A DNA stretch of 64,000 nt from Candidatus Abyssobacteria bacterium SURF_5 (GTDB lineage: Bacteria; Abyssobacteria; SURF-5), in assembly GCA_003598085.1 (NCBI GenBank), contig QZKU01000053.1, forward strand, positions 56,322 to 120,321. The letters run 5' to 3'. The notes below the pieces were generated by a model that did no database searches, was not told where the DNA came from, and was given only the letters and a program-made list of their open reading frames with translations. The position numbers and the translations under genes are program-made. Every line of letters starts with the position of its first letter. Position 1 is the first letter of the stretch. Shown here one piece after another: positions 1 to 64,000 of this stretch.

Positions 1-239
1 TATTGGTAATGAAGGTCCTTCGAGCGGTTCGAGAGTAGCGCGAGCAATTGGGAAATCAGCGAGGGAACAAGGTTGAATGTCGCCTTGATCTTCGGAAACT
101 CGTCCAGCAGCGACACCATGTCGTAGTACCCCTTGATCGCGTGCAGGCGTACCCACGGCATGGTGACTTCTCCGGTCATGCGGTCAAGATAAAACGGCTG
201 GTGCATGTGCCAGAGAAAAGCCACAGAGGCGGAACTCAA
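1..239 (-). CDS. Glycoside hydrolase family 57 (amylase / glucanotransferase type), N-terminal part only
   Basis: The minus-strand reading frame continues past the left edge, so only about 79 N-terminal residues are visible. They contain FLWHMHQPFY near the start and then MPWVRLHAIKGYYDM, which matches conserved region I (HQP) and the following helix of GH57 alpha-amylase or 4-alpha-glucanotransferase proteins. GH57 enzymes cut or rearrange alpha-1,4-glucan, which fits the upstream glycogen genes. The likely start is a TTG at 239-237 that overlaps the galT stop codon (TTGA overlap, implying translational coupling). An in-frame GTG at 224-222 is the alternative. Family assignment is firm; exact specificity cannot be judged from this fragment. 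Confidence 0.8.
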   Translation of the reverse strand, partial: MSSASVAFLWHMHQPFYLDRMTGEVTMPWVRLHAIKGYYDMVSLLDEFPKIKATFNLVPSLISQLLALLSNRSKDLHYQ

Positions 240-1255
240 ATCTGAATCTCCCGTAAGAACCTCGCGGCCTCCTCAGGAATGGTGGGATTGATATAAAAGC
301 CGGTTCCCCACTCGAAACCGGCGACGTGGGTGAGCTTCGGCATGATTTCGATATGCCAGTGGTAATCCACGTCGAGTGTTACCCAATATCCCATGCGCGC
401 CCAGCGCACCGGCCCGGTGTGCAACACAAAATTGTACTGCGGCGTGTTGAGCGCCAGCGCCAGTTTCTGCATGACGCCGATTACCGCATCGCTCAGCGAC
501 AACAGTTCTTCATGGTCAATGTTGTAAAAATCGGGGCTGTGCCGCTTCGGGAGCACCCATATCTCGAACGGAAACCGGGAGGCAAATGGACAAAAGCTTA
601 TGAAGCTGCGGTTCTCATAGATGATCCTGATCTCCTGAGATATCTCCTCTCTGATGATGTCGCAGAATACACAACGATCCTTATAGTTGAAATAATCCTT
701 CGCGCCTATCAGCTCCTCTTTAACACGTTTCGGAGTGATAGGTGTCGCAATAAGCTGCGAATGCGGATGACTCAGCGAGGCGCCTGCCTGGCGCCCTTCG
801 TTCTTGAAAATCAGGATGTATTTGAGCCGGTTGTCCTTGTTGAGATCTATCAGGCGGTCCTTGTATGCCTGGAACACCTTCGAGAGGCTCTCGCGCGTGT
901 GCATGTGCATCTTCCGGAAATGGTCCGGCGTCTCGATGATCACTTCGTGTGCACCGATGCCGTTCATCTTGTCGTACATGCCAACTCCGGCCTTGCCCAT
1001 TTCTCCTTCAATGCGCAGGGCAGGGAACTTGTTGGGGACGACGCGGATCTCCCACCCCGGCCCGTTGGCGGCGTGATGATTGCCTCGATATGCAAGGATC
1101 TCGGGCGGAGTCTTATCTTCATGGCCTTCGCAGAACGGGCAGAATCCCGTGTCGTTTTGAACCGGTTCCGGATTAAAATCGGTCGGCCGTTTCCCGCGCT
1201 CGGTTGCTATGATTACCCACCGGCCAACGACCGGGTCCTTACGTAATTCCGGCAT
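236..1255 (-). CDS. galT: Galactose-1-phosphate uridylyltransferase-like protein
   Basis: A 339-residue HIT-superfamily nucleotidylyltransferase. The GalT reaction moves UMP between UDP-glucose and galactose-1-phosphate through a uridylyl-histidine intermediate. The active-site motif HPHSQ is at residues 163-167 and a CPFC pair (C39, C42) suits the structural metal site. A second Cys pair is in the C-terminal half (RCVFCDII). Length is normal for the family. A strong Shine-Dalgarno GGAGGAG precedes the ATG. It sits between glgA and a GH57 gene with no other Leloir-pathway gene in view, so its physiological substrate could be a glucose-1-phosphate/nucleotide-sugar exchange serving glycogen turnover instead of galactose use; that part is inference. 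Confidence 0.85.
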   Translation of the reverse strand: MPELRKDPVVGRWVIIATERGKRPTDFNPEPVQNDTGFCPFCEGHEDKTPPEILAYRGNHHAANGPGWEIRVVPNKFPALRIEGEMGKAGVGMYDKMNGIGAHEVIIETPDHFRKMHMHTRESLSKVFQAYKDRLIDLNKDNRLKYILIFKNEGRQAGASLSHPHSQLIATPITPKRVKEELIGAKDYFNYKDRCVFCDIIREEISQEIRIIYENRSFISFCPFASRFPFEIWVLPKRHSPDFYNIDHEELLSLSDAVIGVMQKLALALNTPQYNFVLHTGPVRWARMGYWVTLDVDYHWHIEIMPKLTHVAGFEWGTGFYINPTIPEEAARFLREIQI

Positions 1256-1423
1256 TAGTTAATTCTCCTCCTAAGAGCCGGTCAAGCAGCCAGTCCGCCC
1301 GAAAACGCTCTCGTCCACGCGACGTTTCGCGCCCATTGGCAATCAGCGCGCGATCCACCTGCTTGCGCTGCCGCCGACAGGAACACACGCCCGCCGGCAA
1401 CTGGATGATTCACAGCGGCCCCT

Positions 1424-2884
1424 TCATCCCCTTTTATATGTAATAGCTTTCTTATATAACTCTTCATACTTCCTGGCCGAGGCGTCCCATGAGAAATCAC
1501 AGGCCATTCCATTAATCATGATGCGTTCCCATTCTTGTTTGTTCCGGTAAAAACCGCGGGCCTCCTTCAGTTTCTCCAGCAGAGCCTCGGAGGTGTACTC
1601 TTCGAATTTGAAGCCGTTGCCGGCTGTCGAGCGATTGCTTGGATAATCAATGATCGTATCATCCAATCCGCCGGTGGCGCGCACCAGCGGGACCGTTCCA
1701 TATTTGAGGCTGTACATCTGGTTCAGCCCGCAGGGTTCGTAGCGGGACGGCATCAGGAAAATGTCGGCGCCCGCCTCGATCTTGTGGGCGAGTTCGTTGG
1801 AAAAAGCGAGTTTCACGCCGACCCGCTGCGGGTACTTCCGCGCAATTTCCTCGAACAATTTATGGTATCGCTCCTCGCCCGTCCCGAGAACCACAAGTTG
1901 AAAATCTTCCTCAACAATCTGATCGATCACCGGAGTGAGAATGTCAAAGCCCTTCTGATCGGCCAGGCGCGAGATGATGCCCAGAAGCGGCGCATCATCA
2001 ATGGGCGGCAAGCCGTATTGCTCGAGCAGGTCTCGCTTGCATCTGGCTTTGCCGCTCAAATCCTTTGAACTGTAAGGCGCCGCGATATACTTGTCGGTCT
2101 CCGGACGCCATTCGTCGTAGTCCACCCCGTTCAACACGCCGTAAAGCCGGTCGGAGCGCTTGCGCAAAATGCCTTCCATCCCGCAGCCGAATTCCTTCGT
2201 CTGAATTTCATTCGCATAGCGGGTGCTTACCGTATTCACGACTTCCGCGCCTACAATACCTGCCTTCAAAAAATTGATCTTGCCGTAGTACTCGATTCCC
2301 TCGGGATTGAATATATCCCACGGAAGGTTGGTCAAATGCATATCGAGATGCCAGAACAGCCCCTGATATCCGATGTTGTGAATCGTGAACAGCGAAGCAA
2401 CCGACCGGAAATTCGGTTCGCCGCGCAACACGCTGTTCAAGAAGATCGGAACCAGTCCGGTCTGCCAATCATTGCAGTGAATAACATCGGGCTCAAAATC
2501 AAGAACATTGCATAACTCGAGGACGGCCTTCGAAAAGAAAATGAAGCGCTCGGCGTTGTCGGGATAATCACCTTTCGGAGTCCCATACAACTGGTCGCGG
2601 TCGAAATAAGCCGCTTTCCCAATGAAGTAAACGTGCGCGTTCCCGGCGAGAGTGGCCTTGAATATCTCGCCAAATTCCTCTCGATCTGAAATGGGAACGG
2701 AGAACGTCGTGTCAATATCCTCAATTTCAGGATGTTTTTCCCTGGTTGTTCTATAGTACGGAACGACCGCCCATACTTCATGACCCAGTTTGCTCAATGC
2801 CTTTGAAAGCGCTCCCGCCACATCGGCAAGACCGCCGGTTTTCGAGTAGGGAACCATTTCGCTTGAAGCAAGCAGTATTTTCAT
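1424..2884 (-). CDS. glgA: Glycogen synthase (ADP-glucose, GT5)
   Basis: A 486-residue protein that adds glucose from ADP-glucose to alpha-1,4-glucan chains in the cytoplasm. The N-terminal KTGGLADVAGAL motif (residues 16-27) binds the ADP-glucose phosphates. The C-terminal GT-B half carries the retaining-glycosyltransferase segment SRYEPCGLNQMYSLKYGTVP with the catalytic Glu and ends with the usual helix. Full length for bacterial GlgA. It starts 6 bp after the glgC stop with GAAGGA as ribosome binding site, so glgC and glgA are one operon. A 168-bp gap separates it from galT downstream; I see no gene or terminator in that gap. Confidence 0.96.
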   Translation of the reverse strand: MKILLASSEMVPYSKTGGLADVAGALSKALSKLGHEVWAVVPYYRTTREKHPEIEDIDTTFSVPISDREEFGEIFKATLAGNAHVYFIGKAAYFDRDQLYGTPKGDYPDNAERFIFFSKAVLELCNVLDFEPDVIHCNDWQTGLVPIFLNSVLRGEPNFRSVASLFTIHNIGYQGLFWHLDMHLTNLPWDIFNPEGIEYYGKINFLKAGIVGAEVVNTVSTRYANEIQTKEFGCGMEGILRKRSDRLYGVLNGVDYDEWRPETDKYIAAPYSSKDLSGKARCKRDLLEQYGLPPIDDAPLLGIISRLADQKGFDILTPVIDQIVEEDFQLVVLGTGEERYHKLFEEIARKYPQRVGVKLAFSNELAHKIEAGADIFLMPSRYEPCGLNQMYSLKYGTVPLVRATGGLDDTIIDYPSNRSTAGNGFKFEEYTSEALLEKLKEARGFYRNKQEWERIMINGMACDFSWDASARKYEELYKKAITYKRG

Positions 2885-2890
2885 GAAACT

Positions 2891-4171
2891 TCAAATATCC
2901 TTCTCTGATCTTACTCTTTTCACCGTAACCGTTACCGGAATCTTGAGCGGCGGAGGCTCGATTTTCATGGCTTTCGATATTACAACGATTCCCGAGTCGG
3001 TCACCGTAAACTGTTTCTTGTCTTCTTCCAAATCATATCCAATGTCCATGCGCGGGGGAATCTTAACGTATTTGTCGATAATAGCTCTCCTGATGCGGCT
3101 GTACCGACCGACGTCAACCCCCTCGAACAGGATGGAATCTTCAACATTTGCAAAACTGTTAATTCGGACGCGCGGCGAGAGGATTGAGCGGCGTACTTTC
3201 CCTCCGCTGATGATGCAGCCGCCGCACACCATCGAATCGAGCGCGACGCCAAGGCGCCCGCCCTCGTATTCCTGCGCGAAAATGAACTTGGCCGGCGGAT
3301 TCTGAGACTGGTACGTCCGGATCGGCCATTCCGGATCATACAAATTGAAAATCGGACTGACCGAAACCAGATCCATGTTCGCCTCATAATAGGCGTCAAT
3401 GGTGCCCACATCCTTCCAATACTGCGCTTCCTTCTTGTTCTCATCAATGAAGTTGTAAGCGTAAACCTTGAACGAATCGAGCATCGGCGGGATTACATCT
3501 TTCCCAAAATCGCGCAGGCGTCGCTCCTTCGAAGCTCCTCCCAAAACATCAATAAGCGCGTCCTTGTTGAAAATGTAAATGCCCATCGAACCGAAGCAGA
3601 TATTCTCCTTGCCCGGAGGCGACTTCGGTTCGGCAGGTTTCTCCTCGAAACCGATCACGCGGTCGTCAGTATCAACCTGCAGAACCCCAAATCGATGCGC
3701 CTCCCGCCGGTCGACCTCCAGCGCACCGACTGTCATGTCGGCCCCTTTCGATTCATGAAAATCCAGCATCTTCGCATAATCCATCTTGTAAATGTGATCG
3801 CCGGAGAGAATCAGGACGCGTGTGGTCGACCCATGTTCCACGAGGTGCAGGTTCTGGTAAACTGCGTCCGAAGTCCCCAGATACCATTCCTTTCCCACTC
3901 GCTGCTGTGCGGGAATCAACTCGATGAACTCGCCGAACTCATGATGGAAAATGCTCCAGCCGTTTCTCACGTGCTGGTTGAGCGAATCTGATTTGTACTG
4001 CGTGAGAATGTAGACGCGGCGCAACCCGGAGTTCACGCTGTTGCTCAACGTGAAGTCGATGAGCCGGTAAATGCCCCCAAAGGGGACCGCGGGCTTTGCC
4101 CTCTCAAGGGTAAGAGGATACAGTCGTTCACCCTTGCCGCCGACAAGCAGCATTGCCAAAACGTGTCGCAT
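2891..4171 (-). CDS. glgC: Glucose-1-phosphate adenylyltransferase
   Basis: A 426-residue enzyme making ADP-glucose from ATP and glucose-1-phosphate, the committed step of glycogen synthesis. The N-terminal nucleotidyltransferase signature GGKGERLYPLT is followed by RAKPAVPFGG and YRLIDFTLSN, and the substrate-loop sequences GSMGIYIFN and EEKPAEPK are present. The C-terminal third is the left-handed beta-helix used for allosteric control. First gene of the glgC-glgA-galT-GH57 run, with purine-rich GGGGGAGAGG before the ATG and a promoter-like element about 100 bp upstream (4269-4298). Confidence 0.96.
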   Translation of the reverse strand: MRHVLAMLLVGGKGERLYPLTLERAKPAVPFGGIYRLIDFTLSNSVNSGLRRVYILTQYKSDSLNQHVRNGWSIFHHEFGEFIELIPAQQRVGKEWYLGTSDAVYQNLHLVEHGSTTRVLILSGDHIYKMDYAKMLDFHESKGADMTVGALEVDRREAHRFGVLQVDTDDRVIGFEEKPAEPKSPPGKENICFGSMGIYIFNKDALIDVLGGASKERRLRDFGKDVIPPMLDSFKVYAYNFIDENKKEAQYWKDVGTIDAYYEANMDLVSVSPIFNLYDPEWPIRTYQSQNPPAKFIFAQEYEGGRLGVALDSMVCGGCIISGGKVRRSILSPRVRINSFANVEDSILFEGVDVGRYSRIRRAIIDKYVKIPPRMDIGYDLEEDKKQFTVTDSGIVVISKAMKIEPPPLKIPVTVTVKRVRSEKDI

Positions 4172-4268
4172 TCCTCTCCCCCGGCTCGGCTTCCGCCTCC
4201 AAACTCAGTGAAAATAATGAAAAAGATTGAACTGGTGAAACAGCGGAGATGCTTGTTAAGCACTTTTA

Positions 4269-4298
4269 ATTTTAACAAAATCCCAATGCTTTCGTCAA
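4269..4298 (-). promoter_or_regulatory. Sigma-70-type promoter of the glgC operon
   Basis: On the minus strand TTGACG (4298-4293), an 18-bp spacer and TAAAAT (4274-4269) stand upstream of glgC. Each hexamer matches consensus at five of six positions. No other gene lies between it and glgC. Confidence 0.55.
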
Positions 4299-4450
4299 TG
4301 TGGCTTGAGAAATCGGAGAGCCTCTTTACGCCGGGTTGGGAACAGCATAAGCGGTGGGAACATTTGCGCTTCAGAGGGGATCGGCCGCATCCCTAAGGAA
4401 GCAAGACTCGGCACGCGCAGCGGCATCAGACGGCAGCGCGCTCAGTCATG

Positions 4451-5317
4451 TCAGATTTTTCGCTGGGGGAGGTCGATTTCGCATTTGACGGCCTTGCTGA
4501 AGGAAGTCGCCGCTTCCTTTCGACGACCGAGTTTCTCGAGTGAAACCCCTTTCTTGTACCAGGCATCGTTGTTCTTGGGATCGAGCTCGAGCGCGCGACT
4601 GTAGCAGGTGATTGCTTCCCGATGCTTCCCGACCGATGCAAGGGTTGCGCCCATGTTATACCATGCCTCGGCTTGATGCTGATTTAGCTTAACCGCCTTA
4701 TCATAGCATTTCATCGCCTCAGCGTGCTCTCCTATTTTTTCGAGCGCCGCTCCCTTATTCGACCACACCTCCGAGCGGTTCGGCTCGATTGCGATAGCGT
4801 TGTCGTAACACGTAATTGCTTCCTGATAGTTGCCGAGCTTGGCGAGGATCACTCCCTTGTTCGACCACGCGCCGGCATGGTCCGGATCGATTCCGAGCGC
4901 GCGATCGTAACAGGCGATGGCTTCTTCATTCTTCCCCAACTTGCCGAGCGCAACTCCCTTATTCGACCATGCTCCCGCATTTTCAGGTTCCTTCGAGATG
5001 ATCATGTCGCAGCAATAAATGGCCTCGCGGTACCGCCCCAGGTTTCTCAATGCTATCCCCTTCATAGCCCATTCCTCGACATCGGCGGGAGATAACTGAG
5101 CAACCCTTTGGAATACCTTCTCCGCCAACTGGCGATTCCCCTGTTTGTTAAGGGTCGACCCGCTCGTGTAGAGGATTTCGATATCGTCTTCCGCAAGGTT
5201 CAGGGCGCCTGCAATCTTGCCTTCCAAAAGGAGTTCCGTGATTTTCTCGATCCTCTCGGCCGGTGTTTCATATTTCAGCCGTCTCACGGCATCAATCAAC
5301 TTGTTAATCCAATCCAT
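4451..5317 (-). CDS. Tetratricopeptide repeat protein
   Basis: About 288 residues built almost entirely of tetratricopeptide repeats, seven or so in tandem, recognisable by the repeated AWSNKGVALGKLGK and EAITCYDRALELDP patterns. TPR arrays are protein-protein interaction scaffolds; the partner cannot be told from sequence. There is no signal peptide or membrane segment, so it is probably cytoplasmic. The ATG at 5317 is preferred because GAGGGGAAG lies 8 bases upstream; a TTG at 5344 would extend it by nine residues. It is transcribed alone from a good promoter (5500-5528). Confidence 0.85.
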   Translation of the reverse strand: MDWINKLIDAVRRLKYETPAERIEKITELLLEGKIAGALNLAEDDIEILYTSGSTLNKQGNRQLAEKVFQRVAQLSPADVEEWAMKGIALRNLGRYREAIYCCDMIISKEPENAGAWSNKGVALGKLGKNEEAIACYDRALGIDPDHAGAWSNKGVILAKLGNYQEAITCYDNAIAIEPNRSEVWSNKGAALEKIGEHAEAMKCYDKAVKLNQHQAEAWYNMGATLASVGKHREAITCYSRALELDPKNNDAWYKKGVSLEKLGRRKEAATSFSKAVKCEIDLPQRKI

Positions 5318-5499
5318 GTCACTTCTTCCCCTCGCTGCAATCAAAAAGCGTGAGCAACCGGCACAGAGCCTGCGGGGACTTCGGAAATCAGGGGGACGCT
5401 TGAAACGCGGCTGTGTTGGTTTGAGGATCTCTTATTGCAGACGTATCAAGCTCTGCGGGTCAATTATGGTGAGGGTTGCAGCCCTTTGCTTCGTGCAAA

Positions 5500-5528
5500 G
5501 TGTAGCACACCGCTTTCGCACTGTCAAT
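5500..5528 (-). promoter_or_regulatory. Sigma-70-type promoter of the TPR gene
   Basis: Minus-strand TTGACA (5528-5523), 17-bp spacer, TACACT (5505-5500). The element lies in the 226-bp gap between the TPR gene and the PilZ gene and faces the TPR gene, giving a leader of about 180 bases. Confidence 0.7.
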
Positions 5529-5543
5529 AAGATTTGCCTATGT

Positions 5544-6659
5544 TCAGACGCCGGCGGGCAACTTTTGCTTCGCCTTTGAATAGATGAGCCGGAAAATCTT
5601 TTCGTGCGTATCCGGGCTCATGCCGGCAAACTCAACGTTCATGATGAATTCGCCCGTAGTCCCACGCCGGTTGACCGCCAAAATTTTGGCGATGACGGGC
5701 AGACATCCATCATCCTCGGCAGGCAGTTCGATGTAAACAAGGTCGTTCGCCTTGAGGGGAAGCCGCATTGCAAGAGCCAGCCCGGCGCCGCTAAGATTGA
5801 TTACATGACCCGAGAGAGAGGGCTGGTCCCACTTCAACTTCTTCGGGCCTGAGCCCTCGAGCTCCTCTCGCGTAACCGGAATAACGGTGACCGGAATATT
5901 GGTGTCCACACGGTGATACTGCCTCCGCTGGTTGCGCTCAATATCGTCCACGTGCTCAAATCTGGTGATCAACTGGCGGCCGCCCGACTGGCTGATGACC
6001 TGCGACTCAAAGTGGTAGCTGGCGTCGCGGTCGCGCCAAAAGTAGATATTGAATTTTTCCCCCGGCTCGAAATGAACGTATTTTCCCTGGGCCTTGGGCG
6101 TCACCGCAAGCAGGCCCGTCGGAGCCGCCTCAACCACCGGCGCCATGAACACTTTGCCGTCTGACTGCCGCTTCAGGTGCAGCCATTGATTCGTTTTCAA
6201 GTCACGCGTCGTGCGAACCGGCGGCAGCTTCATTCTTTCGCCGAAGAAAATCTTGTTGCGGATGATCCTCAGCTCCTGCACGTCCGACTCGGTGAGTTGC
6301 CGCGAGGCATTCGGGCCCATTTCTTCAAGACGACTATTGAAGAACTCGAATGAAACCAGCAGGCGGTCGGGATGCTTTATCTGCCCGAGCTTCACCAGCG
6401 TCTTCAGTTGCTTGACTTCCTCGGGGGCCAACTGGAAAACGAGCGCCAACCGGCTGAAGTCGTCGCGGCTCTTTTGCATGATCCTGGCGGTGCGGATGCG
6501 GCGTGAAATCAGTTCGAAAGCGGAAAAGGCGCATACCGCACCAATGATCGCAGCCAGCATCCACCACAATGTGGCTGCGCTTGGCTTGGGCGGCCGCAGA
6601 TACGTCAGGAGGGTATGATAATCAAGTTGTTGGGCGGCGAGGAGGACACTGGCAAACAT
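5544..6659 (-). CDS. Membrane-anchored PilZ-domain protein
   Basis: A 371-residue protein with one N-terminal membrane helix (about residues 28-50), a charged cytoplasmic linker and a C-terminal PilZ domain. The PilZ c-di-GMP-binding elements are visible: an Arg-rich NQRRQYHR start and, some 35 residues later, VINLSGAGL, which fits the (D/N)xSxxG motif. Family knowledge says PilZ proteins bind cyclic di-GMP and pass the signal to partner proteins, often in motility or exopolysaccharide control. It starts one base after the stop of the degenerate kinase gene, so the two are translationally linked and may act together. Confidence 0.85.
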   Translation of the reverse strand: MFASVLLAAQQLDYHTLLTYLRPPKPSAATLWWMLAAIIGAVCAFSAFELISRRIRTARIMQKSRDDFSRLALVFQLAPEEVKQLKTLVKLGQIKHPDRLLVSFEFFNSRLEEMGPNASRQLTESDVQELRIIRNKIFFGERMKLPPVRTTRDLKTNQWLHLKRQSDGKVFMAPVVEAAPTGLLAVTPKAQGKYVHFEPGEKFNIYFWRDRDASYHFESQVISQSGGRQLITRFEHVDDIERNQRRQYHRVDTNIPVTVIPVTREELEGSGPKKLKWDQPSLSGHVINLSGAGLALAMRLPLKANDLVYIELPAEDDGCLPVIAKILAVNRRGTTGEFIMNVEFAGMSPDTHEKIFRLIYSKAKQKLPAGV

Positions 6660-6660
6660 A

Positions 6661-7497
6661 CTAAATATTAGCCTGCTTCTGCTGCTGCCTCTGCTGCATT
6701 CTGGTCAGGTCGAGGATTAACTCTGAAAGCGAAGAAAAGCGTTTGCGCGGCTTTTTCTCGAGCATTTTCATGACTACTCGGCTGATGTCGGCGGGCACCT
6801 GCGGGTTGATCGTTGAGGGAACCTCGACCACGTTCATCCGGAGGTGCTTGTGCATGATCTCCGCCACCGAGGTCCCGCGGATCGGCATGACGCGGCTGAA
6901 CAGATAGAAGAGCACCACCCCCAGAGAGTAAATATCGCTGCGCTCGTCCACCCTTTTCTCTTTCACCTGTTCCGGCGAAAAGTACCTGACCGACTCCACG
7001 CTCGTGTAGCCCCGCCGCTTGCGCCACCGATTAAAGAGTTTCGAAAAATAAAAATCGGACAGCTTGACGTTGAGGTTGTCGTCGAGCAGAATGTTGCTCG
7101 CTTTCAGGTTCTGATGCAGAATCTTTGACACGTGGAGATATTGTATCCCCTTCATGATCTGAAGCGCCACGTGCAGAAGGTCGGGGAACGGGTGAATCTG
7201 GTTCTCAACATATCCTCTTAAATTGATGCCTTCGACGTATTCAGTCAGCAAGAACGATTCCGTATATTTGCCGATCAGCTTGTGATACTTGACAATGTTG
7301 GGCGATCTGAACTGGACGACCCTCTCAAATTCCTGGCTGAAACTCTTGTATTCGCGCTCGCTGTTGAAGAAGTCCATCGGCAACGCCTTCAGCGCAAACT
7401 TCTGTTTGCTCCCTATGTCCTCGACCAGGAAGACCCTGCTCTCCTGCGGGTTTCCGATCACGCCCAGGATCTGATAGTTTTCAACAATCTTCTTCAT
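6661..7497 (-). CDS. Protein kinase-fold protein, probable pseudokinase
   Basis: A 278-residue Hanks-type kinase fold without any transmembrane or extra domain. The ATP-site lysine is kept (FALK, K37) and an SPE motif stands at 174-176, but the catalytic HRD motif reads HQN (128-130) so the catalytic Asp is Asn. DFG reads DFY (148-150) and the glycine loop is degraded (GNPQES). The metal-binding Asn (N135) and the Asp of DFY remain. It is therefore most likely a pseudokinase acting as a scaffold or allosteric partner. GGGGGAG precedes the ATG, and the PilZ gene follows after one base, hinting at a c-di-GMP-linked signalling pair. Confidence 0.85.
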   Translation of the reverse strand: MKKIVENYQILGVIGNPQESRVFLVEDIGSKQKFALKALPMDFFNSEREYKSFSQEFERVVQFRSPNIVKYHKLIGKYTESFLLTEYVEGINLRGYVENQIHPFPDLLHVALQIMKGIQYLHVSKILHQNLKASNILLDDNLNVKLSDFYFSKLFNRWRKRRGYTSVESVRYFSPEQVKEKRVDERSDIYSLGVVLFYLFSRVMPIRGTSVAEIMHKHLRMNVVEVPSTINPQVPADISRVVMKMLEKKPRKRFSSLSELILDLTRMQQRQQQKQANI

Positions 7498-7565
7498 TGC
7501 TCCCCCATTTGGTCTGTTTCAGCCCGCATCCCGCCGCTGAGCGCCCGGCGGCACAGGTGCGGTTA

Positions 7566-8282
7566 TCATACAACAAGCAGAGAATGCGCTTCCAGCAGAC
7601 CCGTGATCACCTCGTGGTCCTGATGCGTTCCCCCGCGACGGTCGAGCATGATGCCCCGGATGCCGGCGTTTCGAGCACCCAAAACATCGGTCTGATATGT
7701 GTCGCCGATATGGACCACGCGAGACCGATCCACATCCGCGATCTTCAGAGCCATCTGGAATATCTTCGGCGACGGCTTCTTCCAGCCCGCCTCGGCCGAT
7801 GACAGAATGAAATCGAAATAATGCGTGAGCTTCAGGCCCTCGACGATTTTCTTCAAACTCGAATTCCAGTTGGAAACGATTCCGAGCGAGAAAGTGGAAC
7901 CTTTCAATTTCTCCAGTGACTCGAGCGTGTCCGGATACAATTCCCACGCCGAGGCATTGCCAAAAAAACTGTAGATATCTTCAAAGACGATCCGATGCTT
8001 CTCCTCCGGAATATTCAGCCGTTTGAAGACGGCTCGATCGTAGTTCCACCACCATTCGCGGTCTTCCTCATCCGAACAGACAAAATCGGCGCCGGGATCA
8101 TTCATCTCGGGAATTACCTGCTCGACCCAGACCGCCCGCATCGCATCGATCACCTGCTTGAGCGTTATGTCGGCGCCATGACGCACGCACACGCGATGAT
8201 AATGCTTCGACGGAGACGGCTTCGCCGTGAACAGCGTATAGCCGGCGTCTAAAAAAACGGCATCGTATTTTTCGTTACCCAT
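7566..8282 (-). CDS. HAD-superfamily hydrolase
   Basis: About 238 residues of the haloacid dehalogenase superfamily, subfamily IA, probably a small-metabolite phosphatase. Motif I is FLDAGYTLF, with the nucleophile Asp but Gly instead of the usual second Asp, a known variant in DAGGTL-type members. Motif II is the Ser of GIVSNWNSS, motif III the Lys of GWKKPSP, and motif IV GDTYQTD. The ATG at 8282 is favoured over a TTG at 8294; neither has a clear ribosome site. Substrate is unknown. The pseudokinase and PilZ genes follow 68 bp downstream on the same strand. Confidence 0.88.
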   Translation of the reverse strand: MGNEKYDAVFLDAGYTLFTAKPSPSKHYHRVCVRHGADITLKQVIDAMRAVWVEQVIPEMNDPGADFVCSDEEDREWWWNYDRAVFKRLNIPEEKHRIVFEDIYSFFGNASAWELYPDTLESLEKLKGSTFSLGIVSNWNSSLKKIVEGLKLTHYFDFILSSAEAGWKKPSPKIFQMALKIADVDRSRVVHIGDTYQTDVLGARNAGIRGIMLDRRGGTHQDHEVITGLLEAHSLLVV

Positions 8283-8481
8283 GTCGGAGCTCAAGCGCGC
8301 GCAAAAGTCATCTTCCCTCGCCGTCCCTTACGCCCTCCCGAAGCTCAGGGGGCGGTCACGTTTCTTCCCCCTGCACTAGTCTGGATTTTCATCGGGGGAA
8401 ATACCGGCAATGGTCGACCCACTCTGCTCAGGAAACATGTGCTCCAGCAAGCGGCGCTCGGGGCGGCTTGAATCATTTTTT

Positions 8482-8511
8482 AGTCTAGCAGAACCTCAGC
8501 GCTCAAGTCAA
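8482..8511 (-). promoter_or_regulatory. Sigma-70-type promoter of the HAD-pseudokinase-PilZ operon
   Basis: Minus-strand TTGACT (8511-8506), 18-bp spacer, TAGACT (8487-8482). It would give a transcript leader of roughly 190 bases before the HAD start codon. Confidence 0.5.
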
Positions 8512-8670
8512 TGAACCCTCACAGGGAACAACAGGGAACACGTATGTGGCGAACAGCTTCAAAAATGGGCAGTCACGGTTTCCTGATCCGTCCGCATCTG
8601 ATCCGATAAGGATTGTTCTTCACTCGCGAGCCATTCTGTAATACCCAATCTTGATTCGACCACTCAAGGC

Positions 8671-8700
8671 CGTCATCCTGAGCCTAAGCGAAGGACCTCT
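8671..8700. repeat. Dispersed GTCATCCTGAGC-type intergenic repeat, copy 1
   Basis: CGTCATCCTGAGC followed by GCGAAGGACCTCT. A second copy with the same frame of conserved bases is at 55452-55481. Elements of this type are common dispersed repeats of bacterial intergenic DNA. Confidence 0.55.
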
Positions 8701-9012
8701 TGCTTGTCCTGTATCAGAAGCGATCCTTTCCGCATTCTTCAGTTAAGCTTGGAGTAATCAGTAAAGCATCACGTAAACATCCCTTCGAAATTTTTTTTCT
8801 TGACAAATACGCCATGTGCATGTTCAAATCTTTCTAACATTTCTCTGGCACGAAGGGGAGCCCGGAGACGCGTCCGGCCTGCGAAAACTCGCTTAACCCA
8901 AAGGATAAACCCATTCGCCTTTCTTGTCCACGGCGTGTTTCATATGATTCGCACAAATGGGGCGAACTTTCCCCCTCTCGCTTAATCAGGAAAAGATCAG
9001 AGGAGGGGAATC

Positions 9013-9975
9013 ATGAGGTGTTGCGTCACAAGCAGAATTCAAATGCTTACGCGGGTTTTATCCACCGTGAGTTTTCTGTCTTTATTAATCAATTCAACGA
9101 CGTTAGCGGCGATCGAGCATTTCACCGGCTCAACTACTTCATCATACGCCGCCTATTACTATGGTCATCTTCATATTGAAGGAGCAGACGGAGCGATAGG
9201 CGACGAAGTCGGAGTTTTCGATCCTGACGGGGTCCTGTGCGGCGCAGCCGCCGCACTGGAGGTGGCCTGGTATAACATAACCGTTTACGGGGATGACCCG
9301 GTCACGGACACAGACGAGGGCGCCGAGCCGGGCGATCTCCTTACTTTCAGGATATGGGACAAGAGCGCCGATCAAGAAATGAGCGCAGCCGCAACCGTAA
9401 CCGACGGCCCCTGCACGAATCCTTTACAGTGGTACCAAAGCTGGGAATACTGTCAGGTGGACGTGAACGGATTCATCGGCGATCTGACTCAAATTAATCT
9501 GCAGTCCCCCGCAAACGCTTCCACCTTGGCTTCTGCACCGACATTCACTTGGACCGCCGACGGCGGAACCGATAATGCATTCGCGGTGGATGTAAGCGTT
9601 TCGCCCGGCTTTACCACCTACTACTCTACCTACGAGAACCTGCATCAGCTCATCGGCGACAGAAGCTGGACAATGCCTGACCCGATATGGAACAAGGTCC
9701 CTTCCGACAAAACCCTCTACTGGCGCGTCCGCGGCGTCGATTTGGCCGATCCGCCTAGCAACATCGTTACCAGCGATGAGGTGTGGAGTTTCTTAAAGAC
9801 TGACAGCGTTACCTGGATGCAAACCTTCGGAGGCGCGCCTTCTGACAGTGGAGAAAGTGTCCTGACCACCGACGGGGGCTACGTAGCCGCAGGGACCACA
9901 TCGTCCTATGGAGCCGGTTCAAGTGACCTCTGGCTGATCAAGACCGACGCCAGCGGCAACATCGCTCTCCCGTAA
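9013..9975 (+). CDS. Secreted protein with beta-sandwich modules and a single C-terminal propeller-type repeat
   Basis: A 320-residue protein with an N-terminal signal peptide (hydrophobic core about residues 16-32, likely cleavage near LAA). Residues about 50-130 have the pattern GDEVGVFDPDGVLCGA and GDLLTFRIWDKSA found in exported surface proteins. The middle resembles a fibronectin-like fold (LQSPANASTLASAPTFTW). The C-terminus carries one unit of the DGGYVAAGTTSSYGAG...LIKTDASGN repeat that normally recurs many times to build a beta-propeller; here TAA stops it after one unit. GAGGAGGGG precedes the ATG. Function unknown; probably cell-surface or extracellular. Confidence 0.7.
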   Translation: MRCCVTSRIQMLTRVLSTVSFLSLLINSTTLAAIEHFTGSTTSSYAAYYYGHLHIEGADGAIGDEVGVFDPDGVLCGAAAALEVAWYNITVYGDDPVTDTDEGAEPGDLLTFRIWDKSADQEMSAAATVTDGPCTNPLQWYQSWEYCQVDVNGFIGDLTQINLQSPANASTLASAPTFTWTADGGTDNAFAVDVSVSPGFTTYYSTYENLHQLIGDRSWTMPDPIWNKVPSDKTLYWRVRGVDLADPPSNIVTSDEVWSFLKTDSVTWMQTFGGAPSDSGESVLTTDGGYVAAGTTSSYGAGSSDLWLIKTDASGNIALP

Positions 9976-10310
9976 GGAGAGGAATCAGATCCCTTCTTTC
10001 GCATCCCATCATTGTTTAGCGGCAAAACAGTAAACATCTGATACGTTTCAGCATGAAACACTGCCGCTCTCGCCGCATCCGCCTCGGGCTCTAATCGAGA
10101 ACTATCCGATAAACATAAAACCCACATTATCAATAAATTACAAAAACACGAGGAATCCGCGCCAAATTTGGCATCTTCTTTGCCAAGACGCATCATTGAG
10201 TGAAAAAAAAGAAAGACTGCGGAGAAAAGGCGCTGCACGGGAAGCCGCCGTTAATACCCCTTAATCGCAGGTTGTGCGATCGGGAGTGAATCTGAAAGGA
10301 GGAGAAGATC
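9976..10310 (+). other. 335-bp intergenic region upstream of hsp20
   Basis: No gene is supported. It is AT-rich in the middle (10100-10160) and holds the sigma-54-like promoter described at 10169-10183. Confidence 0.5.
10169..10183 (+). promoter_or_regulatory. Sigma-54 (-24/-12) type promoter of hsp20
   Basis: TGGCAT, five bases, then TTGC: the GG and GC dinucleotides have exactly the spacing of the TGGCAC-N5-TTGC consensus. It lies 128 bp before the Hsp20 start codon. The same bases also form an inverted repeat TTGGCA-N7-TGCCAA, so a protein-binding palindrome is the alternative reading. Confidence 0.55.
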
Positions 10311-10784
10311 ATGGCGCTGATACGATGGAGACCAAGGACCGAAGTCGACCCGTTCCTCAGAGGTTTCAGAGACCTCCAGGAGGAAATCAATCGCATGTTC
10401 AACTACACCCTTTCGGGCGGCTGGCCGTCGTACCGCAATGACATGGCCGAGGGAGCATGGGCTCCTGCCATAAATGTCCTTGAGGAGAAAGATGATATCG
10501 TCGTGTCGGCCGACCTGCCCGGCATGTCCGAAAAGGACATTGACGTGACAATCGTGGGTGATACTCTCACCATCAAGGGCGAAAAGAAGCACGAGGAAAA
10601 GAAGGACGACGGGAACTACCATATGTTCGAAAGAGTGTTTGGCGCTTTCCAGCGCGCAATCACGCTTCCGGCGCTCGTCGAATCCGATAAGGCAAAAGCC
10701 TCTTTTAAGAACGGCGTGCTCGAGATAAGAGTCCCGAAAAAGGAAGAGGCAAAACCGAAACAACTCAAGGTGAACATTGGCTGA
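10311..10784 (+). CDS. Hsp20 family small heat-shock protein
   Basis: A 157-residue cytoplasmic holdase chaperone that binds unfolding proteins without ATP. The alpha-crystallin domain fills residues about 45-150, with the conserved VSADLPGMSEKDIDV strand region, LTIKGEKK, and the ending GVLEIRVPK that carries the family G-x-L motif. Length and order are typical. A strong AAAGGAGGAG site precedes the ATG, and a sigma-54-like promoter lies upstream. A second Hsp20 gene follows after 81 bp, so the two are probably co-transcribed. Confidence 0.95.
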   Translation: MALIRWRPRTEVDPFLRGFRDLQEEINRMFNYTLSGGWPSYRNDMAEGAWAPAINVLEEKDDIVVSADLPGMSEKDIDVTIVGDTLTIKGEKKHEEKKDDGNYHMFERVFGAFQRAITLPALVESDKAKASFKNGVLEIRVPKKEEAKPKQLKVNIG

Positions 10785-10865
10785 GGCATCCGGCGGCTTC
10801 TCCTGCAGCCTCCCACTGGATTCGAGAACCACAAACTCTTCAACAGGATAAAGGAGGGAGTACGC

Positions 10866-11522
10866 ATGTACAATCAAAGCAATGTTAAGACAACCATCCT
10901 GATTGTCCTTGTGGCTCTTCTCGTGACGGCCGTCGCCGCCCAATCCTATTACCTGTTCAAGATGCACGGGGAAATGCAAAAAATTACCGGAACCCAAAGC
11001 AATCCTGAAAGCAAACACCTGCCAGAACCCACGCTGCCGCAAGCAACGGCGGACCCATGGATTGATCATGACTGGTTGAATGCGCCCTTCGATCCGGATG
11101 CGTGGAACCCATTTGACGAGATGCAGCAAATGCAGGACCGCATGAATAGCATCTTCAACAGCGCGTTCGGCAGGTTTGGCAAGAGCTCGCGATTCGGAAG
11201 CCTGTATCATGAGCCCGCCTTTTCCCCGAAAATGGATATGAGAGAGGAAGAAGATCGGTATGTGATCCGGATGGATGTTCCGGGCATCGACGAAACCAAA
11301 TTGGTTATCCAGGTGCAAGACCAGACCGTTAGAGTGCAGGGCAAGCGCGAAGAACTGGTGGAAGAATCCGATAAAGGCGGACGTATGGTGCGTCGCGAAA
11401 GAAAGCTCGGCCAATTCGATAGGTCCATGAGCCTCCCCGGGCCCGTCAATCAAGAGAAACTGACCACCAGCTACGAGAGTGGAATTCTCACAATTATCCT
11501 GCCGAAGAAAGACCAATCTTGA
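10866..11522 (+). CDS. Membrane-anchored Hsp20-like protein
   Basis: A 218-residue protein. Residues about 9-32 (TTILIVLVALLVTAVAAQSYYLF) are strongly hydrophobic, acting as a signal anchor or uncleaved signal. A polar linker with a FDEMQQMQDRMNSIF helix follows, and residues about 118-216 are an alpha-crystallin domain (IRMDVPGIDETKL, VRVQGKREE, GILTIILPK). Most Hsp20 proteins are soluble, so an exported or membrane-tethered version suggests envelope protein protection. AAAGGAGGG precedes the ATG. It shares the transcription direction of the cytosolic Hsp20 just upstream. Confidence 0.88.
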   Translation: MYNQSNVKTTILIVLVALLVTAVAAQSYYLFKMHGEMQKITGTQSNPESKHLPEPTLPQATADPWIDHDWLNAPFDPDAWNPFDEMQQMQDRMNSIFNSAFGRFGKSSRFGSLYHEPAFSPKMDMREEEDRYVIRMDVPGIDETKLVIQVQDQTVRVQGKREELVEESDKGGRMVRRERKLGQFDRSMSLPGPVNQEKLTTSYESGILTIILPKKDQS

Positions 11523-11541
11523 AGCGCAATCGTCTTCCCAA

Positions 11542-11577
11542 TGTCCGAATGGTCCGATCGGTCCGATTCGTCCGATC
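11542..11577. repeat. Four tandem 9-bp units (GGTCCGATC type)
   Basis: Units TGTCCGAAT, GGTCCGATC, GGTCCGATT, CGTCCGATC lie directly between the Hsp20 stop codon and the modE promoter. The last unit is part of a short palindrome TCCGATCGGA. Confidence 0.6.
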
Positions 11578-11628
11578 GGATCATTTGCTCCCTCCTATTA
11601 CGCATTCCACTCGCAACCCATCTCCCGG

Positions 11629-11657
11629 TTGACAGTCATATGCAAATCTGTCATAAT
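11629..11657 (+). promoter_or_regulatory. Sigma-70 promoter of the mod operon
   Basis: TTGACA (11629-11634), 17-bp spacer, CATAAT (11652-11657). The predicted transcript start near 11664 supports the GTG at 11688 as the modE-like start and rules out the longer reading frame from 11541. Confidence 0.75.
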
Positions 11658-11687
11658 GACCGCCAGCCAACCCGAAAGGCCGAACCG

Positions 11688-12059
11688 GTGAATAAATTCG
11701 AGGCGCTCCTCAAAAACGTAAACGTCCGCTCCAAAATCTGGCTCGAGGCCGACAATCTCCCCCTCATCGGAGAGGGGCGGGCAGAGCTGCTGCGAATGAT
11801 CGATCGAAACGGCTCGATTAATGCCGCCGCAAAAGCGCTCGGCATGGATTACCGGCGCGCGTGGGGGCTGATCGACAGCATGGAGAAACGCCTCAACGTG
11901 AAGTTGATCATCCGCAGGCGCGGAGGCGCCGGCAAAGGAACATCGCTCACCGACGACTGCCGCATGCTGCTCGCGCTCTATGACCGCCTGGCGCGCCGAT
12001 CACAAGAAGCGGCGAACCGGGACTTTTCAGCCATCTTTCGCAAAGGAGAGCATGAATAA
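11688..12059 (+). CDS. ModE-type winged-helix regulator (DNA-binding domain only)
   Basis: About 123 residues matching the N-terminal LysR-like winged helix of ModE: ISAAAKALGMDYRRAWGLID-type recognition helix (here INAAAKALGMDYRRAW) and the basic wing RRRGGAGKGTSLT. The molybdate-binding TOBE domains of full ModE are absent, so it is the short form often found next to modA genes and would need another way of sensing metal. The GTG start is chosen because it lies 24 bases after the predicted transcript start with AAAGG before it. TAATG overlap with modA indicates coupling. Confidence 0.85.
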   Translation: MNKFEALLKNVNVRSKIWLEADNLPLIGEGRAELLRMIDRNGSINAAAKALGMDYRRAWGLIDSMEKRLNVKLIIRRRGGAGKGTSLTDDCRMLLALYDRLARRSQEAANRDFSAIFRKGEHE

Positions 12060-12892
12060 TGAAGCCTGGCAAAATTTTCATTGCACTTTTCCTTTCTGCT
12101 TTTCTTCATTTTGCGCCCCTTGAGGCGAACGCCGAAGAGCTTGAGTTTTTTGCCGGGTCCGCTTCGAAGCCGGCCACCGAGGAACTGGTGAAGGCATTCG
12201 AGACGCAGACCGGGCACTCCATAAAAGTCTATTTCGGGAGTTCCGGCAGTCTGCTTTCACAAATGAAGATCGTGAAAAGGGGCGACCTGTATTTCCCCGG
12301 CTCGCCGGACTTCATGAAGCTCGCCATCAACGAGGGAGCGGTAGTGCCGGAAACCGACAGAATCGTCACCTACCTGATTCCCGCTATTAATGTCCAAAAG
12401 GGAAATCCCAGGAATATCAAAGAACTGCAAGACCTGGCGAGAGAGGGCCTCCGCGTATCAATCGGAAATCCCCACCACGTCTGCGTCGGCCTTTATGCCG
12501 TGGAGATAATGGAACACGCCGGTCTTGCGGCCTCAATCAAGCCAAACATAAAGGGCTACACGGAGAGTTGCGCAAAGACGGCGAACATGGTAGCCGTGAA
12601 CGGAGTCGACGCAATACTGGGATGGCGGGTTTTCCAGTACTGGAATCCCGGGCAAATAGAAACGGTGATGCTGCAGCCGGACCAGATCGTCAGGATCAGC
12701 TATATGCCCATTGCCATATCCGCGTTCAGCAAGAAGCGGGCGCTTGCGCAACAGTTCATCGATTTCGCCTGCTCCGATACCGGAAAACGCATTTTCGAAA
12801 AATGGGGCTATGTCACGAACGAAGAGCAAGCCCGCGCATTGGCGCCCCATGCCCGAATAGGCGGCGACTACATTCTGCCGGAGAGCTGGTGA
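12059..12892 (+). CDS. modA: Molybdate/tungstate ABC transporter substrate-binding protein
   Basis: A 277-residue periplasmic binding protein of the ModA family. A signal peptide (residues 1-26, ending near LEANAE) exports it. The mature start LEFFAGSASKPATEELVKAFE and GSSGSLLSQM are the oxyanion-binding pocket pattern of this family. It delivers molybdate or tungstate to the ModBC importer; Mo or W would be needed for anaerobic pterin enzymes. It overlaps modE-like by one base and modB by one base. Confidence 0.88.
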   Translation: MKPGKIFIALFLSAFLHFAPLEANAEELEFFAGSASKPATEELVKAFETQTGHSIKVYFGSSGSLLSQMKIVKRGDLYFPGSPDFMKLAINEGAVVPETDRIVTYLIPAINVQKGNPRNIKELQDLAREGLRVSIGNPHHVCVGLYAVEIMEHAGLAASIKPNIKGYTESCAKTANMVAVNGVDAILGWRVFQYWNPGQIETVMLQPDQIVRISYMPIAISAFSKKRALAQQFIDFACSDTGKRIFEKWGYVTNEEQARALAPHARIGGDYILPESW

Positions 12893-13728
12893 TGTCGCTG
12901 GAGAATCTCACCGCGCCATCAGAGCAAGCGGCCGGAACAATTAAATCAACATGGCGGCGAAAACTGCCGTTCCTGCTTCCCATGGTTTTCGTTGTCGTTT
13001 TTTATGCGCTCATCATCGTGTTCACGTACAAAGAGTATCCGCCGGTCTCGATGCTGCGGATGCTTCTGACGTCGGAGGTTCTTCACGCGGTCTTTCTGAG
13101 CCTTGCGACCGCGACGGCCGCGAGCATCGTGGCATTTATGCTCGGGGTGCCGTCGGCATATTTTCTCGCGCGTTCGGAATTTCCCGGAAAGAAGTTTGTC
13201 GACGCACTGCTGGACATCCCCGTGGTTCTCTCCCCCATCGCCATCGGCGCGCTGCTCCTGGTCGCCTTCAGCAGTTCCGAGGGGAGATGGCTGCAGGAAC
13301 ACGTGGGCGAAGTCGTCTTCGAGTTGCCGGGAATTATCATTGCGCAGGCGACCATCGTTACCGCTCTTGCGATTCGCCTGATGAAAGGAGCATTTGAGTC
13401 GATCCCGGTCCGGTATGAAAAGGTAGCCCGCTCGCTCGGCTGCTCCGAGTGGATGGCCTTCCGGAAAGTCGTCCTGCCGCTTTCGAGGAACGGGCTGACG
13501 GCCTCAGCGATTGTGGTCTGGGCCCGAGCGATTGGCGAGTTCGGCGCAACGGTGACTCTCGCCGGCGCGACCACAGGCAAGACGGCCACTATTCCGACAG
13601 CCATCTATCTGGGTTTCGCGAGCGCAGATATCACGCGGGCGCTGACACTGGTGGCGATTCTGATGTTCATTTCCGCAACCACATTGATAGGACTGCGCCA
13701 AGTGGCGGGTAGAGCGCTCGAGTTATGA
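12892..13728 (+). CDS. modB: Molybdate/tungstate ABC transporter permease
   Basis: A 278-residue inner-membrane permease with an N-terminal cytoplasmic stretch of about 22 residues and five to six membrane helices. The EAA loop that docks on the ATPase reads YEKVARSLGCSEWMAFRKVVLP, followed by the typical ARAIGEFGATVTLAGA. The start is the ATG in the TGATG overlap with the modA stop (12892). The next gene, modC, overlaps it by ATGA. Subunit of the ModABC importer. Confidence 0.92.
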   Translation: MSLENLTAPSEQAAGTIKSTWRRKLPFLLPMVFVVVFYALIIVFTYKEYPPVSMLRMLLTSEVLHAVFLSLATATAASIVAFMLGVPSAYFLARSEFPGKKFVDALLDIPVVLSPIAIGALLLVAFSSSEGRWLQEHVGEVVFELPGIIIAQATIVTALAIRLMKGAFESIPVRYEKVARSLGCSEWMAFRKVVLPLSRNGLTASAIVVWARAIGEFGATVTLAGATTGKTATIPTAIYLGFASADITRALTLVAILMFISATTLIGLRQVAGRALEL

Positions 13729-14822
13729 TCAGACTCGAAAATCTTTCCTTCAGGCTAGGCCGCTTCAGTTTGTCGGACGTAACACTCAACATTTCCAACG
13801 GCGAATTCTTTGTCCTGCTCGGCCCGTCGGGAGCAGGCAAGACCACTTTGTTGGAGACCATTGCCGGGTTGAGCCCGGCAACAAGCGGGCGCATCATCCT
13901 CGACCATTGCGATATGGAAGACCTGCCGCCTGAGAAGCGGCCAATTGCTTACGTCCCGCAAGATGCCTCCCTCTTTCCCCACTTGAATGTGAAAGACAAC
14001 ATACTCTTCGGCGCCCGCGCCCGCGGAATCCCATCAAAGAACTGGCAGCCGCTGCTCGAAGAGTTGGTGCAATCACTGCAAGTTGAACATTTGATGGAAC
14101 GCAACGTATCGAATCTGAGCGGCGGCGAACGCCGGCGCGTCTCTTTGGCGCGCGCATTGGTCACCTCGCCCCGCATTCTCCTGCTGGACGAACCCTTCAA
14201 CGGCCTCGATCCGCCCATCCGCCGGGAGCTCCAGATACTGCTGAAACGCCTGCAGCGGCGCCTCAAGGGGACTTTCCTGCACGTGACTCACGATCGGGAA
14301 GAGGCGTTCATCCTCGCCGATGTCGTGGCGGTCTTAATTGACGGCAGGCTCGAACAGGTGGCAAAGCGCAACCGCGTCTATTTTCATCCCGCGACTCTAA
14401 AGGTCGCGCGATTCACCGGAATGGAGAATATTCTGCCGGCAGAAGTGGTCGCGGCTAATCCACCGAAATCAAGCTTTGTCGCCAGATGGTCGTCACAAGA
14501 CCTTCTGGTGGCATGCGAAACCGATGTGCCGCAGGTCGACGATTCGGTTTTTCTCGGAGTTCGCGCCGAAGAAGTGATGCTCGTCAAGCCGGATCAACCG
14601 ATCCGCGCCGGCCGCGATTTCAATATCATTGAAGGCGCGGTGTCAGAGGTAGTCGAGAAAAGCGCGACTCACACAATAGTATTGAACGGAACAACGAACT
14701 CGTCTTTGGTACTTGAACTTCCCAATTTCCTCTATCGTCGATACGAGTTTGCGCCCGGCCGGCCGGTACGGGTCCGGATCCGGCCGGATAAGTTCTGCGT
14801 TATCCGCAAGGCTGGCGTTTAG
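13725..14822 (+). CDS. modC: Molybdate/tungstate ABC transporter ATP-binding protein
   Basis: A 365-residue ATPase with Walker A GPSGAGKTT (about residues 34-42), Q-loop VPQDASLFPH, signature LSGGERRRVSLARAL, Walker B LLLDEPFNGLD and H-loop VTHDREEAF. The C-terminal third is the TOBE/MOP-like regulatory region, with LGVRAEEVML. It drives import through ModB. It begins inside the modB stop (ATGA). Length fits ModC/WtpC/TupC-type subunits. Confidence 0.92.
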   Translation: MIRLENLSFRLGRFSLSDVTLNISNGEFFVLLGPSGAGKTTLLETIAGLSPATSGRIILDHCDMEDLPPEKRPIAYVPQDASLFPHLNVKDNILFGARARGIPSKNWQPLLEELVQSLQVEHLMERNVSNLSGGERRRVSLARALVTSPRILLLDEPFNGLDPPIRRELQILLKRLQRRLKGTFLHVTHDREEAFILADVVAVLIDGRLEQVAKRNRVYFHPATLKVARFTGMENILPAEVVAANPPKSSFVARWSSQDLLVACETDVPQVDDSVFLGVRAEEVMLVKPDQPIRAGRDFNIIEGAVSEVVEKSATHTIVLNGTTNSSLVLELPNFLYRRYEFAPGRPVRVRIRPDKFCVIRKAGV

Positions 14823-14945
14823 AAAGATTCAGACTTGTCCCGATATGCGTGAAGATGGCGCGGCAACTGTGGCGAAAAATGAAGCGACAGGTTATAATGG
14901 GATTATTCGACCGGATACCTCATCTACCTCGGATCGTTTTCGCGC

Positions 14946-16343
14946 ATGGGCATTTACCAAAAAGCTAATAATAACTATTTTCTTGTTCTTGTTGCCGCAT
15001 TTATGCTGTCGTTGAGTTCCGGTTCTTTTGCGCAGGAGGTAGTGCAGCAACCCCTAACCCTTGAAGAAAGCATCCGCAACGCGTTTGCTTCGAATCCGGA
15101 CGTGACCGTTGCGCAGGAAAGAATCGAGCAGGCGCGAGCCGCGGTTAAGCAGGCGCAGGCGGGTTTCTATCCGAAGCTTTCCATATCTGAGAATTTTGCC
15201 CGCACCGATTACGCGCCGATGGTCTTCACGTATCAGCTTGCGCAAGGGAACCTGTCGGGAGAATCCCCAGCCGCGCCGCCGCCCGGCTTCGACCCTTTCG
15301 CATCGTTCAATGACCCCGACCCGCTCAGCAACTGGAACACCCAACTCCTCTTGCGGTGGCCGCTCTTTCAAGGCGGCAGAACAGTGTATTCCACCCGGGC
15401 CGCCGTCGACCAGGTGGAGGCGTCGGAGGCGCAGTTAATTTCCGTGTACAACGAACTGGCCTATGCCGTCTCAGCCGCATTCTATTCCATCCTGCAAGCG
15501 GAACAATCGATTCAGATCGCTGAAGAATCAGCCCGCCAGATCCGGCAGCAACTCGATGTCGCAACCGCGCGGTTTGAAAACGAGGTCGCGCTCAAGTCCG
15601 ATGTCCTGCGCGTGGCGGTGAGGCTTGCAGAGGCGGAGAATCAGTTGGTCATCGCGCGCCACAATCTCGAACGCGCAAAATCCCAGCTCAATCTGGCCAT
15701 GGGACGCAACGTCAATACACCTGTTGTGCTTGCCCCGCTTGAGGCGCCCCCGCCCGCAGAAACCCTGCCGTTGGAAGTCCTGATGGAACGCGCTAAAGAG
15801 ACCAGACCGGACATTACCGCAGCCGAACATAACGTCCTTGCTCTTGAGCAATTAATAGGGGCCGCAAAAGCGGATTACTATCCTCAGGTGAACGCGTTCG
15901 CGCATTACGACGTCGACACGGAAGATTTTTCCGACACCAGTGACAGTTGGATGGTCGGAGTAGGCGTTAGCCTCTCTTTGTTTGATGGGTTCCTCACGCG
16001 CTCGAATGTACAGCAGAGGCGCGCTCAGCTCCGCGAGGCCCAGGCGCAGCGTGATAAACTCGTTCTCCACGTGGAGAATGATGTAAAGTCCGCCTACCTG
16101 GCGCGGTCCGAAGCACTGCTACGACTCGATGTGCTGCAGGAAATAATCGCCGAGGCCGAGGAAAATCTGAGGATCGTATCGGAGCGGTACTCCGAAGGCA
16201 TGGCGCTGGTTACCGACCTGCTGGATGCGGAAGTCGCGCTCACCAACGCGCGCCTCCAGAGACTGGCGGCGCAGTATCAATACCGGATTGCTGCGGCGGC
16301 GCTCGAGCGCGCCATCGGCGGATTCGCCGCTGGAGGAATTTGA
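14946..16343 (+). CDS. TolC family outer-membrane efflux protein
   Basis: A 465-residue outer-membrane channel protein. The signal peptide runs to about residue 29 (SSGSFAQ|E). Two repeats of the TolC fold follow, rich in long amphipathic helices: LTLEESIRNAFASNPDVTVAQERIEQARA near the N-terminus and AQRDKLVLHVENDVKSAYLA in the second half. It forms the exit duct of the tripartite pump encoded by the next two genes. The ribosome site is weak. A TATAAT-like hexamer lies at 14893-14898, but its -35 is poor. Confidence 0.92.
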   Translation: MGIYQKANNNYFLVLVAAFMLSLSSGSFAQEVVQQPLTLEESIRNAFASNPDVTVAQERIEQARAAVKQAQAGFYPKLSISENFARTDYAPMVFTYQLAQGNLSGESPAAPPPGFDPFASFNDPDPLSNWNTQLLLRWPLFQGGRTVYSTRAAVDQVEASEAQLISVYNELAYAVSAAFYSILQAEQSIQIAEESARQIRQQLDVATARFENEVALKSDVLRVAVRLAEAENQLVIARHNLERAKSQLNLAMGRNVNTPVVLAPLEAPPPAETLPLEVLMERAKETRPDITAAEHNVLALEQLIGAAKADYYPQVNAFAHYDVDTEDFSDTSDSWMVGVGVSLSLFDGFLTRSNVQQRRAQLREAQAQRDKLVLHVENDVKSAYLARSEALLRLDVLQEIIAEAEENLRIVSERYSEGMALVTDLLDAEVALTNARLQRLAAQYQYRIAAAALERAIGGFAAGGI

Positions 16344-16344
16344 A

Positions 16345-17436
16345 ATGAAGATCAAGCAGTATTATCAACGGTACGGGAGAAGGACGGCTGCCGCTGCAGG
16401 CGCTTTGCTGATACTGATTCTGATGTTCTTGTATCTGACCGGTAATCTCTCGGGTGAACCGAAAATAACGCCATCAACGAAAGAAGCGCCACCCTCCCCT
16501 TCCGTTGCCGGTGAAATCGTAACAGTGAAAACGATGGTTATCCCCGTCGAAATCGAGGCCGTTGGCGCCGTCGACGCCCGAGAAACGGCGCAGGTTTCGA
16601 GCAGGACGATGGCGCTCATAACAAGAATCTATGCCGCCGCAGGCGACGTCGTGAAAAAAGGTCAGCCGCTGGTCGAGTTGGACGCGCGCGATGCGCAGGC
16701 CCAACTGGCTCAGGCGCGCGAGGCGCTCGCATCGGCGCAGGCCGAACTCGAACGCACCCGGCTTGATGCGGGACGGATCGAGCGGCTCCACGAGAAACAG
16801 GCTGCCACGCGCAGCGAGTACGATGCGGCACAGGCCGCTCTCACCATGGCCCAAGCGCAAGTCGATTCCGCAAAGGCGCGGGTGCGAGAGGCGGAAGTTT
16901 CTCTTTCCTTTACCAAAATAGAGGCTCCGCTTTCCGGAAAGGTAATCGACCGCCTGGCCGATCCCGGCGATATGGCGGTCCCGGGCCAGCCGATCCTCGG
17001 CCTGTATGATCCCTCGAGTCTGCGCCTCGAGGTCATCGTTCCCGAACGACTCGTATCGCAGGTGCAGCCCGGCCGCCGCGTTCGAGCGTCAATCGACGCG
17101 CTCGACCTGCAGTTCGAGGCTGAAATAACCCAGGTTGTCCCCTCATCCGATGTGCAAAGCCGATCCTTCATTGTGCGCGTCCCGCTGCCGCAAAAAAATG
17201 ACGCCTTCCCGGGAATGTATGGCCGCATCTGGATTCCTTCAGGCTCGACCGAGGCCCTTCTGATCCCGCAAGAGGCCGTCCGGCGGGTAGGACAATTGGA
17301 GATGGTGACAGTTGTCGAGGATGGCGCAGCACGCACCCGCACCGTCAAAACGGGCAAGAAGTACCCCCAAGGCGTTGAAGTTCTATCCGGCCTTGAGCCC
17401 GGCGAGCAGGTCGTGCTCCCGCAGAAAGATTCATGA
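16345..17436 (+). CDS. RND efflux periplasmic adaptor (membrane fusion protein)
   Basis: A 363-residue protein with one N-terminal membrane anchor (about residues 17-34). The order is barrel-sandwich lipoyl-like part (GDVVKKGQPLVELDARDAQA), a coiled-coil hairpin of about residues 110-180, the second lipoyl half (IEAPLSGKVIDRLADPGD), then beta-barrel and membrane-proximal domains. This is the usual HlyD/AcrA plan. GGAGGAATTTGAA before the ATG at 16345 settles the start. It bridges the RND pump to the TolC-type channel; ATGA overlap with the pump gene. Confidence 0.93.
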   Translation: MKIKQYYQRYGRRTAAAAGALLILILMFLYLTGNLSGEPKITPSTKEAPPSPSVAGEIVTVKTMVIPVEIEAVGAVDARETAQVSSRTMALITRIYAAAGDVVKKGQPLVELDARDAQAQLAQAREALASAQAELERTRLDAGRIERLHEKQAATRSEYDAAQAALTMAQAQVDSAKARVREAEVSLSFTKIEAPLSGKVIDRLADPGDMAVPGQPILGLYDPSSLRLEVIVPERLVSQVQPGRRVRASIDALDLQFEAEITQVVPSSDVQSRSFIVRVPLPQKNDAFPGMYGRIWIPSGSTEALLIPQEAVRRVGQLEMVTVVEDGAARTRTVKTGKKYPQGVEVLSGLEPGEQVVLPQKDS

Positions 17437-20400
17437 GTAACGAAGGCGCTCACAAAAAATCCGATCGGCCGCAGCCCTCGGTCCTCAGCAAAATCGTCGA
17501 GACGTTCATCGATTCGAACTTCTCGCTCATCCTGATTATTGTTTCCCTCGTCCTCGGAGTCGCCGCGCTGCTGGTGACGCCGCGCGAGGAAGACCCGCAG
17601 ATCGTCGTTCCGCTTGCCGATGTATACGTTCAGTTCCCGGGCGCAAGCGCGGAGGAGGTCGAGCAGCTTGTTTCGACCCGGTTGGAGAAATTACTGTGGC
17701 AAATAGACGGAGTCGAATACGTCTATTCGATGTCCCAGGACGATATGGCAGTAATGACCGTCCGCTTCTTCGTCGGCGAGGATCGCGAAGACAGCCTCAT
17801 CAAGCTCTACAACAAAATCCAGCAGAATGTCGATCTCGTGCCGCCGGGCGTAACCGGATGGGTGGTTAAGCCCGTCGAGATCGACGATGTCCCCATCGTC
17901 ATGCTCGCCTTTTACGGGGCCGAAGCCTCCTCTCACGATCTGCGCCGGGTCGCCGAAGAGGTTATCGACCGGCTCCAGGCGGTTGAGGATTCCGCGCGCA
18001 CCTACACTGTGGGAGGAATGGAGCGGCAGATCAGGGTGCATCTGAACCCCGGCAAGCTGGCCGCGCGTAACCTCACCCCGCTCGAAGTCGCCGGCGCGCT
18101 GAAAGCCGCAAACGTAACGCTCGCGGCCGGCTCGTTCGCCCAGGATAACGAAGAGCGGCTCGTGCGCGGCGGTATCTTCCTGAATTCGGTCGAAGACGTG
18201 CGCGAGCTCGTGGTCGGAGCGCATGAGGGACGCCCCGTGTATCTGCAAGACGTGGCGCAGATAAGCGACGGGGCCGCCCAGCCGGATTTCTACACGCGCA
18301 TCGGATTCGGCCCCGCCGCCAAATTCAAGAACGTGCCGGAAGAGTTCAGGTCGGCCTCCACACTGCCGGCGGTTACCCTGGCTGTTGCGAAGAAACGGGG
18401 AACCAATGCGGTCTGGGTCGCCGACGAAGTCCTGCAGCAGATCGAGTCAATGAAAGGCAATGTCATTCCCGACGACGTGCGCGTACTGGTCACCCGCAAT
18501 TACGGCGAGACGGCAAACGATAAAGTGAACGAACTGGTCGAGGGACTCGCGGTTGCGATTATCATCGTGATCGCTCTCATCGGGCTGATGTTGGGCTGGC
18601 GCGAAGCGCTTATCATCGCGACGGCCGTGCCGATAAGCTTCTTCCTCACTCTGTTCTTCAACATGCTGTTTGGGTACACGATCAACCGGGTCACATTGTT
18701 TGCCCTGATGGTTTCGCTCGGCCTCGTCGTTGACGACCCGATCACCGACGTCGAGAATATCTACCGCTACTTCAAGATGCGTCTCTACCCGCCGAAGGAG
18801 TCGGTGCTGGTCGCAGTGAATGAAGTACGTCCGCCAATCATCATGTCCACCCTTACCATTATCGTCTCGTTTCTGCCCATGTCGTTTATCACCGGAATGA
18901 TGGGGCCCTACATGCGGCCGATGGCGCTCAATGTGCCGCTCGCGGTGCTCATGTCCACGGTGGTCGCCTTCACGATAACGCCCTGGATGTCCTACTACGT
19001 GCTCAGAGGCGACTATGGCAAGGTCGAGGAGGAACCCTTCGATATAAAGAAGAGCCGGCTTTATGCCGTCTACAGCCGCCTCATCGGACCGTTCCTCAGG
19101 TCGCGCGCGCTCAGTTGGATGTTCCTCGGAGCCGTCCTGCTGCTGTTCCTTGTCTCGGCCTCGCTCGCGGCTTTTGGACTCGTCCCGCTCAAGATGCTTC
19201 CGTTCGACAACAAGAACGAACTGCAACTGGTCCTCGATCTGCCCGAAGGCACAACTCTCGAGGAGACCGATCGCGCCGTGCGCGACTTCGAGCAATATCT
19301 GAGGGGCGTGGCCGAGGTGACCGATTTCGAGAGCTACGTCGGACTGGCCTCGCCCATGGATTTCAACGGGATGGTGCGCCACTACTACCTGCGCCGATCC
19401 CCCAATCTGGCCGACCTGCGGATCAACCTGGTCCACAAGAAAAAGCGGCAACAACAAAGCCATGACATCGGGTTGCGCCTGCGGGACGACCTGCAGAAGA
19501 TCGCCGACCGGCACGGCGCCCTCATGAAAATCGTGGAGGTGCCGCCCGGCCCTCCCGTTATCTCGACGCTCGTCGGCGAGCTCTACGCGGAACCGTGGCA
19601 TTCATACGAAGATATTATTGCGGCGGCATCGATCGTGCGCGAGCGGATGGCGCAGGAAGCAGGCGTTGTGGACGTCGACGACACGGTCGAAGCCGATCAA
19701 AGGCTTTACACATTTGTCCTCGACAAGGAGAAAGCGAGCCTTAATGGAATAAGCACGGTGCACGTCGCGCAGACGCTTCGGCTCGCGCTACAGGGAGAAG
19801 AAGCCGGCACTCTCCACGTGCCGACCGAGCGAAACCCGTTGAGAATCATCTTGAGGCTGACCAGAGCCGACCGTTCGAGCACCGAAAGCCTGAGCCGGCT
19901 GTACGTGAAAGGTACTCACGGAAACCTGGTGCAACTGAGCGAACTCGGGCGCTTCATTGAAAATGAAATCAGCAAGACAATCTATCACAAGAACTTGGAG
20001 CGCGTCTCTTACGTATTCGGCGAGATGGCCGGACGCAGCCCGACCGAAGCTATCTTCAATTTGCAGTCTCACTTCAAGAAGAACCCGTTGCCTGAAGGCC
20101 TCCGCATCGTCTGGAGTGGAGAGGGCGAATGGAAAATCACCATTCAGGTGTTTCGCGATCTCGGCATCGCCTTTGGAGCGGCGCTCATCGGCATCTACAT
20201 CCTGCTCGTTCTGCAGACCAACTCCTTCTTCATGCCGCTCATCATCATGACCGCCATCCCGCTCACCATAATCGGCATCATGCCGGGTTTCTGGCTGCTC
20301 AATGCGTTAGCGGGCGGCCAGGTCGGCGGGTACGGCACCCCCATCTTCTTTACGGCAACCGCCATGATCGGAATGATTGCGCTGGCGGGCATTGTCGTGC

Positions 20401-20684
20401 GCAATTCGATCATCCTTATAGATTTCGTCCAGAACTCGGTCGCGGCAGGCATGCCGCTCCGCGAGGCTCTGATGGAATCGGGCGCCGTCAGGTTCCGCCC
20501 CATCCTCCTCACCGCGGGCACAACGCTTCTGGGAAACATTGTCATCACGCTCGACCCGATTTTCAGCGGACTCGCCTGGGCGATCATCTTCGGCATCTTC
20601 GCATCGACCGCCTTCACGCTCCTCGTGATCCCGATCGTCTATAATCTCGTCTATTCCCGGCGCACGATCCGGCAGAAGGAATGA
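17433..20684 (+). CDS. RND (AcrB-like) efflux transporter permease
   Basis: A 1083-residue inner-membrane proton-driven exporter with the RND plan: one helix, a large periplasmic loop, a helix bundle (VVDDPITDVENIYRYF in TM4), a second loop and a second bundle ending VIPIVYNLVYSRR. TM4 keeps the DD pair of the proton relay. Overlapping start with the adaptor gene. Substrates could be drugs, metals or lipids; closest overall layout is the efflux RND permease group that uses one homotrimeric subunit. A 24-residue N-terminal cytoplasmic tail is slightly long. Confidence 0.94.
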   Translation: MSNEGAHKKSDRPQPSVLSKIVETFIDSNFSLILIIVSLVLGVAALLVTPREEDPQIVVPLADVYVQFPGASAEEVEQLVSTRLEKLLWQIDGVEYVYSMSQDDMAVMTVRFFVGEDREDSLIKLYNKIQQNVDLVPPGVTGWVVKPVEIDDVPIVMLAFYGAEASSHDLRRVAEEVIDRLQAVEDSARTYTVGGMERQIRVHLNPGKLAARNLTPLEVAGALKAANVTLAAGSFAQDNEERLVRGGIFLNSVEDVRELVVGAHEGRPVYLQDVAQISDGAAQPDFYTRIGFGPAAKFKNVPEEFRSASTLPAVTLAVAKKRGTNAVWVADEVLQQIESMKGNVIPDDVRVLVTRNYGETANDKVNELVEGLAVAIIIVIALIGLMLGWREALIIATAVPISFFLTLFFNMLFGYTINRVTLFALMVSLGLVVDDPITDVENIYRYFKMRLYPPKESVLVAVNEVRPPIIMSTLTIIVSFLPMSFITGMMGPYMRPMALNVPLAVLMSTVVAFTITPWMSYYVLRGDYGKVEEEPFDIKKSRLYAVYSRLIGPFLRSRALSWMFLGAVLLLFLVSASLAAFGLVPLKMLPFDNKNELQLVLDLPEGTTLEETDRAVRDFEQYLRGVAEVTDFESYVGLASPMDFNGMVRHYYLRRSPNLADLRINLVHKKKRQQQSHDIGLRLRDDLQKIADRHGALMKIVEVPPGPPVISTLVGELYAEPWHSYEDIIAAASIVRERMAQEAGVVDVDDTVEADQRLYTFVLDKEKASLNGISTVHVAQTLRLALQGEEAGTLHVPTERNPLRIILRLTRADRSSTESLSRLYVKGTHGNLVQLSELGRFIENEISKTIYHKNLERVSYVFGEMAGRSPTEAIFNLQSHFKKNPLPEGLRIVWSGEGEWKITIQVFRDLGIAFGAALIGIYILLVLQTNSFFMPLIIMTAIPLTIIGIMPGFWLLNALAGGQVGGYGTPIFFTATAMIGMIALAGIVVRNSIILIDFVQNSVAAGMPLREALMESGAVRFRPILLTAGTTLLGNIVITLDPIFSGLAWAIIFGIFASTAFTLLVIPIVYNLVYSRRTIRQKE

Positions 20685-20769
20685 GCGGCGAGTTGGCGGA
20701 CTGATTGCCGCGAGACGGTCTGCTCCGCCTCGCTGGCCGAAACAGCATGTGCGAATTCAGCGCCTGCAC

Positions 20770-21639
20770 TCAAACGACGTACAGAAACCGGGTGCAGTTG
20801 GGGCAGGTCATCAGTTTTTGTGACTCGCGTAGATCCTGGGCAAACGATGAAGAAAGCTGAATATTGCAACCAAGGCAGATCTCTTCCTCTACTGCGACTA
20901 CTGGTTGCCCGCCTCGCGATTTCAGACGGTCGTAATGAGCGAGCACACGCGGTGAAATGCACGAGCGCACTTGCTCGATCTTCTGGCCAAGCGCCTCGGT
21001 GTGATTGTTGTCCGCCTTGCGAAGGCTTTCGAGTCTCATCAGCCTGATCAACAGCATAAGGTCCGAATTGGTTCCCCGCATCACCTTTCCTTCAGACTCG
21101 GCTGCTGACGCCCGAGAGTTCGGGGAGACATGACTCACAAGGTTTTCGCTTGCTTCGTCAAGAACCTTATACATGCTGGTAGAATTGGTTGCCTCCATGA
21201 GCCGCTCGACCAGGTTGTCATCGAGCACCAGGCGCGAGAGAGAAGATATGAAATACAGATACTTGTGCGAATCGGAAGGCGGGTAAAGGATTAAAAATAC
21301 CAGGTGAACCGGCTTGCCGTCTATTGAACGGTATTCCATGCCCTCGCGCTTGCGCCCAACAGCGCACACCAGGCGGTCGATGACGTTTACGCGCGCATGA
21401 GGAATGGCGATGCCCAAGCCTATCCCCGTGCTGTCGAAGCTCTCGCGCTCGAGCACGCGCTCAAGAGCGTTCTCCATGTCGTCAATCTTTCCCTTTTTCT
21501 GCAGAAGGCGGGCTAATTCCTTAATGGCATGAATCTTATCGTTGCTCTTGAGGTTGGATACGATGTCTTCTTTTGAGATATATTCAGTCAGCTTCATTCG
21601 ACTTCCCAGATCACTTCCCACTTGCTCTATCTGAGGCAT
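20770..21639 (-). CDS. PTS EIIA (fructose/Ntr type) fused to a C4 zinc ribbon
   Basis: A 289-residue fusion. Residues about 16-165 are a type-2 EIIA domain with the phosphorylatable His in GIAIPHAR (H81). Residues about 195-289 form a helical linker and a C4 zinc ribbon: CLGC (255-258) and CPNC (279-282), very like the C-terminal zinc ribbon of the DUF164/zf-RING_7 proteins. EIIA domains accept phosphate from HPr; the ribbon probably binds nucleic acid or protein. AAGGAGGATCA fixes the start at 21639, and a near-consensus promoter lies upstream. No sugar permease is nearby, so a regulatory role like PtsN is more likely than transport. Confidence 0.85.
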   Translation of the reverse strand: MPQIEQVGSDLGSRMKLTEYISKEDIVSNLKSNDKIHAIKELARLLQKKGKIDDMENALERVLERESFDSTGIGLGIAIPHARVNVIDRLVCAVGRKREGMEYRSIDGKPVHLVFLILYPPSDSHKYLYFISSLSRLVLDDNLVERLMEATNSTSMYKVLDEASENLVSHVSPNSRASAAESEGKVMRGTNSDLMLLIRLMRLESLRKADNNHTEALGQKIEQVRSCISPRVLAHYDRLKSRGGQPVVAVEEEICLGCNIQLSSSFAQDLRESQKLMTCPNCTRFLYVV

Positions 21640-21674
21640 TGATCCTCCTTATCATTTTATGAATCCTCAAGGTC

Positions 21675-21704
21675 ATTATACTCATCAGTCATCTTCTGTG
21701 TCAA
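21675..21704 (-). promoter_or_regulatory. Near-consensus sigma-70 promoter of the EIIA-zinc ribbon gene
   Basis: Minus-strand TTGACA (21704-21699), 18-bp spacer, TATAAT (21680-21675); both hexamers are perfect. The start codon is 36 bases past the -10. Confidence 0.85.
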
Positions 21705-21898
21705 GGACTTACAGCCGGTCGATTTTCCTTTCAACCGGCGTGAATCGGCCTTCCCTCTCACGCGCCGCATTGTGCGCAATCAACGCCCGATTCATCATCA
21801 AAAAAAAGCGAATGGCACGGCGATGGCTCTCGGAGCGTGATGCAGCACGTCCTCCCCCTTGCAACATAAGATGCAGCCATTTTTGCCCACATTTTGAG

Positions 21899-21927
21899 TT
21901 GACTTGCCGCCTGTCTTATGTTAACAT
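21899..21927 (+). promoter_or_regulatory. Candidate promoter of the rnf operon
   Basis: TTGACT (21899-21904), 17-bp spacer, TAACAT (21922-21927). The -10 overlaps a short palindrome TTATGTTAACATAA at 21917-21930 that might bind a regulator. Confidence 0.5.
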
Positions 21928-21992
21928 AAAGTGCTATATTCATGGTGTTTCTCTCCCTTGCCTCCACTTCTTCTTAAAGGAAAGATGTTTGA

Positions 21993-23345
21993 ATGTTGAA
22001 GAGTGTTTCAAGAACGTTTCGCGGCGGGATTCACCCTCCCACCGAAAAGCAGCACACGGAAAAAAAGCCGATTGAAGTGATGCCCCCGCCCGAGCGGGTG
22101 TTTATCCCGCTGAGGCAGCACACGGGCGCGCCGGCCCGCGCAATCGTGAAGGCAGGCGACCATGTGAAGGCAGGTCAGGCGGTCGGTAAAGGCCCCGGGT
22201 TTGTTACGACAATAATGCACGCCTCGATTTCCGGAGAGGTGGTCTCAATCAAACAGAGAAATCACCCGGTATTCAGGCATTGCGAGACAATCGAGATCAA
22301 GTCTGACGGCAAAGACGAGTGGATCTTTGGGACGGCCCATCCACGCGGGCAGGCGGATCAACTTCCTCCTGAAGATATCAAGAGAATCGTCACCGAGAGC
22401 GGCATCGTGGGGCTCGGGGGAGCTGCATTTCCCACGCATGTCAAGTTGTCGCCGCCACCCGAAAAAAAGATCAGCCTCTACATCCTGAACGGAGCCGAAT
22501 GCGAGCCCTTTCTCACCGCCGACGACCGCGTCATGCAGGAACGCACTGAGGATATTGTCCTCGGATTGCGCCTGATGATGCGCGCTGTGGGCGTCGCACG
22601 CGCGATCATTGCCGTGGAGGCGAACAAGCCGGATTCGTTGAAAGTTCTTAAAGCCGCGGTATCGCGTTTCTCCGAGATCGAGGTCGTAAAACTGCAGACG
22701 AAATATCCGCAGGGCTCGGAAAAACAGTTGATCCGGGTCGTTACCGGGCGCGAAATTCCCAGGGGCGGCCTGCCGATGGACGTCGGCGTCGCTATCAATA
22801 ATGTCGGGACCGCCCTGGCCGTTGCGGAGGCCGTCTGCGATGGCAAGCCGTTGATAGAGCGAGCGTTAACCGTTACCGGCTCAGCCATAGCGCAGCCGAA
22901 AAACCTTAAAGTACGTCTCGGCGCCCTCTTCAAGGATGTGATCGAACATTGCGGCGGGTTTTCCGCTCCGCCGGTAAAGATTCTGATGGGCGGTCCGATG
23001 ATGGGCATTGCGCAATATACGACCGAGGTGCCGGTTATTAAAGGAACCTCAGGAATTGTCGCGCTGGCCGCGGAAAGCCTGAACATAGTCGAATCGCAGA
23101 CCTGCATCCGGTGCGGGCGCTGCGTGAATGCCTGTCCAATGTATCTGATTCCTTCGGTGCTTGGCATTCTCTGCGAGCGGCACAAATTCGAGGAAGCCAA
23201 AGCAATGGGACTCATGGACTGCGTCGAGTGCGGTTGCTGCACCTACGTGTGCCCCGCCGGGCGCCCCATGGTGCATATGTTCAAATTCGGGAAAATGGAG
23301 CTCTTTAAGCAAGCGCAGAAAAAACGCGAGAAAGAGGCAAAGTGA
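21993..23345 (+). CDS. rnfC: Rnf complex subunit C
   Basis: A 450-residue soluble subunit that accepts electrons for NAD reduction at the cytoplasmic face. It has the N-terminal barrel-sandwich region, an NADH/FMN-binding domain like Complex I NuoF (YILNGAECEPFLTADDR), and two 4Fe-4S motifs near the end: CIRCGRCVNACP and CVECGCCTYVCP. The start has AAAGGAAAG upstream. First gene of rnfCDGEAB. The complex couples ferredoxin oxidation with NAD reduction to Na+ or H+ export. Confidence 0.97.
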   Translation: MLKSVSRTFRGGIHPPTEKQHTEKKPIEVMPPPERVFIPLRQHTGAPARAIVKAGDHVKAGQAVGKGPGFVTTIMHASISGEVVSIKQRNHPVFRHCETIEIKSDGKDEWIFGTAHPRGQADQLPPEDIKRIVTESGIVGLGGAAFPTHVKLSPPPEKKISLYILNGAECEPFLTADDRVMQERTEDIVLGLRLMMRAVGVARAIIAVEANKPDSLKVLKAAVSRFSEIEVVKLQTKYPQGSEKQLIRVVTGREIPRGGLPMDVGVAINNVGTALAVAEAVCDGKPLIERALTVTGSAIAQPKNLKVRLGALFKDVIEHCGGFSAPPVKILMGGPMMGIAQYTTEVPVIKGTSGIVALAAESLNIVESQTCIRCGRCVNACPMYLIPSVLGILCERHKFEEAKAMGLMDCVECGCCTYVCPAGRPMVHMFKFGKMELFKQAQKKREKEAK

Positions 23346-24355
23346 CAACACTGGATCGCCAACTTGTCGTTACAACGCCGCCTCATATCCGCTCGGCTGC
23401 ATCAGTCAACCGGATCATGGCCGACGTGCACATCGCGCTTGCCCCCGTCACCATTGCGGGCGTATACCTGTTCGGATTCCGGTCGGCGGTTCTGCTGGCG
23501 GTTTCGGTCCTTGCAGCCGTCGTTACGGAAGCGGCCATCGAGAAAATCCTCAAGTGGGACGTAACGATCGGCGATTACAGCGCCGCTCTGACCGGTCTGT
23601 TTGTCGGCTTGGTGCTTCCGCCGGGAGCGCCCCTGTGGCTGGGAGCAATTGGAAGCGCCTTCTCAATCGCCGTCGCCAAGATGGCTTTCGGAGGTCTCGG
23701 AAAGAATATCTTCAATCCGGCCCTTGCGGGACGGGTGATGCTCCTTGCAGCTTGGCCGATCGCGATGACGAAGGGCTGGCTCCAACCGCTGTGGTGGCGG
23801 CAGGAGGGCTTCTCGTTCTGGACGCTTCGGGTGGCCGACCGGCTCGGCATATCAGTTGACGTTATCACTTCCGCGACTCCGCTGGCCAAAGGAGGCGCAC
23901 CCGATCCGTACACAATGATGGACCTGTTCACCGGCAGGGTTGGCGGCTGTATCGGAGAGACGTCCGCTGCCGCTCTGCTGATCGGCGGCGCTTACCTGAT
24001 TTACCGGCGGCTCATTTACTGGCAGTTGCCGGCAAGTTTCATCGCAACCACGGGAATTCTGATGTGGGCATTCGGCGGACAGCAGGGACTGTTTACGGGC
24101 GATTTCATGATGCATGTGCTGGCAGGCGGTCTTATTCTCGGAGCCTTCTTCATGGCGACAGACATGGTGACTTCTCCCATAACGATCAGGGGACAACTGA
24201 TCATGGGCATCGGGTGCGGCGCAATTACCGCACTTGTGCGGCTGAAGGGAGGGCCGCCGGAAGGCGTTTCCTATTCAATCCTCATCATGAACGCCTTTAC
24301 TCCGCTGATTGATAAATACACGGTGCCGCGCCCATTTGGAGAGAAAGTTTCGTGA
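23342..24355 (+). CDS. rnfD: Rnf complex subunit D
   Basis: A 337-residue integral membrane subunit, homologous to NqrB, with many helices. The motif for covalently bound FMN via threonine is visible as DVITSATPLA (Thr of SAT). FGGLGKNIFNPALAGRVMLL is the strongly conserved membrane loop of the family. The GTG start overlaps the rnfC stop (GTGA), and its own stop overlaps rnfG the same way. Confidence 0.96.
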   Translation: MTTLDRQLVVTTPPHIRSAASVNRIMADVHIALAPVTIAGVYLFGFRSAVLLAVSVLAAVVTEAAIEKILKWDVTIGDYSAALTGLFVGLVLPPGAPLWLGAIGSAFSIAVAKMAFGGLGKNIFNPALAGRVMLLAAWPIAMTKGWLQPLWWRQEGFSFWTLRVADRLGISVDVITSATPLAKGGAPDPYTMMDLFTGRVGGCIGETSAAALLIGGAYLIYRRLIYWQLPASFIATTGILMWAFGGQQGLFTGDFMMHVLAGGLILGAFFMATDMVTSPITIRGQLIMGIGCGAITALVRLKGGPPEGVSYSILIMNAFTPLIDKYTVPRPFGEKVS

Positions 24356-24963
24356 ACATCTATTTCCGGCTCAGCTTGTTACTGTTTCTGATCTGCGCGA
24401 TTGCCGCCGGCGCGCTGGCGATTGTGAATTCGATGACGTATCAGCAGATCATGCAAAACGAAGAAAGCAAGGAGCGCATCCTCAGAGGGAGAGCCCTCGC
24501 AGGCGCGGAAAAGGGGCCGCAGGTTGTCTTCGATGATAAACCTGTACGGATCAACGAGACCAACTACTATATCGGCCGCCTTGATGATGAGATTGTCGGC
24601 GCCACCTTCACCACGGTCACAAATCAGGGATACGGCGGCCCGATCGAGATCGTCATCGGCATGAATGACGACAGGATCACCGGCGTTATGATCAAAAGCA
24701 GCTCGGAAACGCCCGGACTGGGCGCGAACGCGAGTGCGGTAAAATACGGCGAGAGCGAGCCGTGGTTTTTGGCGCAGTTCAAAAACCTCGAGCCGGAGCA
24801 CGTTAGCCTGAAGAAAGATGATCCGGCAGGAGCAATCGACGCGATTACCGCCGCAACAATCACCTCGCGAGCCATCACGAACGCGGTCCGCGAGGAAGCG
24901 AAAGAATTTGAGAGCGTCTGGCCTCAATTGCTGGAGCAAAAGAAATATGTCAGCACGAACTGA
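24352..24963 (+). CDS. rnfG: Rnf complex subunit G
   Basis: A 203-residue subunit with one N-terminal membrane helix (residues 4-24) and a periplasmic FMN-binding domain. ETPGLGANA and DAITAATITSRA are the FMN-site motifs; the second contains the Thr that carries FMN by phosphoester bond. The usual SGAT core reads TAAT here, a variant that keeps the Thr. GTG start inside the rnfD stop codon. Confidence 0.94.
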   Translation: MNIYFRLSLLLFLICAIAAGALAIVNSMTYQQIMQNEESKERILRGRALAGAEKGPQVVFDDKPVRINETNYYIGRLDDEIVGATFTTVTNQGYGGPIEIVIGMNDDRITGVMIKSSSETPGLGANASAVKYGESEPWFLAQFKNLEPEHVSLKKDDPAGAIDAITAATITSRAITNAVREEAKEFESVWPQLLEQKKYVSTN

Positions 24964-25579
24964 GTTTCTCAAGGGCTTTTGGGAGGAAAATCCAACGTTC
25001 CGGATTATCCTCGGTATGTGTCCCACGATGGCGGTCACGACCTCGTTGATCAATGGAATCGGCATGGGACTGGCAACGCTCGGGGTTCTGCTCGGCTCGA
25101 ACGTGGCGATTTCGCTGCTGCGTAATTTCATTCCGTCACAGATTCGAATTCCAGCATTCATCGTCGTGATCGCTTCGTTTGTCACGATCATTGACTTGTT
25201 CATGCACGCGTACACACCCGCTCTCCACGCGGCGCTCGGCATTTTTATTCCGCTGATCGTCGTCAACTGCATCATCCTGGGCAGAGCCGAGGCTTTCGCC
25301 TCAAAACATGGTTTGTGGTTCTCGATTGTCGACGCGGCGGGCATGGGTTTGGGGTTCACCCTCAACCTGATAATCCTCGGAGGACTTAGGGAAATATTTG
25401 GCGCCGGACAACTGCTCGGGCGGCCGGTCGCGCCCGAATTCTTTCAGGCCCCGCTGGTGATGATTCTGCCGCCGGGCGCATTCCTGCTGGTCGGTTTCCT
25501 CATTGCGACGATGAATATCATTCGCCGCAGGGCCGAGATAAGGCGCGCCGCCGAGCGCAAAGAGATGGTGCATGCATGA
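24947..25579 (+). CDS. rnfE: Rnf complex subunit E
   Basis: A 210-residue membrane subunit with about six helices. The paired motif LGMCPTMAVTTS near residue 22 includes the conserved Cys for the intramembrane iron centre shared with RnfA; NCIILGRAEAFAS holds the second Cys. The ATG at 24947 lies inside rnfG, overlapping it by 17 bp; upstream extension in this frame would have no family support. Confidence 0.95.
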   Translation: MSARTEFLKGFWEENPTFRIILGMCPTMAVTTSLINGIGMGLATLGVLLGSNVAISLLRNFIPSQIRIPAFIVVIASFVTIIDLFMHAYTPALHAALGIFIPLIVVNCIILGRAEAFASKHGLWFSIVDAAGMGLGFTLNLIILGGLREIFGAGQLLGRPVAPEFFQAPLVMILPPGAFLLVGFLIATMNIIRRRAEIRRAAERKEMVHA

Positions 25580-25634
25580 TGAGTAGCGGCGCAGGAGAAA
25601 AGGCAATATTCCTTCGGGGATTGTGGGAGGCCGT

Positions 25635-26228
25635 ATGAACGATTTTCCCAGCATATCAACCCTGATGACAATAGCGATCGGCGCTATTTTCATCAACAAC
25701 TTCGTACTGAGCCGGTTCCTGGGCATCTGCCCGTTTATCGGGGTTTCCCGCAGCATCGCTCCTTCGGTCGGTATGGGAATGGCAGTCATTTTCGTTATGA
25801 CGCTGGCCGGATTCGTCACGTTTTATGTAAATTATCTCCTGGTTCTGGCAGGAGTGGGATTCCTGCAGACGGTAGCCTTCATTCTCGTGATAGCGGCTCT
25901 GGTGCAGTTCGTCGAGATGTTCCTGCAAAAATTCAACCCGACGCTCTACTCGGCGCTCGGCATCTATCTGCCGCTTATCACCACGAATTGCGCCGTTCTC
26001 GGCGTCGCGCTGCTGAACATAAAGGAAGGATATAGTATTATCGAGGTTCTCGTGTTCTCCTTTTCGGCTGCGATCGGCTTCGCGCTGGCGCTGGTGATCA
26101 TGGCGGGCATCCGCGAGCGACTCGAGATTACCGACGTGCCGAAGGCAATGGAAGGCGCACCGATAGCATTTATTGTCGGCGGTATCCTGTCGCTTGCTTT
26201 TATGGGTTTTTCGGGCATGAAATTCTAG
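25635..26228 (+). CDS. rnfA: Rnf complex subunit A
   Basis: A 197-residue membrane subunit, partner of RnfE, with six helices. NNFVLSRFLGICPFIGVS and TTNCAVLGVALLN carry the two Cys of the intramembrane iron-sulfur centre. GGGAGG four bases before the ATG at 25635 sets the start. A 55-bp gap follows rnfE, filled by a possible 20-codon coupling frame. Confidence 0.96.
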   Translation: MNDFPSISTLMTIAIGAIFINNFVLSRFLGICPFIGVSRSIAPSVGMGMAVIFVMTLAGFVTFYVNYLLVLAGVGFLQTVAFILVIAALVQFVEMFLQKFNPTLYSALGIYLPLITTNCAVLGVALLNIKEGYSIIEVLVFSFSAAIGFALALVIMAGIRERLEITDVPKAMEGAPIAFIVGGILSLAFMGFSGMKF

Positions 26229-26270
26229 GCCTTTACAGCGGGTATCAAACTCCGGGAGTGAGTTCAAATA

Positions 26271-27311
26271 ATGGTAACAATAGTATGGGCGATTGCGGTG
26301 GTCGGCGGACTCGGCCTCGTTGCCGGCGCCATCCTCGCTTTCGCGTCAAAAAAATTCGCCGTGGCGGTGGATCCGCGCGTTGAAATGATGGAGAAAGTGC
26401 TCCCCGGCGGCAACTGCGGCGCCTGCGGCTTCCCCAGTTGCTCGGCGGCGGCCAGAGCAATCGCCGAGGGCAAGGCGCCGGTGAACACGTGCAAGGCGGG
26501 CGGTGATTCCACTGTCGCCGCAATCGCCAGGATCATGGGCGTCGAGGCTGTCGCCGGCGGCCAGAAAGTGGCGAAAATCCAGTGCCGGGGCGATATCGGG
26601 ATCGCGAAAGAACAGTACGAATATCACGGCATCGACGACTGCCGTGCGGCGTACATTCTCTTTAACGGGGCAAAAGCATGCGCCTACGGCTGCCTCGCGC
26701 TCGGCTCGTGCGCAAAGGCCTGCCCGTTCGGCGCCATCGAATACGAACACCACCGCGTGCCGCGGGTTCGCTACGACAAGTGCACCGGCTGCGGAGTGTG
26801 CGTAGATGTTTGCCCGAGAAACCTGATCGACCTCTACGACGCGTCTCATGAAGTCTTCGTGATATGCAAATCAAGAGATAAGGGCGCCCAGGTTCGCAAG
26901 GTCTGCGACGTCGGGTGCGTCGCCTGCGGCGTCTGCGAACGAAGCTGCCCGTATGAAGCCGTTACCGTGCAGGCCGGGCTGGCGGTTATAGACCATGAAA
27001 AATGCAGAAAGTGCGGGCTCTGCGTCAAACAGTGCCCCTATGACGTTATTCAGATGAAAGAAAAGAAGGCTCGCGCATTCATTACTGAGACCTGCAACGG
27101 CTGTACTATCTGCGAGAAGGTGTGCCCGGTTAACGCCATTTCAGGTGTACTGAAACAGCGCCATGTGGTCGATCCCGCCAAATGCATCGCCTGCGAAATC
27201 TGCGTCGGTAAGTGCCCCAAAAACGCCATCGAGATGCGCGAAGCTAAACGGGGCGAGATCAACCGCGCACCCGCTCAACTCGAACACGAACTCCAGAAGG
27301 TTCATACCTGA
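26271..27311 (+). CDS. rnfB: Rnf complex subunit B, extended polyferredoxin form
   Basis: A 346-residue subunit that takes electrons from ferredoxin. One N-terminal membrane helix (residues 2-24) is followed by the Fe-S domain NCGACGFPSC. Six ferredoxin-type motifs then follow, from CAYGCLALGSCAKACP through CTGCGVCVDVCP, CVACGVCERSCP, CRKCGLCVKQCP, CNGCTICEKVCP and CIACEICVGKCP, giving seven predicted 4Fe-4S clusters. Proteobacterial RnfB has about 190 residues and three clusters, so this is the long form typical of acetogens and other strict anaerobes. Last subunit gene of the operon. Confidence 0.96.
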   Translation: MVTIVWAIAVVGGLGLVAGAILAFASKKFAVAVDPRVEMMEKVLPGGNCGACGFPSCSAAARAIAEGKAPVNTCKAGGDSTVAAIARIMGVEAVAGGQKVAKIQCRGDIGIAKEQYEYHGIDDCRAAYILFNGAKACAYGCLALGSCAKACPFGAIEYEHHRVPRVRYDKCTGCGVCVDVCPRNLIDLYDASHEVFVICKSRDKGAQVRKVCDVGCVACGVCERSCPYEAVTVQAGLAVIDHEKCRKCGLCVKQCPYDVIQMKEKKARAFITETCNGCTICEKVCPVNAISGVLKQRHVVDPAKCIACEICVGKCPKNAIEMREAKRGEINRAPAQLEHELQKVHT

Positions 27312-27328
27312 GGAAGGTCCTTTCGCAC

Positions 27329-28195
27329 ATGGTTGAGCATCGAGTAGGCCCCTACAAGATCATTCGTCCCATCGGCAAGGGTGGAATGGGACGCGTGTAT
27401 CTGGCGCTCGACGAGCAGAAGGACCAGCAGGTGGCCATCAAGGTGCTGCCCGACAACTTTCTCGAGGACAAGAAAAAATCCGATTATCTCAGGCGCGAAC
27501 TCCTCATCGCGCGCGAGTTGAAACACCCGAACGTCGTCGATATCTTTAACATCATCGAGTTGCCGCGAAAAAACGACGGCAAGATGCAGGGCTTCATGCT
27601 GATGGAGTTCATCGACGGCGATAACCTGCGCAAACATATCACCGATCAAGACCTCAGCATCAGCCAGGCGCTCGATCTTTGCGAGCAAATATGCGCCGGC
27701 CTCAATTACATCCATCGACACCGCCTCAAGGACGGACGCTATCACTCGATCATCCATCGCGACATCAAGCCCGAGAATATCCTCATCAACAGCCGCGGCC
27801 AGGTGAAAATCGTGGATTTCGGGCTGTCAACCGAGGAAAAAGGCTTCCGCTTCCTCAGATCCAAATCGCGCGCCGGAACCCCGCAATACATGTCGCCGGA
27901 ACAGATCAGGGGAAAACACGTCGACGAACGCTCCGATATATATTCGCTTGGCGTGTGCATGTATGAACTGTTCACCGGAAAGCTCCCCTACGAAGGCAAA
28001 GACCGAAAAGAAATCATGAAAATGCATATCAGCCGCAGTGTCAAGCCCGAGCCGGCCTCCAGCATCAACAAGAAAATCCCGCCCGCCCTCAACCGCATCA
28101 TCATGACAGCTCTCCAGAAGAACCCGGACAAGCGATTCCCCTCCGTGGCCGAACTGCAACTCGCCCTCAAGCACGTCACCGTCTCGCGAATCTAG
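27329..28195 (+). CDS. Serine/threonine protein kinase (intact, soluble)
   Basis: A 288-residue Hanks-type kinase without transmembrane or sensor domain. All catalytic elements are present: glycine loop GKGGMGRVY (16-24), VAIK lysine K38, HRDIKPEN (143-150), DFG (163-165), GTPQYMSPE and DIYSLGVCMYEL. It should phosphorylate Ser or Thr on cytoplasmic proteins. It starts 18 bp after rnfB with AGGAAGG upstream, so it may be the last gene of the rnf operon. Nothing in the sequence names its substrate. Confidence 0.93.
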   Translation: MVEHRVGPYKIIRPIGKGGMGRVYLALDEQKDQQVAIKVLPDNFLEDKKKSDYLRRELLIARELKHPNVVDIFNIIELPRKNDGKMQGFMLMEFIDGDNLRKHITDQDLSISQALDLCEQICAGLNYIHRHRLKDGRYHSIIHRDIKPENILINSRGQVKIVDFGLSTEEKGFRFLRSKSRAGTPQYMSPEQIRGKHVDERSDIYSLGVCMYELFTGKLPYEGKDRKEIMKMHISRSVKPEPASSINKKIPPALNRIIMTALQKNPDKRFPSVAELQLALKHVTVSRI

Positions 28196-28286
28196 CGCAC
28201 GCTGCGCACCGGCAATCCAATACCTCATCATATGTCAGCGACAAAATGCCGGCAATAACCCGATGGAATGTCTTCCGCTGCGGCTG

Positions 28287-29117
28287 TTACGGGTGAGGAT
28301 GTTCCTGCTTGCGGTGATAATGAAAATGCGGGTGACCATGCTCCGTACGGTCATGGGCATGGCGGTGAACGTGGATGAGATTGTGGAGAGCCAGGAATTC
28401 CTGATCCATCAGAATCGGCTCAGGAGCGCCCTCGCGCGCCACCTTCCCGTTCTCTCCCAAAACAATCACCCGGTCTGAGAGCTGCTCGGCCAGGTGCATG
28501 TCGTGTGTTGCGATGAGAACCGTCTTTCCCTCTTCTTTCAAATGGAACAGCATATCGGTGAGATGAGCCGAACTCCTCGGATCGAGGCCGGCCGTCGGCT
28601 CGTCGAGAAGGAGGATGTCCGGGTACATGGCAAGAGCTGTCGCCAGGGCCGCCTTCTTTTTCTCCCCCTGGCTCAGGTGGTGCGGCAACCGGTCGCGCAG
28701 GTGACTCAGGTTCAGATCGGAAAGAACTTGTTCTGCCCGTGCGAGCGCTTGCTCCTTGCTCAACCCAAGGTTCAGCGGGCCGAAGACCACATCATCCAGC
28801 ACCGACGTGGTAAAAAGCTGATGCTCCGGATTCTGAAATACAAAACCAGTCCGCCGTCTGATCGATGCCCCCGTTTCCGGATTCACCTCAACTCCTCCAA
28901 TGGAGATGCCGCCGTCTCCCCGCAGAATCCCGACAAGACACAGCAACAGCGTCGATTTTCCCGTTCCATTGGCGCCAAGCAATGAGACGGTCTCGCCGCG
29001 GCCGATCTCAAATGAAACGCCATCCAGAGCCCTGCGGCCGTCAGGATAGCTGAATCTCAGGCCGGCCACCTTGATCTCGGGAAGCGGCGCCTCGTTCCAA
29101 ATGTGGCTTGGGCGCAT
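28287..29117 (-). CDS. cbiO: Cobalt/nickel-type energy-coupling ABC ATPase with His-rich tail
   Basis: About 276 residues with Walker A LLGANGTGKSTLL, signature LSQGEKKKAALATAL, Walker B ILLLDEPTAGLD and H-loop ATHDMH, the pattern of CbiO/EcfA ATPases. The last 30 residues are rich in His (HVHRHAHDRTEHGHPHFHYH), a metal-binding tail seen in Ni/Co transporters. No CbiM, CbiQ or other membrane partner is in the window, so it is an orphan here. The ATG at 29117 follows GAGAGGAG; a TTG at 29132 is less likely. Confidence 0.85.
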   Translation of the reverse strand: MRPSHIWNEAPLPEIKVAGLRFSYPDGRRALDGVSFEIGRGETVSLLGANGTGKSTLLLCLVGILRGDGGISIGGVEVNPETGASIRRRTGFVFQNPEHQLFTTSVLDDVVFGPLNLGLSKEQALARAEQVLSDLNLSHLRDRLPHHLSQGEKKKAALATALAMYPDILLLDEPTAGLDPRSSAHLTDMLFHLKEEGKTVLIATHDMHLAEQLSDRVIVLGENGKVAREGAPEPILMDQEFLALHNLIHVHRHAHDRTEHGHPHFHYHRKQEHPHP

Positions 29118-29190
29118 GCATACTCCTCTCAATGGTTAACGGGGAGAATATCGAAAACATAATGAAAGGGACTTTATTAGCCTGCTGCTC

Positions 29191-29982
29191 TTATCGTTCT
29201 TCGGCCGCCGGCTTCGTCGGCTGTTTCGCCTGCTGCTTCTTGCCCGCCAGATGCCGCGAAAACAATAAGACCGCTGCAACGGCCGCCATGAGCGCCAGCA
29301 GGCTTATCACCTGCGATATCGTCATCCCGAGCAATACCTCTGGATTGTCGCCCCGGAAAAACTCGATGATGAAACGGGCCGGCGCATATAGCAGCACGTA
29401 CAGCAGCGCGACCTGCCCATCCCCGCCTTTCCTTTTCCGAAACCACATGAGGGTGAGGAAAATGGCGAAAACCGCAAACGATTCATACAACTGCGTGGGA
29501 TGACGCAGGTGTTCGAGATGGGGAAATTTGACCGCCCACGGCACCCACGTTGCTTCGCCATAACAGCAACCGCTCATGAAGCAGCCGATACGCCCGATCG
29601 CTTGCCCAATCGCGATGCTGGGAGCGGCGATGTCCATTAACAACAGCAACGGCGCCCCTTTCCGCCGCGCATACAACAGCCCGGCTGCGACTGCGAACAA
29701 CAAGCCGCCGTAGTAAACCAGACCGGTCTGCCGGAGTTTCAGAAGCTCCGACGGGTGCTCCAAAGTGTAGTGCAGGTCGTAAAAAAGGATGTAGAAAATG
29801 CGAGCCCCGACGATCGAGGCGATAATGACAACGATTCCCAGGTCGGCTGCAAGTTCCGGCTTCAGGCCCACCCGCTGCGTCTCGCGCATGCCCAGGTAGA
29901 TTGCCGTCAGAAAGGCTACCGCAAGGAACGCGCCGTACGTGTACAACTCAAATGGTCCTATTTTAAATAAAATTGGATGCAT
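29191..29982 (-). CDS. lgt: Prolipoprotein diacylglyceryl transferase
   Basis: A 263-residue inner-membrane enzyme with about seven helices that moves diacylglycerol from phosphatidylglycerol to the lipobox Cys, the first step of lipoprotein maturation. The Lgt signature region reads GRIGCFMSGCCYGE, and the N-terminal YTYGAFLAVAF and HPTQLYES motifs are present. It overlaps lspA by 20 bp, so the first two lipoprotein-processing enzymes are made together. Confidence 0.95.
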   Translation of the reverse strand: MHPILFKIGPFELYTYGAFLAVAFLTAIYLGMRETQRVGLKPELAADLGIVVIIASIVGARIFYILFYDLHYTLEHPSELLKLRQTGLVYYGGLLFAVAAGLLYARRKGAPLLLLMDIAAPSIAIGQAIGRIGCFMSGCCYGEATWVPWAVKFPHLEHLRHPTQLYESFAVFAIFLTLMWFRKRKGGDGQVALLYVLLYAPARFIIEFFRGDNPEVLLGMTISQVISLLALMAAVAAVLLFSRHLAGKKQQAKQPTKPAAEER

Positions 29983-30553
29983 GTTCCTTCGTCTCTTTGT
30001 GCTCGAAAAGAAAATTCGCCAGCAGAAGCGCCACCCCGACGCTTACCGACGAATCTGCCACATTAAACGCCGGCCAAAAGCTGAAATTGATGAAATCGAC
30101 CACATACCCATAATGCAGCCGGTCAATCAGGTTGCCGGCGGCTCCTCCCAGGATCAGCGAACATCCCAGCGTTACCAGCAGCGTCCTCGGTCGGATCGTG
30201 ACGTAGAAGTACACGACGACGAGCATGCTCGCGATCGTGATCAGCACAAACAGCCGGGGCAACCCCGGGAAGAAGCCAAACGCGATCCCGCTGTTGTGAA
30301 TGCGCGTCACCGAAAGAAACCCTTCTATGATCGGCAGCGATTCATAGAGAGAGAAGCGCGAAATGATAATCCATTTGGTTACCTGATCGACAATGGGGAT
30401 CACAACGGCAATCAGCAGAAACAGGGGGAGGCGAAGCGACTCTGGGGAAATCCCGGCAAGTGCCGGAGTTGCAGATTTATCGCTGAAGTTGACGCCTCGT
30501 TCTTCAGTATTTTTTCTCTGATTCTCGCGCACAGTCAATACAAAGCCTCGCAT
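29963..30553 (-). CDS. lspA: Lipoprotein signal peptidase
   Basis: About 196 residues as drawn, four membrane helices. The two catalytic Asp lie in GGAAGNLIDRL and FNVADSSVSVG, and VTRIHNSGIAFG is the third conserved box. It removes the signal peptide from Lgt-modified prolipoproteins. Family members are usually about 160 residues; the first 36 residues here are extra and overlap the dksA-like gene by 50 bp, so the true start may be further in, although no in-frame ATG lies there. Confidence 0.93.
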   Translation of the reverse strand: MRGFVLTVRENQRKNTEERGVNFSDKSATPALAGISPESLRLPLFLLIAVVIPIVDQVTKWIIISRFSLYESLPIIEGFLSVTRIHNSGIAFGFFPGLPRLFVLITIASMLVVVYFYVTIRPRTLLVTLGCSLILGGAAGNLIDRLHYGYVVDFINFSFWPAFNVADSSVSVGVALLLANFLFEHKETKEHASNFI

Positions 30554-30878
30554 AGGGAAGAGCCTTCAACCGCTCGTTGCTGACCTCGGCGCCACACGAG
30601 AGGCATAACCCAAATGTACTCTCCTCGATCCGTTCCAGCGCTTCTTCGATCAACCGAAGGCGTTCGTTTCCGCTGGAGGCTATATTGAGTTCCATCTCGC
30701 GGCCGAAATTGTCCGTACCGACGTCGGCCATATGATACGAATATCCGGAAAGGTCCCCCGTGGATTCCCGCTGGGACCTCTTGAGATTGCTTTCCGATAT
30801 CTGCTGGAGTTCCTGCCCCAGATCGGCTCGCAGCTGTTCAAGCTGTTTCTTGAATTGGGCCAACTGCTTTTTATTCAT
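30504..30878 (-). CDS. DksA/TraR-family zinc-finger protein
   Basis: A 124-residue protein with an N-terminal coiled coil and a C4 zinc finger, CLSCG...CIDC (CxxC-x17-CxxC). The coiled-coil tip segment [14 protein letters not shown] matches the YocK/TraR group. These proteins enter the RNA polymerase secondary channel and modulate initiation, often with ppGpp. It overlaps ileS by 8 bp and lspA at its other end, a common arrangement with lspA. Confidence 0.9.
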
Positions 30879-33693
30879 TCGATCCTCCTGCTTTATTTAT
30901 CTCGTTCACGCACCGCTCACACAATGATGGATGGTCTTCATACTTGCCGACCGACTCTCTGTAGTTCCAGCAGCGTTTGCATTTCGCACCTGCCGCTTTC
31001 GTCACCGCAACCGCCACCTCATCTTCCGCCACCCCTATGTCTTTTGGAAGTACGTCTCCAGGCGCGTGAATTTCAACCTGAGAAACAATAAAAACGCTCG
31101 GCAGCATCGCTCCAAACGATTCAAGGAGCGCCTCCTCTTCTTTCCGCTTCGGGTACAGCCCGATTTTGGCTTCAAGGGAGTTTCCAATGCTGCCATCCCT
31201 GCGCGCGGTCTCCAGCGCCTTCGTGACGCTCGAGCGCACGTGAAGCAATCGTTCCCATTTCGCCCCCAATTCGTCATTCACCAAACGCCGGTCCACTTTC
31301 GGCCACTCGGAAAGATGAACGCTCTCCTCGAGCCCCGGCTGGTTCGGAATCAGGCGCCATACCTCGTCCGCAGTAAAAGATAGCATCGGAGCGAGCATGC
31401 GCGTGAGCGCACTTAGAATAATATTTAACGCGGTCTGTGAAGAACGCCGCAGCGGATTATCGGCCGCTAAAGTATAAAGGCGGTCTTTCAGCATGTCAAG
31501 ATACAGCGAGCTTAACGAGATGGTGCAGTAGTTGTAAAGGCTGTGGAACGCCGTATAAAATTCATGATCCTCATACGCCCTGGTTACCCGCTCGACTACC
31601 TGCTGGAGCGTGTGAAGCGCCCACTTGTCCAGCTCGTCCATCCGGTCGTAGGGCACCAGGTGTTCCGCCGGCTCAAAATCATACAAGTTGCTCAATAGAA
31701 ACTTGAACGTATTGCGCAGCCGCCGGTACGCATCGGCCAGCCGCTGCAGTATCTCAAAAGAAACGCGAATATCCTGCGTAAAATTCTCCGAAGCCACCCA
31801 CAGGCGCAGAACGTCGGCTCCGAATTTCTCGATTACCTCGTCCGGATAAATCGCATTCCCGAGCTTCTTCGACATCTTCTTGCCGTCGCTCGTCACTACA
31901 TATCCGTGTGTGAGGACCGCGTCGTACGGCGCCCTCCCTTTCACGGCGACCGACGGCAGCAGCGACGACTGGAACCACCCCCGGTGCTGGTCACTCCCTT
32001 CTACGTATAGATCCGCGGGAAAATGCAGACCCTCGGTCGTTTCAAGGACCGCTCGATGGCTCACTCCGGACTCGAACCACACGTCAAGTATGTTTTCCTC
32101 TTTATCGAACTCGCGCGAACCGCAACCGCAGGCGGTATCTTTCGGCAACAAGTCCGCCGGCGGGCTCGTAAACCAGATATCCACCCCGTTCTCCGCGATC
32201 AGTTTCTTCAGGTGCTCGAACGCCGCCTCCTCAAAAAACGGCTTCCCGCATTCCCTGCAATAAAAGACCGGGATCGGCACGCCCCACGACCGCTGGCGCG
32301 AGATGCACCAGTCGGGCCGGTTCGCAACCATCCCGTGTATCCGGTCCTTGCCCCAGTCGGGAATCCAGCGTACCCGCTTGATCTCCTCCAGAGCACGACC
32401 CCTGAGCTCATTCGTATCCACCGCAATGAACCATTGAGGCGTCGCCCGGAAAATGATCGGATTGCCGCAGCGCCAGCAATGCGGATACTGGTGCACGATC
32501 TGCTCGCTCTTCAGCAGAGCCCCTTTCGAGCTCAGCAACGCGTTGATCTCCGCATTGGCGTCGAATACGTGCCGCCCCTCAAACATCTCGATCTCATGCG
32601 TGAACAACCCGTAATCGTCCACCGGAGAGAACACCGGCAGGTTGTACTGCATCCCGATGACATAGTCCTCTTGACCATGGCCGGGCGCCGTGTGCACAAG
32701 ACCGGTCCCCTGCTCCAGCGTCACATGCTCGGCAACAATCACCGGATTAATACGATCAATAAACGGGTGCCGGTACTTTACTCCCTCAAGCTGCCTCCCC
32801 TTGAACCGGCCAACCACCTTCGCCGCGGGATCGACTCCAATGACATCAAGCACCACCGGCTTGAGATACTCGGCAATGACGTAAATCTCAGAGCCGGCGT
32901 CAACGGCCACGTAATCCAACGCCGGATGAACCGCCGTCGCAAGGTTCGCCGGCAGCGTCCATGGCGTCGTCGTCCAGATCATGAGAAAGACCGGCCTCCC
33001 CAGATCCTCGAGACCCTCGATCACCTCAAACTTCACATAAATCGACGGCGACGTATGATCCGCATATTCAACCTCGGCCTCCGCCAGCGCTGTCCGGCAG
33101 CTGAAGCACCACGTGATCGGCTTGAGACCGCGATAAATATAGCCTTGCTTGTACATCTCGCCGAAAACGGTGAAAATCTTCTCTTCATATTTGTGGCTGA
33201 GCGTCAGGTATGGATCGTCCCATTGCCCGAACACGCCGAGCCGCTCGAAATCCCCCGTCATGATGTCCACGTACTTGAGCGCGTAATCGCGACAGCGCCT
33301 GCGGATTTCCGGCTTCGGCAAATCTTTTTCCTTCTCGCCAAGCTCGCTCAGTACCTTGTATTCGATCGGCAGCCCGTGGCAGTCGTAGCCGGGGACGAAC
33401 GGCGTGTCATACCCTCGCATCGTGCGATATTTAACGATCATGTCTTTCAGTATCTTGTTCAAAGCCGTCCCGAGATGAATGTCGCCATTGGCGTACGGCG
33501 GCCCATCATGAAGAATAAACTTGGGACTGCCCTGCATCTTGCGCCGGATCCGACCGTATATATCCATTTCCTTCCACGAGGCCACGATTCCAGGCTCCCG
33601 CTTCGGGAGATCCGCCTTCATCGGGAACGATGTCTTTGGAAGATTGAGCGTTCCCGCATAGTCTTTCTCGCCGTTCTTAAGCGTTTTGGCCAT
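30871..33693 (-). CDS. ileS: Isoleucyl-tRNA synthetase
   Basis: A 940-residue class I synthetase charging tRNA-Ile. The ATP-site HIGH motif reads HLGT within [15 protein letters not shown], and KMSKS reads KMSKK. The editing (CP1) domain sits between, with [12 protein letters not shown]. The C-terminal zinc site is CKRCW...CERC. Length and order are those of the bacterial type that ends in a zinc finger. GAGGAG lies before the ATG, and a strong promoter is upstream. First gene of ileS-dksA-lspA-lgt. Confidence 0.97.
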
Positions 33694-33745
33694 TTGTAAT
33701 TTTCACTCCTCACACAGCTACTCACTGACACACGTGTAGCACATT

Positions 33746-33774
33746 AATTTACCACAATTAGGCCATTCTGTCAA
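33746..33774 (-). promoter_or_regulatory. Sigma-70 promoter of the ileS operon
   Basis: Minus-strand TTGACA (33774-33769), 17-bp spacer, TAAATT (33751-33746). The leader is about 45 bases, too short for a T-box. Confidence 0.75.
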
Positions 33775-33867
33775 GATGGGGCCCCGCCCTTAAATATGCT
33801 CAAAAATCAATTAAATTAACAAAAATAAGACAGGAAGAGACAGGGCCCCAATGAATCGATCCGGAGC

Positions 33868-33910
33868 TGTGACAAATGTCACTGAGACAGCCGCCTGAAC
33901 CGGCCATACT
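33868..33910 (+). promoter_or_regulatory. CRP/FNR-family operator and -10 element of cooS
   Basis: The palindrome TGTGA-N6-TCACT (33868-33883) has the spacing and half-sites of CRP-type sites. The best -10 is CATACT (33905-33910); a start at about 33917 puts the palindrome centre at -41.5, the class II activator position. There is no good -35 hexamer, consistent with an activator-dependent promoter. Confidence 0.55.
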
Positions 33911-33952
33911 TGAAATAGAACTCTGAACTTTTTGCGCGAGGAGGAGAGGATA

Positions 33953-35908
33953 ATGCAGGAGAAATCCATCGATAAAGCAAGCGTGCAGATGCTGAAAAAG
34001 GCGAAGCAGGAGGGCGTCGAAACCGCTTTCGACCGGTCCGACCGGCAGAATCCCCGCTGCGGCTTCGGCGAATTGGGCCTGTGCTGCCAGACCTGTTACA
34101 TGGGCCCGTGTCGGATCGATCCGTTCGGACGCGGCGCCCAACACGGCGTGTGCGGAGCTGACCGCGACGCGATAGTTGCGCGGAACATCGCCCGCTCGGC
34201 CGCCGTCGGCGCGGCGGCGCACTCCGACCACGGGCGCGACGTGGCTCAGAACCTTCTCATGACCGCGCACGGCAAGGCGCAAGGTTACGAGATAAAGGAT
34301 CAGGCTAAGCTCCTTCTCCTCGCGGAAGAAATGGGAATCGATACGGAACAGCCGGTCACCGCGATCGCCGCACAGGTGGCCCTCCTGTGCAAGGCGCAGT
34401 TCGGCCAGCAGGACGGCGAGTTGCTGCCGGCCCAACGAGCGCCCGAGGGGCAAAAACAACGATGGCGCGCACTCAAGGTAATGCCGCGCGGCATCGACCG
34501 CGAGATCGTCGAGCTTCTCCACATGGTCCACATGGGGATGGATGCCGATTATCATAACCTCTTGAAGTTCGCGATCAAAGCCGCGCTCGCCGACGGGTGG
34601 GGCGGCTCGGCCATCGCCACCGATCTTACCGACGTCCAGTTCGGGAGCCCGGTCCCCGTCCGTTCCGAGGCCAATCTCGGCGTGCTCGGGATGAAAACGG
34701 TCAATATCGTCGTTCACGGACACGAGCCGACGCTGTCCGAAATGATCGTAAAGGCCGCGCGCGACCCGCAAATGAAGGCGCTGGCAAATGAACACGGCGC
34801 CGAGGACATCATTGTCGCCGGCATCTGCTGCACCGCGAACGAGATCCTGATGCGGCAGGGAGCTCCTCTGGCGGGAAACTACCTCCAGCAGGAACTGGCC
34901 ATTGTGACGGGAGCGGTCGAGGCGATGGTCGTGGATGTGCAGTGCATCATGCCGGGCCTGAGCCAGGCGGCTTCCTGTTATCATACCAGGCTCATCACCA
35001 CAAGCAAAAAGGCGCGCATTCCGGGAGCGCTTCATTACGAGTTCGATGAGGAACACGCATATGAAATCGCCAAACGCATCGTCACCGAAGCTGTTCAGAA
35101 TTACGCCAACCGCGACCGCGTCCGCGTCAGTATCCCAAAGGAAAAGGGCGAGCTCGTTGCAGGCTTCACGACCGAGAACATTTTCTATCATCTCGGCGGC
35201 AGATTCCGACCGTCATACCGCCCGCTCAACGAGGGCATCATCCAGGGCCGCCTTCGCGGGATCGTCGGCATCGTCGGCTGTAACAACACGAAGGTGGTCC
35301 AGGATTACAACTACATGACCATCGTGAAGGAATTGCTGAAGCACGACGTGCTCATCGTCACCACCGGCTGCTCCGCCGGTTGCTTCTCAAAACAGGGCCT
35401 CCTTAATCCCGAGACCGCTTTGCAGCACTGCGGGAAGGGACTGAGGCAGATATGCGAGGCCGTCGGTATTCCGCCCGTCCTGCATATGGGCTCGTGCGTT
35501 GACAACTCGCGCATCCTTACGGCGTGCGTTGAGATGGTCAAACAGGGCGGCCTTGGTACCGACATCAGCCAATTGCCGGTCGCCGGCTGTGCGCCCGAAG
35601 CCATGAGTGACAAAGCGGTTTCCATCGGCCTGTATGTCGTAGCCTCCGGCATCACAACCCACTTCAATCCGCCCTTCCGCGTGCACGGCAGCAAAAAAGT
35701 GCTCGAATACCTTAGTGGTGGAATCGAACAGGAATTGGGCGCCCATTTCATTTTCGAAGCTGACCCGAAAAAGGCGGCTCGCGCATTGATCGACGTGCTC
35801 GACCGCAAGCGAGACGCGCTCAAACTCAAACCGATGATGTTTCCTCCGTCAAACGGCGAAAGCGAAATCGCGATCCGTGCGGAGGCGGCCGCGGCGGTTC
35901 AGCCATAG
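33953..35908 (+). CDS. cooS: Anaerobic Ni-Fe carbon monoxide dehydrogenase, catalytic subunit
   Basis: A 651-residue CooS that oxidises CO to CO2 and feeds electrons to ferredoxin. D- and B-cluster Cys are at C36, C44, C45, C48, C53 and C67. C-cluster ligands appear in the HGHEP motif (255-257) and at C292 or C293, C331, C443, C473 and C515 (AGICC, DVQC, VGCNN, TTGCSAGC, MGSC). AGGAGGAGAGG before the ATG at 33953 sets the start. There is no acetyl-CoA synthase or CooF gene beside it, so it is probably a stand-alone CO oxidiser or CO2 reducer that could feed the Rnf complex through ferredoxin. Confidence 0.96.
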   Translation: MQEKSIDKASVQMLKKAKQEGVETAFDRSDRQNPRCGFGELGLCCQTCYMGPCRIDPFGRGAQHGVCGADRDAIVARNIARSAAVGAAAHSDHGRDVAQNLLMTAHGKAQGYEIKDQAKLLLLAEEMGIDTEQPVTAIAAQVALLCKAQFGQQDGELLPAQRAPEGQKQRWRALKVMPRGIDREIVELLHMVHMGMDADYHNLLKFAIKAALADGWGGSAIATDLTDVQFGSPVPVRSEANLGVLGMKTVNIVVHGHEPTLSEMIVKAARDPQMKALANEHGAEDIIVAGICCTANEILMRQGAPLAGNYLQQELAIVTGAVEAMVVDVQCIMPGLSQAASCYHTRLITTSKKARIPGALHYEFDEEHAYEIAKRIVTEAVQNYANRDRVRVSIPKEKGELVAGFTTENIFYHLGGRFRPSYRPLNEGIIQGRLRGIVGIVGCNNTKVVQDYNYMTIVKELLKHDVLIVTTGCSAGCFSKQGLLNPETALQHCGKGLRQICEAVGIPPVLHMGSCVDNSRILTACVEMVKQGGLGTDISQLPVAGCAPEAMSDKAVSIGLYVVASGITTHFNPPFRVHGSKKVLEYLSGGIEQELGAHFIFEADPKKAARALIDVLDRKRDALKLKPMMFPPSNGESEIAIRAEAAAAVQP

Positions 35909-35933
35909 GTCGCCTTGTGACTTCTCCCTGTGC

Positions 35934-35980
35934 CGGGGCAGGGCTTTGCAGCAAGTTCCGGTGAAACAGCCTCTGCCCCG
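35934..35980. other. Stem-loop downstream of cooS
   Basis: CGGGGCAG (35934-35941) pairs with CTGCCCCG (35973-35980) across a 31-base loop that can pair further. It may protect the cooS mRNA 3' end; no T-tract follows. Confidence 0.45.
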
Positions 35981-36129
35981 ACTCTCCTCACGCTCAATCA
36001 AAATGTTCCTTTCGTTTGCATCTCACACCAATGCAGAATATAATAAGGAAATCGTACCTGGAGAGCGTGAGGAGAAATCGAGCGGCGGGCCCTTCACCGC
36101 TCCTTTTGAGCCGAAGAGGAGGAACCATC

Positions 36130-37458
36130 ATGAACAGCATGAGACAAGCGATCAGGTTGGAGGCGGACGCCGTAGTGGTGGGAACGGGACCGGGCGGCGC
36201 GAGTGTGGGGCGCGAACTTGCGAAGGCGGGCAAGAAAGTTATCTTTGTCGAGCGCGGTCGGCACCCCGAGCGCGTCGGCAATCACCTCTCAATGATCAAA
36301 TACGTCGACCGGGCGGGGCTGGTGTACTCGGAGGAGGGCCTGAACGTCGTGCGGGCACTCGCAACCGGCGGCTCAACACTTGTCTTTACGGCGACGGCTT
36401 GCCGCCCGCCGTCATGGCTGAAGGATAAGTACGGAATCGATATCACGTATGAGGTCAATGAAACCGAGGAAGAATTAAAACTCGCTCCGCTGCCCGATGA
36501 GTTGCTCGGCCCCGCAAATCTGCGCTTGATGAGCTGCGCCAATGAGCTCGGCTACGAGTGGGAGCCGTTCAAAAAATTCATCGACCCACAGAAGTGCGAG
36601 CAGGGATGCTCCGACTGCATTCTGGGTTGCAAGCGTGGAGCAAAATGGACCGCCGCTGATTACATCGCCGAGGCCGTTCGGCACGGCGCCATCCTGATGA
36701 ACCGGGTCAGAGTGCGAGAGGCGATCATCGAGGATGGCCGCGCTGTCGGCATCAAAGGAAAAAATGCGCAGGGAACACCCGTCGAAATCCGTGGTCGCTG
36801 GGTCATCATCTCGGCCGGCGGCATGGGGACGCCTGAAATCCTGCAGCGGTCGGGTGTGCCTGAGGCCGGCCAGGGCTTCTTCTGCGATCCGCTGCGTATG
36901 GTCTATGGAACTCCGCGCGATAAAGGCATCGGCACCGCCTCTGCTCCCCAGATGTCGGTCGGCACCTACGAGCATCACGTCGAGGACGGCTACATCCTCT
37001 CGCCCATCATCGAACCGCTGTTTCTGTTCGGCGCATCGGTCGGCATGCGAAAGGTGACCGCTCTGCCGCAGTGGGTCAACTACAAGTCGATCCTCGGCAT
37101 CATGGTTAAAATCAAAGACGATATGGGCGGGCGTATCGATCTCGATGGTAAATTCTCGAAGCCGCTCAGCTACGATGACCGCCTCAAACTCGACAAGGGC
37201 ACCCGCGTAGCTGAAAAGATACTCGAAAAGGCGGGTTGCGAAGTCAACGACATCTTCTATTCGGTGGACCGGGGCGCGCATCCCGGCGGAACCGCGCCCA
37301 TCGGGAAAGTGGTCGATGATAATCTGCAGACGCCGGTCGAAAACCTCTATGTGTGTGATGCGAGTGTTATCCCCGAGCCGTGGGGACTGCCGCCCGTGCT
37401 CACCTGCATCGGTTTCGGCAAACGCCTCGCACGCCACCTGCTGGCAACAAAAAATTAG
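36130..37458 (+). CDS. FAD-dependent GMC-family oxidoreductase
   Basis: A 442-residue flavoprotein. The N-terminal Rossmann motif is VVVGTGPGGASVGRELA with VIFVERG. The FAD-contact loop is ATGGSTLVFTA, and the GMC C-terminal domain ends with HPGGTAPIG and VCDASVIPEPWGLPPVLTCIGFGKRLA. A Cys-rich insert CEQGCSDCILGC (about residues 157-168) could hold an iron-sulfur cluster or be a disulfide/metal site. AGGAGGAACC fixes the start at 36130. It follows cooS by 221 bp on the same strand; a functional link is only suggested by position. Substrate unknown, probably an alcohol or sugar. Confidence 0.85.
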   Translation: MNSMRQAIRLEADAVVVGTGPGGASVGRELAKAGKKVIFVERGRHPERVGNHLSMIKYVDRAGLVYSEEGLNVVRALATGGSTLVFTATACRPPSWLKDKYGIDITYEVNETEEELKLAPLPDELLGPANLRLMSCANELGYEWEPFKKFIDPQKCEQGCSDCILGCKRGAKWTAADYIAEAVRHGAILMNRVRVREAIIEDGRAVGIKGKNAQGTPVEIRGRWVIISAGGMGTPEILQRSGVPEAGQGFFCDPLRMVYGTPRDKGIGTASAPQMSVGTYEHHVEDGYILSPIIEPLFLFGASVGMRKVTALPQWVNYKSILGIMVKIKDDMGGRIDLDGKFSKPLSYDDRLKLDKGTRVAEKILEKAGCEVNDIFYSVDRGAHPGGTAPIGKVVDDNLQTPVENLYVCDASVIPEPWGLPPVLTCIGFGKRLARHLLATKN

Positions 37459-37615
37459 CGGCTTTCCAAACTGAACCCGGCGACAAGCCCGGCTCATTCA
37501 CTACAGGAGGGTTGGCAACAGCAGTACGGCGGAAGAGCCGCAACAGCACTGCAGGAGGACCGCAAAAGCAACCGGACTACTCCCGAAACCGACTCGGCAA
37601 CTCCCACTATCCGAT

Positions 37616-37758
37616 ATGTCCATGCCGTCCATGCCGTCCATGCCCGTCCGTGTCCGTCCATGCCGTCCGTGTCCGTCCATGCCGTCCATGCCGTCCATAT
37701 CCGTCCATGCCCGTCCATGCCTTCCATGCCGTCCATGCCGTCCGTGTCCGTCCGTGTC
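37616..37758. repeat. 9-bp minisatellite (CATGCCGTC / CGTGTCCGTC units)
   Basis: About fifteen imperfect units of 9 to 10 bp, CATGCCGTC, CGTGTCCGTC and CATGCCCGTC variants, fill the convergent gap between the GMC gene and the phosphoesterase gene and stop six bases short of the latter's stop codon. The rest of the 305-bp gap (37459-37615) holds no gene. Confidence 0.9.
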
Positions 37759-37763
37759 CTCCC

Positions 37764-38369
37764 CTACTCCAGCAGAATGATCTCGAATCGCCGGCTCGTG
37801 AGATCCAGCATCGCACAATAGGAATCTTCAAGGGCGCCGCACGTGAGTATATAGCGGCTTTCCTTATCAAGGCGGTGCGCGACATTCGGCTGAATACCAA
37901 CGTCTTCAACCACGCCGTTCAGTTGCCGGTAGATGCGCGGGTCGTGCGAGTGCCCATTGACAATAATCGGCCATCTCGACGCCTTGATGGTCTCCTCATA
38001 ATTCTGCTCGTCAGTCGGAGCAAACAGTCCGTAAATGCCGCCCGAGGGCGAAAAATGTGTGAAACAAATGTCGCCCTCGATGATCCGCCGCGGCAGCGAT
38101 TGCACATATTGCTTCGTCGTCTCGAGGAATCTTTCGGGATACCGTTTGAAATGGTGCATCACTAGCGAGTATTCATGGTTTCCCATGACACCGCGTATCC
38201 TGTTCTCAATCAGCAAGGAAATGCACTCGTCCACCGTGTCCGGCCGTAACGTGTCGGCGACATCGCCAAGCTGAAGAATTTCATCCGCGTGACGCTCTTT
38301 CAGAACAGCGATCCCTTTCCGAAGTTTGTCCGATAATCCGTGACTATCCGCCAAAATTCCAAAAAGCAC
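37764..38369 (-). CDS. Metallophosphoesterase, YfcE/MJ0936 type
   Basis: A 201-residue calcineurin-like phosphodiesterase. The metal ligands lie in ADSHG (residues 7-11), GDVAD, GNHE and NGHSHDP, the full two-metal set, so it should be active. Family members cut phosphodiesters in vitro; physiological substrate is unclear. The start is GTG at 38369 with AGAAAGGA upstream. Its 3' end abuts the minisatellite, so expansion of the array could extend or disrupt it. Confidence 0.9.
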   Translation of the reverse strand: MLFGILADSHGLSDKLRKGIAVLKERHADEILQLGDVADTLRPDTVDECISLLIENRIRGVMGNHEYSLVMHHFKRYPERFLETTKQYVQSLPRRIIEGDICFTHFSPSGGIYGLFAPTDEQNYEETIKASRWPIIVNGHSHDPRIYRQLNGVVEDVGIQPNVAHRLDKESRYILTCGALEDSYCAMLDLTSRRFEIILLE

Positions 38370-38782
38370 GGTGGATAATCCTTTCTAAAAATACAGGAAG
38401 CCCTGAAAACACCACTTGTAGTCTATCGCATCTGAAGTTGATTATGCCATTTTTTATGACCGGTGGTATAGACATCTTGCCTCTGGCTCTCCAAGTAAGA
38501 GGCTTACTTCGCACTAGATTCTAATCTCATTCCGGCACTGTGTCAAAGGCAGCGCGAGATCCTTTGAAAGCCGCTCAGGTTTGACCAAATTTGGTTTCAG
38601 ACAAAAGAGGGGGCCTCCAGCAAAATCGGGAAATATGCAGTGATTTCTTGTGCTAAACTTGTGGTAAAATAGTATAGAGGGAAGTGGTCGAATTTCTCTT
38701 CCCATTGAATGTTTTGCTGAGGGTGGCGTCTAAGTCTTGAAGAACCTCAAGAGCCTTGGAACTGTGAAAGGGGGGGACCCCC
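38370..38782. other. 413-bp divergent intergenic region
   Basis: No gene is supported. A plus-strand -10-like TAAAAT lies at 38665-38670 without a good -35. A GC-rich CTCTGGCTCTCC/AAGTAAGAGGC segment near 38479-38505 can pair weakly. Confidence 0.4.
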
Positions 38783-41461
38783 ATGAGCGCCCAAACACCA
38801 CCTAAAAGTATAAGACGTATGGCTTTAGCAGCTTTTCTTGCTTTCCTATTAGTGGCTTTTCTGGCAGCCGGAGAACCTGCCTTCGCTCAATCCGAAGCCG
38901 ATCCATCGGACGTTGGCCGGATCAGCCAGGTCATCGACAACGCTTTTATCCTCGCAAAAGATGACGTGGACTGGAGTTACGCTGAGCCAAACCTCATCGT
39001 CGAGCAGGGTGACCTGCTCCAGACCGATGAGACCGGCAGGGCCGAACTCCAGTTCCAGGGTCAAATGATTTTCCGGATAGGTGAGAATACTCGTATCGCT
39101 GTCGTTGAGATCGGCGACACCACAGTCGTCGGGATGGATAACGGGCGCGCATATCTGCGGATCGGCGACGGGCTGAGCGGATCGAAGCAGTTTCTGCTTA
39201 CATTCGCTTCCGGCCAAATCGTGGCGCGTGAACCCGCGCTCGCCCGAATCGATCTTGCCGAGGACGGCTCGGCGGAGATAAACGTCATACGCGGCTCAGT
39301 CGAAGTCGAGTCGCTGTCCGAAGGTTTGCGCGAGGTTGCGGCGCGCGAGCGCGCCGTCATAGCAGCCGACGGACGCATCGAGCTGACCGAATACAACCTG
39401 GCGCGACAGGATGAATTCGACCGGTGGAATGAAGAGCGCGATATCGCGCTCTCAACGTATCGACGGCCGGAACACCTCGCACAAGACGTAGTCGGCCAAG
39501 AGGACCTGGACGGCTACGGCGAATGGGTCTATAGCGACAGGTACAACAGCTACGGCTGGCAGCCGTACGTCGTCGAGACGTGGCAACCTTACTACTACGG
39601 CCACTGGTACCGCAGCCCTTATTATGGATGGACGTGGATTCCGCAGGAGCCTTGGGGGTACGTCACCTACCACTACGGCTCATGGAACTATGACCCTTAC
39701 TACGGCTGGGTCTGGATTCCCGGCTACGCCTGGCGGCCCGCCTACGCGCATTGGGTCTGGTACGATGGCTACATTGGGTGGGCTCCTTTGAATTATTACG
39801 GATATCCGGTCATAACCACTTACCCGTATCACATAACTTCGTTCTCAACCGGCTACATAGATTTCTTCTCCTTCACGTTCGTGTTCAGCGACCATTTCCA
39901 TCATCATGATCATCACTTCTTCTTCCGTGATCACCATCGTCACCGCGATTTCGACCACGATAAGGATCGTCATGGCGACCGCGACCGGCACAAAGACTTT
40001 GACCGTGTCGACAAGGATTATGACAGACTGCGGAAGGATTATAACAAGTTTCGCGATCAGCACCCCCGCGGCAAAGACCGCGACGACCGTGACTTCAGGC
40101 ATCTCGCCGACAAAGACGGGAAATTTGCCGCCTTCAAGCCGGACGGAACCGTTCGCCACGTGAAGGATCTCGATAAGGAGAAATTTGACAAGTCGTTCCG
40201 CAAAGGCAAATCCGCCGCAACCAGGACGGATTACACCGAATTCCTGAAGGAGAACCGGTCTGTCGCGAGAAAAGTGGCTGAACTCCAAAAGCATCAGAAA
40301 ATTCAAACCGCAGCGTTCTCGCCGCAGTTGCCGCGAAAATCCGCCCTCGATCAGTTCCAGAAGCTCGACTTCCGCAAGTCCGTGGCGGAAAACAGGAAAC
40401 GAACGGGACGAGACCGCATGACCACCGAGACCGGCGCGCCCGAAATCAGGCGGCAAAGGGATAATGATCGCAACATTCCTCGGCTGCAGGATGAGAGGAT
40501 TCGCGGCAGCGAGCGCCCCGAGCGCAAAAGCGAGCCACCCGAAACTCTGCAGCGCAAAATGGATGATACCAATGCTCGCCGATCCGTCGAGCGAAATGAC
40601 CGAATCGAGCGCTTCCGCGAGACGGCCGCACAAAGAACCGGAAACAATGCCCTGAGAAACGCCCCCGGTGGCGCTGGAAATGCTATGCCTTCGCCCGCCC
40701 AACAGAAAGCTGCACGGGCGCTCAAGGCAACACGACAGACCTCTTCCAGCGGGCCGGTAAAGGCATCAGAAGTGCGGAAGCCGGCTCAGGCGGAAATGCA
40801 ACAGAGGAGGGAAGCCGCGGTCGCCGCCGCAAAAGAGCGCCTCATGAGAGCGCGCGAGCAACAGCAGATTCAGCGGCAGGATATCGAGCGATTTAATCCG
40901 CCGACTCAGAGACTGAATGAGAGGCCAAACGCCGGCCGCAAATCCGTTCCCACTCCGGCGATCGAACGCAGAGACGCAGGCCCGCAGCGCCGGGAACAAG
41001 CGGCTGCAATTCAACAACGAGTTGTTCCGAGTCCACCCGCACAAAACCAAAAAATCGATAACATGCGCCGGCCGCCTCAACCGAACGCTTCAATTCAGCA
41101 GAAACGCTCTGTTCCGGATTTGCCCGCCAATCGGGTGCGCGATGTAAAACGCCCGCAACAGCCGCAAGTCCAAATGTCCCCTCGGCAATTTCAACCGGCT
41201 CAGGTGAGACCTGATCGCCAGATGCGTGCGCTGCAGGCGCCCGCTTTCACGCCCGCTCCCGCTCCACAAAGGGAAATAAGGCAGGCTCGACCGCAAATAC
41301 AGCGCGAGCAGCCTCGAGCATTCAACCAGCAAATACGGCGGAATGATTTCCCTGCGGCCGCGCGGCAAAAAATCCAGAATCAGCCGAACATTCAGAGAAG
41401 CGATGCAATCAGGAGCCACGGCGGCGGCAGACCGGGCAGATCAGGCAGAGCCGGCAGGTAG
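38783..41461 (+). CDS. Secreted FecR / DUF6600 protein with Arg-Gln-Pro-rich tail
   Basis: An 892-residue exported protein. Signal peptide residues 1-35 (cleavage near AFAQ). Residues about 75-190 form a FecR domain (EQGDLLQTDETGRAELQF, INVIRGSVEVES). Residues about 245-345 are DUF6600: repeated aromatic motifs such as YYGHWYRSPYYGWTWIP and DPYYGWVWIPG. Then a His/Asp/Arg-rich part (HHHDHHFFF, DHDKDRHGDRDRHKD), and the last 400 residues are low-complexity Arg, Gln and Pro. Family proteins are common in environmental deltaproteobacteria and acidobacteria, probably envelope-associated; function unknown. AAAGGGGGGGA precedes the ATG. Confidence 0.85.
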   Translation: MSAQTPPKSIRRMALAAFLAFLLVAFLAAGEPAFAQSEADPSDVGRISQVIDNAFILAKDDVDWSYAEPNLIVEQGDLLQTDETGRAELQFQGQMIFRIGENTRIAVVEIGDTTVVGMDNGRAYLRIGDGLSGSKQFLLTFASGQIVAREPALARIDLAEDGSAEINVIRGSVEVESLSEGLREVAARERAVIAADGRIELTEYNLARQDEFDRWNEERDIALSTYRRPEHLAQDVVGQEDLDGYGEWVYSDRYNSYGWQPYVVETWQPYYYGHWYRSPYYGWTWIPQEPWGYVTYHYGSWNYDPYYGWVWIPGYAWRPAYAHWVWYDGYIGWAPLNYYGYPVITTYPYHITSFSTGYIDFFSFTFVFSDHFHHHDHHFFFRDHHRHRDFDHDKDRHGDRDRHKDFDRVDKDYDRLRKDYNKFRDQHPRGKDRDDRDFRHLADKDGKFAAFKPDGTVRHVKDLDKEKFDKSFRKGKSAATRTDYTEFLKENRSVARKVAELQKHQKIQTAAFSPQLPRKSALDQFQKLDFRKSVAENRKRTGRDRMTTETGAPEIRRQRDNDRNIPRLQDERIRGSERPERKSEPPETLQRKMDDTNARRSVERNDRIERFRETAAQRTGNNALRNAPGGAGNAMPSPAQQKAARALKATRQTSSSGPVKASEVRKPAQAEMQQRREAAVAAAKERLMRAREQQQIQRQDIERFNPPTQRLNERPNAGRKSVPTPAIERRDAGPQRREQAAAIQQRVVPSPPAQNQKIDNMRRPPQPNASIQQKRSVPDLPANRVRDVKRPQQPQVQMSPRQFQPAQVRPDRQMRALQAPAFTPAPAPQREIRQARPQIQREQPRAFNQQIRRNDFPAAARQKIQNQPNIQRSDAIRSHGGGRPGRSGRAGR

Positions 41462-41483
41462 TGAAACCGCAACCACCTCTCCT

Positions 41484-41524
41484 GGCGGCAGCGGCATTCT
41501 CCTAATGCAGAATCCGCTGCCGCC
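41484..41524 (+). other. Long stem-loop after the FecR gene
   Basis: GGCGGCAGCGG (41484-41494) pairs perfectly with CCGCTGCCGCC (41514-41524), and inner ATTCT/AGAAT extends it. No T-run follows, so it may act as a transcript-end or stability element rather than a classical terminator. Confidence 0.6.
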
Positions 41525-41663
41525 TTCTCATAAGGATATTCGTCCTTGCCGCAATAGAAGTCGATCTACCTTGAATACGCTGCCGCCATTCCAGCAAAAG
41601 CTCCGCCTTTTTGATATATTGAAATAGAAAGGAACCCGCCGCATTCCCGAAGCAGGAGGATAC

Positions 41664-43028
41664 TTGTCGCAACGATTCTGGCGCATCGAGAATCAAGCGC
41701 AAAACATTTCGAGCGCGTCCCGCCAAAACTACTGGTTCGCCTCAGTTAACCTGGACAACCAGCCGCTTAATCCAGCCCTCGATCGACAGATAACAGCCGA
41801 CGTTTGTATCATCGGCGGCGGTTTCACCGGCCTCGCCGCAGCATATCATTTGGCAACCAATAACCCCGAAAAAAAGATCGTGCTGCTCGAAGCCGTTTGC
41901 TGCGGATACGGCGCCAGCGGCCGCAGCGGCGGATTTGCCGATACCGGCGTCCATAATCTCTGGCAAATCTATGAGAATGAAGGACCCGAAAAGGCGCGCG
42001 AAGTGTACGACATAACCCTCGAAGGACTGGAGACCATTCGCCATTTTGTACAGGCGCATGGCGTGGATTGCGATTTTGCGTCCAACGGCTCAATCGAGCT
42101 CGCCAACGAACCGTCGCACCTCGAGGAACTCGAGGAAGAGAGAAAACTGCATGAGCAACTCGGCCTCCAGGCCCGCTTGCTGGATAAGACCGAATTACAG
42201 AAAATGATCAAGTCCGACCGCTACGTCGGGGGGCTACGGTATCCGTACGGCGCGTCCGTTAATCCGTTCAAGCTTGCGCGCGGTATGAAGCGCGTGGTCG
42301 AGGAGAAAGGCGTCGAGATTTTTGAAAAGTCACCGGTGCGCCGCATCCGCTTCGGGAATCGACCGGCCGCAATCTCCGAGTTGGGGCACGTAAACGCGCA
42401 GGCGCTCGTCATCGCCACCGACAGCTATTCGCCCTCGCTCGGCCTCTTCAAGCGGCGCGTGATCCCGATGTGCGCGTACGTCATCGCGACGGCGCCGCTG
42501 AGCCCGAAGCAACTCGACTCCATTGGCTGGGCCGGCCGCGAAAAGCTTTCCGACCTCAAGCCTGTCTTCGATTATTTCCACCTCACGCCCGAGGGCCGCA
42601 TCGTTTTCGGCGGCGCGGGGCTGAGATACCGCTTCGGCGGACGCATCTGCACGCAAGCGCATAATCCTACTATCAAGGAAATCAAGAGAACCCTGTTCGA
42701 CGTATTCCCTCAACTCAGCGGGCTGGAGATACCCTACGGATGGGGCGGCACGCTCGGCATGTCCTACGATTTTCTTCCGTCCGTCGGAACGATCGGTGAC
42801 CACCGCAACATTTTCTATGCCGTCGCCTACAGCGGAGAAGGCACCGTCCTCACACAGGTCGCCGGAAAAATCATCAATCACCTCTACCGAAAGGAAGAAA
42901 ACCGCCTCACGCGCCTGTTCCTCGTCAACAAGCCGATCCCGCGCGTCTGGCCCGAGCCCTTCCGCTATCTCGGCATCCTCGGCTACAAGTTCTACTATAA
43001 GCACTACGGCCGCCGCCCGCGACGGTAA
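41664..43028 (+). CDS. FAD-dependent amino-acid oxidase-like enzyme (DAO family)
   Basis: A 454-residue flavoprotein of the DAO family, close in layout to gamma-glutamylputrescine and glycine oxidases. FAD-binding GGGFTGLAAAYHLA is at about residues 52-65, the covalent/close flavin loop GASGRSGGF at about 85-93, and the C-terminal GGTLGMSYDFLPSVG and YSGEGTVL close the FAD pocket. The start is TTG at 41664, chosen because AGGAGGATAC stands right before it and the conserved QRFWRIENQ begins there. It would oxidise a primary or secondary amine; the acceptor in an anaerobe is unlikely to be oxygen. Stands alone. Confidence 0.87.
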   Translation: MSQRFWRIENQAQNISSASRQNYWFASVNLDNQPLNPALDRQITADVCIIGGGFTGLAAAYHLATNNPEKKIVLLEAVCCGYGASGRSGGFADTGVHNLWQIYENEGPEKAREVYDITLEGLETIRHFVQAHGVDCDFASNGSIELANEPSHLEELEEERKLHEQLGLQARLLDKTELQKMIKSDRYVGGLRYPYGASVNPFKLARGMKRVVEEKGVEIFEKSPVRRIRFGNRPAAISELGHVNAQALVIATDSYSPSLGLFKRRVIPMCAYVIATAPLSPKQLDSIGWAGREKLSDLKPVFDYFHLTPEGRIVFGGAGLRYRFGGRICTQAHNPTIKEIKRTLFDVFPQLSGLEIPYGWGGTLGMSYDFLPSVGTIGDHRNIFYAVAYSGEGTVLTQVAGKIINHLYRKEENRLTRLFLVNKPIPRVWPEPFRYLGILGYKFYYKHYGRRPRR

Positions 43029-43176
43029 AGAAGCATGCTGCGTAGATGACGCAGATTCGCATCGCGTGAAGCGCGTGACCTCGCTACGCTCAGCGGTCGT
43101 TCGACTATGATGGTACCGCGCCCTGGCGGGATCATGCCGCGGCGACACTCCGCAAAATACTTCTGCAAAATACTTC

Positions 43177-43205
43177 TTGACATCACGGGGTGAGCGTGGT
43201 AGACT
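43177..43205 (+). promoter_or_regulatory. Sigma-70 promoter of the cold-shock gene
   Basis: TTGACA (43177-43182), 17-bp spacer, TAGACT (43200-43205). The expected leader is about 130 bases long, typical of cold-shock mRNAs. Confidence 0.7.
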
Positions 43206-43257
43206 TCTTCTAGAGTAAGGCTCTTGTAAACAAAAACGAACTAGCAAATCGGTTTAG

Positions 43258-43295
43258 GTCCATAGGAGTTTTGAATCGCTCTTATGGGCTTTTTT
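43258..43295 (+). terminator. Terminator-like hairpin inside the csp leader
   Basis: An 11-bp stem (arms 43258-43268 and 43279-43289, two G-U wobbles) around a 10-base loop is followed by six T. It lies between the csp promoter and the csp start, so it could attenuate the gene or end a separate small RNA of about 85 bases. Confidence 0.65.
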
Positions 43296-43340
43296 GTTTC
43301 TGTGCGCACTGCTCAATTCTGACGAAGGAGGTGAATGTGA

Positions 43341-43541
43341 ATGCCGGAAGGAACCGTGAAGTGGTTTAACGACCGCAAGGGTTTTGGTTTCATTACCCAG
43401 GATAACGGGCCAGACGTTTTCGTGCACCACGAGGCCATCAAAGGTAGTGGTTTCAAATCTCTTGCTGAGAACGACCGCGTCCGTTTCGAGACGCTTAGCG
43501 GCCCGAAAGGGCTGAAAGCGGAGAACGTCGAGAAACTGTAA
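43341..43541 (+). CDS. Cold-shock protein (CspA family)
   Basis: A 66-residue OB-fold RNA/DNA-binding protein. RNP1 reads KGFGFI and RNP2 reads VFVHH; starts [14 protein letters not shown] as in all CspA proteins. It melts RNA secondary structure. The Shine-Dalgarno AAGGAGGTGA is a perfect anti-16S match, implying high expression. Promoter and a hairpin leader are upstream, and a strong terminator follows. Confidence 0.97.
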
Positions 43542-43571
43542 GTTTTCATTTTTATAGTTTATCTACGCAAG

Positions 43572-43607
43572 CCCCGCATCGATCAATCGGTTGATGCGGG
43601 GTTCCTT
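43572..43607 (+). terminator. Rho-independent terminator of csp
   Basis: CCCCGCATC (43572-43580) pairs with GATGCGGGG (43593-43601), followed by TTCCTTTATTTT. Confidence 0.85.
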
Positions 43608-43926
43608 TATTTTCAACGGCTGCGATGAGAGACGAATTAAATTCATCTTCCCCAAGCCCCCTGGCTCTGACCGGAACGGGACATGATCAGGTATCGTGAT
43701 CCCGGAAAAGCGCGGTTTTGCGATTACGGAATGAAAGCGATACGCGTTATATATGCTTAAAGTTAATCATCCACTTCCAAAATTGCAACTGCTGAAGGAG
43801 AATTTCTTGACATAATGCAAAAGAATATGTTAAAAAAGCTCAATTTGGCGCCGGAGATTCCCATTAGACCTTTCTTTCACTCCGGCTTTACCATTAGCTG
43901 ATTGGATAAAAAAGGAGTGACAAATA
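43608..43926 (+). other. 319-bp intergenic region before the beta-helix gene
   Basis: No gene. A possible promoter is TTGACA (43807-43812) with TTAAAA (43830-43835) 17 bases on; the -10 is weak. Confidence 0.4.
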
Positions 43927-45423
43927 ATGAAGAAGGCGTTCGCTCTCGTATTTATTCTTTTCTGTTCCATGCCCCTGAATGCGCTTGCGGACACTTTCAA
44001 TGTGTCAACGGTAGCGCAGTTGGAGGGTGCTTTGACCGCCGCGGGAGCCAATGGAACAAACGACTCTATCCTGTTGGCCGCAGGGACCTATACCGTTACC
44101 GGCTCGCTCGCGTACATGCCAGCGGCCTCCGAAAATAAGTCCATCGTCATCCGGGGAGCCGGCGCAGGCTCGTCAATATTGGATTTTGGAGGCGTGACCG
44201 GGGGCCTGGCGGTTTATCTGGCCGATCTGACCGACGACTCGAGCGCCCATGTCCTCGTGAGAGGCATCACATTTCAGCACGCGATCGAAGGCAGTTTTTA
44301 TGGCGGGTTGTACGTCGAAACGAAGCTGGCAAATGTAACGGTCGAAGGGTGCGAATTCAGAAACAACACCTCCGGCTACGGCGGAGGAGCCTATTTCGAC
44401 ACCGCCGGCGGCACAATCTCGATTGCGAACTGCGTTTTCGTCGACAATACCGCCCAGTTTGGCGTCGGCGGCGGCACACTCGTGGACTCCGGCGGCGGGC
44501 CAATAGTTCTTTCGAACAATATCTTCAGCGGTAACTGGGCCGAGGAGGATGGCGGCGGCGCTTATCTGTACACGCTCAATGACAGCATAACAGTAACAAA
44601 CAATTCGTTCGCCGGCAACTATACTCACGACAGGGGCGCCGGCCTGTTTGTCTGGATGGCATGGGAGCCCGGTTGCGCCGGATACATCTACAATACGATC
44701 AGCCGCGGAAACAGCGGCGCCTTATACGGCGGTCGCGACATTTACATAAATGATACCAAAGACGACATCACCGGCTATCCTGTTTACCTTTACAACAACG
44801 ACTTCTCGATCTTCGATACAAATTGCGAAAGTCGTCTTGGATGCACTCCTCAAATTGTTGCGGCAGGTAATATCGATGCTGACCCGCTGTTCCTGAATGC
44901 AGCCGCCGATGACCTGCACCTGACCGACGCATCCCCCTGCAGGGATGCCGGAACAAACAGCGCGCCCTGGCTGCTTGCAAAAGACTTTGAGAAGGATGCC
45001 AGGATCATAAACGGAACAGTCGACATCGGCGCTGATGAGTTCGCGCTGTCGATCTTCCCTCTTGCCGACATCAAGGCAAACGGATCGGACGGACCTCTCA
45101 CGGTCTCGTCAGGAACCCGGATCACGGTCACCGTTTCGCTGGATGCCGGCGCCTATGGCGGCGACTCTGCCGATTGGTGGCTTCTTGCCGAAACTCCCAA
45201 GGGGCCGGTGCGGTATGATTATGCCACAAAATCATGGGTGGCCGGAACCGCACCCAGCCATCAGGGACAGCTCGCAGACTTGAACCCGGTCCAAGTATTG
45301 GACACGACAAATCTGCCGCCCGGACTGTATGCCATTCAGTTCGGCGTGGACCTCGTCATGAATGGAGTGTTCGATTCCGACCAATTCCATGGCGACATAC
45401 TCTCGCTCGAAGTAACCGACTAG
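43927..45423 (+). CDS. Secreted right-handed beta-helix protein
   Basis: A 498-residue exported protein with signal peptide (residues 1-22, ending NALAD). Residues about 25-370 form a parallel beta-helix: repeated coils such as NCVFVDNTAQFGVGGGTL and NNSFAGNYTHDRGAGLF, and it ends the helix with ADPLFLNAAADDLHLTDASPC and VDIGADEF, the common close of such domains. The last 120 residues look like a separate beta-sandwich. Family proteins bind or cut polysaccharide or act as surface adhesins; no catalytic site can be named. AAAAGGAGTGA precedes the ATG. Confidence 0.85.
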   Translation: MKKAFALVFILFCSMPLNALADTFNVSTVAQLEGALTAAGANGTNDSILLAAGTYTVTGSLAYMPAASENKSIVIRGAGAGSSILDFGGVTGGLAVYLADLTDDSSAHVLVRGITFQHAIEGSFYGGLYVETKLANVTVEGCEFRNNTSGYGGGAYFDTAGGTISIANCVFVDNTAQFGVGGGTLVDSGGGPIVLSNNIFSGNWAEEDGGGAYLYTLNDSITVTNNSFAGNYTHDRGAGLFVWMAWEPGCAGYIYNTISRGNSGALYGGRDIYINDTKDDITGYPVYLYNNDFSIFDTNCESRLGCTPQIVAAGNIDADPLFLNAAADDLHLTDASPCRDAGTNSAPWLLAKDFEKDARIINGTVDIGADEFALSIFPLADIKANGSDGPLTVSSGTRITVTVSLDAGAYGGDSADWWLLAETPKGPVRYDYATKSWVAGTAPSHQGQLADLNPVQVLDTTNLPPGLYAIQFGVDLVMNGVFDSDQFHGDILSLEVTD

Positions 45424-45443
45424 CGCGGCGCCTCTCTCGCCGA

Positions 45444-45953
45444 TTAAGCGGAAAAGCTGAACGTGAAATCCCGATGGCAACTGCCCTCGCGGTGGAGCAT
45501 GCAGCCTTTGAGCGGCGGGTCCACTTCGTACCGTATCCCGAGACCGTCGAACCAGCCGCTCACCCGCGCGAAGATGCCGCAGTCATAGCCACCGATGGCA
45601 TCCTCCCCTATCTTCTTTATTCCCTCGTATGCGAAACATCGATTGGTCTTCACGTGCAGCCGGTTTTCCTTTGACCAATCGTAGGAGAAACCCATGAAAT
45701 CGCCTCGTATTACGTCAAAGCCGGATTGCATCAGTTCTCTGAGGTCGCCGAACGTATCTATTCTCTGGACGCCAAGTGCTCGCGCGATCCGCTTCGCTTC
45801 GATCGCGCCGATCGCACGAGCCGCCGCTTGATTGATCCTGCTGGTCTTCTCGATGCCGACCTCCTGCACCGAATGGTAAAACCATAATCCATCATTCGTC
45901 ATCCAACATTTGACGAGTAGCTCCTTCAGCTCTTTCCTATCAAGCGTCTTCAT
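45444..45953 (-). CDS. DUF6125-like protein
   Basis: About 169 residues, soluble. The start KCWMTNDGLWFYHSVQEVGIE and INQAAARAIGAIEAKRIARALG resembles the small family of anaerobe proteins annotated DUF6125, whose members sit near acyl-CoA or aromatic-degradation genes. The conserved Cys and His residues (FARVSGWFDGLG, CMLHREGSCHRDF) might bind a metal. Function is unknown. Start ATG at 45953 follows GAGGAG; the longer frame from 45977 lacks a ribosome site. Last gene of the TetR-headed cluster, 110 bp after the Fe-S gene. Confidence 0.6.
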   Translation of the reverse strand: MKTLDRKELKELLVKCWMTNDGLWFYHSVQEVGIEKTSRINQAAARAIGAIEAKRIARALGVQRIDTFGDLRELMQSGFDVIRGDFMGFSYDWSKENRLHVKTNRCFAYEGIKKIGEDAIGGYDCGIFARVSGWFDGLGIRYEVDPPLKGCMLHREGSCHRDFTFSFSA

Positions 45954-46063
45954 GCAAGTCTCCTCACGGCGGCACAAACTCCTTCCCCCTCGGTAGGTGC
46001 GAATTCATTCGCACTCCGTCACTAAAATCCAAAACATGTCCGGGACTTTGATCCGTTAGCCCT

Positions 46064-47140
46064 TCAGTCCAGCGTGATCTCGATCCCGCGCTCGGCGGCG
46101 CGTTTCATCCCCCACACCATCAGGTTTGCCGGAGGCTGGGTCTGCTCCGCTTCGGGACGCCGCTCGAGTTTGATCGACTCCGTCGGACACGTCGGCGCGC
46201 ACACCCCGCAGCCGATACAGCGCTCGGCGAGGACCCGGTAGCTGCCGTCTTCTTCGATGATTGCATCCATCGGACACCGCTCGTCGGCGCATACACCGCA
46301 CGCGGCGCACGTATCCATATCGATTGCGGCAACGAAATTGCTCTTGGCCAGGATGTAGGGCGCATTGAACTGCTTGACCCCGCGCAGGATGCCGCAGCAG
46401 CACGAGCAACAGTTGCAGAGGAAGACCTGTCCGCTTTCGATGTTGTACGTGCAATGTACGAGCCCTTCCTCCTCGGCATCCTTCATCACTTTAAGCGCCT
46501 CTTCCTTATTCAAGATGCGCCCGGTCGGATAGCGGTCGAACGCATTCTCTTCAGCGGAGAAGGCGAGGCATGCTTCCAACGTATGCTTGCACTGATGTCC
46601 CTCGAGCGCTTGTTCCTTCCGGCAGATGCACTCGCGCACGATGAAAGATTTCGCTTCCTCCAGCATCCGCGCCGCATCCTCGAACCGATGCACGCGCAGG
46701 TCCTGCTTGATCTCCGTGCTGACCGGAACCACACGCGCGACCGCCGGCTCGAAGTTGCCGACTTTCCTTATAAGATCAGGCGCGTATTCCTCGAACAGGG
46801 CGGCCAATTCCTTGTCGATTCGCTTGAGCTGGAACTCATAGATGCCGACAACAAACGGAAACAGCATGTACATCTGCTGGCCGAACATCTTGAACGAGCC
46901 GATATGGCCCTTCTTCACCATGTTGTCAAGGATCGCCTGCATCTCATCCACCGGCTTTCCCAAGCGCTCCGCCACCGCTTCCACCGTCTCCGGCATCGGC
47001 CGCATCTTCAATACCATCTCGGCTTCTTCAGGTGTGAATATCTTCTCGAGAAGCTTCAGTTCCACGCCGCTCTCCGTCGCCGGAAAACCGTTCGGCAAAT
47101 CGTCCAGCTTTTTCGCAAGTCGCTTATAAACATCGTTCAT
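46064..47140 (-). CDS. 4Fe-4S ferredoxin-type protein with winged-helix-like N-terminus
   Basis: About 358 residues. Residues 50-95 look like a winged helix (ETVEAVAERLGKPVDEMQAILDNMVKKGHIG). The middle has Cys-rich CICRKEQ...CKHT and CNCCSCCC segments, and the C-terminal part has two ferredoxin motifs CAACGVCADERCP and CIGCGVCAPTCP. This architecture is common beside acyl-CoA dehydratases and reductases in sulfate reducers and probably passes electrons to them; no enzyme is proven. ATG 47140 is preferred over 47146 because AGGAGG is 7 bases upstream. Confidence 0.8.
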   Translation of the reverse strand: MNDVYKRLAKKLDDLPNGFPATESGVELKLLEKIFTPEEAEMVLKMRPMPETVEAVAERLGKPVDEMQAILDNMVKKGHIGSFKMFGQQMYMLFPFVVGIYEFQLKRIDKELAALFEEYAPDLIRKVGNFEPAVARVVPVSTEIKQDLRVHRFEDAARMLEEAKSFIVRECICRKEQALEGHQCKHTLEACLAFSAEENAFDRYPTGRILNKEEALKVMKDAEEEGLVHCTYNIESGQVFLCNCCSCCCGILRGVKQFNAPYILAKSNFVAAIDMDTCAACGVCADERCPMDAIIEEDGSYRVLAERCIGCGVCAPTCPTESIKLERRPEAEQTQPPANLMVWGMKRAAERGIEITLD

Positions 47141-47154
47141 GACCATTCCTCCTG

Positions 47155-47179
47155 AAATATGGGGACAGAGACCATATTT
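47155..47179. repeat. Palindrome AAATATGG-N9-CCATATTT
   Basis: An 8-bp perfect inverted repeat just upstream of the Fe-S gene, enclosing GGACAGAGA. The GGGGACAGA core resembles REP-type intergenic elements. Confidence 0.5.
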
Positions 47180-47266
47180 TTATCGTTATTAAATTTAGGT
47201 TATCACCAATATGGTGTACGAATCTCCCATGACCGTCTCGCCTCGATCTGCTAATCTTGAACCTGA

Positions 47267-47653
47267 TTACCCAATCAGCGGCGCGAGAATGGCGCGGTCG
47301 AAGTAAACCTCGTTCCGCTCGATGCGGTCGCCCCGCACCTTCACGAAGTCCATGCCGTCGGTCTCGACAATGTCTCCGCCCTCGGGTTTCTGAAACGTCG
47401 CGTGCCACAGAACCGCGCAGCCGCCCTTGTCGTCGAACAGGTACGCCTCGCGCAGGCTCCAGTGCATCTTCCAGCGCCCAAACAGTTTCGTCAGGTATCG
47501 GCGCAGCGAGTCCGCTCCCTTTACCGCCCCGCGCGTATTCGGATCGACGTAGCTGACATCATCCGTATAAACGGCGACGACGCGCTCGACGTCCTGCGTG
47601 TTCCATTCGCTCAAGATATGCTCCGCAAGCTGATACATCTGTGTCTTATTCAT
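47267..47653 (-). CDS. SnoaL/NTF2-like protein
   Basis: A 128-residue protein with the cone-shaped NTF2 fold: N-terminal helix YQLAEHILSEWNTQDVERVVAVYTDDVSYVDPN, then alternating strands (CAVLWHATFQKPEGGDIVETDGMDFVKV). Members are small isomerases, hydrolases or binding proteins for hydrophobic acids. Start ATG 47653 has GGAGGGAAAAG; the longer frame to 47710 has no family support. Sits between the dehydratase and Fe-S genes. Confidence 0.78.
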   Translation of the reverse strand: MNKTQMYQLAEHILSEWNTQDVERVVAVYTDDVSYVDPNTRGAVKGADSLRRYLTKLFGRWKMHWSLREAYLFDDKGGCAVLWHATFQKPEGGDIVETDGMDFVKVRGDRIERNEVYFDRAILAPLIG

Positions 47654-47706
47654 TTTCTTTTCCCTCCGCACGCTTCTTCTGAACCGCAATCCCACAAATC
47701 TTGCTG

Positions 47707-48912
47707 TCATTCCCTCCGTTCGAGCAACTCCACAAAACTCTCCAGCCGCACCTTTACCTGCTCGGCCGAATATCCGCGGGGATCGCTTATGTCCATGTCG
47801 AGCAGAAGGAATGGAACGCCCATCTGTGCGAGCCGGTCCTTCAGCACCTTGTACGCCGCATTGGAGTGCCTGCAGGCCGGCGTGGCAAATAGAAGCGCGC
47901 CGTCAAGCCGGTAATCGCTGATGATGCGCTCGATGCCGTCGAGCCGCCAGGAGATGGGGCCAACGAACAAGTTCTTCAAGCACTTGAGCGCGAGCCCTTC
48001 AAAGGGATTATCCTCATCAATCTCGTCCCAATACACCCGCATCGTTTCGCAAAGCGGGAAGGTCACGCGGTTTTCCTTCAGGAGAGAGAACAGATCGGAG
48101 TCATACACCGGCAGCCAAGCGAACCAGTACAGCCGGTGTTTTTCAGGAGCGGCTTTCCCGGATGCAATCCTGCTTTCCAGGTCCTTTATATATGCGTCAT
48201 TCAAGCGCTCCATCGTCTCGGTTCCATCAAAGAGAAAGCTGTTGATCGAGTAGCCGATAAGGGTTCCACCCGTCCAGGGCGCGGGCCGATGCCTCTGCAA
48301 CTCCATCAATTTCAGGCGCGACTGTCTCGCCCGGTTCGAGCTGCGAACGGCCTCTCTCAGCCGGTCCTCATCGAGCTCGTGCCCTGCGACCGAAGCGATT
48401 TTTTCTGCGATCTCGCGCAGTTGCGCCTCCACATATTTGATCGAAGCGCGGCTGATCTCGGCGGGCACGTACAGAAGGTACGCCTCCTTTTTGTACATCC
48501 GCGCGAGCAACTCGTTTGTCTTCGCCTTCTGATCGCAATAATGAGATGTGGTCAACAGAAGGTCGGGCCGCGGAAAATAATCAAGATAGGAGGCGCCGAG
48601 CGGCGCGCGATGCATCGAGCACACGTCCATCGCATAGCCGCGTTCCTCTGCCGCCCTCATCGTGGGCACGCCCATCTCAGTGCTCGATATCATCGCGCCG
48701 GCAACCTCAAAATCGAATGGCACGACGTCGAATACGGCAAGGAGTTCCATCGGGAACGTGTAGACGGACGTATAGACCACCTTGGCGCCCGGCTCGTAAG
48801 CCTTCAGAAAAAGCTTCGCCCACTCGTTCAGCCACAGCGCCCGCGCGCTCCCTTTCTCCTGAAGCACGGATGCCGTCTGCTCCCCTATCATCTGAAGCAT
48901 CGTCTTATACAT
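47707..48912 (-). CDS. 2-hydroxyacyl-CoA dehydratase (HgdB/BcrC-like) subunit
   Basis: A 401-residue subunit of the HgdB/FldB/BcrC family. Probable cluster Cys: C98 (MDVCSMHRA), C126 (SHYCDQK) and the Cys of ATPACRHSN about residue 353. Such subunits form heterodimers that bind a 4Fe-4S cluster and dehydrate 2-hydroxyacyl-CoA or reduce aromatic acyl-CoA after ATP-driven activation. It overlaps the partner gene by 8 bp. Confidence 0.88.
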   Translation of the reverse strand: MYKTMLQMIGEQTASVLQEKGSARALWLNEWAKLFLKAYEPGAKVVYTSVYTFPMELLAVFDVVPFDFEVAGAMISSTEMGVPTMRAAEERGYAMDVCSMHRAPLGASYLDYFPRPDLLLTTSHYCDQKAKTNELLARMYKKEAYLLYVPAEISRASIKYVEAQLREIAEKIASVAGHELDEDRLREAVRSSNRARQSRLKLMELQRHRPAPWTGGTLIGYSINSFLFDGTETMERLNDAYIKDLESRIASGKAAPEKHRLYWFAWLPVYDSDLFSLLKENRVTFPLCETMRVYWDEIDEDNPFEGLALKCLKNLFVGPISWRLDGIERIISDYRLDGALLFATPACRHSNAAYKVLKDRLAQMGVPFLLLDMDISDPRGYSAEQVKVRLESFVELLERRE

Positions 48913-49984
48913 GGGAAGCCGCCTCCTTTTCGCGGATCAGAGCGAGGAATGCTTCCACCCTGACTTTCATTTGCCCCAGACCGCTCCACTCGTAATCGTT
49001 CTCGAGAAACAGGAACGGGACGCCCTCTTCGCGAAACCGATCCTGCAGGAACGCGATGTCGTAGAGGTGCGAGTCGCAGAATTTGACCGAGCTGTAGATG
49101 ATTCCGCCGGAACGCGTCCTCGAAACCGTCTCCCGCAGCCGCGCGGCGCGCTCGCCGATGCCTTCCATCCTCGGACACGACGCTCTGGTCAGATACCGCT
49201 TCGCAAGCGCTCGCATCGGCTCTTCGGAATTCTCCTCCACGAGACCGTCAAAATGCCTCGCACCCAAACACGTATCAATCGCGGCAACCCGACCGCCCGC
49301 ATCCCGGATCAGCTCGAGCAGTCCCGACTGAAAAATAACGTTTCCCGCTACAATCACGCCGCTCCGTCCATCAATGCCCTTCTCTTGTGCCGCCGCACGC
49401 AATGAAAGATCCAGCTTCCGCCGAAATTCAGCCGCATTCAGCCGCGCCGAATCCAAATACAACCCGAAAATGGAACGGGCATCCAGGCCTCCGTCCGGCT
49501 TCGCTTGCAGCCGCTGGGCCGCCTGCACCAGCGCCCGGATTTGGTTGTACTCGACAATGGCCTTGTTCAGCCCACTATCGGAGACAAGAGAGCAATGCAC
49601 TCGTTCCGCCAATTCACCTGCAAGAGCTCTTAAACTGGATGAAAAGTAGGCTATCGAATCCGCATCGCTTTTCTTCGGAACTTCAAGAAAGAAACTGGGA
49701 ATTGCCGGCACATATTCCCTCCACAGGTCATGCAGCCGGCGCATGCCGTCGCATGAGTTGGCGATGATGAAAATGTCTGCCGGAAAGCTGCCGCTCATGC
49801 CCTCGGCCAAAAGGCTCTTTATGTAATGGCACGAATTCGGGTGGATGATTCCGTCGGCTTCGGCCGGACGCGCTTGCGGGATCACCCGCCGCGGCGTCAT
49901 TCCCGCGGCAACAATTATCTCCTCAGGCACGTATGAACATGCATATGTCGCAGTGACTCGCCCCCGCCCTGCTCCGGAACCCAT
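48905..49984 (-). CDS. 2-hydroxyacyl-CoA dehydratase partner subunit
   Basis: A 359-residue second member of the same family, likely the partner subunit. Cys in HPNSCHYIK (C52), ANSCDGMRR (C78) and VKFCDSHLYD (about residue 307) match the three-Cys cluster pattern. Together they resemble the alpha/beta pair of dehydratases, but no activator ATPase (HgdC/BcrA type) is in the window. GGAGGGATGAAAC precedes the ATG, and the gene begins three bases after the TetR stop. Confidence 0.88.
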   Translation of the reverse strand: MGSGAGRGRVTATYACSYVPEEIIVAAGMTPRRVIPQARPAEADGIIHPNSCHYIKSLLAEGMSGSFPADIFIIANSCDGMRRLHDLWREYVPAIPSFFLEVPKKSDADSIAYFSSSLRALAGELAERVHCSLVSDSGLNKAIVEYNQIRALVQAAQRLQAKPDGGLDARSIFGLYLDSARLNAAEFRRKLDLSLRAAAQEKGIDGRSGVIVAGNVIFQSGLLELIRDAGGRVAAIDTCLGARHFDGLVEENSEEPMRALAKRYLTRASCPRMEGIGERAARLRETVSRTRSGGIIYSSVKFCDSHLYDIAFLQDRFREEGVPFLFLENDYEWSGLGQMKVRVEAFLALIREKEAASHV

Positions 49985-49987
49985 GTT

Positions 49988-50602
49988 TCATCCCTCCTGT
50001 CCGCGTACCGCCGACCATACCCCATTCGCCAACTCTTCTTTCGCGGCGGCCATGCTCGTGTAGAATTTCTCCTCGAGCCAGATGCGAACGTACTCCTGGC
50101 ACGGCCCGAGCACGAGCGAAAGAAAGAGGTCGGCCGGCAACCGTCTGATCGCGCCGCTCTTCAGGTTCGGCCTCAACCAATCGATGAACGCGGTGATGAA
50201 CTTCTTGTTCGCCTCGGCCAACGATTCCTCCGCCGATTTCATGAATTCCGCGTGCCGCATCTCCATCAGGTACCGCGCCCACTCCGGCTTCTCGCTCACC
50301 CAATCCAGATGGCTCCCGATAATCGCGCGAACTCCCTCCCGCGCCTGGGGGGTGCGCTCGAGCGCTTCCAGAATCCGCGCCTGGTAATCAATGATCGCCT
50401 CGACATACAGAGCGGCGGCTATGCCTTCCTTGCTCGAAAAATGATGATAGATGCTGCCGTTGCTTGCGCCCGAGCGCTCGCGGATATCCTGCATCGTCGT
50501 ATTCGGATACCCATGCTCGGCAAAGCAGGCGAGCGCCGCCGTCAGGATGTCTTCCTTTCGCTGCTCTGATTTCTTATGTTTTGCGTATTCTTTCTTCGGC
50601 AT
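49988..50602 (-). CDS. TetR-family transcriptional regulator
   Basis: A 204-residue repressor. The HTH occupies residues about 13-60: EDILTAALACFAEHGYPNTTMQDIRERSGASNGSIYHHFSSKEGI is split here into recognition helix GASNGSIYHHF and preceding turn. The C-terminal ligand domain includes LGPCQEYVRIWLEEKF. It heads the minus-strand cluster and probably represses itself and the dehydratase genes; the inducer might be an acyl-CoA. The start codon coincides with the predicted transcript start, so the mRNA would be leaderless. Confidence 0.92.
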   Translation of the reverse strand: MPKKEYAKHKKSEQRKEDILTAALACFAEHGYPNTTMQDIRERSGASNGSIYHHFSSKEGIAAALYVEAIIDYQARILEALERTPQAREGVRAIIGSHLDWVSEKPEWARYLMEMRHAEFMKSAEESLAEANKKFITAFIDWLRPNLKSGAIRRLPADLFLSLVLGPCQEYVRIWLEEKFYTSMAAAKEELANGVWSAVRGQEG

Positions 50603-50605
50603 ATT

Positions 50606-50637
50606 AGAATTATATTCTAGAATCTCGTTCTTGTCAA
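50606..50637 (-). promoter_or_regulatory. Consensus promoter and TetR operator
   Basis: Minus-strand TTGACA (50637-50632), 17-bp spacer, TATAAT (50614-50609). Two inverted repeats, AGAAT-N3-ATTCT (50606-50618) and ATTCTAGAAT (50614-50623), cover the -10 and its flank. The predicted +1 is base 50602, the A of the tetR ATG. Confidence 0.8.
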
Positions 50638-50685
50638 GCAAAAAATGCGGAACCGAAGAATCTCTCTCTTTGAAAGCCCGATACA

Positions 50686-50727
50686 CGCCCATGTAGGGGC
50701 ATCCCGCGCCTCGCGGGAACGTGCCCG
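50686..50727. repeat. 42-bp palindromic intergenic element, copy 1
   Basis: Core GGGCA-T-CCCGCG-CCT-CGCGGG-AACG-TGCCC forms a nested hairpin. The second copy is at 53113-53154, differing at one position. Confidence 0.85.
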
Positions 50728-50749
50728 AAAACCACCGACTCCTGGCGAT

Positions 50750-50767
50750 TGTGCAATAGTATGCACA
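50750..50767 (+). promoter_or_regulatory. Perfect palindrome before the radical SAM gene
   Basis: TGTGCA-ATAGTA-TGCACA: a 6-6-6 inverted repeat. A candidate -10 TAGAAT follows at 50773-50778, so a regulator bound here would overlap the -35 region. Confidence 0.5.
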
Positions 50768-50836
50768 TGAGATAGAATCATAACCGAGTGGCAGTATCTT
50801 CCTTGAAGGTTCCACCCCTTCGAAAGGAGCCGGACC

Positions 50837-51877
50837 ATGAGAGAAATGAGCCCAAAGATGTTGGAGAAAATGGGCAGGCTGGTCAACCGGATGATCGAGT
50901 TGAGGACCGAAGGCGGCGGGAAACCGTTTATCATCGGCCACCTGATAACTCAGCAGTGCATGTGCAAGTGCAGGAGCTGCCTGTGGAGACACAACGACTG
51001 GAAAGATGTGCCGGCCGAAGCGATTAAAAAATTCTATGCCGAGGCCGCCGAAGAGGGATTCCTCGCCTGCGCCATATCGGGAGGGGAGCCGTTTCTGCGG
51101 AAAGACCTCGGCGAAATCCTGCGATTCATAAAAGAAAAGACAGACATATCCATTCTCCTTTTCACCACCGGCTGGTTCCTCGAAGAGCGGATGGACGAAA
51201 TCCTTCCCCACATCGACATGCTGGTGATGAGCCTCGATTCCGCTAGACCGGAACGCCACGACGAGATCCGCGGCCTGCCCGGACTGTACGACCGCCTGAT
51301 GAAAGGCATCGAACAGGTGAAGAGGAAATATCCGGAGCTGTCGCTCCAGTTCAACGTCTGCGTTCAAAAGGGGATTGCCGAGGAAATCGACGACCTCATC
51401 AATCTGGCGAAAAAAAAGGACCTGCGGATTTCGTTCGACGTCATCACCGAGTTCCGTCACGGCAAGAGCGGCGGCCATTTCGTCGAGACCGATATGGGCC
51501 TGCCCCTGCCGGAGCTGCAGCGCGTGTGCGCGCGCTTGCTCGAGAAAAAGCGCGAAGGCGCCCCCATCCTGAATTCGGAACTCTACTTCAAGTACTTCAT
51601 CGACGGAAAGCCCGGCTACAAGTGCCATCTGCCAAAGCTCGGCATCTGCATGGTCGACAGCCGCGGTTATGTCGAAGACTGCCTCAATCTCGACACGCCG
51701 ATCGCCAACATCCAGGAGATGCCTCTCAAGGAGATCATGGAGCTGCCGCGGTTCAAACAGCTGCGGATCGACGCCGAAAACTGCTGCTCGTGCAATTCGC
51801 CCAACATGGTGGACCTGTCGTTCGTGTGGGAAGACCCGATGCGCGTCTTTGAGCCGGGCGGCATCAAACTGGGATAA
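50837..51877 (+). CDS. Radical SAM protein with SPASM-like C-terminus
   Basis: A 346-residue enzyme. The radical SAM cluster motif CxxxCxxC is C41, C45, C48 (CMCKCRSC), and the SAM-binding GGEP is at residues 82-85. The C-terminal part has Cys clusters KCHLPKLGICM, VEDCLN and CCSCNSPN, typical of twitch/SPASM domains that hold extra clusters. It may act in cofactor, peptide or lipid modification. AAAGGAGCC precedes the ATG. A lipocalin-like gene follows 8 bp on, so they may share a pathway. Confidence 0.9.
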   Translation: MREMSPKMLEKMGRLVNRMIELRTEGGGKPFIIGHLITQQCMCKCRSCLWRHNDWKDVPAEAIKKFYAEAAEEGFLACAISGGEPFLRKDLGEILRFIKEKTDISILLFTTGWFLEERMDEILPHIDMLVMSLDSARPERHDEIRGLPGLYDRLMKGIEQVKRKYPELSLQFNVCVQKGIAEEIDDLINLAKKKDLRISFDVITEFRHGKSGGHFVETDMGLPLPELQRVCARLLEKKREGAPILNSELYFKYFIDGKPGYKCHLPKLGICMVDSRGYVEDCLNLDTPIANIQEMPLKEIMELPRFKQLRIDAENCCSCNSPNMVDLSFVWEDPMRVFEPGGIKLG

Positions 51878-51885
51878 CTCCATAC

Positions 51886-52935
51886 ATGGCCCCTCTTCGC
51901 TTTCATCGGGTGCTTGCGCCCGCAATCCGCCTCCTGGACCGTTCTTCGGGCGAGCCGAACGCGCAGCCCACTGTCGACCAGGAGCGGACCCGCTTCCCCG
52001 AGTTTCCGTGGGACCTGCGTACTCTCATCATGTTGTTCCCGCAGGACGCGCCGTTCCGGTTCCTCAACCTGAATGTCACGCTCGGCCTCACCGGAACTTT
52101 ATTCGATCAGGCAAAAAATTGGGCAGGATCGGCCCCGAAAGAGGCGTTTGACCTGCAGTTCTGCCTGGAAAGCAAGGACACGGCCGCAACTTACAAAAGA
52201 TACCACTCGATCTCACGCGAGCTGTCGTACCAAACCCCGCGCGGAGTTTCTTTCAAGCTCGGAGAAAAACTGCTGTTTGAGGGCCAATGGCCGAAATACC
52301 ACATTCAATACACGCAACCCGAGGACGATCTCACCCTATCCATGCAACTGGACTCCTGGCCCGGATTCCACTGGTGGGTTTATTCGCCCCGCATTTATTG
52401 CCACTACACCTCGTTCTGCGATTGCCGGCTTGAATGGCGATGGAGGGAAGCCAGCGGCGCGCTTTCTGTCCCCGCGCTTCACGACCACGGCTGGGGGAAA
52501 AATCTGCTGCCGATGCGAACCCCGCTGAGAGTGTTTCGTTACGAGGTTTTGCGTCTGCCCGAGAGCGGTTTCGCGCTTTCACTGTGGACCGAAGGCCCGG
52601 CCGGATTGGAGCTCAAAAACATGGGCCTCATCCGGCGGCGCACAGAGCCGCCACTCATCATGAAGCATTACGAATGCAAAGTGCTCGCCTGGGAGGTTTT
52701 CGATAACTACGCGAAACAGCCGTGCCGCGTGCCGAAACGGTGGATCGGAACACAGCGCGGCGAGAACTCCGAGTTTACTTACGAAGCGGAACGGTCTTCA
52801 GAACCCCGAGCCATCTTCGGCGAAGGCTTCCTGTACGCCTTCTCTTATAAAGGCCGGCAGACCGGCGCTCGCCTTCCTTCCCAAACCGTCGAAGGCTCCG
52901 GCTACGCCGAGCACCTGGGCTTTACCCGCCGATGA
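51886..52935 (+). CDS. AttH/CrtC-like lipocalin-fold protein
   Basis: A 349-residue soluble protein without a signal peptide. HDHGWGKNLLP near residue 205 resembles the HDH motif of carotenoid 1,2-hydratase and AttH proteins, and the strand-rich layout with many Trp and Tyr (DSWPGFHWWVYSPRIYCHYTSF) fits a double lipocalin-like fold. It likely binds or hydrates a hydrophobic compound, perhaps a lipid or isoprenoid related to the radical SAM product. The assignment is tentative. A start upstream is not possible because the radical SAM stop lies 8 bp before. Confidence 0.55.
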   Translation: MAPLRFHRVLAPAIRLLDRSSGEPNAQPTVDQERTRFPEFPWDLRTLIMLFPQDAPFRFLNLNVTLGLTGTLFDQAKNWAGSAPKEAFDLQFCLESKDTAATYKRYHSISRELSYQTPRGVSFKLGEKLLFEGQWPKYHIQYTQPEDDLTLSMQLDSWPGFHWWVYSPRIYCHYTSFCDCRLEWRWREASGALSVPALHDHGWGKNLLPMRTPLRVFRYEVLRLPESGFALSLWTEGPAGLELKNMGLIRRRTEPPLIMKHYECKVLAWEVFDNYAKQPCRVPKRWIGTQRGENSEFTYEAERSSEPRAIFGEGFLYAFSYKGRQTGARLPSQTVEGSGYAEHLGFTRR

Positions 52936-52975
52936 CCACCGAACCTGTTTTATCCGCAGAGGCGTCCTCCATTTG

Positions 52976-53009
52976 ATCCGCAGACGCCGTCCCGGACTCG
53001 ATCCGGGAT
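52976..53009. repeat. 34-bp intergenic element, copy A
   Basis: ATCCGCAGACGCCG, then the palindrome TCCCGGA-CTCGA-TCCGGGA and a final T. An identical copy is at 55323-55356 and a partial inverted one at 55775-55796. Confidence 0.85.
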
Positions 53010-53112
53010 TCCGCAGATTTTCTCAGATTGAATGAACCACGAGTTTGCGCGAATTATCACGAATTGGAAAAACAGATCACAGTCCACAGCGAAACCGCCG
53101 ATACACGCCGAT

Positions 53113-53154
53113 CGCCCATGTAGGGGCATCCCGCGCTTCGCGGGAACGTGCCCG
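53113..53154. repeat. 42-bp palindromic intergenic element, copy 2
   Basis: Same as 50686-50727 except one loop base (CTT instead of CCT). Confidence 0.85.
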
Positions 53155-53184
53155 TTGATTCATCGCGACCGCACCTGAGCATAA

Positions 53185-53205
53185 TCCCCCTTTACGAAAG
53201 GGGGA
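53185..53205. repeat. CCCCCTTT/AAAGGGGG hairpin element
   Basis: An 8-bp perfect palindrome arm pair around ACG, followed by ACTAAGGAGGATTT. This form is a widespread intergenic repeat in bacteria. Confidence 0.5.
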
Positions 53206-53330
53206 CTAAGGAGGATTTCTCTTTGAACCGCCGTGGGCCTGACCCGAATTCAAGCGATCGCCGATGCCGGGGGATTGTATGGCGCGTGAAGACGACCTCG
53301 TCCGGCCTTATCACATGTGCCGATCAGCCT

Positions 53331-53862
53331 CTAGTAATTCACTCTGTCGGTAAGCGCACCTTCAACATTCAGATTGATGCCGGTAGTGAAAGAAGAGCGG
53401 GGGCTGGCAAGAAAGACCACTGCGTTTGCGATCTCCTGGGGAGTCGCCATCCGGCCCATCGGATTTCTGGCCAGGGAGTCCTTGAAAAAATCGGGCATGA
53501 ATTGTTCGACCTTGTGCCAAACCCCGCCTTCAAAATAAACCATTCCGGGGGAAACCACATTCGCGCGGATTTTCTTCGCCGCATTTTGCTTCGCCACACC
53601 CTTGCGGCAAGCCCGCCTCAACCAAATAAACAAGCCCCAGAACATCCACATTCAGGTTCTGCTGCCATGAATCCTTATCCGCGCCGATGGCCATAGCGCC
53701 AACATTGGAAACCATGATGTCTATTCCGCCCAATTGCTTCGCCGCTTCGGAGACCCAATTGCTCAGGGAAGACTCATCAGAAACGTCCACCACTCCTCCA
53801 AATGCCGATACGTCTTTCGCTTCGAGGGCGCGGACGGCTTCATTCAGCTGATCCGAATTCAA
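53331..53862 (-). pseudogene. Broken short-chain dehydrogenase/reductase
   Basis: Two minus-strand frames together resemble an SDR. The first (53862 to about 53600) has VVDVSDESSLSNWV and IDIMVSNVGAMAIG. The second (about 53600 to 53331) has KKIRANVVSPGMVYFEGG, NPMGRMATPQEIANAVVFLAS and TTGINLNVEGALTDRV. The Rossmann TGxxxGIG start is missing, the segment with the catalytic Ser-Tyr-Lys is deleted, and the frame shifts at about 53600. It cannot be an active enzyme. It lies in a repeat-rich decayed region. Confidence 0.85.
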
Positions 53863-54001
53863 GGTTCAAAGTTGGAAGAGAGAAAGGCAATGAAACAACG
53901 GGAACAGTATTATCAAGTGATGCGATATCCGCGCACTCGGCGTGTATCGGCGGTTCGGCTTCCTTTGTGCTTTGGTGCCTTGGTGGTTGGATTCTTTCCC
54001 A

Positions 54002-54030
54002 TTGAATTAAGAAAATACGAACGATACAAT
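54002..54030 (+). promoter_or_regulatory. Sigma-70 promoter of the CYTH-FrnE operon
   Basis: TTGAAT (54002-54007), 17-bp spacer, TACAAT (54025-54030). The CYTH start codon lies 25 bases after the -10. Confidence 0.65.
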
Positions 54031-54054
54031 ATCCTGTTAAGAGGAAATCTACAG

Positions 54055-54636
54055 ATGCCATCTAATATTGAGATCAAGGCCAGGGTCAGAGAACACGACG
54101 CATTTAGACGCATTGCGACGCGTATGGCCACCGAACCACCGCAGACGCTTCATCAAGAGGACGTTTTCTTCCGTGTGCGAAAAGGAAGGCTCAAGCTTCG
54201 AATCTTTTCAGATGGTTCCGGTGAACTGATACAATACGAGCGACCGGATCTCACGGGAGCCAAACAGTCGCATTACCGGATTTACCGCACATCCAGGCCG
54301 CTCGAGTTGCGAAAGTTGCTTGCCGAGGCTTTGGACGAGACTGTTGCGGTAAAGAAGAAGAGAGAGGTCTATATAGCAGGACAGACCAGGATTCATCTGG
54401 ATGAGGTCGATAAGCTCGGCACGTTTGTTGAACTGGAGGTAGTCTTAAGCCCCCACCAGACCGTGGAGGAGGGGCAGAGACTTGCATCCGATCTCATGAG
54501 AAAATTGGGTATTAAGGAATCCGACCTGGTTCCTTGCGCCTATGCAGACCTCCTGGAAAACCAGGTCAAACAAGCTCGAAAAGAAGGTGTGTCGCACCCT
54601 CCAGTCAACTGGAGGAAACAAGAGGAGAGTTCATGA
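54055..54636 (+). CDS. CYTH-domain protein (CyaB / class IV adenylate cyclase type)
   Basis: A 193-residue CYTH protein. The metal and triphosphate-binding motif NIEIKARV starts at residue 4, and the alternating charged strands LKLRIFSDGSGELIQYERPD, VKKKREVYI, TRIHLDEVDKLGTFVELEV build the tunnel fold. Family members make cAMP or cleave tri- or thiamine-triphosphate. All core charged residues seem present. The start is set by AGAGGAAATC before ATG 54055; the longer frame from 53734 overlaps the SDR relic and promoter. Its stop overlaps the next gene's ATG (ATGA). Confidence 0.9.
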   Translation: MPSNIEIKARVREHDAFRRIATRMATEPPQTLHQEDVFFRVRKGRLKLRIFSDGSGELIQYERPDLTGAKQSHYRIYRTSRPLELRKLLAEALDETVAVKKKREVYIAGQTRIHLDEVDKLGTFVELEVVLSPHQTVEEGQRLASDLMRKLGIKESDLVPCAYADLLENQVKQARKEGVSHPPVNWRKQEESS

Positions 54637-55256
54637 CAGCGCCCACGATTCTCGAAATATTCTCCGACTATGTCTGACCGTGGTGCTACTTCAGTACGGT
54701 CCGTATTGAACAGTTGCGAAAGAATTACGACATTGAAGTCCGGTGGATCGCATTTCCGCTGCATCCCGACACGCCCGAGGGCGGGCTTGCCCTTGAAGAA
54801 CTTTTCCGGGGGCGATCGTTCGACCTGGAGGCGGTAAAGGCGCGTCTAAAGCAGGTGGCGGATGAATTGGGCCTGCCGCTTGCCGACCGGGACAAGACCT
54901 ACAACAGCCGCCTGGCGCAGGAACTGGCCAAATGGGCGGAATCGAAAGGCAAGGGAGACCTGTTCCACGATGCTGTCTTCCGCGCTTTTTTTGCCGAAGG
55001 CAAGAACATCGGCAATATAGATGAACTGGTCGCTATCGCGAAGTCGGCCGGACTTCCAGAGGAAGAGGCACGCTCAATCCTTGAGTTGAGAACATACAGG
55101 CAAGCCGTCGATGCAGACTGGTTGCGTTCGCGCGAGTTGGGGATAACCGCCGTCCCGACCTTTGTGGTCGATCACCGGGCGGTTGTGGGCGCCCAGCCGT
55201 ACGAGGTTCTCGAACAGCTCCTCAAGAAAAGCGGAGTCAACCCGCGCAAACCCTGA
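54633..55256 (+). CDS. FrnE/DsbA-like oxidoreductase, probable selenoprotein (UPWC)
   Basis: A 207-residue thioredoxin-fold protein reading ATG 54633, in-frame TGA 54675-54677, stop at 55256. The start MTAPTILEIFSDYV-(TGA)-PWCYFS fits the FrnE pattern SDYVCPWCYF, so TGA replaces the first Cys of the CPWC site (residue 15) and C18 is kept. Downstream the family features go on without damage: helical insert, then cis-Pro loop GITAVPTF (P175). AGAGGAGAG precedes the ATG, which overlaps the CYTH stop. A hairpin follows the TGA. Likely cytoplasmic (no signal peptide), acting in thiol or isomerase chemistry. A stop mutation would be the alternative. Confidence 0.85.
54690..54710 (+). promoter_or_regulatory. 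Candidate bacterial SECIS hairpin
   Basis: TTCAGTACG (54690-54698) pairs with CGTATTGAA (54702-54710), nine base pairs with one G-U. The loop region GGTCC begins 20 bases after the TGA, similar to the GGUC loop of the E. coli fdhF element. Confidence 0.7.
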
Positions 55257-55322
55257 CCGAGAAAACCATTTTTGAACCACGGATTTTCACGAATTAGGCG
55301 AATTAGAGAAAGGTATTTTTTT

Positions 55323-55356
55323 ATCCGCAGACGCCGTCCCGGACTCGATCCGGGAT
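55323..55356. repeat. 34-bp intergenic element, copy B
   Basis: Identical in sequence to 52976-53009, including the palindrome TCCCGGA-CTCGA-TCCGGGA. Confidence 0.85.
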
Positions 55357-55451
55357 CTGCTGATTCTCACGGATTCCTTCCAAAATCTAAAATCGGCAAT
55401 CGAAAATCTAAAATGGAGGGACCGCAGATGAACGCCGATGAGCTCCCCATT

Positions 55452-55481
55452 CGTCATCCTGAGCAGAGTCGAAGGATCTCT
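55452..55481. repeat. Dispersed GTCATCCTGAGC-type repeat, copy 2
   Basis: CGTCATCCTGAGC, then AGAGTCGAAGGATCTCT; see 8671-8700. Confidence 0.55.
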
Positions 55482-55488
55482 CTTCTCT

Positions 55489-55521
55489 TCAACTTTGAAC
55501 CTTGAACTTTGAACCTTGAAC
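55489..55521. repeat. Short tandem array TTGAACCTTGAACT
   Basis: Two or more 14-bp units of TTGAACCTTGAACT. A related fragment in inverted orientation (TTCAAGGTTCAAAG) borders the broken SDR at about 53858-53875. Confidence 0.6.
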
Positions 55522-55774
55522 TCATTTTCCACCACGGGTTTTCACGGATTAGAAAAGCAGACAACAGTCCACAGAAAGACTCTTCCTATCCGCGGATTGC
55601 GCAGATTTTTGAGGATTATTGGAACCGCAGATGAACGCCGACGGACGCCGATAAACGAGGATAAGGGCTGTAGGAAGAAGCAGGAAGGGTAGGCTTGGGG
55701 CGTTGGGTTCTGGGCTGCAGGGAACTGAAGAAACGGAGGTTTGGGACCTTCGGCGGCTGAGGACAACTTGTGCG

Positions 55775-55796
55775 GATCCCGGATCGAGGCCGGGAC
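55775..55796. repeat. Inverted partial copy of the 34-bp element
   Basis: GATCCCGGATCGAGGCCGGGAC is the reverse complement of the palindromic part of the 34-bp element with small changes (given here as two arms CCCGGATC and GGCCGGGAC). Confidence 0.5.
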
Positions 55797-55973
55797 AAGC
55801 ATTCACGGATTGGAAGGAGGGCGTTGGGGAGAAGTAACAGGAGGAAACGGAGAGAACGGAGGAGAGCGGTTTCTGGGCGTTGGCTAAAGCGGCTCCTGGC
55901 GCTGTCTATTGAATTCGAAAAGAAGGTGTAATATGACCCTGATCGCGTCCTAAAAAGAGGGTCGCGTGCTCAT

Positions 55974-56002
55974 TTGACAGCAGATATAACATATGGTATA
56001 AT
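55974..56002 (+). promoter_or_regulatory. Perfect consensus promoter with palindrome, defence operon
   Basis: TTGACA (55974-55979), 17-bp spacer, TATAAT (55997-56002). The spacer and -10 contain the near-palindrome TATA-A-CATATG-G-TATA (55985-56000), a likely operator for the operon's own HTH protein. Confidence 0.85.
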
Positions 56003-56053
56003 TCGGGCAACCTTACAGGCTCGCTTTACGATTTTGAGCAGAAAAGCAGAGAA

Positions 56054-59000
56054 ATGAGCAGATCTGAACGCATTGGTCCGAAGCCTGACGGTAAATATCC
56101 AGAACGTATAAGGGAACTCCGCGCCCATTTTGGGCTTACGCAGCAAGCCCTGGCTGCTTCTCTTGGCGTTTCTTTCGCCACCATCAACCGCTGGGAGAAC
56201 GGCCAGACAACTCCTTCTCAACTCTCCTGGAACCGGCTCCGAGAATTTGCGCTGCAAATTGCGGACCAACACACGCCCTATGATAAAAAGACAAGAAAGA
56301 ATGAGAAGGCTACCCTTGATTTCACGGCCAACCCCGAAGTAGTCAAACTGCTGGCGGAAGGGGAACGGCTTTCCTACGGCCACCTCATGAATCCCGCCTT
56401 TGCCACCGAAATATCGAGTATAGACCCGCTGCCGCATCAGAGAATCGCCGTGTATGACTACATGCTGAGGCAGCCTCGATTGCGTTTCCTTCTGGCAGAT
56501 GACGCCGGCGCCGGCAAGACGATCATGACTGGGCTCTATCTGCGAGAAATGCTTTCCCGCCGCCTGCTGCAGCGAATTCTGATCATTACTCCCGCCGGAC
56601 TGCTCGGCAACTGGAGGCGTGAGCTCCTCACTTTATTCAATCTTCCTTTTACTATCGTCAGCGGCTCCGATACCCGCGACAGGAATCCGTTTCTCGGCGA
56701 CAATAGCAATAATGTCATCATCAGCATCGATACCCTGGTCACTCCCCGTGTTTTCTCCTGTCTGAAAGAAGCAGCAACGTCTCCGTACGATATCGCCATT
56801 TTCGACGAGGCCCACAAGCTTTCAGCTGACCGCGGAACCGACATGAGAGTCATCAGGCGAAAAAGATACTGCCTGGCCGAAGCGCTGGCCGGAGTCAATG
56901 ACCTCAATGAAGACTGGAAGCTCGGTTGGAGCGTTCAGCACCTCCTGCTCCTGACTGCGACCCCGCACATGGGGAAAGACTATCCCTATTACGCCCTCTG
57001 GCGGCTCCTCGAACCGGACGGCCTCTCAACTCCCGCGGTCTTTAATAGGTACTCCCCTGAGCAGCGCCGGCGCCATTTTATCCGCCGGACAAAAGAAGAA
57101 ATGCTCCATCTCGACGGCGCGCCGCTCTTTCCGAAAAGAATAACCGATACTCATGCGTACAAATTGACTCAGGGGGAAATCAGCGAGCAAACGCTGTATG
57201 ACGAAACAACCGATTACCTGAAGTACGTCTACAACAGAGCGAAACTCCTGAATAGAGAAGCGGCGCGCCTCGCCATGGCAGTTTTTCAAAGGCGCCTTGC
57301 CAGTTCGACATATGCCCTGATGCGTTCTTTCGAGAGGCGGATTGAGAAGCTTGATAGATTAATCGAAGATGTCCAGGATGGAAAGCTGACCATCGAGCAA
57401 CTGCTCATGTTCCAAAAACGAATTCGAGAGGATGAGGACGTTCTTGATTCAAAGGCCGCGGATGAAGAATTTGAAATTGATGGGCGTGAAGAAAACGAGG
57501 TGGCCGAAGACAGGCTTCTGAGCGGAGTATACGCGGCTTCACTCGCCGATCTGTTGGCGGAGAAAGGGCAGGTAAAGGATCTGCTTGCGCTGGCGGAAAA
57601 AGTATATGATTTGGCATTGGAATCCAAATTTGAGAAGCTTCGGGAAATTCTGACTGACCCCAAATTCTCCGGCGAAAAATTTATTGTTTTCACAGAGCAC
57701 CGTGACACCCTCAATTTTCTCGTGAAGCGCCTGAATGGTCTCGGTTTTACCGGTCAGATTGCCCAGATACATGGGGGCATGCACTATACCGACCGGGAAA
57801 AAGAAGTCGAACATTTCCGCAAACAAGCCTCCGAGGGCGGCGCTCGTTTGCTGATTTGCACAGATGCCGCCGGTGAGGGAATCAATCTGCAGTTCTGCCG
57901 GATAATGATCAACTACGACATCCCGTGGAATCCCGCCCGCCTCGAACAGCGGATGGGGCGAATTCATCGGTATGGCCAAAAGCATGACCCAGTTCTAATC
58001 CTTAACCTTGTCTCTTCCTCCACCCGGGAAGGCAAAGTGCTGGGTACGCTCCTCCGGAAGCTGGAGACAATCCGAAAAGAGCTGAAATCGGACAAGGTCT
58101 TTGACTGCATCGGCCGCATCTTTTCTGATGTTTCGATAAAGAAGTACATGGAACTGGCCATTACGGCCGATCCGGACGATGTCGCCCGGGAACTTGATGG
58201 CCGATTGACAAAGGAACAGGTCGAAGCCCTTGCCGAACGAGAAAAATCTCTTTATGGCACGAATGGCGACGTTGCAAAAGAGCTCCCCCGCCTGCGGGAA
58301 ACTCTCGACCGTGAGATTTACTTCCGCTTGCTGCCCGGGTACGTCAGGCACTACCTCCAACGCGCTGCGCCACTTGTGGATATCAAGATAGATGGCGACA
58401 TGGACAAGTTCTTCACGATGCGCCCGGTAAAGCCGGGAGCGATGGATGAGATCCTGCCCTCGTTGGAGATATACCCTGAGACAGTAAGGAACGCGCTCTC
58501 TGTTTCACGCCCTCCAGATAGAGACGAAGCAGTCTGGCTTCATCCCGGCGAACCGGTATTTGAAGAAATTCGAAGGCTTGTATCCAATCGATTGTCTGAG
58601 CAGGGCCGCCGCGGCGCCATTTTTATCGATCCCTCTTCAGAACACCCCTATCTTTTTCATCTGGCCTTGCTTTCAGTTGTTCGGCAAACGGATTCCGACA
58701 TACCTGAACTGGCTCGGGAAGATGTTCTGGAAACGAAACTCGTCGGACTCAGACAATATGATGATGGAAAAATCAGCCTGTGCCCAGTGGAGCATCTCCT
58801 GCTGCTGAAAGGAGGAAGAGGGCTTCCCTCCTCTGCGCAAAACCTTGCCGTTTCCGCTCAAGAGAAAATCCAGCGTGCCCAGCTGTTTCTCACGGAGGGA
58901 CCTGTCCGGGAAATTGCCCTCCGACATAAACAGCGGCTCCTGGAAAACCTGCCCGAGCGGGAAATTTTCATCAAGAAAGGGTTCGATTTTCAGGAAGCCG

Positions 59001-59629
59001 AATTTGCGACTGCCCGCGTGAAGCAATCAGAAAAAGCCCGGGCCGGAAACCGCAAAGCGCTGCAAGCGCTCGAAGAAATCAAACAGCGGCAGAGAAATCT
59101 CGGTTCCCGCCGCAAAGCGGTTTTGGAAGCTGCGCGAAAGGAAATAGAGCTTGTTGCTCCGGCGCCTGTCGTTTTCATAGCGCATGCCCTTGTGGTTCCC
59201 TCTTCCGATCCCGCCGAGATTGAGCGACACCGGGCGACTGTCGAAATGGTGGCTATGGAGATTGCTCAGGCTTTCGAGGAGGCCGCGGGAGCCGACGTCG
59301 CCTATGTGCACACGCCGGAATTGGCTCGAGGTGCAGGCCTTCCAGACAATCCTGGATTCGATCTTCTTTCAACCCGCTCCGGCAATTGCAGGCGAGCGAT
59401 AGAGGTGAAAGGGCGTGCCGGCACCGGAGAAGTTGAAGTTTCTTCCAATGAATGGGCGCGTGCATGTAACATGCGAGAAGATTACTGGCTGTATGTGGTG
59501 TACGAATGCGCCACACCAAGTCCGCGCCTCGTTCGGGTTCGCGACCCCTTCGGCGCCTTGCTCGCGAAAGCCAAAGGAAGCGTTCTGATTGGAGTCAAGC
59601 AGGTCATGGAAGCAGCGGAGGTACTATGA
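56054..59629 (+). CDS. HTH-SNF2 helicase-DUF3883 defence-type protein
   Basis: A 1191-residue multidomain protein. Residues about 18-70 are an XRE helix-turn-helix (LTQQALAASLGVSFATINRWENGQ). Residues about 120-760 are a SNF2-type ATPase: Walker A DDAGAGKT (149-156), DEAH (251-254), TATPHMG, and the C-lobe DAAGEGINLQFC and RMGRIHRYGQ. After a helical region, the last 100 residues (PGFDLLSTRSG, RAIEVKGRAG, VSSNEWARA) are a DUF3883 domain, a nuclease-like fold. Such proteins are known in DISARM-like and DUF1156-associated defence loci and would translocate on DNA. The fused HTH may regulate its own operon. The ribosome site is weak. Confidence 0.9.
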   Translation: MSRSERIGPKPDGKYPERIRELRAHFGLTQQALAASLGVSFATINRWENGQTTPSQLSWNRLREFALQIADQHTPYDKKTRKNEKATLDFTANPEVVKLLAEGERLSYGHLMNPAFATEISSIDPLPHQRIAVYDYMLRQPRLRFLLADDAGAGKTIMTGLYLREMLSRRLLQRILIITPAGLLGNWRRELLTLFNLPFTIVSGSDTRDRNPFLGDNSNNVIISIDTLVTPRVFSCLKEAATSPYDIAIFDEAHKLSADRGTDMRVIRRKRYCLAEALAGVNDLNEDWKLGWSVQHLLLLTATPHMGKDYPYYALWRLLEPDGLSTPAVFNRYSPEQRRRHFIRRTKEEMLHLDGAPLFPKRITDTHAYKLTQGEISEQTLYDETTDYLKYVYNRAKLLNREAARLAMAVFQRRLASSTYALMRSFERRIEKLDRLIEDVQDGKLTIEQLLMFQKRIREDEDVLDSKAADEEFEIDGREENEVAEDRLLSGVYAASLADLLAEKGQVKDLLALAEKVYDLALESKFEKLREILTDPKFSGEKFIVFTEHRDTLNFLVKRLNGLGFTGQIAQIHGGMHYTDREKEVEHFRKQASEGGARLLICTDAAGEGINLQFCRIMINYDIPWNPARLEQRMGRIHRYGQKHDPVLILNLVSSSTREGKVLGTLLRKLETIRKELKSDKVFDCIGRIFSDVSIKKYMELAITADPDDVARELDGRLTKEQVEALAEREKSLYGTNGDVAKELPRLRETLDREIYFRLLPGYVRHYLQRAAPLVDIKIDGDMDKFFTMRPVKPGAMDEILPSLEIYPETVRNALSVSRPPDRDEAVWLHPGEPVFEEIRRLVSNRLSEQGRRGAIFIDPSSEHPYLFHLALLSVVRQTDSDIPELAREDVLETKLVGLRQYDDGKISLCPVEHLLLLKGGRGLPSSAQNLAVSAQEKIQRAQLFLTEGPVREIALRHKQRLLENLPEREIFIKKGFDFQEAEFATARVKQSEKARAGNRKALQALEEIKQRQRNLGSRRKAVLEAARKEIELVAPAPVVFIAHALVVPSSDPAEIERHRATVEMVAMEIAQAFEEAAGADVAYVHTPELARGAGLPDNPGFDLLSTRSGNCRRAIEVKGRAGTGEVEVSSNEWARACNMREDYWLYVVYECATPSPRLVRVRDPFGALLAKAKGSVLIGVKQVMEAAEVL

Positions 59630-60774
59630 TGGCCTTCGACCTTGCCTTATTTGCGGATAAGCTTCGACGCTACTGCAAACAGTTTGAAGTTACCAATGAC
59701 GAAATTTCTCAAAGAACCGGAATATCATTGGAACGGCTTAATGGTTTAGCCGCTCAAGAATCCGAACCTACCGGCGATGAAGTGCTGATCTTGGCAGATT
59801 TCTTTAAATGTGATTACAAGTTCTTCATTTCAAACGAGAAGCTAGCCCCCTTTGAGCAAACTGAACTTCTCTTCAGGAAATATGGAGACAAACTCACGCG
59901 AGATGACCGGTGGGCGATTCAAGAATTCCTTTTCCTGTGCGAGTGCCAGTATTTTTTGCTTAGCAGTATGTCAGATTACAGGCCTCATCCCTTCAAATTT
60001 GAAAAAACAGGACATATATATAAAGAGCATGGAGTTGCTGCTGCCGCTGCACTACGCAGGCATCTTGGCTATGAGCCCCATAAAGTACCGATGGACATCT
60101 ATGACGACTTTAGAAAAATTGGAATCCACGTCTTTCGCCGGCGCTTAATAAAAAGTTCAATATCAGGCTTATTTATTCGCCATCCTGTGGTTGGCCCCTG
60201 TGTCCTTGTAAATTACACTGAAGACGTTTTCCGTCAGCGGTTTTCCGCTGCCCATGAAGCCGCTCACGCGATACTAGATGATGAGAGTGACTTCGTGATT
60301 TCCTTTTCAGCTTGGGATAAGGAGGACCTATCAGAGATTCGTGCAAACGCTTTTGCCTCACACCTGTTAATGCCTCCAGAATTCCTAAAGAAAATCCCTG
60401 TCCGTGTCTGGGATCTTTCTCAGGTACTAGACTGGGCAGTTAAATTAATGGTTAATATTGATCCTCTCCTATATGCCCTTTGTGCATTAGGATTAATGAG
60501 CACAAGTGAAATGAACCAAATCAAGAAGAGAAGAGTCCGCCTCGATAAAAAGTCAGACCCAGAATTACCGGAAAATCTATCTCCTCGTGCTCGAACAAGA
60601 AAAGAGGAGTTGCTCAAGCGCGGACTTTCTGATTTTTACGTTAAGCTGTGTTTTGACGCTTTCGAGAACGGTATCATATCGGGTGGAAGACTAGCTGAAA
60701 TGCTATTGATTACTGAGCCGGAGATTATGGAAATAGCGGCACTTTACGGAAGGGGAATGGGCCATGTCAATTGA
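59626..60774 (+). CDS. XRE / ImmA-IrrE metallopeptidase protein
   Basis: A 382-residue protein. An XRE-like HTH lies at about residues 20-60 (TNDEISQRTGISLERLNGLA). The ImmA/IrrE zinc protease motif is H210-E211-x-x-H214 (AAHEAAH), with the downstream helix EIRANAFASHLLMP typical of COG2856. Such proteins cut a repressor or act as antitoxin partner of a nearby toxin. CGGAGG precedes the ATG at 59626, which overlaps the helicase stop. It overlaps the PIN gene by 11 bp, a classical toxin-antitoxin layout. DNA here is visibly AT-richer than the rest of the window. Confidence 0.9.
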   Translation: MMAFDLALFADKLRRYCKQFEVTNDEISQRTGISLERLNGLAAQESEPTGDEVLILADFFKCDYKFFISNEKLAPFEQTELLFRKYGDKLTRDDRWAIQEFLFLCECQYFLLSSMSDYRPHPFKFEKTGHIYKEHGVAAAAALRRHLGYEPHKVPMDIYDDFRKIGIHVFRRRLIKSSISGLFIRHPVVGPCVLVNYTEDVFRQRFSAAHEAAHAILDDESDFVISFSAWDKEDLSEIRANAFASHLLMPPEFLKKIPVRVWDLSQVLDWAVKLMVNIDPLLYALCALGLMSTSEMNQIKKRRVRLDKKSDPELPENLSPRARTRKEELLKRGLSDFYVKLCFDAFENGIISGGRLAEMLLITEPEIMEIAALYGRGMGHVN

Positions 60775-61357
60775 CCCTTCATTCTTCCACCTCCAAAACA
60801 TTACCGATACCTGTGCTGTTTGGAATGTTCTCTCTTCACAGACTCTTTATGATAGAGCCAAGACAGCAGGAGTTCGCTTCATATGCACTTATTTTGTCAT
60901 TTATGAGTGCCTTCACAAGCCAAGGAAAAGGAATGTTGTGTGTGACGAAGTTCTCCGATTGCGACTTCAGGATGCACAGAAAAACGATTTTAAAAGCTAT
61001 CCTTTGGATATTACCGACCTGCAGACGATCGAAATCTTGGAGAATCGCAAGAGGCTTGGCAAGGGCGAATTATCATCAATAGCCTTTGCTCTAAAGACAC
61101 GCCAAGCATTCCTTACGGATGATCAAAAAGCGAGGAACCTGGCAAAGCAAGTGTTGCAGGATAAAATGTCTCAGACAACCCCGCACCTTGTTGGGTGGCT
61201 CTTCTTCCATTCTCATTTGACTGATTCAGATAAGTCTATCGTGATAAGGGAACATACAGATATGGAACGCCCGCTGGCGAGATATTTTGAGGATATGTAT
61301 TTGGAAGCTTGCCGCTGTCGGCTAATGGCAATGCAGGGAGCAAACAAAAGTGAATGA
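60764..61357 (+). CDS. PIN-like toxin nuclease
   Basis: A 197-residue protein with the acidic residues of the PIN fold in order: D of ITDTCAVWNV near residue 15, E of YFVIYECL, E of LGKGELSSIAFAL, and D of FLTDDQKARNLA. PIN proteins cleave RNA and are often toxins beside COG2856 proteins. It overlaps the ImmA-type gene by 11 bp and the methylase by 8 bp. The C-terminal 50 residues are an extra helical part. Whether it is a toxin or an effector of the defence system cannot be told. Confidence 0.8.
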   Translation: MSIDPSFFHLQNITDTCAVWNVLSSQTLYDRAKTAGVRFICTYFVIYECLHKPRKRNVVCDEVLRLRLQDAQKNDFKSYPLDITDLQTIEILENRKRLGKGELSSIAFALKTRQAFLTDDQKARNLAKQVLQDKMSQTTPHLVGWLFFHSHLTDSDKSIVIREHTDMERPLARYFEDMYLEACRCRLMAMQGANKSE

Positions 61358-64000
61358 TACACCTCGTCTGATCGAACACGCGTTTCCGTTAAAACAGGCT
61401 TCTCTTGATTCGGTACACGAGAAGAATGTCCGACATGGGCATATTTCAACTCTTCATATCTGGCCGGCGCGGCGTCCTCTGGCGGCGTGTCGGGCGGCGC
61501 TCATCGCAACGCTTCTGCCGGATCCAGGAACTCCGGAAAAACGGCAAGAACTCTGCGAGAAGATAGGCGGAAAAGTCGTCAAGAAAATCGAAAAGAAGAA
61601 GATGCCCAATGGTCAGATAGTAGAGCGCGAAAAGGAGATTACCGAAGGCGGCATCCTGCATTGGGGGCGGGAAACGGAGAATAAGGAGACATTGGACTGG
61701 TTCCGGAAAGAAATCAGGAAAGCCTATGGCGGACGCGCTCCGAAGGTGCTCGATCCATTTGCCGGAGGCGGCGCAATCCCGCTCGAAGCCATGAGGCTTG
61801 GCTGTGAAGTGACTGCGTCAGACATCAATCCCGTAGCATGGCTTATTCTTAAATGCACGCTCGAATATCCCCAGAAGCTGGCGGGAAAGACACATCCTCT
61901 CCCTGACTTCATCCTTGAGAATGAAGAATTCATGAACGCTTTTTATAAGGCGCATCCTCATCTTGTTGGCCGAACAAAGCAAACGAAAAGGCAGAAGCAA
62001 GAATTTGAAGAAGATCTCTTCTTGAATGACAAGAAGGATTCCGGCCGTGCACCGAAAGCCAATCTTGCCTGGCATGTGCGCGCATGGGGGCAATGGGTGC
62101 TCGATCAGGCGCGGAAAGAACTTGCGCCCTACTACCCTACGTATGCAGAATTCGAGCCTCTTGATAAGAAGAATCCCCGGCCATATGAAAAGCAACCCCT
62201 CAAACTTGTTCCTATCAACGATGATGGCACTCCGAATATCGATGCCCTGAACAATGATTTTAGTAAAGAGTATCTTGCAGATAAACGTAATCCAAGATGG
62301 ATAGCAAAACCCACCGTGGCCTATCTTTGGGCCCGAACGGTCACCTGCAAGAACTGCCGGGCAACATTACCACTCCTGAAAACCCGCTGGCTCTGCAAGA
62401 AAGACAAAAAGCGTGTGCTTCTTACTATGGAGCCAAATGCAGATAAAACTGGAGTGGTCTTCGGAATTCAAAATAATGTCCCTGCAAAAGGGGGTAATAC
62501 CGCCCAGAAACGGGAACATGATAAACGAATTGGCGCTGGGACAATGTCGCGATCTGGGGCAAAATGTCCTTGCTGTCCGACGATCATGACGATGGATGAT
62601 ATACGTCTAGAGGGTCAAGCTGGGCGTTTAGGCGAAACGATGACAGCAGTGGCGGTTGAGACTTTAAGTGGGAAACAGTATCGGCTTCCTATCTATCAGG
62701 AAGTAGAGGCAGCCGAAGGTGCAAGGGAAAAGCTAAATATTCTTTTTGATCTTATCCCGTTTGGGATTCCGGACGAGCCCCTCCCAACCAAGGAAGCCTT
62801 AGGTTTTCGTATCCCGTTGTATGGGTTTAGGAAATGGAGCAGCTTATTTTCGCCAAGACAATTATTGGCAATCGGTACCTTGGTTCAGGTTATCAGGCGA
62901 ATACCTTCTGATGCCATGCCAATTGTATGGAAAGACGCGATTACTGCATATTTGGCAGTTATTTGCGATAAGACCACAGACTATAACTCTACAATCTGTA
63001 CTTGGCATAATTCTGGAGAAAAAATAGGCCATACCTTTGCCCGCTTCGCTCTACCCATAACATGGGACTGGACAGAATTATGTGTCACTAATAGAGTGGG
63101 CGGTGGATTCGAGGCTCAGATTGATTGGGTGGCACGTTATATTGAGCATGCCCTCGTAAGAGATTGTGACAGCACCTCTATAGAGATACTACGACAATCA
63201 TCAACTTCGATATACGACGGCATCAAAGTTGACGCGATTATTACCGATCCTCCATATTATGACGCAATTTCATATTCAGACCTGATGGATTTCTTTTTTG
63301 TTTGGCTTCGGCGAATCTTTTCTGACTACCCTAGTCTTCTTAGTGAGGCTTTTCTGCAATCTAAATCACCAAAGTGGGACCATGAAAGAAATGACGGAGA
63401 ACTCATTGATGATAATAGCCGTCATGGGGGAGACCGCATAAAATCAAAAATTGCTTACGAAGAAGGTATGTTTCATTCCTTCCAGTCCTGCTATAACGTT
63501 CTCAAAGCGGATGGCAGGTTAGTCATCGTTTTTGCCCATAAAAAACCAGATGGGTGGGAATCGCTAGTGTCAGCTATAATTCGAGCCGGTTTTACCGTGG
63601 ACGGCAGCTGGCCTATTCAGACTGAAATGGGAACTCGCATGCGAGCGATGTCATCGGCGGCATTAGCGTCTTCTGTTTGGCTAATATGCAAGAAACGTTC
63701 AGAGGCAATGCGGTTTGGCTGGGATAGTCAGGTTTTAAAGGAGATGCAGCGAAACATTCAGGTTAAACTTCGGGAATTTTGGGATGCCGGTATTCGGGGG
63801 CCAGATTTTATTTGGGCTGCAACTGGGCCAGCGTTAGAAGCGTATGGCAAATATCCTGTTGTGAAAAAAGCTGATGAGCCTGGCAAGGTTATGACAGTCT
63901 CTGAGTTTCTTACCCATGTTAGGCGATTGGTTTTGGATTTTGTGGTTGGACGCGTTCTCTCGGGTGATGAAGACCAGGTTCCGGACGATTCTGCCGCCGA
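61350..64000 (+). CDS. DUF1156 adenine-specific DNA methylase with zinc ribbon (3' end beyond window)
   Basis: At least 883 residues, truncated by the window edge. The N-terminal DUF1156 part is IEHAFPLKQASLDSVHEKN and HISTLHIWPARRPLAACRA. SAM motif I is DPFAGGG (about residue 135) and catalytic motif IV is DPPYY (about 633). Two CxxC pairs, CKNC with a later Cys and CPCC, form the zinc ribbon for which COG1743 is named. Such methylases are established members of restriction or phage-defence loci, often with DUF499 ATPases and helicases. Start GTG 61350 has GGGAG upstream and overlaps the PIN gene. Confidence 0.9.
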   Translation, partial: MNDTPRLIEHAFPLKQASLDSVHEKNVRHGHISTLHIWPARRPLAACRAALIATLLPDPGTPEKRQELCEKIGGKVVKKIEKKKMPNGQIVEREKEITEGGILHWGRETENKETLDWFRKEIRKAYGGRAPKVLDPFAGGGAIPLEAMRLGCEVTASDINPVAWLILKCTLEYPQKLAGKTHPLPDFILENEEFMNAFYKAHPHLVGRTKQTKRQKQEFEEDLFLNDKKDSGRAPKANLAWHVRAWGQWVLDQARKELAPYYPTYAEFEPLDKKNPRPYEKQPLKLVPINDDGTPNIDALNNDFSKEYLADKRNPRWIAKPTVAYLWARTVTCKNCRATLPLLKTRWLCKKDKKRVLLTMEPNADKTGVVFGIQNNVPAKGGNTAQKREHDKRIGAGTMSRSGAKCPCCPTIMTMDDIRLEGQAGRLGETMTAVAVETLSGKQYRLPIYQEVEAAEGAREKLNILFDLIPFGIPDEPLPTKEALGFRIPLYGFRKWSSLFSPRQLLAIGTLVQVIRRIPSDAMPIVWKDAITAYLAVICDKTTDYNSTICTWHNSGEKIGHTFARFALPITWDWTELCVTNRVGGGFEAQIDWVARYIEHALVRDCDSTSIEILRQSSTSIYDGIKVDAIITDPPYYDAISYSDLMDFFFVWLRRIFSDYPSLLSEAFLQSKSPKWDHERNDGELIDDNSRHGGDRIKSKIAYEEGMFHSFQSCYNVLKADGRLVIVFAHKKPDGWESLVSAIIRAGFTVDGSWPIQTEMGTRMRAMSSAALASSVWLICKKRSEAMRFGWDSQVLKEMQRNIQVKLREFWDAGIRGPDFIWAATGPALEAYGKYPVVKKADEPGKVMTVSEFLTHVRRLVLDFVVGRVLSGDEDQVPDDSAA

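Follow-up and report, generated by a model that had tools for sequence, protein, structure and literature searches.

The gene at 54633–55256 (forward strand) of the window, i.e., the whole 64,000-nucleotide stretch of DNA analysed, almost certainly encodes a selenium-containing redox enzyme, in which an in-frame UGA (54675–54677) is predicted to specify an active-site selenocysteine. As judged from the sequence, the product is very probably a cytosolic FrnE-type thiol-disulfide oxidoreductase of DsbA fold, carrying Sec at the nucleophilic position of a UPWC motif, with the UGA decoded via a hairpin at 54690–54710.

The frame opens with ATG at 54633, contains the TGA as codon 15 and terminates with TGA at 55254–55256. 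Translated with TGA as Sec, it yields MTAPTILEIFSDYV-U-PWCYF..., a product of 207 residues interrupted by no further internal stop, in agreement with the preliminary description of a 207-codon frame with TGA in place of the first Cys codon of a CPWC motif. The resolving cysteine of UPWC, Cys18 (TGC at 54684–54686), is the sole Cys codon in the frame and is conserved in 29/29 aligned rows. The cis-Pro loop proposed earlier corresponds to TAVPTF (residues 172–177, 55146–55163), of which V174 and P175 are invariant; the cis-Pro role of P175 is suggested by the thioredoxin fold. Among 12 candidates retrieved by scanning the window for UxxC, CxxU and UxC motifs, only that at 54675 gives a recognisable protein. 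Mechanical ORF calling starts downstream of the TGA at 54714 (TTG) and returns a 180-aa ORF devoid of the active site, so that the expected loss of the N-terminus and active site in standard annotation does occur; the called starts likewise fall 3' of the TGA in two homologues (L047 and L049).

The protein matches PF01323 (DSBA, Pfam; E 2.2e-35) with 122.6 bits versus a gathering score of 25.6. Among solved proteins, FrnE of Deinococcus radiodurans is the best match by sequence (E 4.8e-26), and Streptomyces SCO1869 (3gl5) is also matched (E 7e-20). An AlphaFold model based on 29 aligned relatives (mean pLDDT 94.9) places the first strand at residues 5–11 and residue 15 just before a helix formed by residues 16–31. 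The top PDB folds are five FrnE entries (5cnw, 5co3, 5coh, 5cp1 and 5xwh; TM 0.86–0.88, 33 % identity), together with SCO1869. Model and alignment accordingly display a DsbA fold with a cis-Pro loop and a CxxC-type motif at the N-terminal end of helix 1, and the earlier assignment as FrnE-like oxidoreductase holds, with FrnE ranking first in sequence as well as fold. A search of the protein against NCBIfam yielded no family above cut-off.

Codon 15 is TGA in 31 rows of the homologue alignment (window included), 30 of them exceeding 50 % identity, and TGC or TGT in 52 rows of more than 40 % identity; since the homologues were retrieved through peptide patterns, these counts do not represent prevalence. 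Two of the loci (L018 and L047) seem to be one gene reached by two routes. The aligned gene part of the TGA forms is free of any other stop. Inspection of this codon in homologues, as the preliminary description had suggested, thus revealed TGA or Cys only and no disordered stops. According to their record labels, the TGA forms belong to Abyssobacteria/Hydrogenedentota, Myxococcota, Thermodesulfobacteriota, Nitrospirota, Planctomycetota, Rokubacteria and Alpha-, Beta- and Gammaproteobacteria. Searches of plasmid and viral collections provided nothing beyond distant homologues (<60 % identity) or partial matches. The nearest named relative possessing the gene is Candidatus Abyssobacteria SURF_17, the protein of which is 81 % identical and has the same TGA. 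Compared with this relative, dN/dS is ~0.16 upstream of the TGA (only 14 codons) and ~0.12 downstream; judged from these substitution ratios, the codons on both sides of the TGA are under purifying selection. The flanking motifs LEIFSDYV and PWCY are conserved at the protein level across TGA and Cys forms.

On a tree without true root, the Sec label requires 7 changes versus 24 in shuffles, indicating that it is clustered, yet with several gains or losses. Of two Betaproteobacterial proteins placed close together (L052 and L066), one has Cys and the other Sec, and the fixed-position hairpin is missing from the Cys form (3/8 pairs); these two proteins perhaps reflect a recent Sec/Cys exchange. 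In addition, a distant homologue (L021, G049:C31:97403-97975; ~31 % identity) has the motif CPWCNNSAV, in which TGA takes the place of the first Cys codon, as well as a different downstream hairpin, and perhaps represents a separate branch of UxxC DsbA-like selenoproteins. Tentatively, and with some doubt, one may speculate that Sec is the old state in this FrnE subclade, that the UPWC gene with its one conserved SECIS was retained in, or exchanged among, many phyla, and that the Cys forms are repeated reversions following loss of the Sec machinery.

The preliminary description had named selA, selB, selC and selD as genes to look for, and all of them are present in the host assembly (5.1 Mb, 98.5 % complete). 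On contig C41, selA (588 bits, E 1e-176) lies immediately upstream of selB (381 bits, E 8e-114). The tRNA-Sec scores 67.5 bits versus an Rfam cut-off of 47 bits and is also called by ARAGORN (anticodon TCA); it was found in 3/3 genomes examined from the host's family. The selD gene (388 bits; L128, 1501–2442, reverse strand, contig C42) contains an in-frame TGA in SGGUACK and is itself a predicted selenoprotein gene, so that the host genome has a second gene requiring UGA to be read as Sec. Across the homologues, selB was detected above the curated cut-off in 23/28 genomes with the TGA form versus 7/22 with the Cys form (Fisher p = 0.0005, relatedness ignored). Two of the five TGA-form genomes without such a match (those of L063 and L065) hold strong partial selB matches, and the remaining ones may be incomplete assemblies. 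We infer from these sequence data, all of which derive from assemblies, that UGA is decoded as Sec in this organism.

The bSECIS-like hairpin (54690–54710, forward strand) consists of the arms TTCAGTACG (54690–54698) and CGTATTGAA (54702–54710), forming 9 bp including one G-U, and of the loop GTC (54699–54701), which begins 21 nt after the UGA. Bacterial SECIS elements, by the criteria of Zhang and Gladyshev, are hairpins just downstream of the UGA with a small apical loop, a G in its first two positions and a distance of ~16–37 nt from the UGA; the hairpin at 54690–54710 has these properties. The corresponding hairpin UUCAGUAC/GUAUUGAA, with a loop of 3–5 nt located 20–21 nt after the UGA, forms 7–8 of 8 pairs in 30/31 TGA sequences, the sole exception being the distant L021 (31 % identical), versus 2–6 of 8 at the same positions of Cys homologues, in which the element is absent. 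Altogether, 93 % of the hairpin cells are paired, and no slid register exceeds 49 %. Three pairs are changed on both sides (16 cells), and the covariation is higher than in any of 500 shuffles or any slid register; pairing at fixed positions amounts to 215/232 versus 134 expected from synonymous codon shuffles of each gene, with both shuffle tests ignoring the relatedness of the sequences. Eight sequences show a U-A to C-G exchange, which requires AGU/AUU to change jointly to AGC/GUU, and the Arg residue is encoded by CGT in 29/29, indicative of synonymous constraint. The nine base pairs originally described, and the position of the element, are retained. The GGUC-type loop is not the conserved form: what is shared is the loop position and a G within the first two nucleotides of the loop, most homologues having CGUGC or CGGGC and only L072 sharing the G-GUC-C of the window. 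The hairpin covaries across homologues; an Rfam search of 54600–54800 (E up to 1) found no match.

Energy-based folding favours a different element. In UGA-containing segments folded on their own, ViennaRNA prefers a hairpin overlapping the UGA (54676–54701, z ~ -1.6), and RNAalifold likewise returns the competing UGA-overlapping hairpin as consensus of the alignment, which would fit a selenoprotein whose functional element is this UGA-proximal hairpin. Such an element is unlikely: compensatory changes number 0 in 28 sequences, the invariant PWCY codons explain the sequence, the apical loop is too close to the UGA for the usual bSECIS spacing, and covariation is found for 54690–54710 instead. 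The RNAalifold consensus was accordingly rejected as a coding by-product without covariation. The choice of the hairpin at 54690–54710 is thus made on comparative evidence only, as energy folding prefers the competitor.

Three further explanations dispense with selenocysteine. A lone in-frame TGA looks like a nonsense mutation and, together with the missing Rfam SECIS match, could point to gene decay or mis-assembly that has broken an active-site codon. This reading, of negligible probability, is already refuted by the many separate genomes with TGA at this codon (~30 homologues spread over many phyla and free of other stops); purifying selection downstream, the covarying hairpin and the complete sel set also argue against it. 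Slightly less remote, though still highly improbable, is a product beginning after the TGA (e.g., at TTG 54714), i.e., a truncated non-redox protein with the upstream 14 codons not co-translated, as the 180-aa ORF and the similar calls in L047 and L049 would have it. It conflicts with the protein-level conservation of LEIFSDYV and PWCY around the TGA in both forms, and in the structural model the strand formed by residues 5–11 and the active-site helix 16–31 would be lost or cut. Finally, near-cognate tRNAs do read through UGA in bacteria, so that insertion of another amino acid (Trp or Arg, or one assigned by an altered code) might be considered. There is hardly any probability left for this, since close homologues without TGA have Cys alone at the site, tRNA-Sec and selAB are encoded in the genome, the hairpin accompanies the TGA form, and UGA (55254–55256) also serves as the stop of the gene itself. 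The complete sel set, the restriction of the codon to TGA or Cys and the covarying hairpin thus argue for the selenoprotein originally proposed.

For decoding, SelB with GTP and Sec-tRNA-Sec(UCA) would bind the hairpin at 54690–54710, and the UGA at 54675–54677 would be read as Sec. The selenol of Sec15 would then attack substrate disulfides, and Cys18 would resolve the mixed selenide-sulfide. A cytosolic location is suggested by the absence of a visible signal peptide. Reduction or isomerisation would seem likelier than oxidation, given that this direction is favoured by Sec and that the enzyme is probably cytosolic.

Upstream of the selenoprotein gene and on the same strand, a gene for a CYTH-domain protein (54055–54636; PF01928, E=1.4e-20) overlaps with its stop the start of the former (ATGA). 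The overlap described earlier is thus real at this locus; as CYTH adjoins no homologue, it is a local and not a conserved arrangement, and no conserved gene neighbourhood was apparent by eye among ten loci. Beside the CYTH gene, a short-chain dehydrogenase on the reverse strand (53331–53862) seems split into two overlapping frames (53331–53651 and 53530–53862), suggesting a frameshifted remnant. The ~800 mostly non-coding bases 3' of the selenoprotein gene (55257–56050) contain short dispersed direct repeats, e.g., GGRACCGCAGATGAACGCCGA and TTCACGGATTRGAA. They are followed by a gene (56054–59629) for an HTH, SNF2/Helicase_C and NOV_C protein matching PADLOC HmaA (E 4.9e-153) and an overlapping one (59596–60774) for an HTH and IrrE/M78 metallopeptidase protein with RmrA/capP-like matches; together they look like a defence-type module.

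The protein had initially been regarded as a probable new selenoprotein. COG2761 is presumably the COG of FrnE. A study of the Sargasso Sea predicted in 2005 a selenoprotein termed "DsbA-like protein" (COG2761, motif UXXC, nine sequences, predicted SECIS; PMC1088965), which was listed in 2008 for the GOS data as "DsbA 1" (pfam01323, UxxC, 63 sequences; PMC2398784), retained as DsbA-like UxxC selenoprotein in a 2022 compilation (PMC9312934) and named "DsbA-like protein form 1" (PF01323) in a 2026 review (PMC13188914). The claim of novelty is therefore withdrawn: the gene is a well-supported member of the known DsbA-like UxxC kind and constitutes no new family. Novelty is confined to the individual member, its lineage and the comparative data on the SECIS. 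In the text consulted of the published accounts, FrnE is not named and this lineage is not described, and none of the papers searched pairs Abyssobacteria with selenocysteine. Since ordinary gene calling cuts the enzyme at its active site, misannotation across many uncultured phyla is likely. With ~30 TGA and ~50 Cys relatives, the covarying hairpin makes for a clean SECIS alignment and allows naturally occurring Sec and Cys forms to be compared in a fold with solved structures; for a little-known lineage, one well-supported gene is added to the selenoproteome.

Compared to known systems, the protein shares with the published DsbA-like UxxC selenoproteins PF01323, the UxxC motif, widespread Cys homologues and a predicted bSECIS after the UGA; agreement with that family (AACY01178397, NIP15863.1) is by domain and motif. 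The Rcas_1661 family thioredoxin-like (seleno)lipoprotein (NF041057) is likewise a Sec-containing thioredoxin-fold family, but it is a lipoprotein and matches the C-terminal part of the protein weakly; membership was rejected at 42.6 bits, far under the 190-bit cut-off. D. radiodurans FrnE and SCO1869 are the top matches in sequence and fold, and their CPWC aligns with UPWC. Both are longer (239–260 aa versus 207 aa), and D. radiodurans FrnE has Cys at the position occupied here by the predicted Sec. D. radiodurans FrnE carries a second, C-terminal Cys pair, which is absent from the window protein with its Sec15 and Cys18 only. Unlike in D. radiodurans FrnE, electrons would thus have to pass through UPWC alone.
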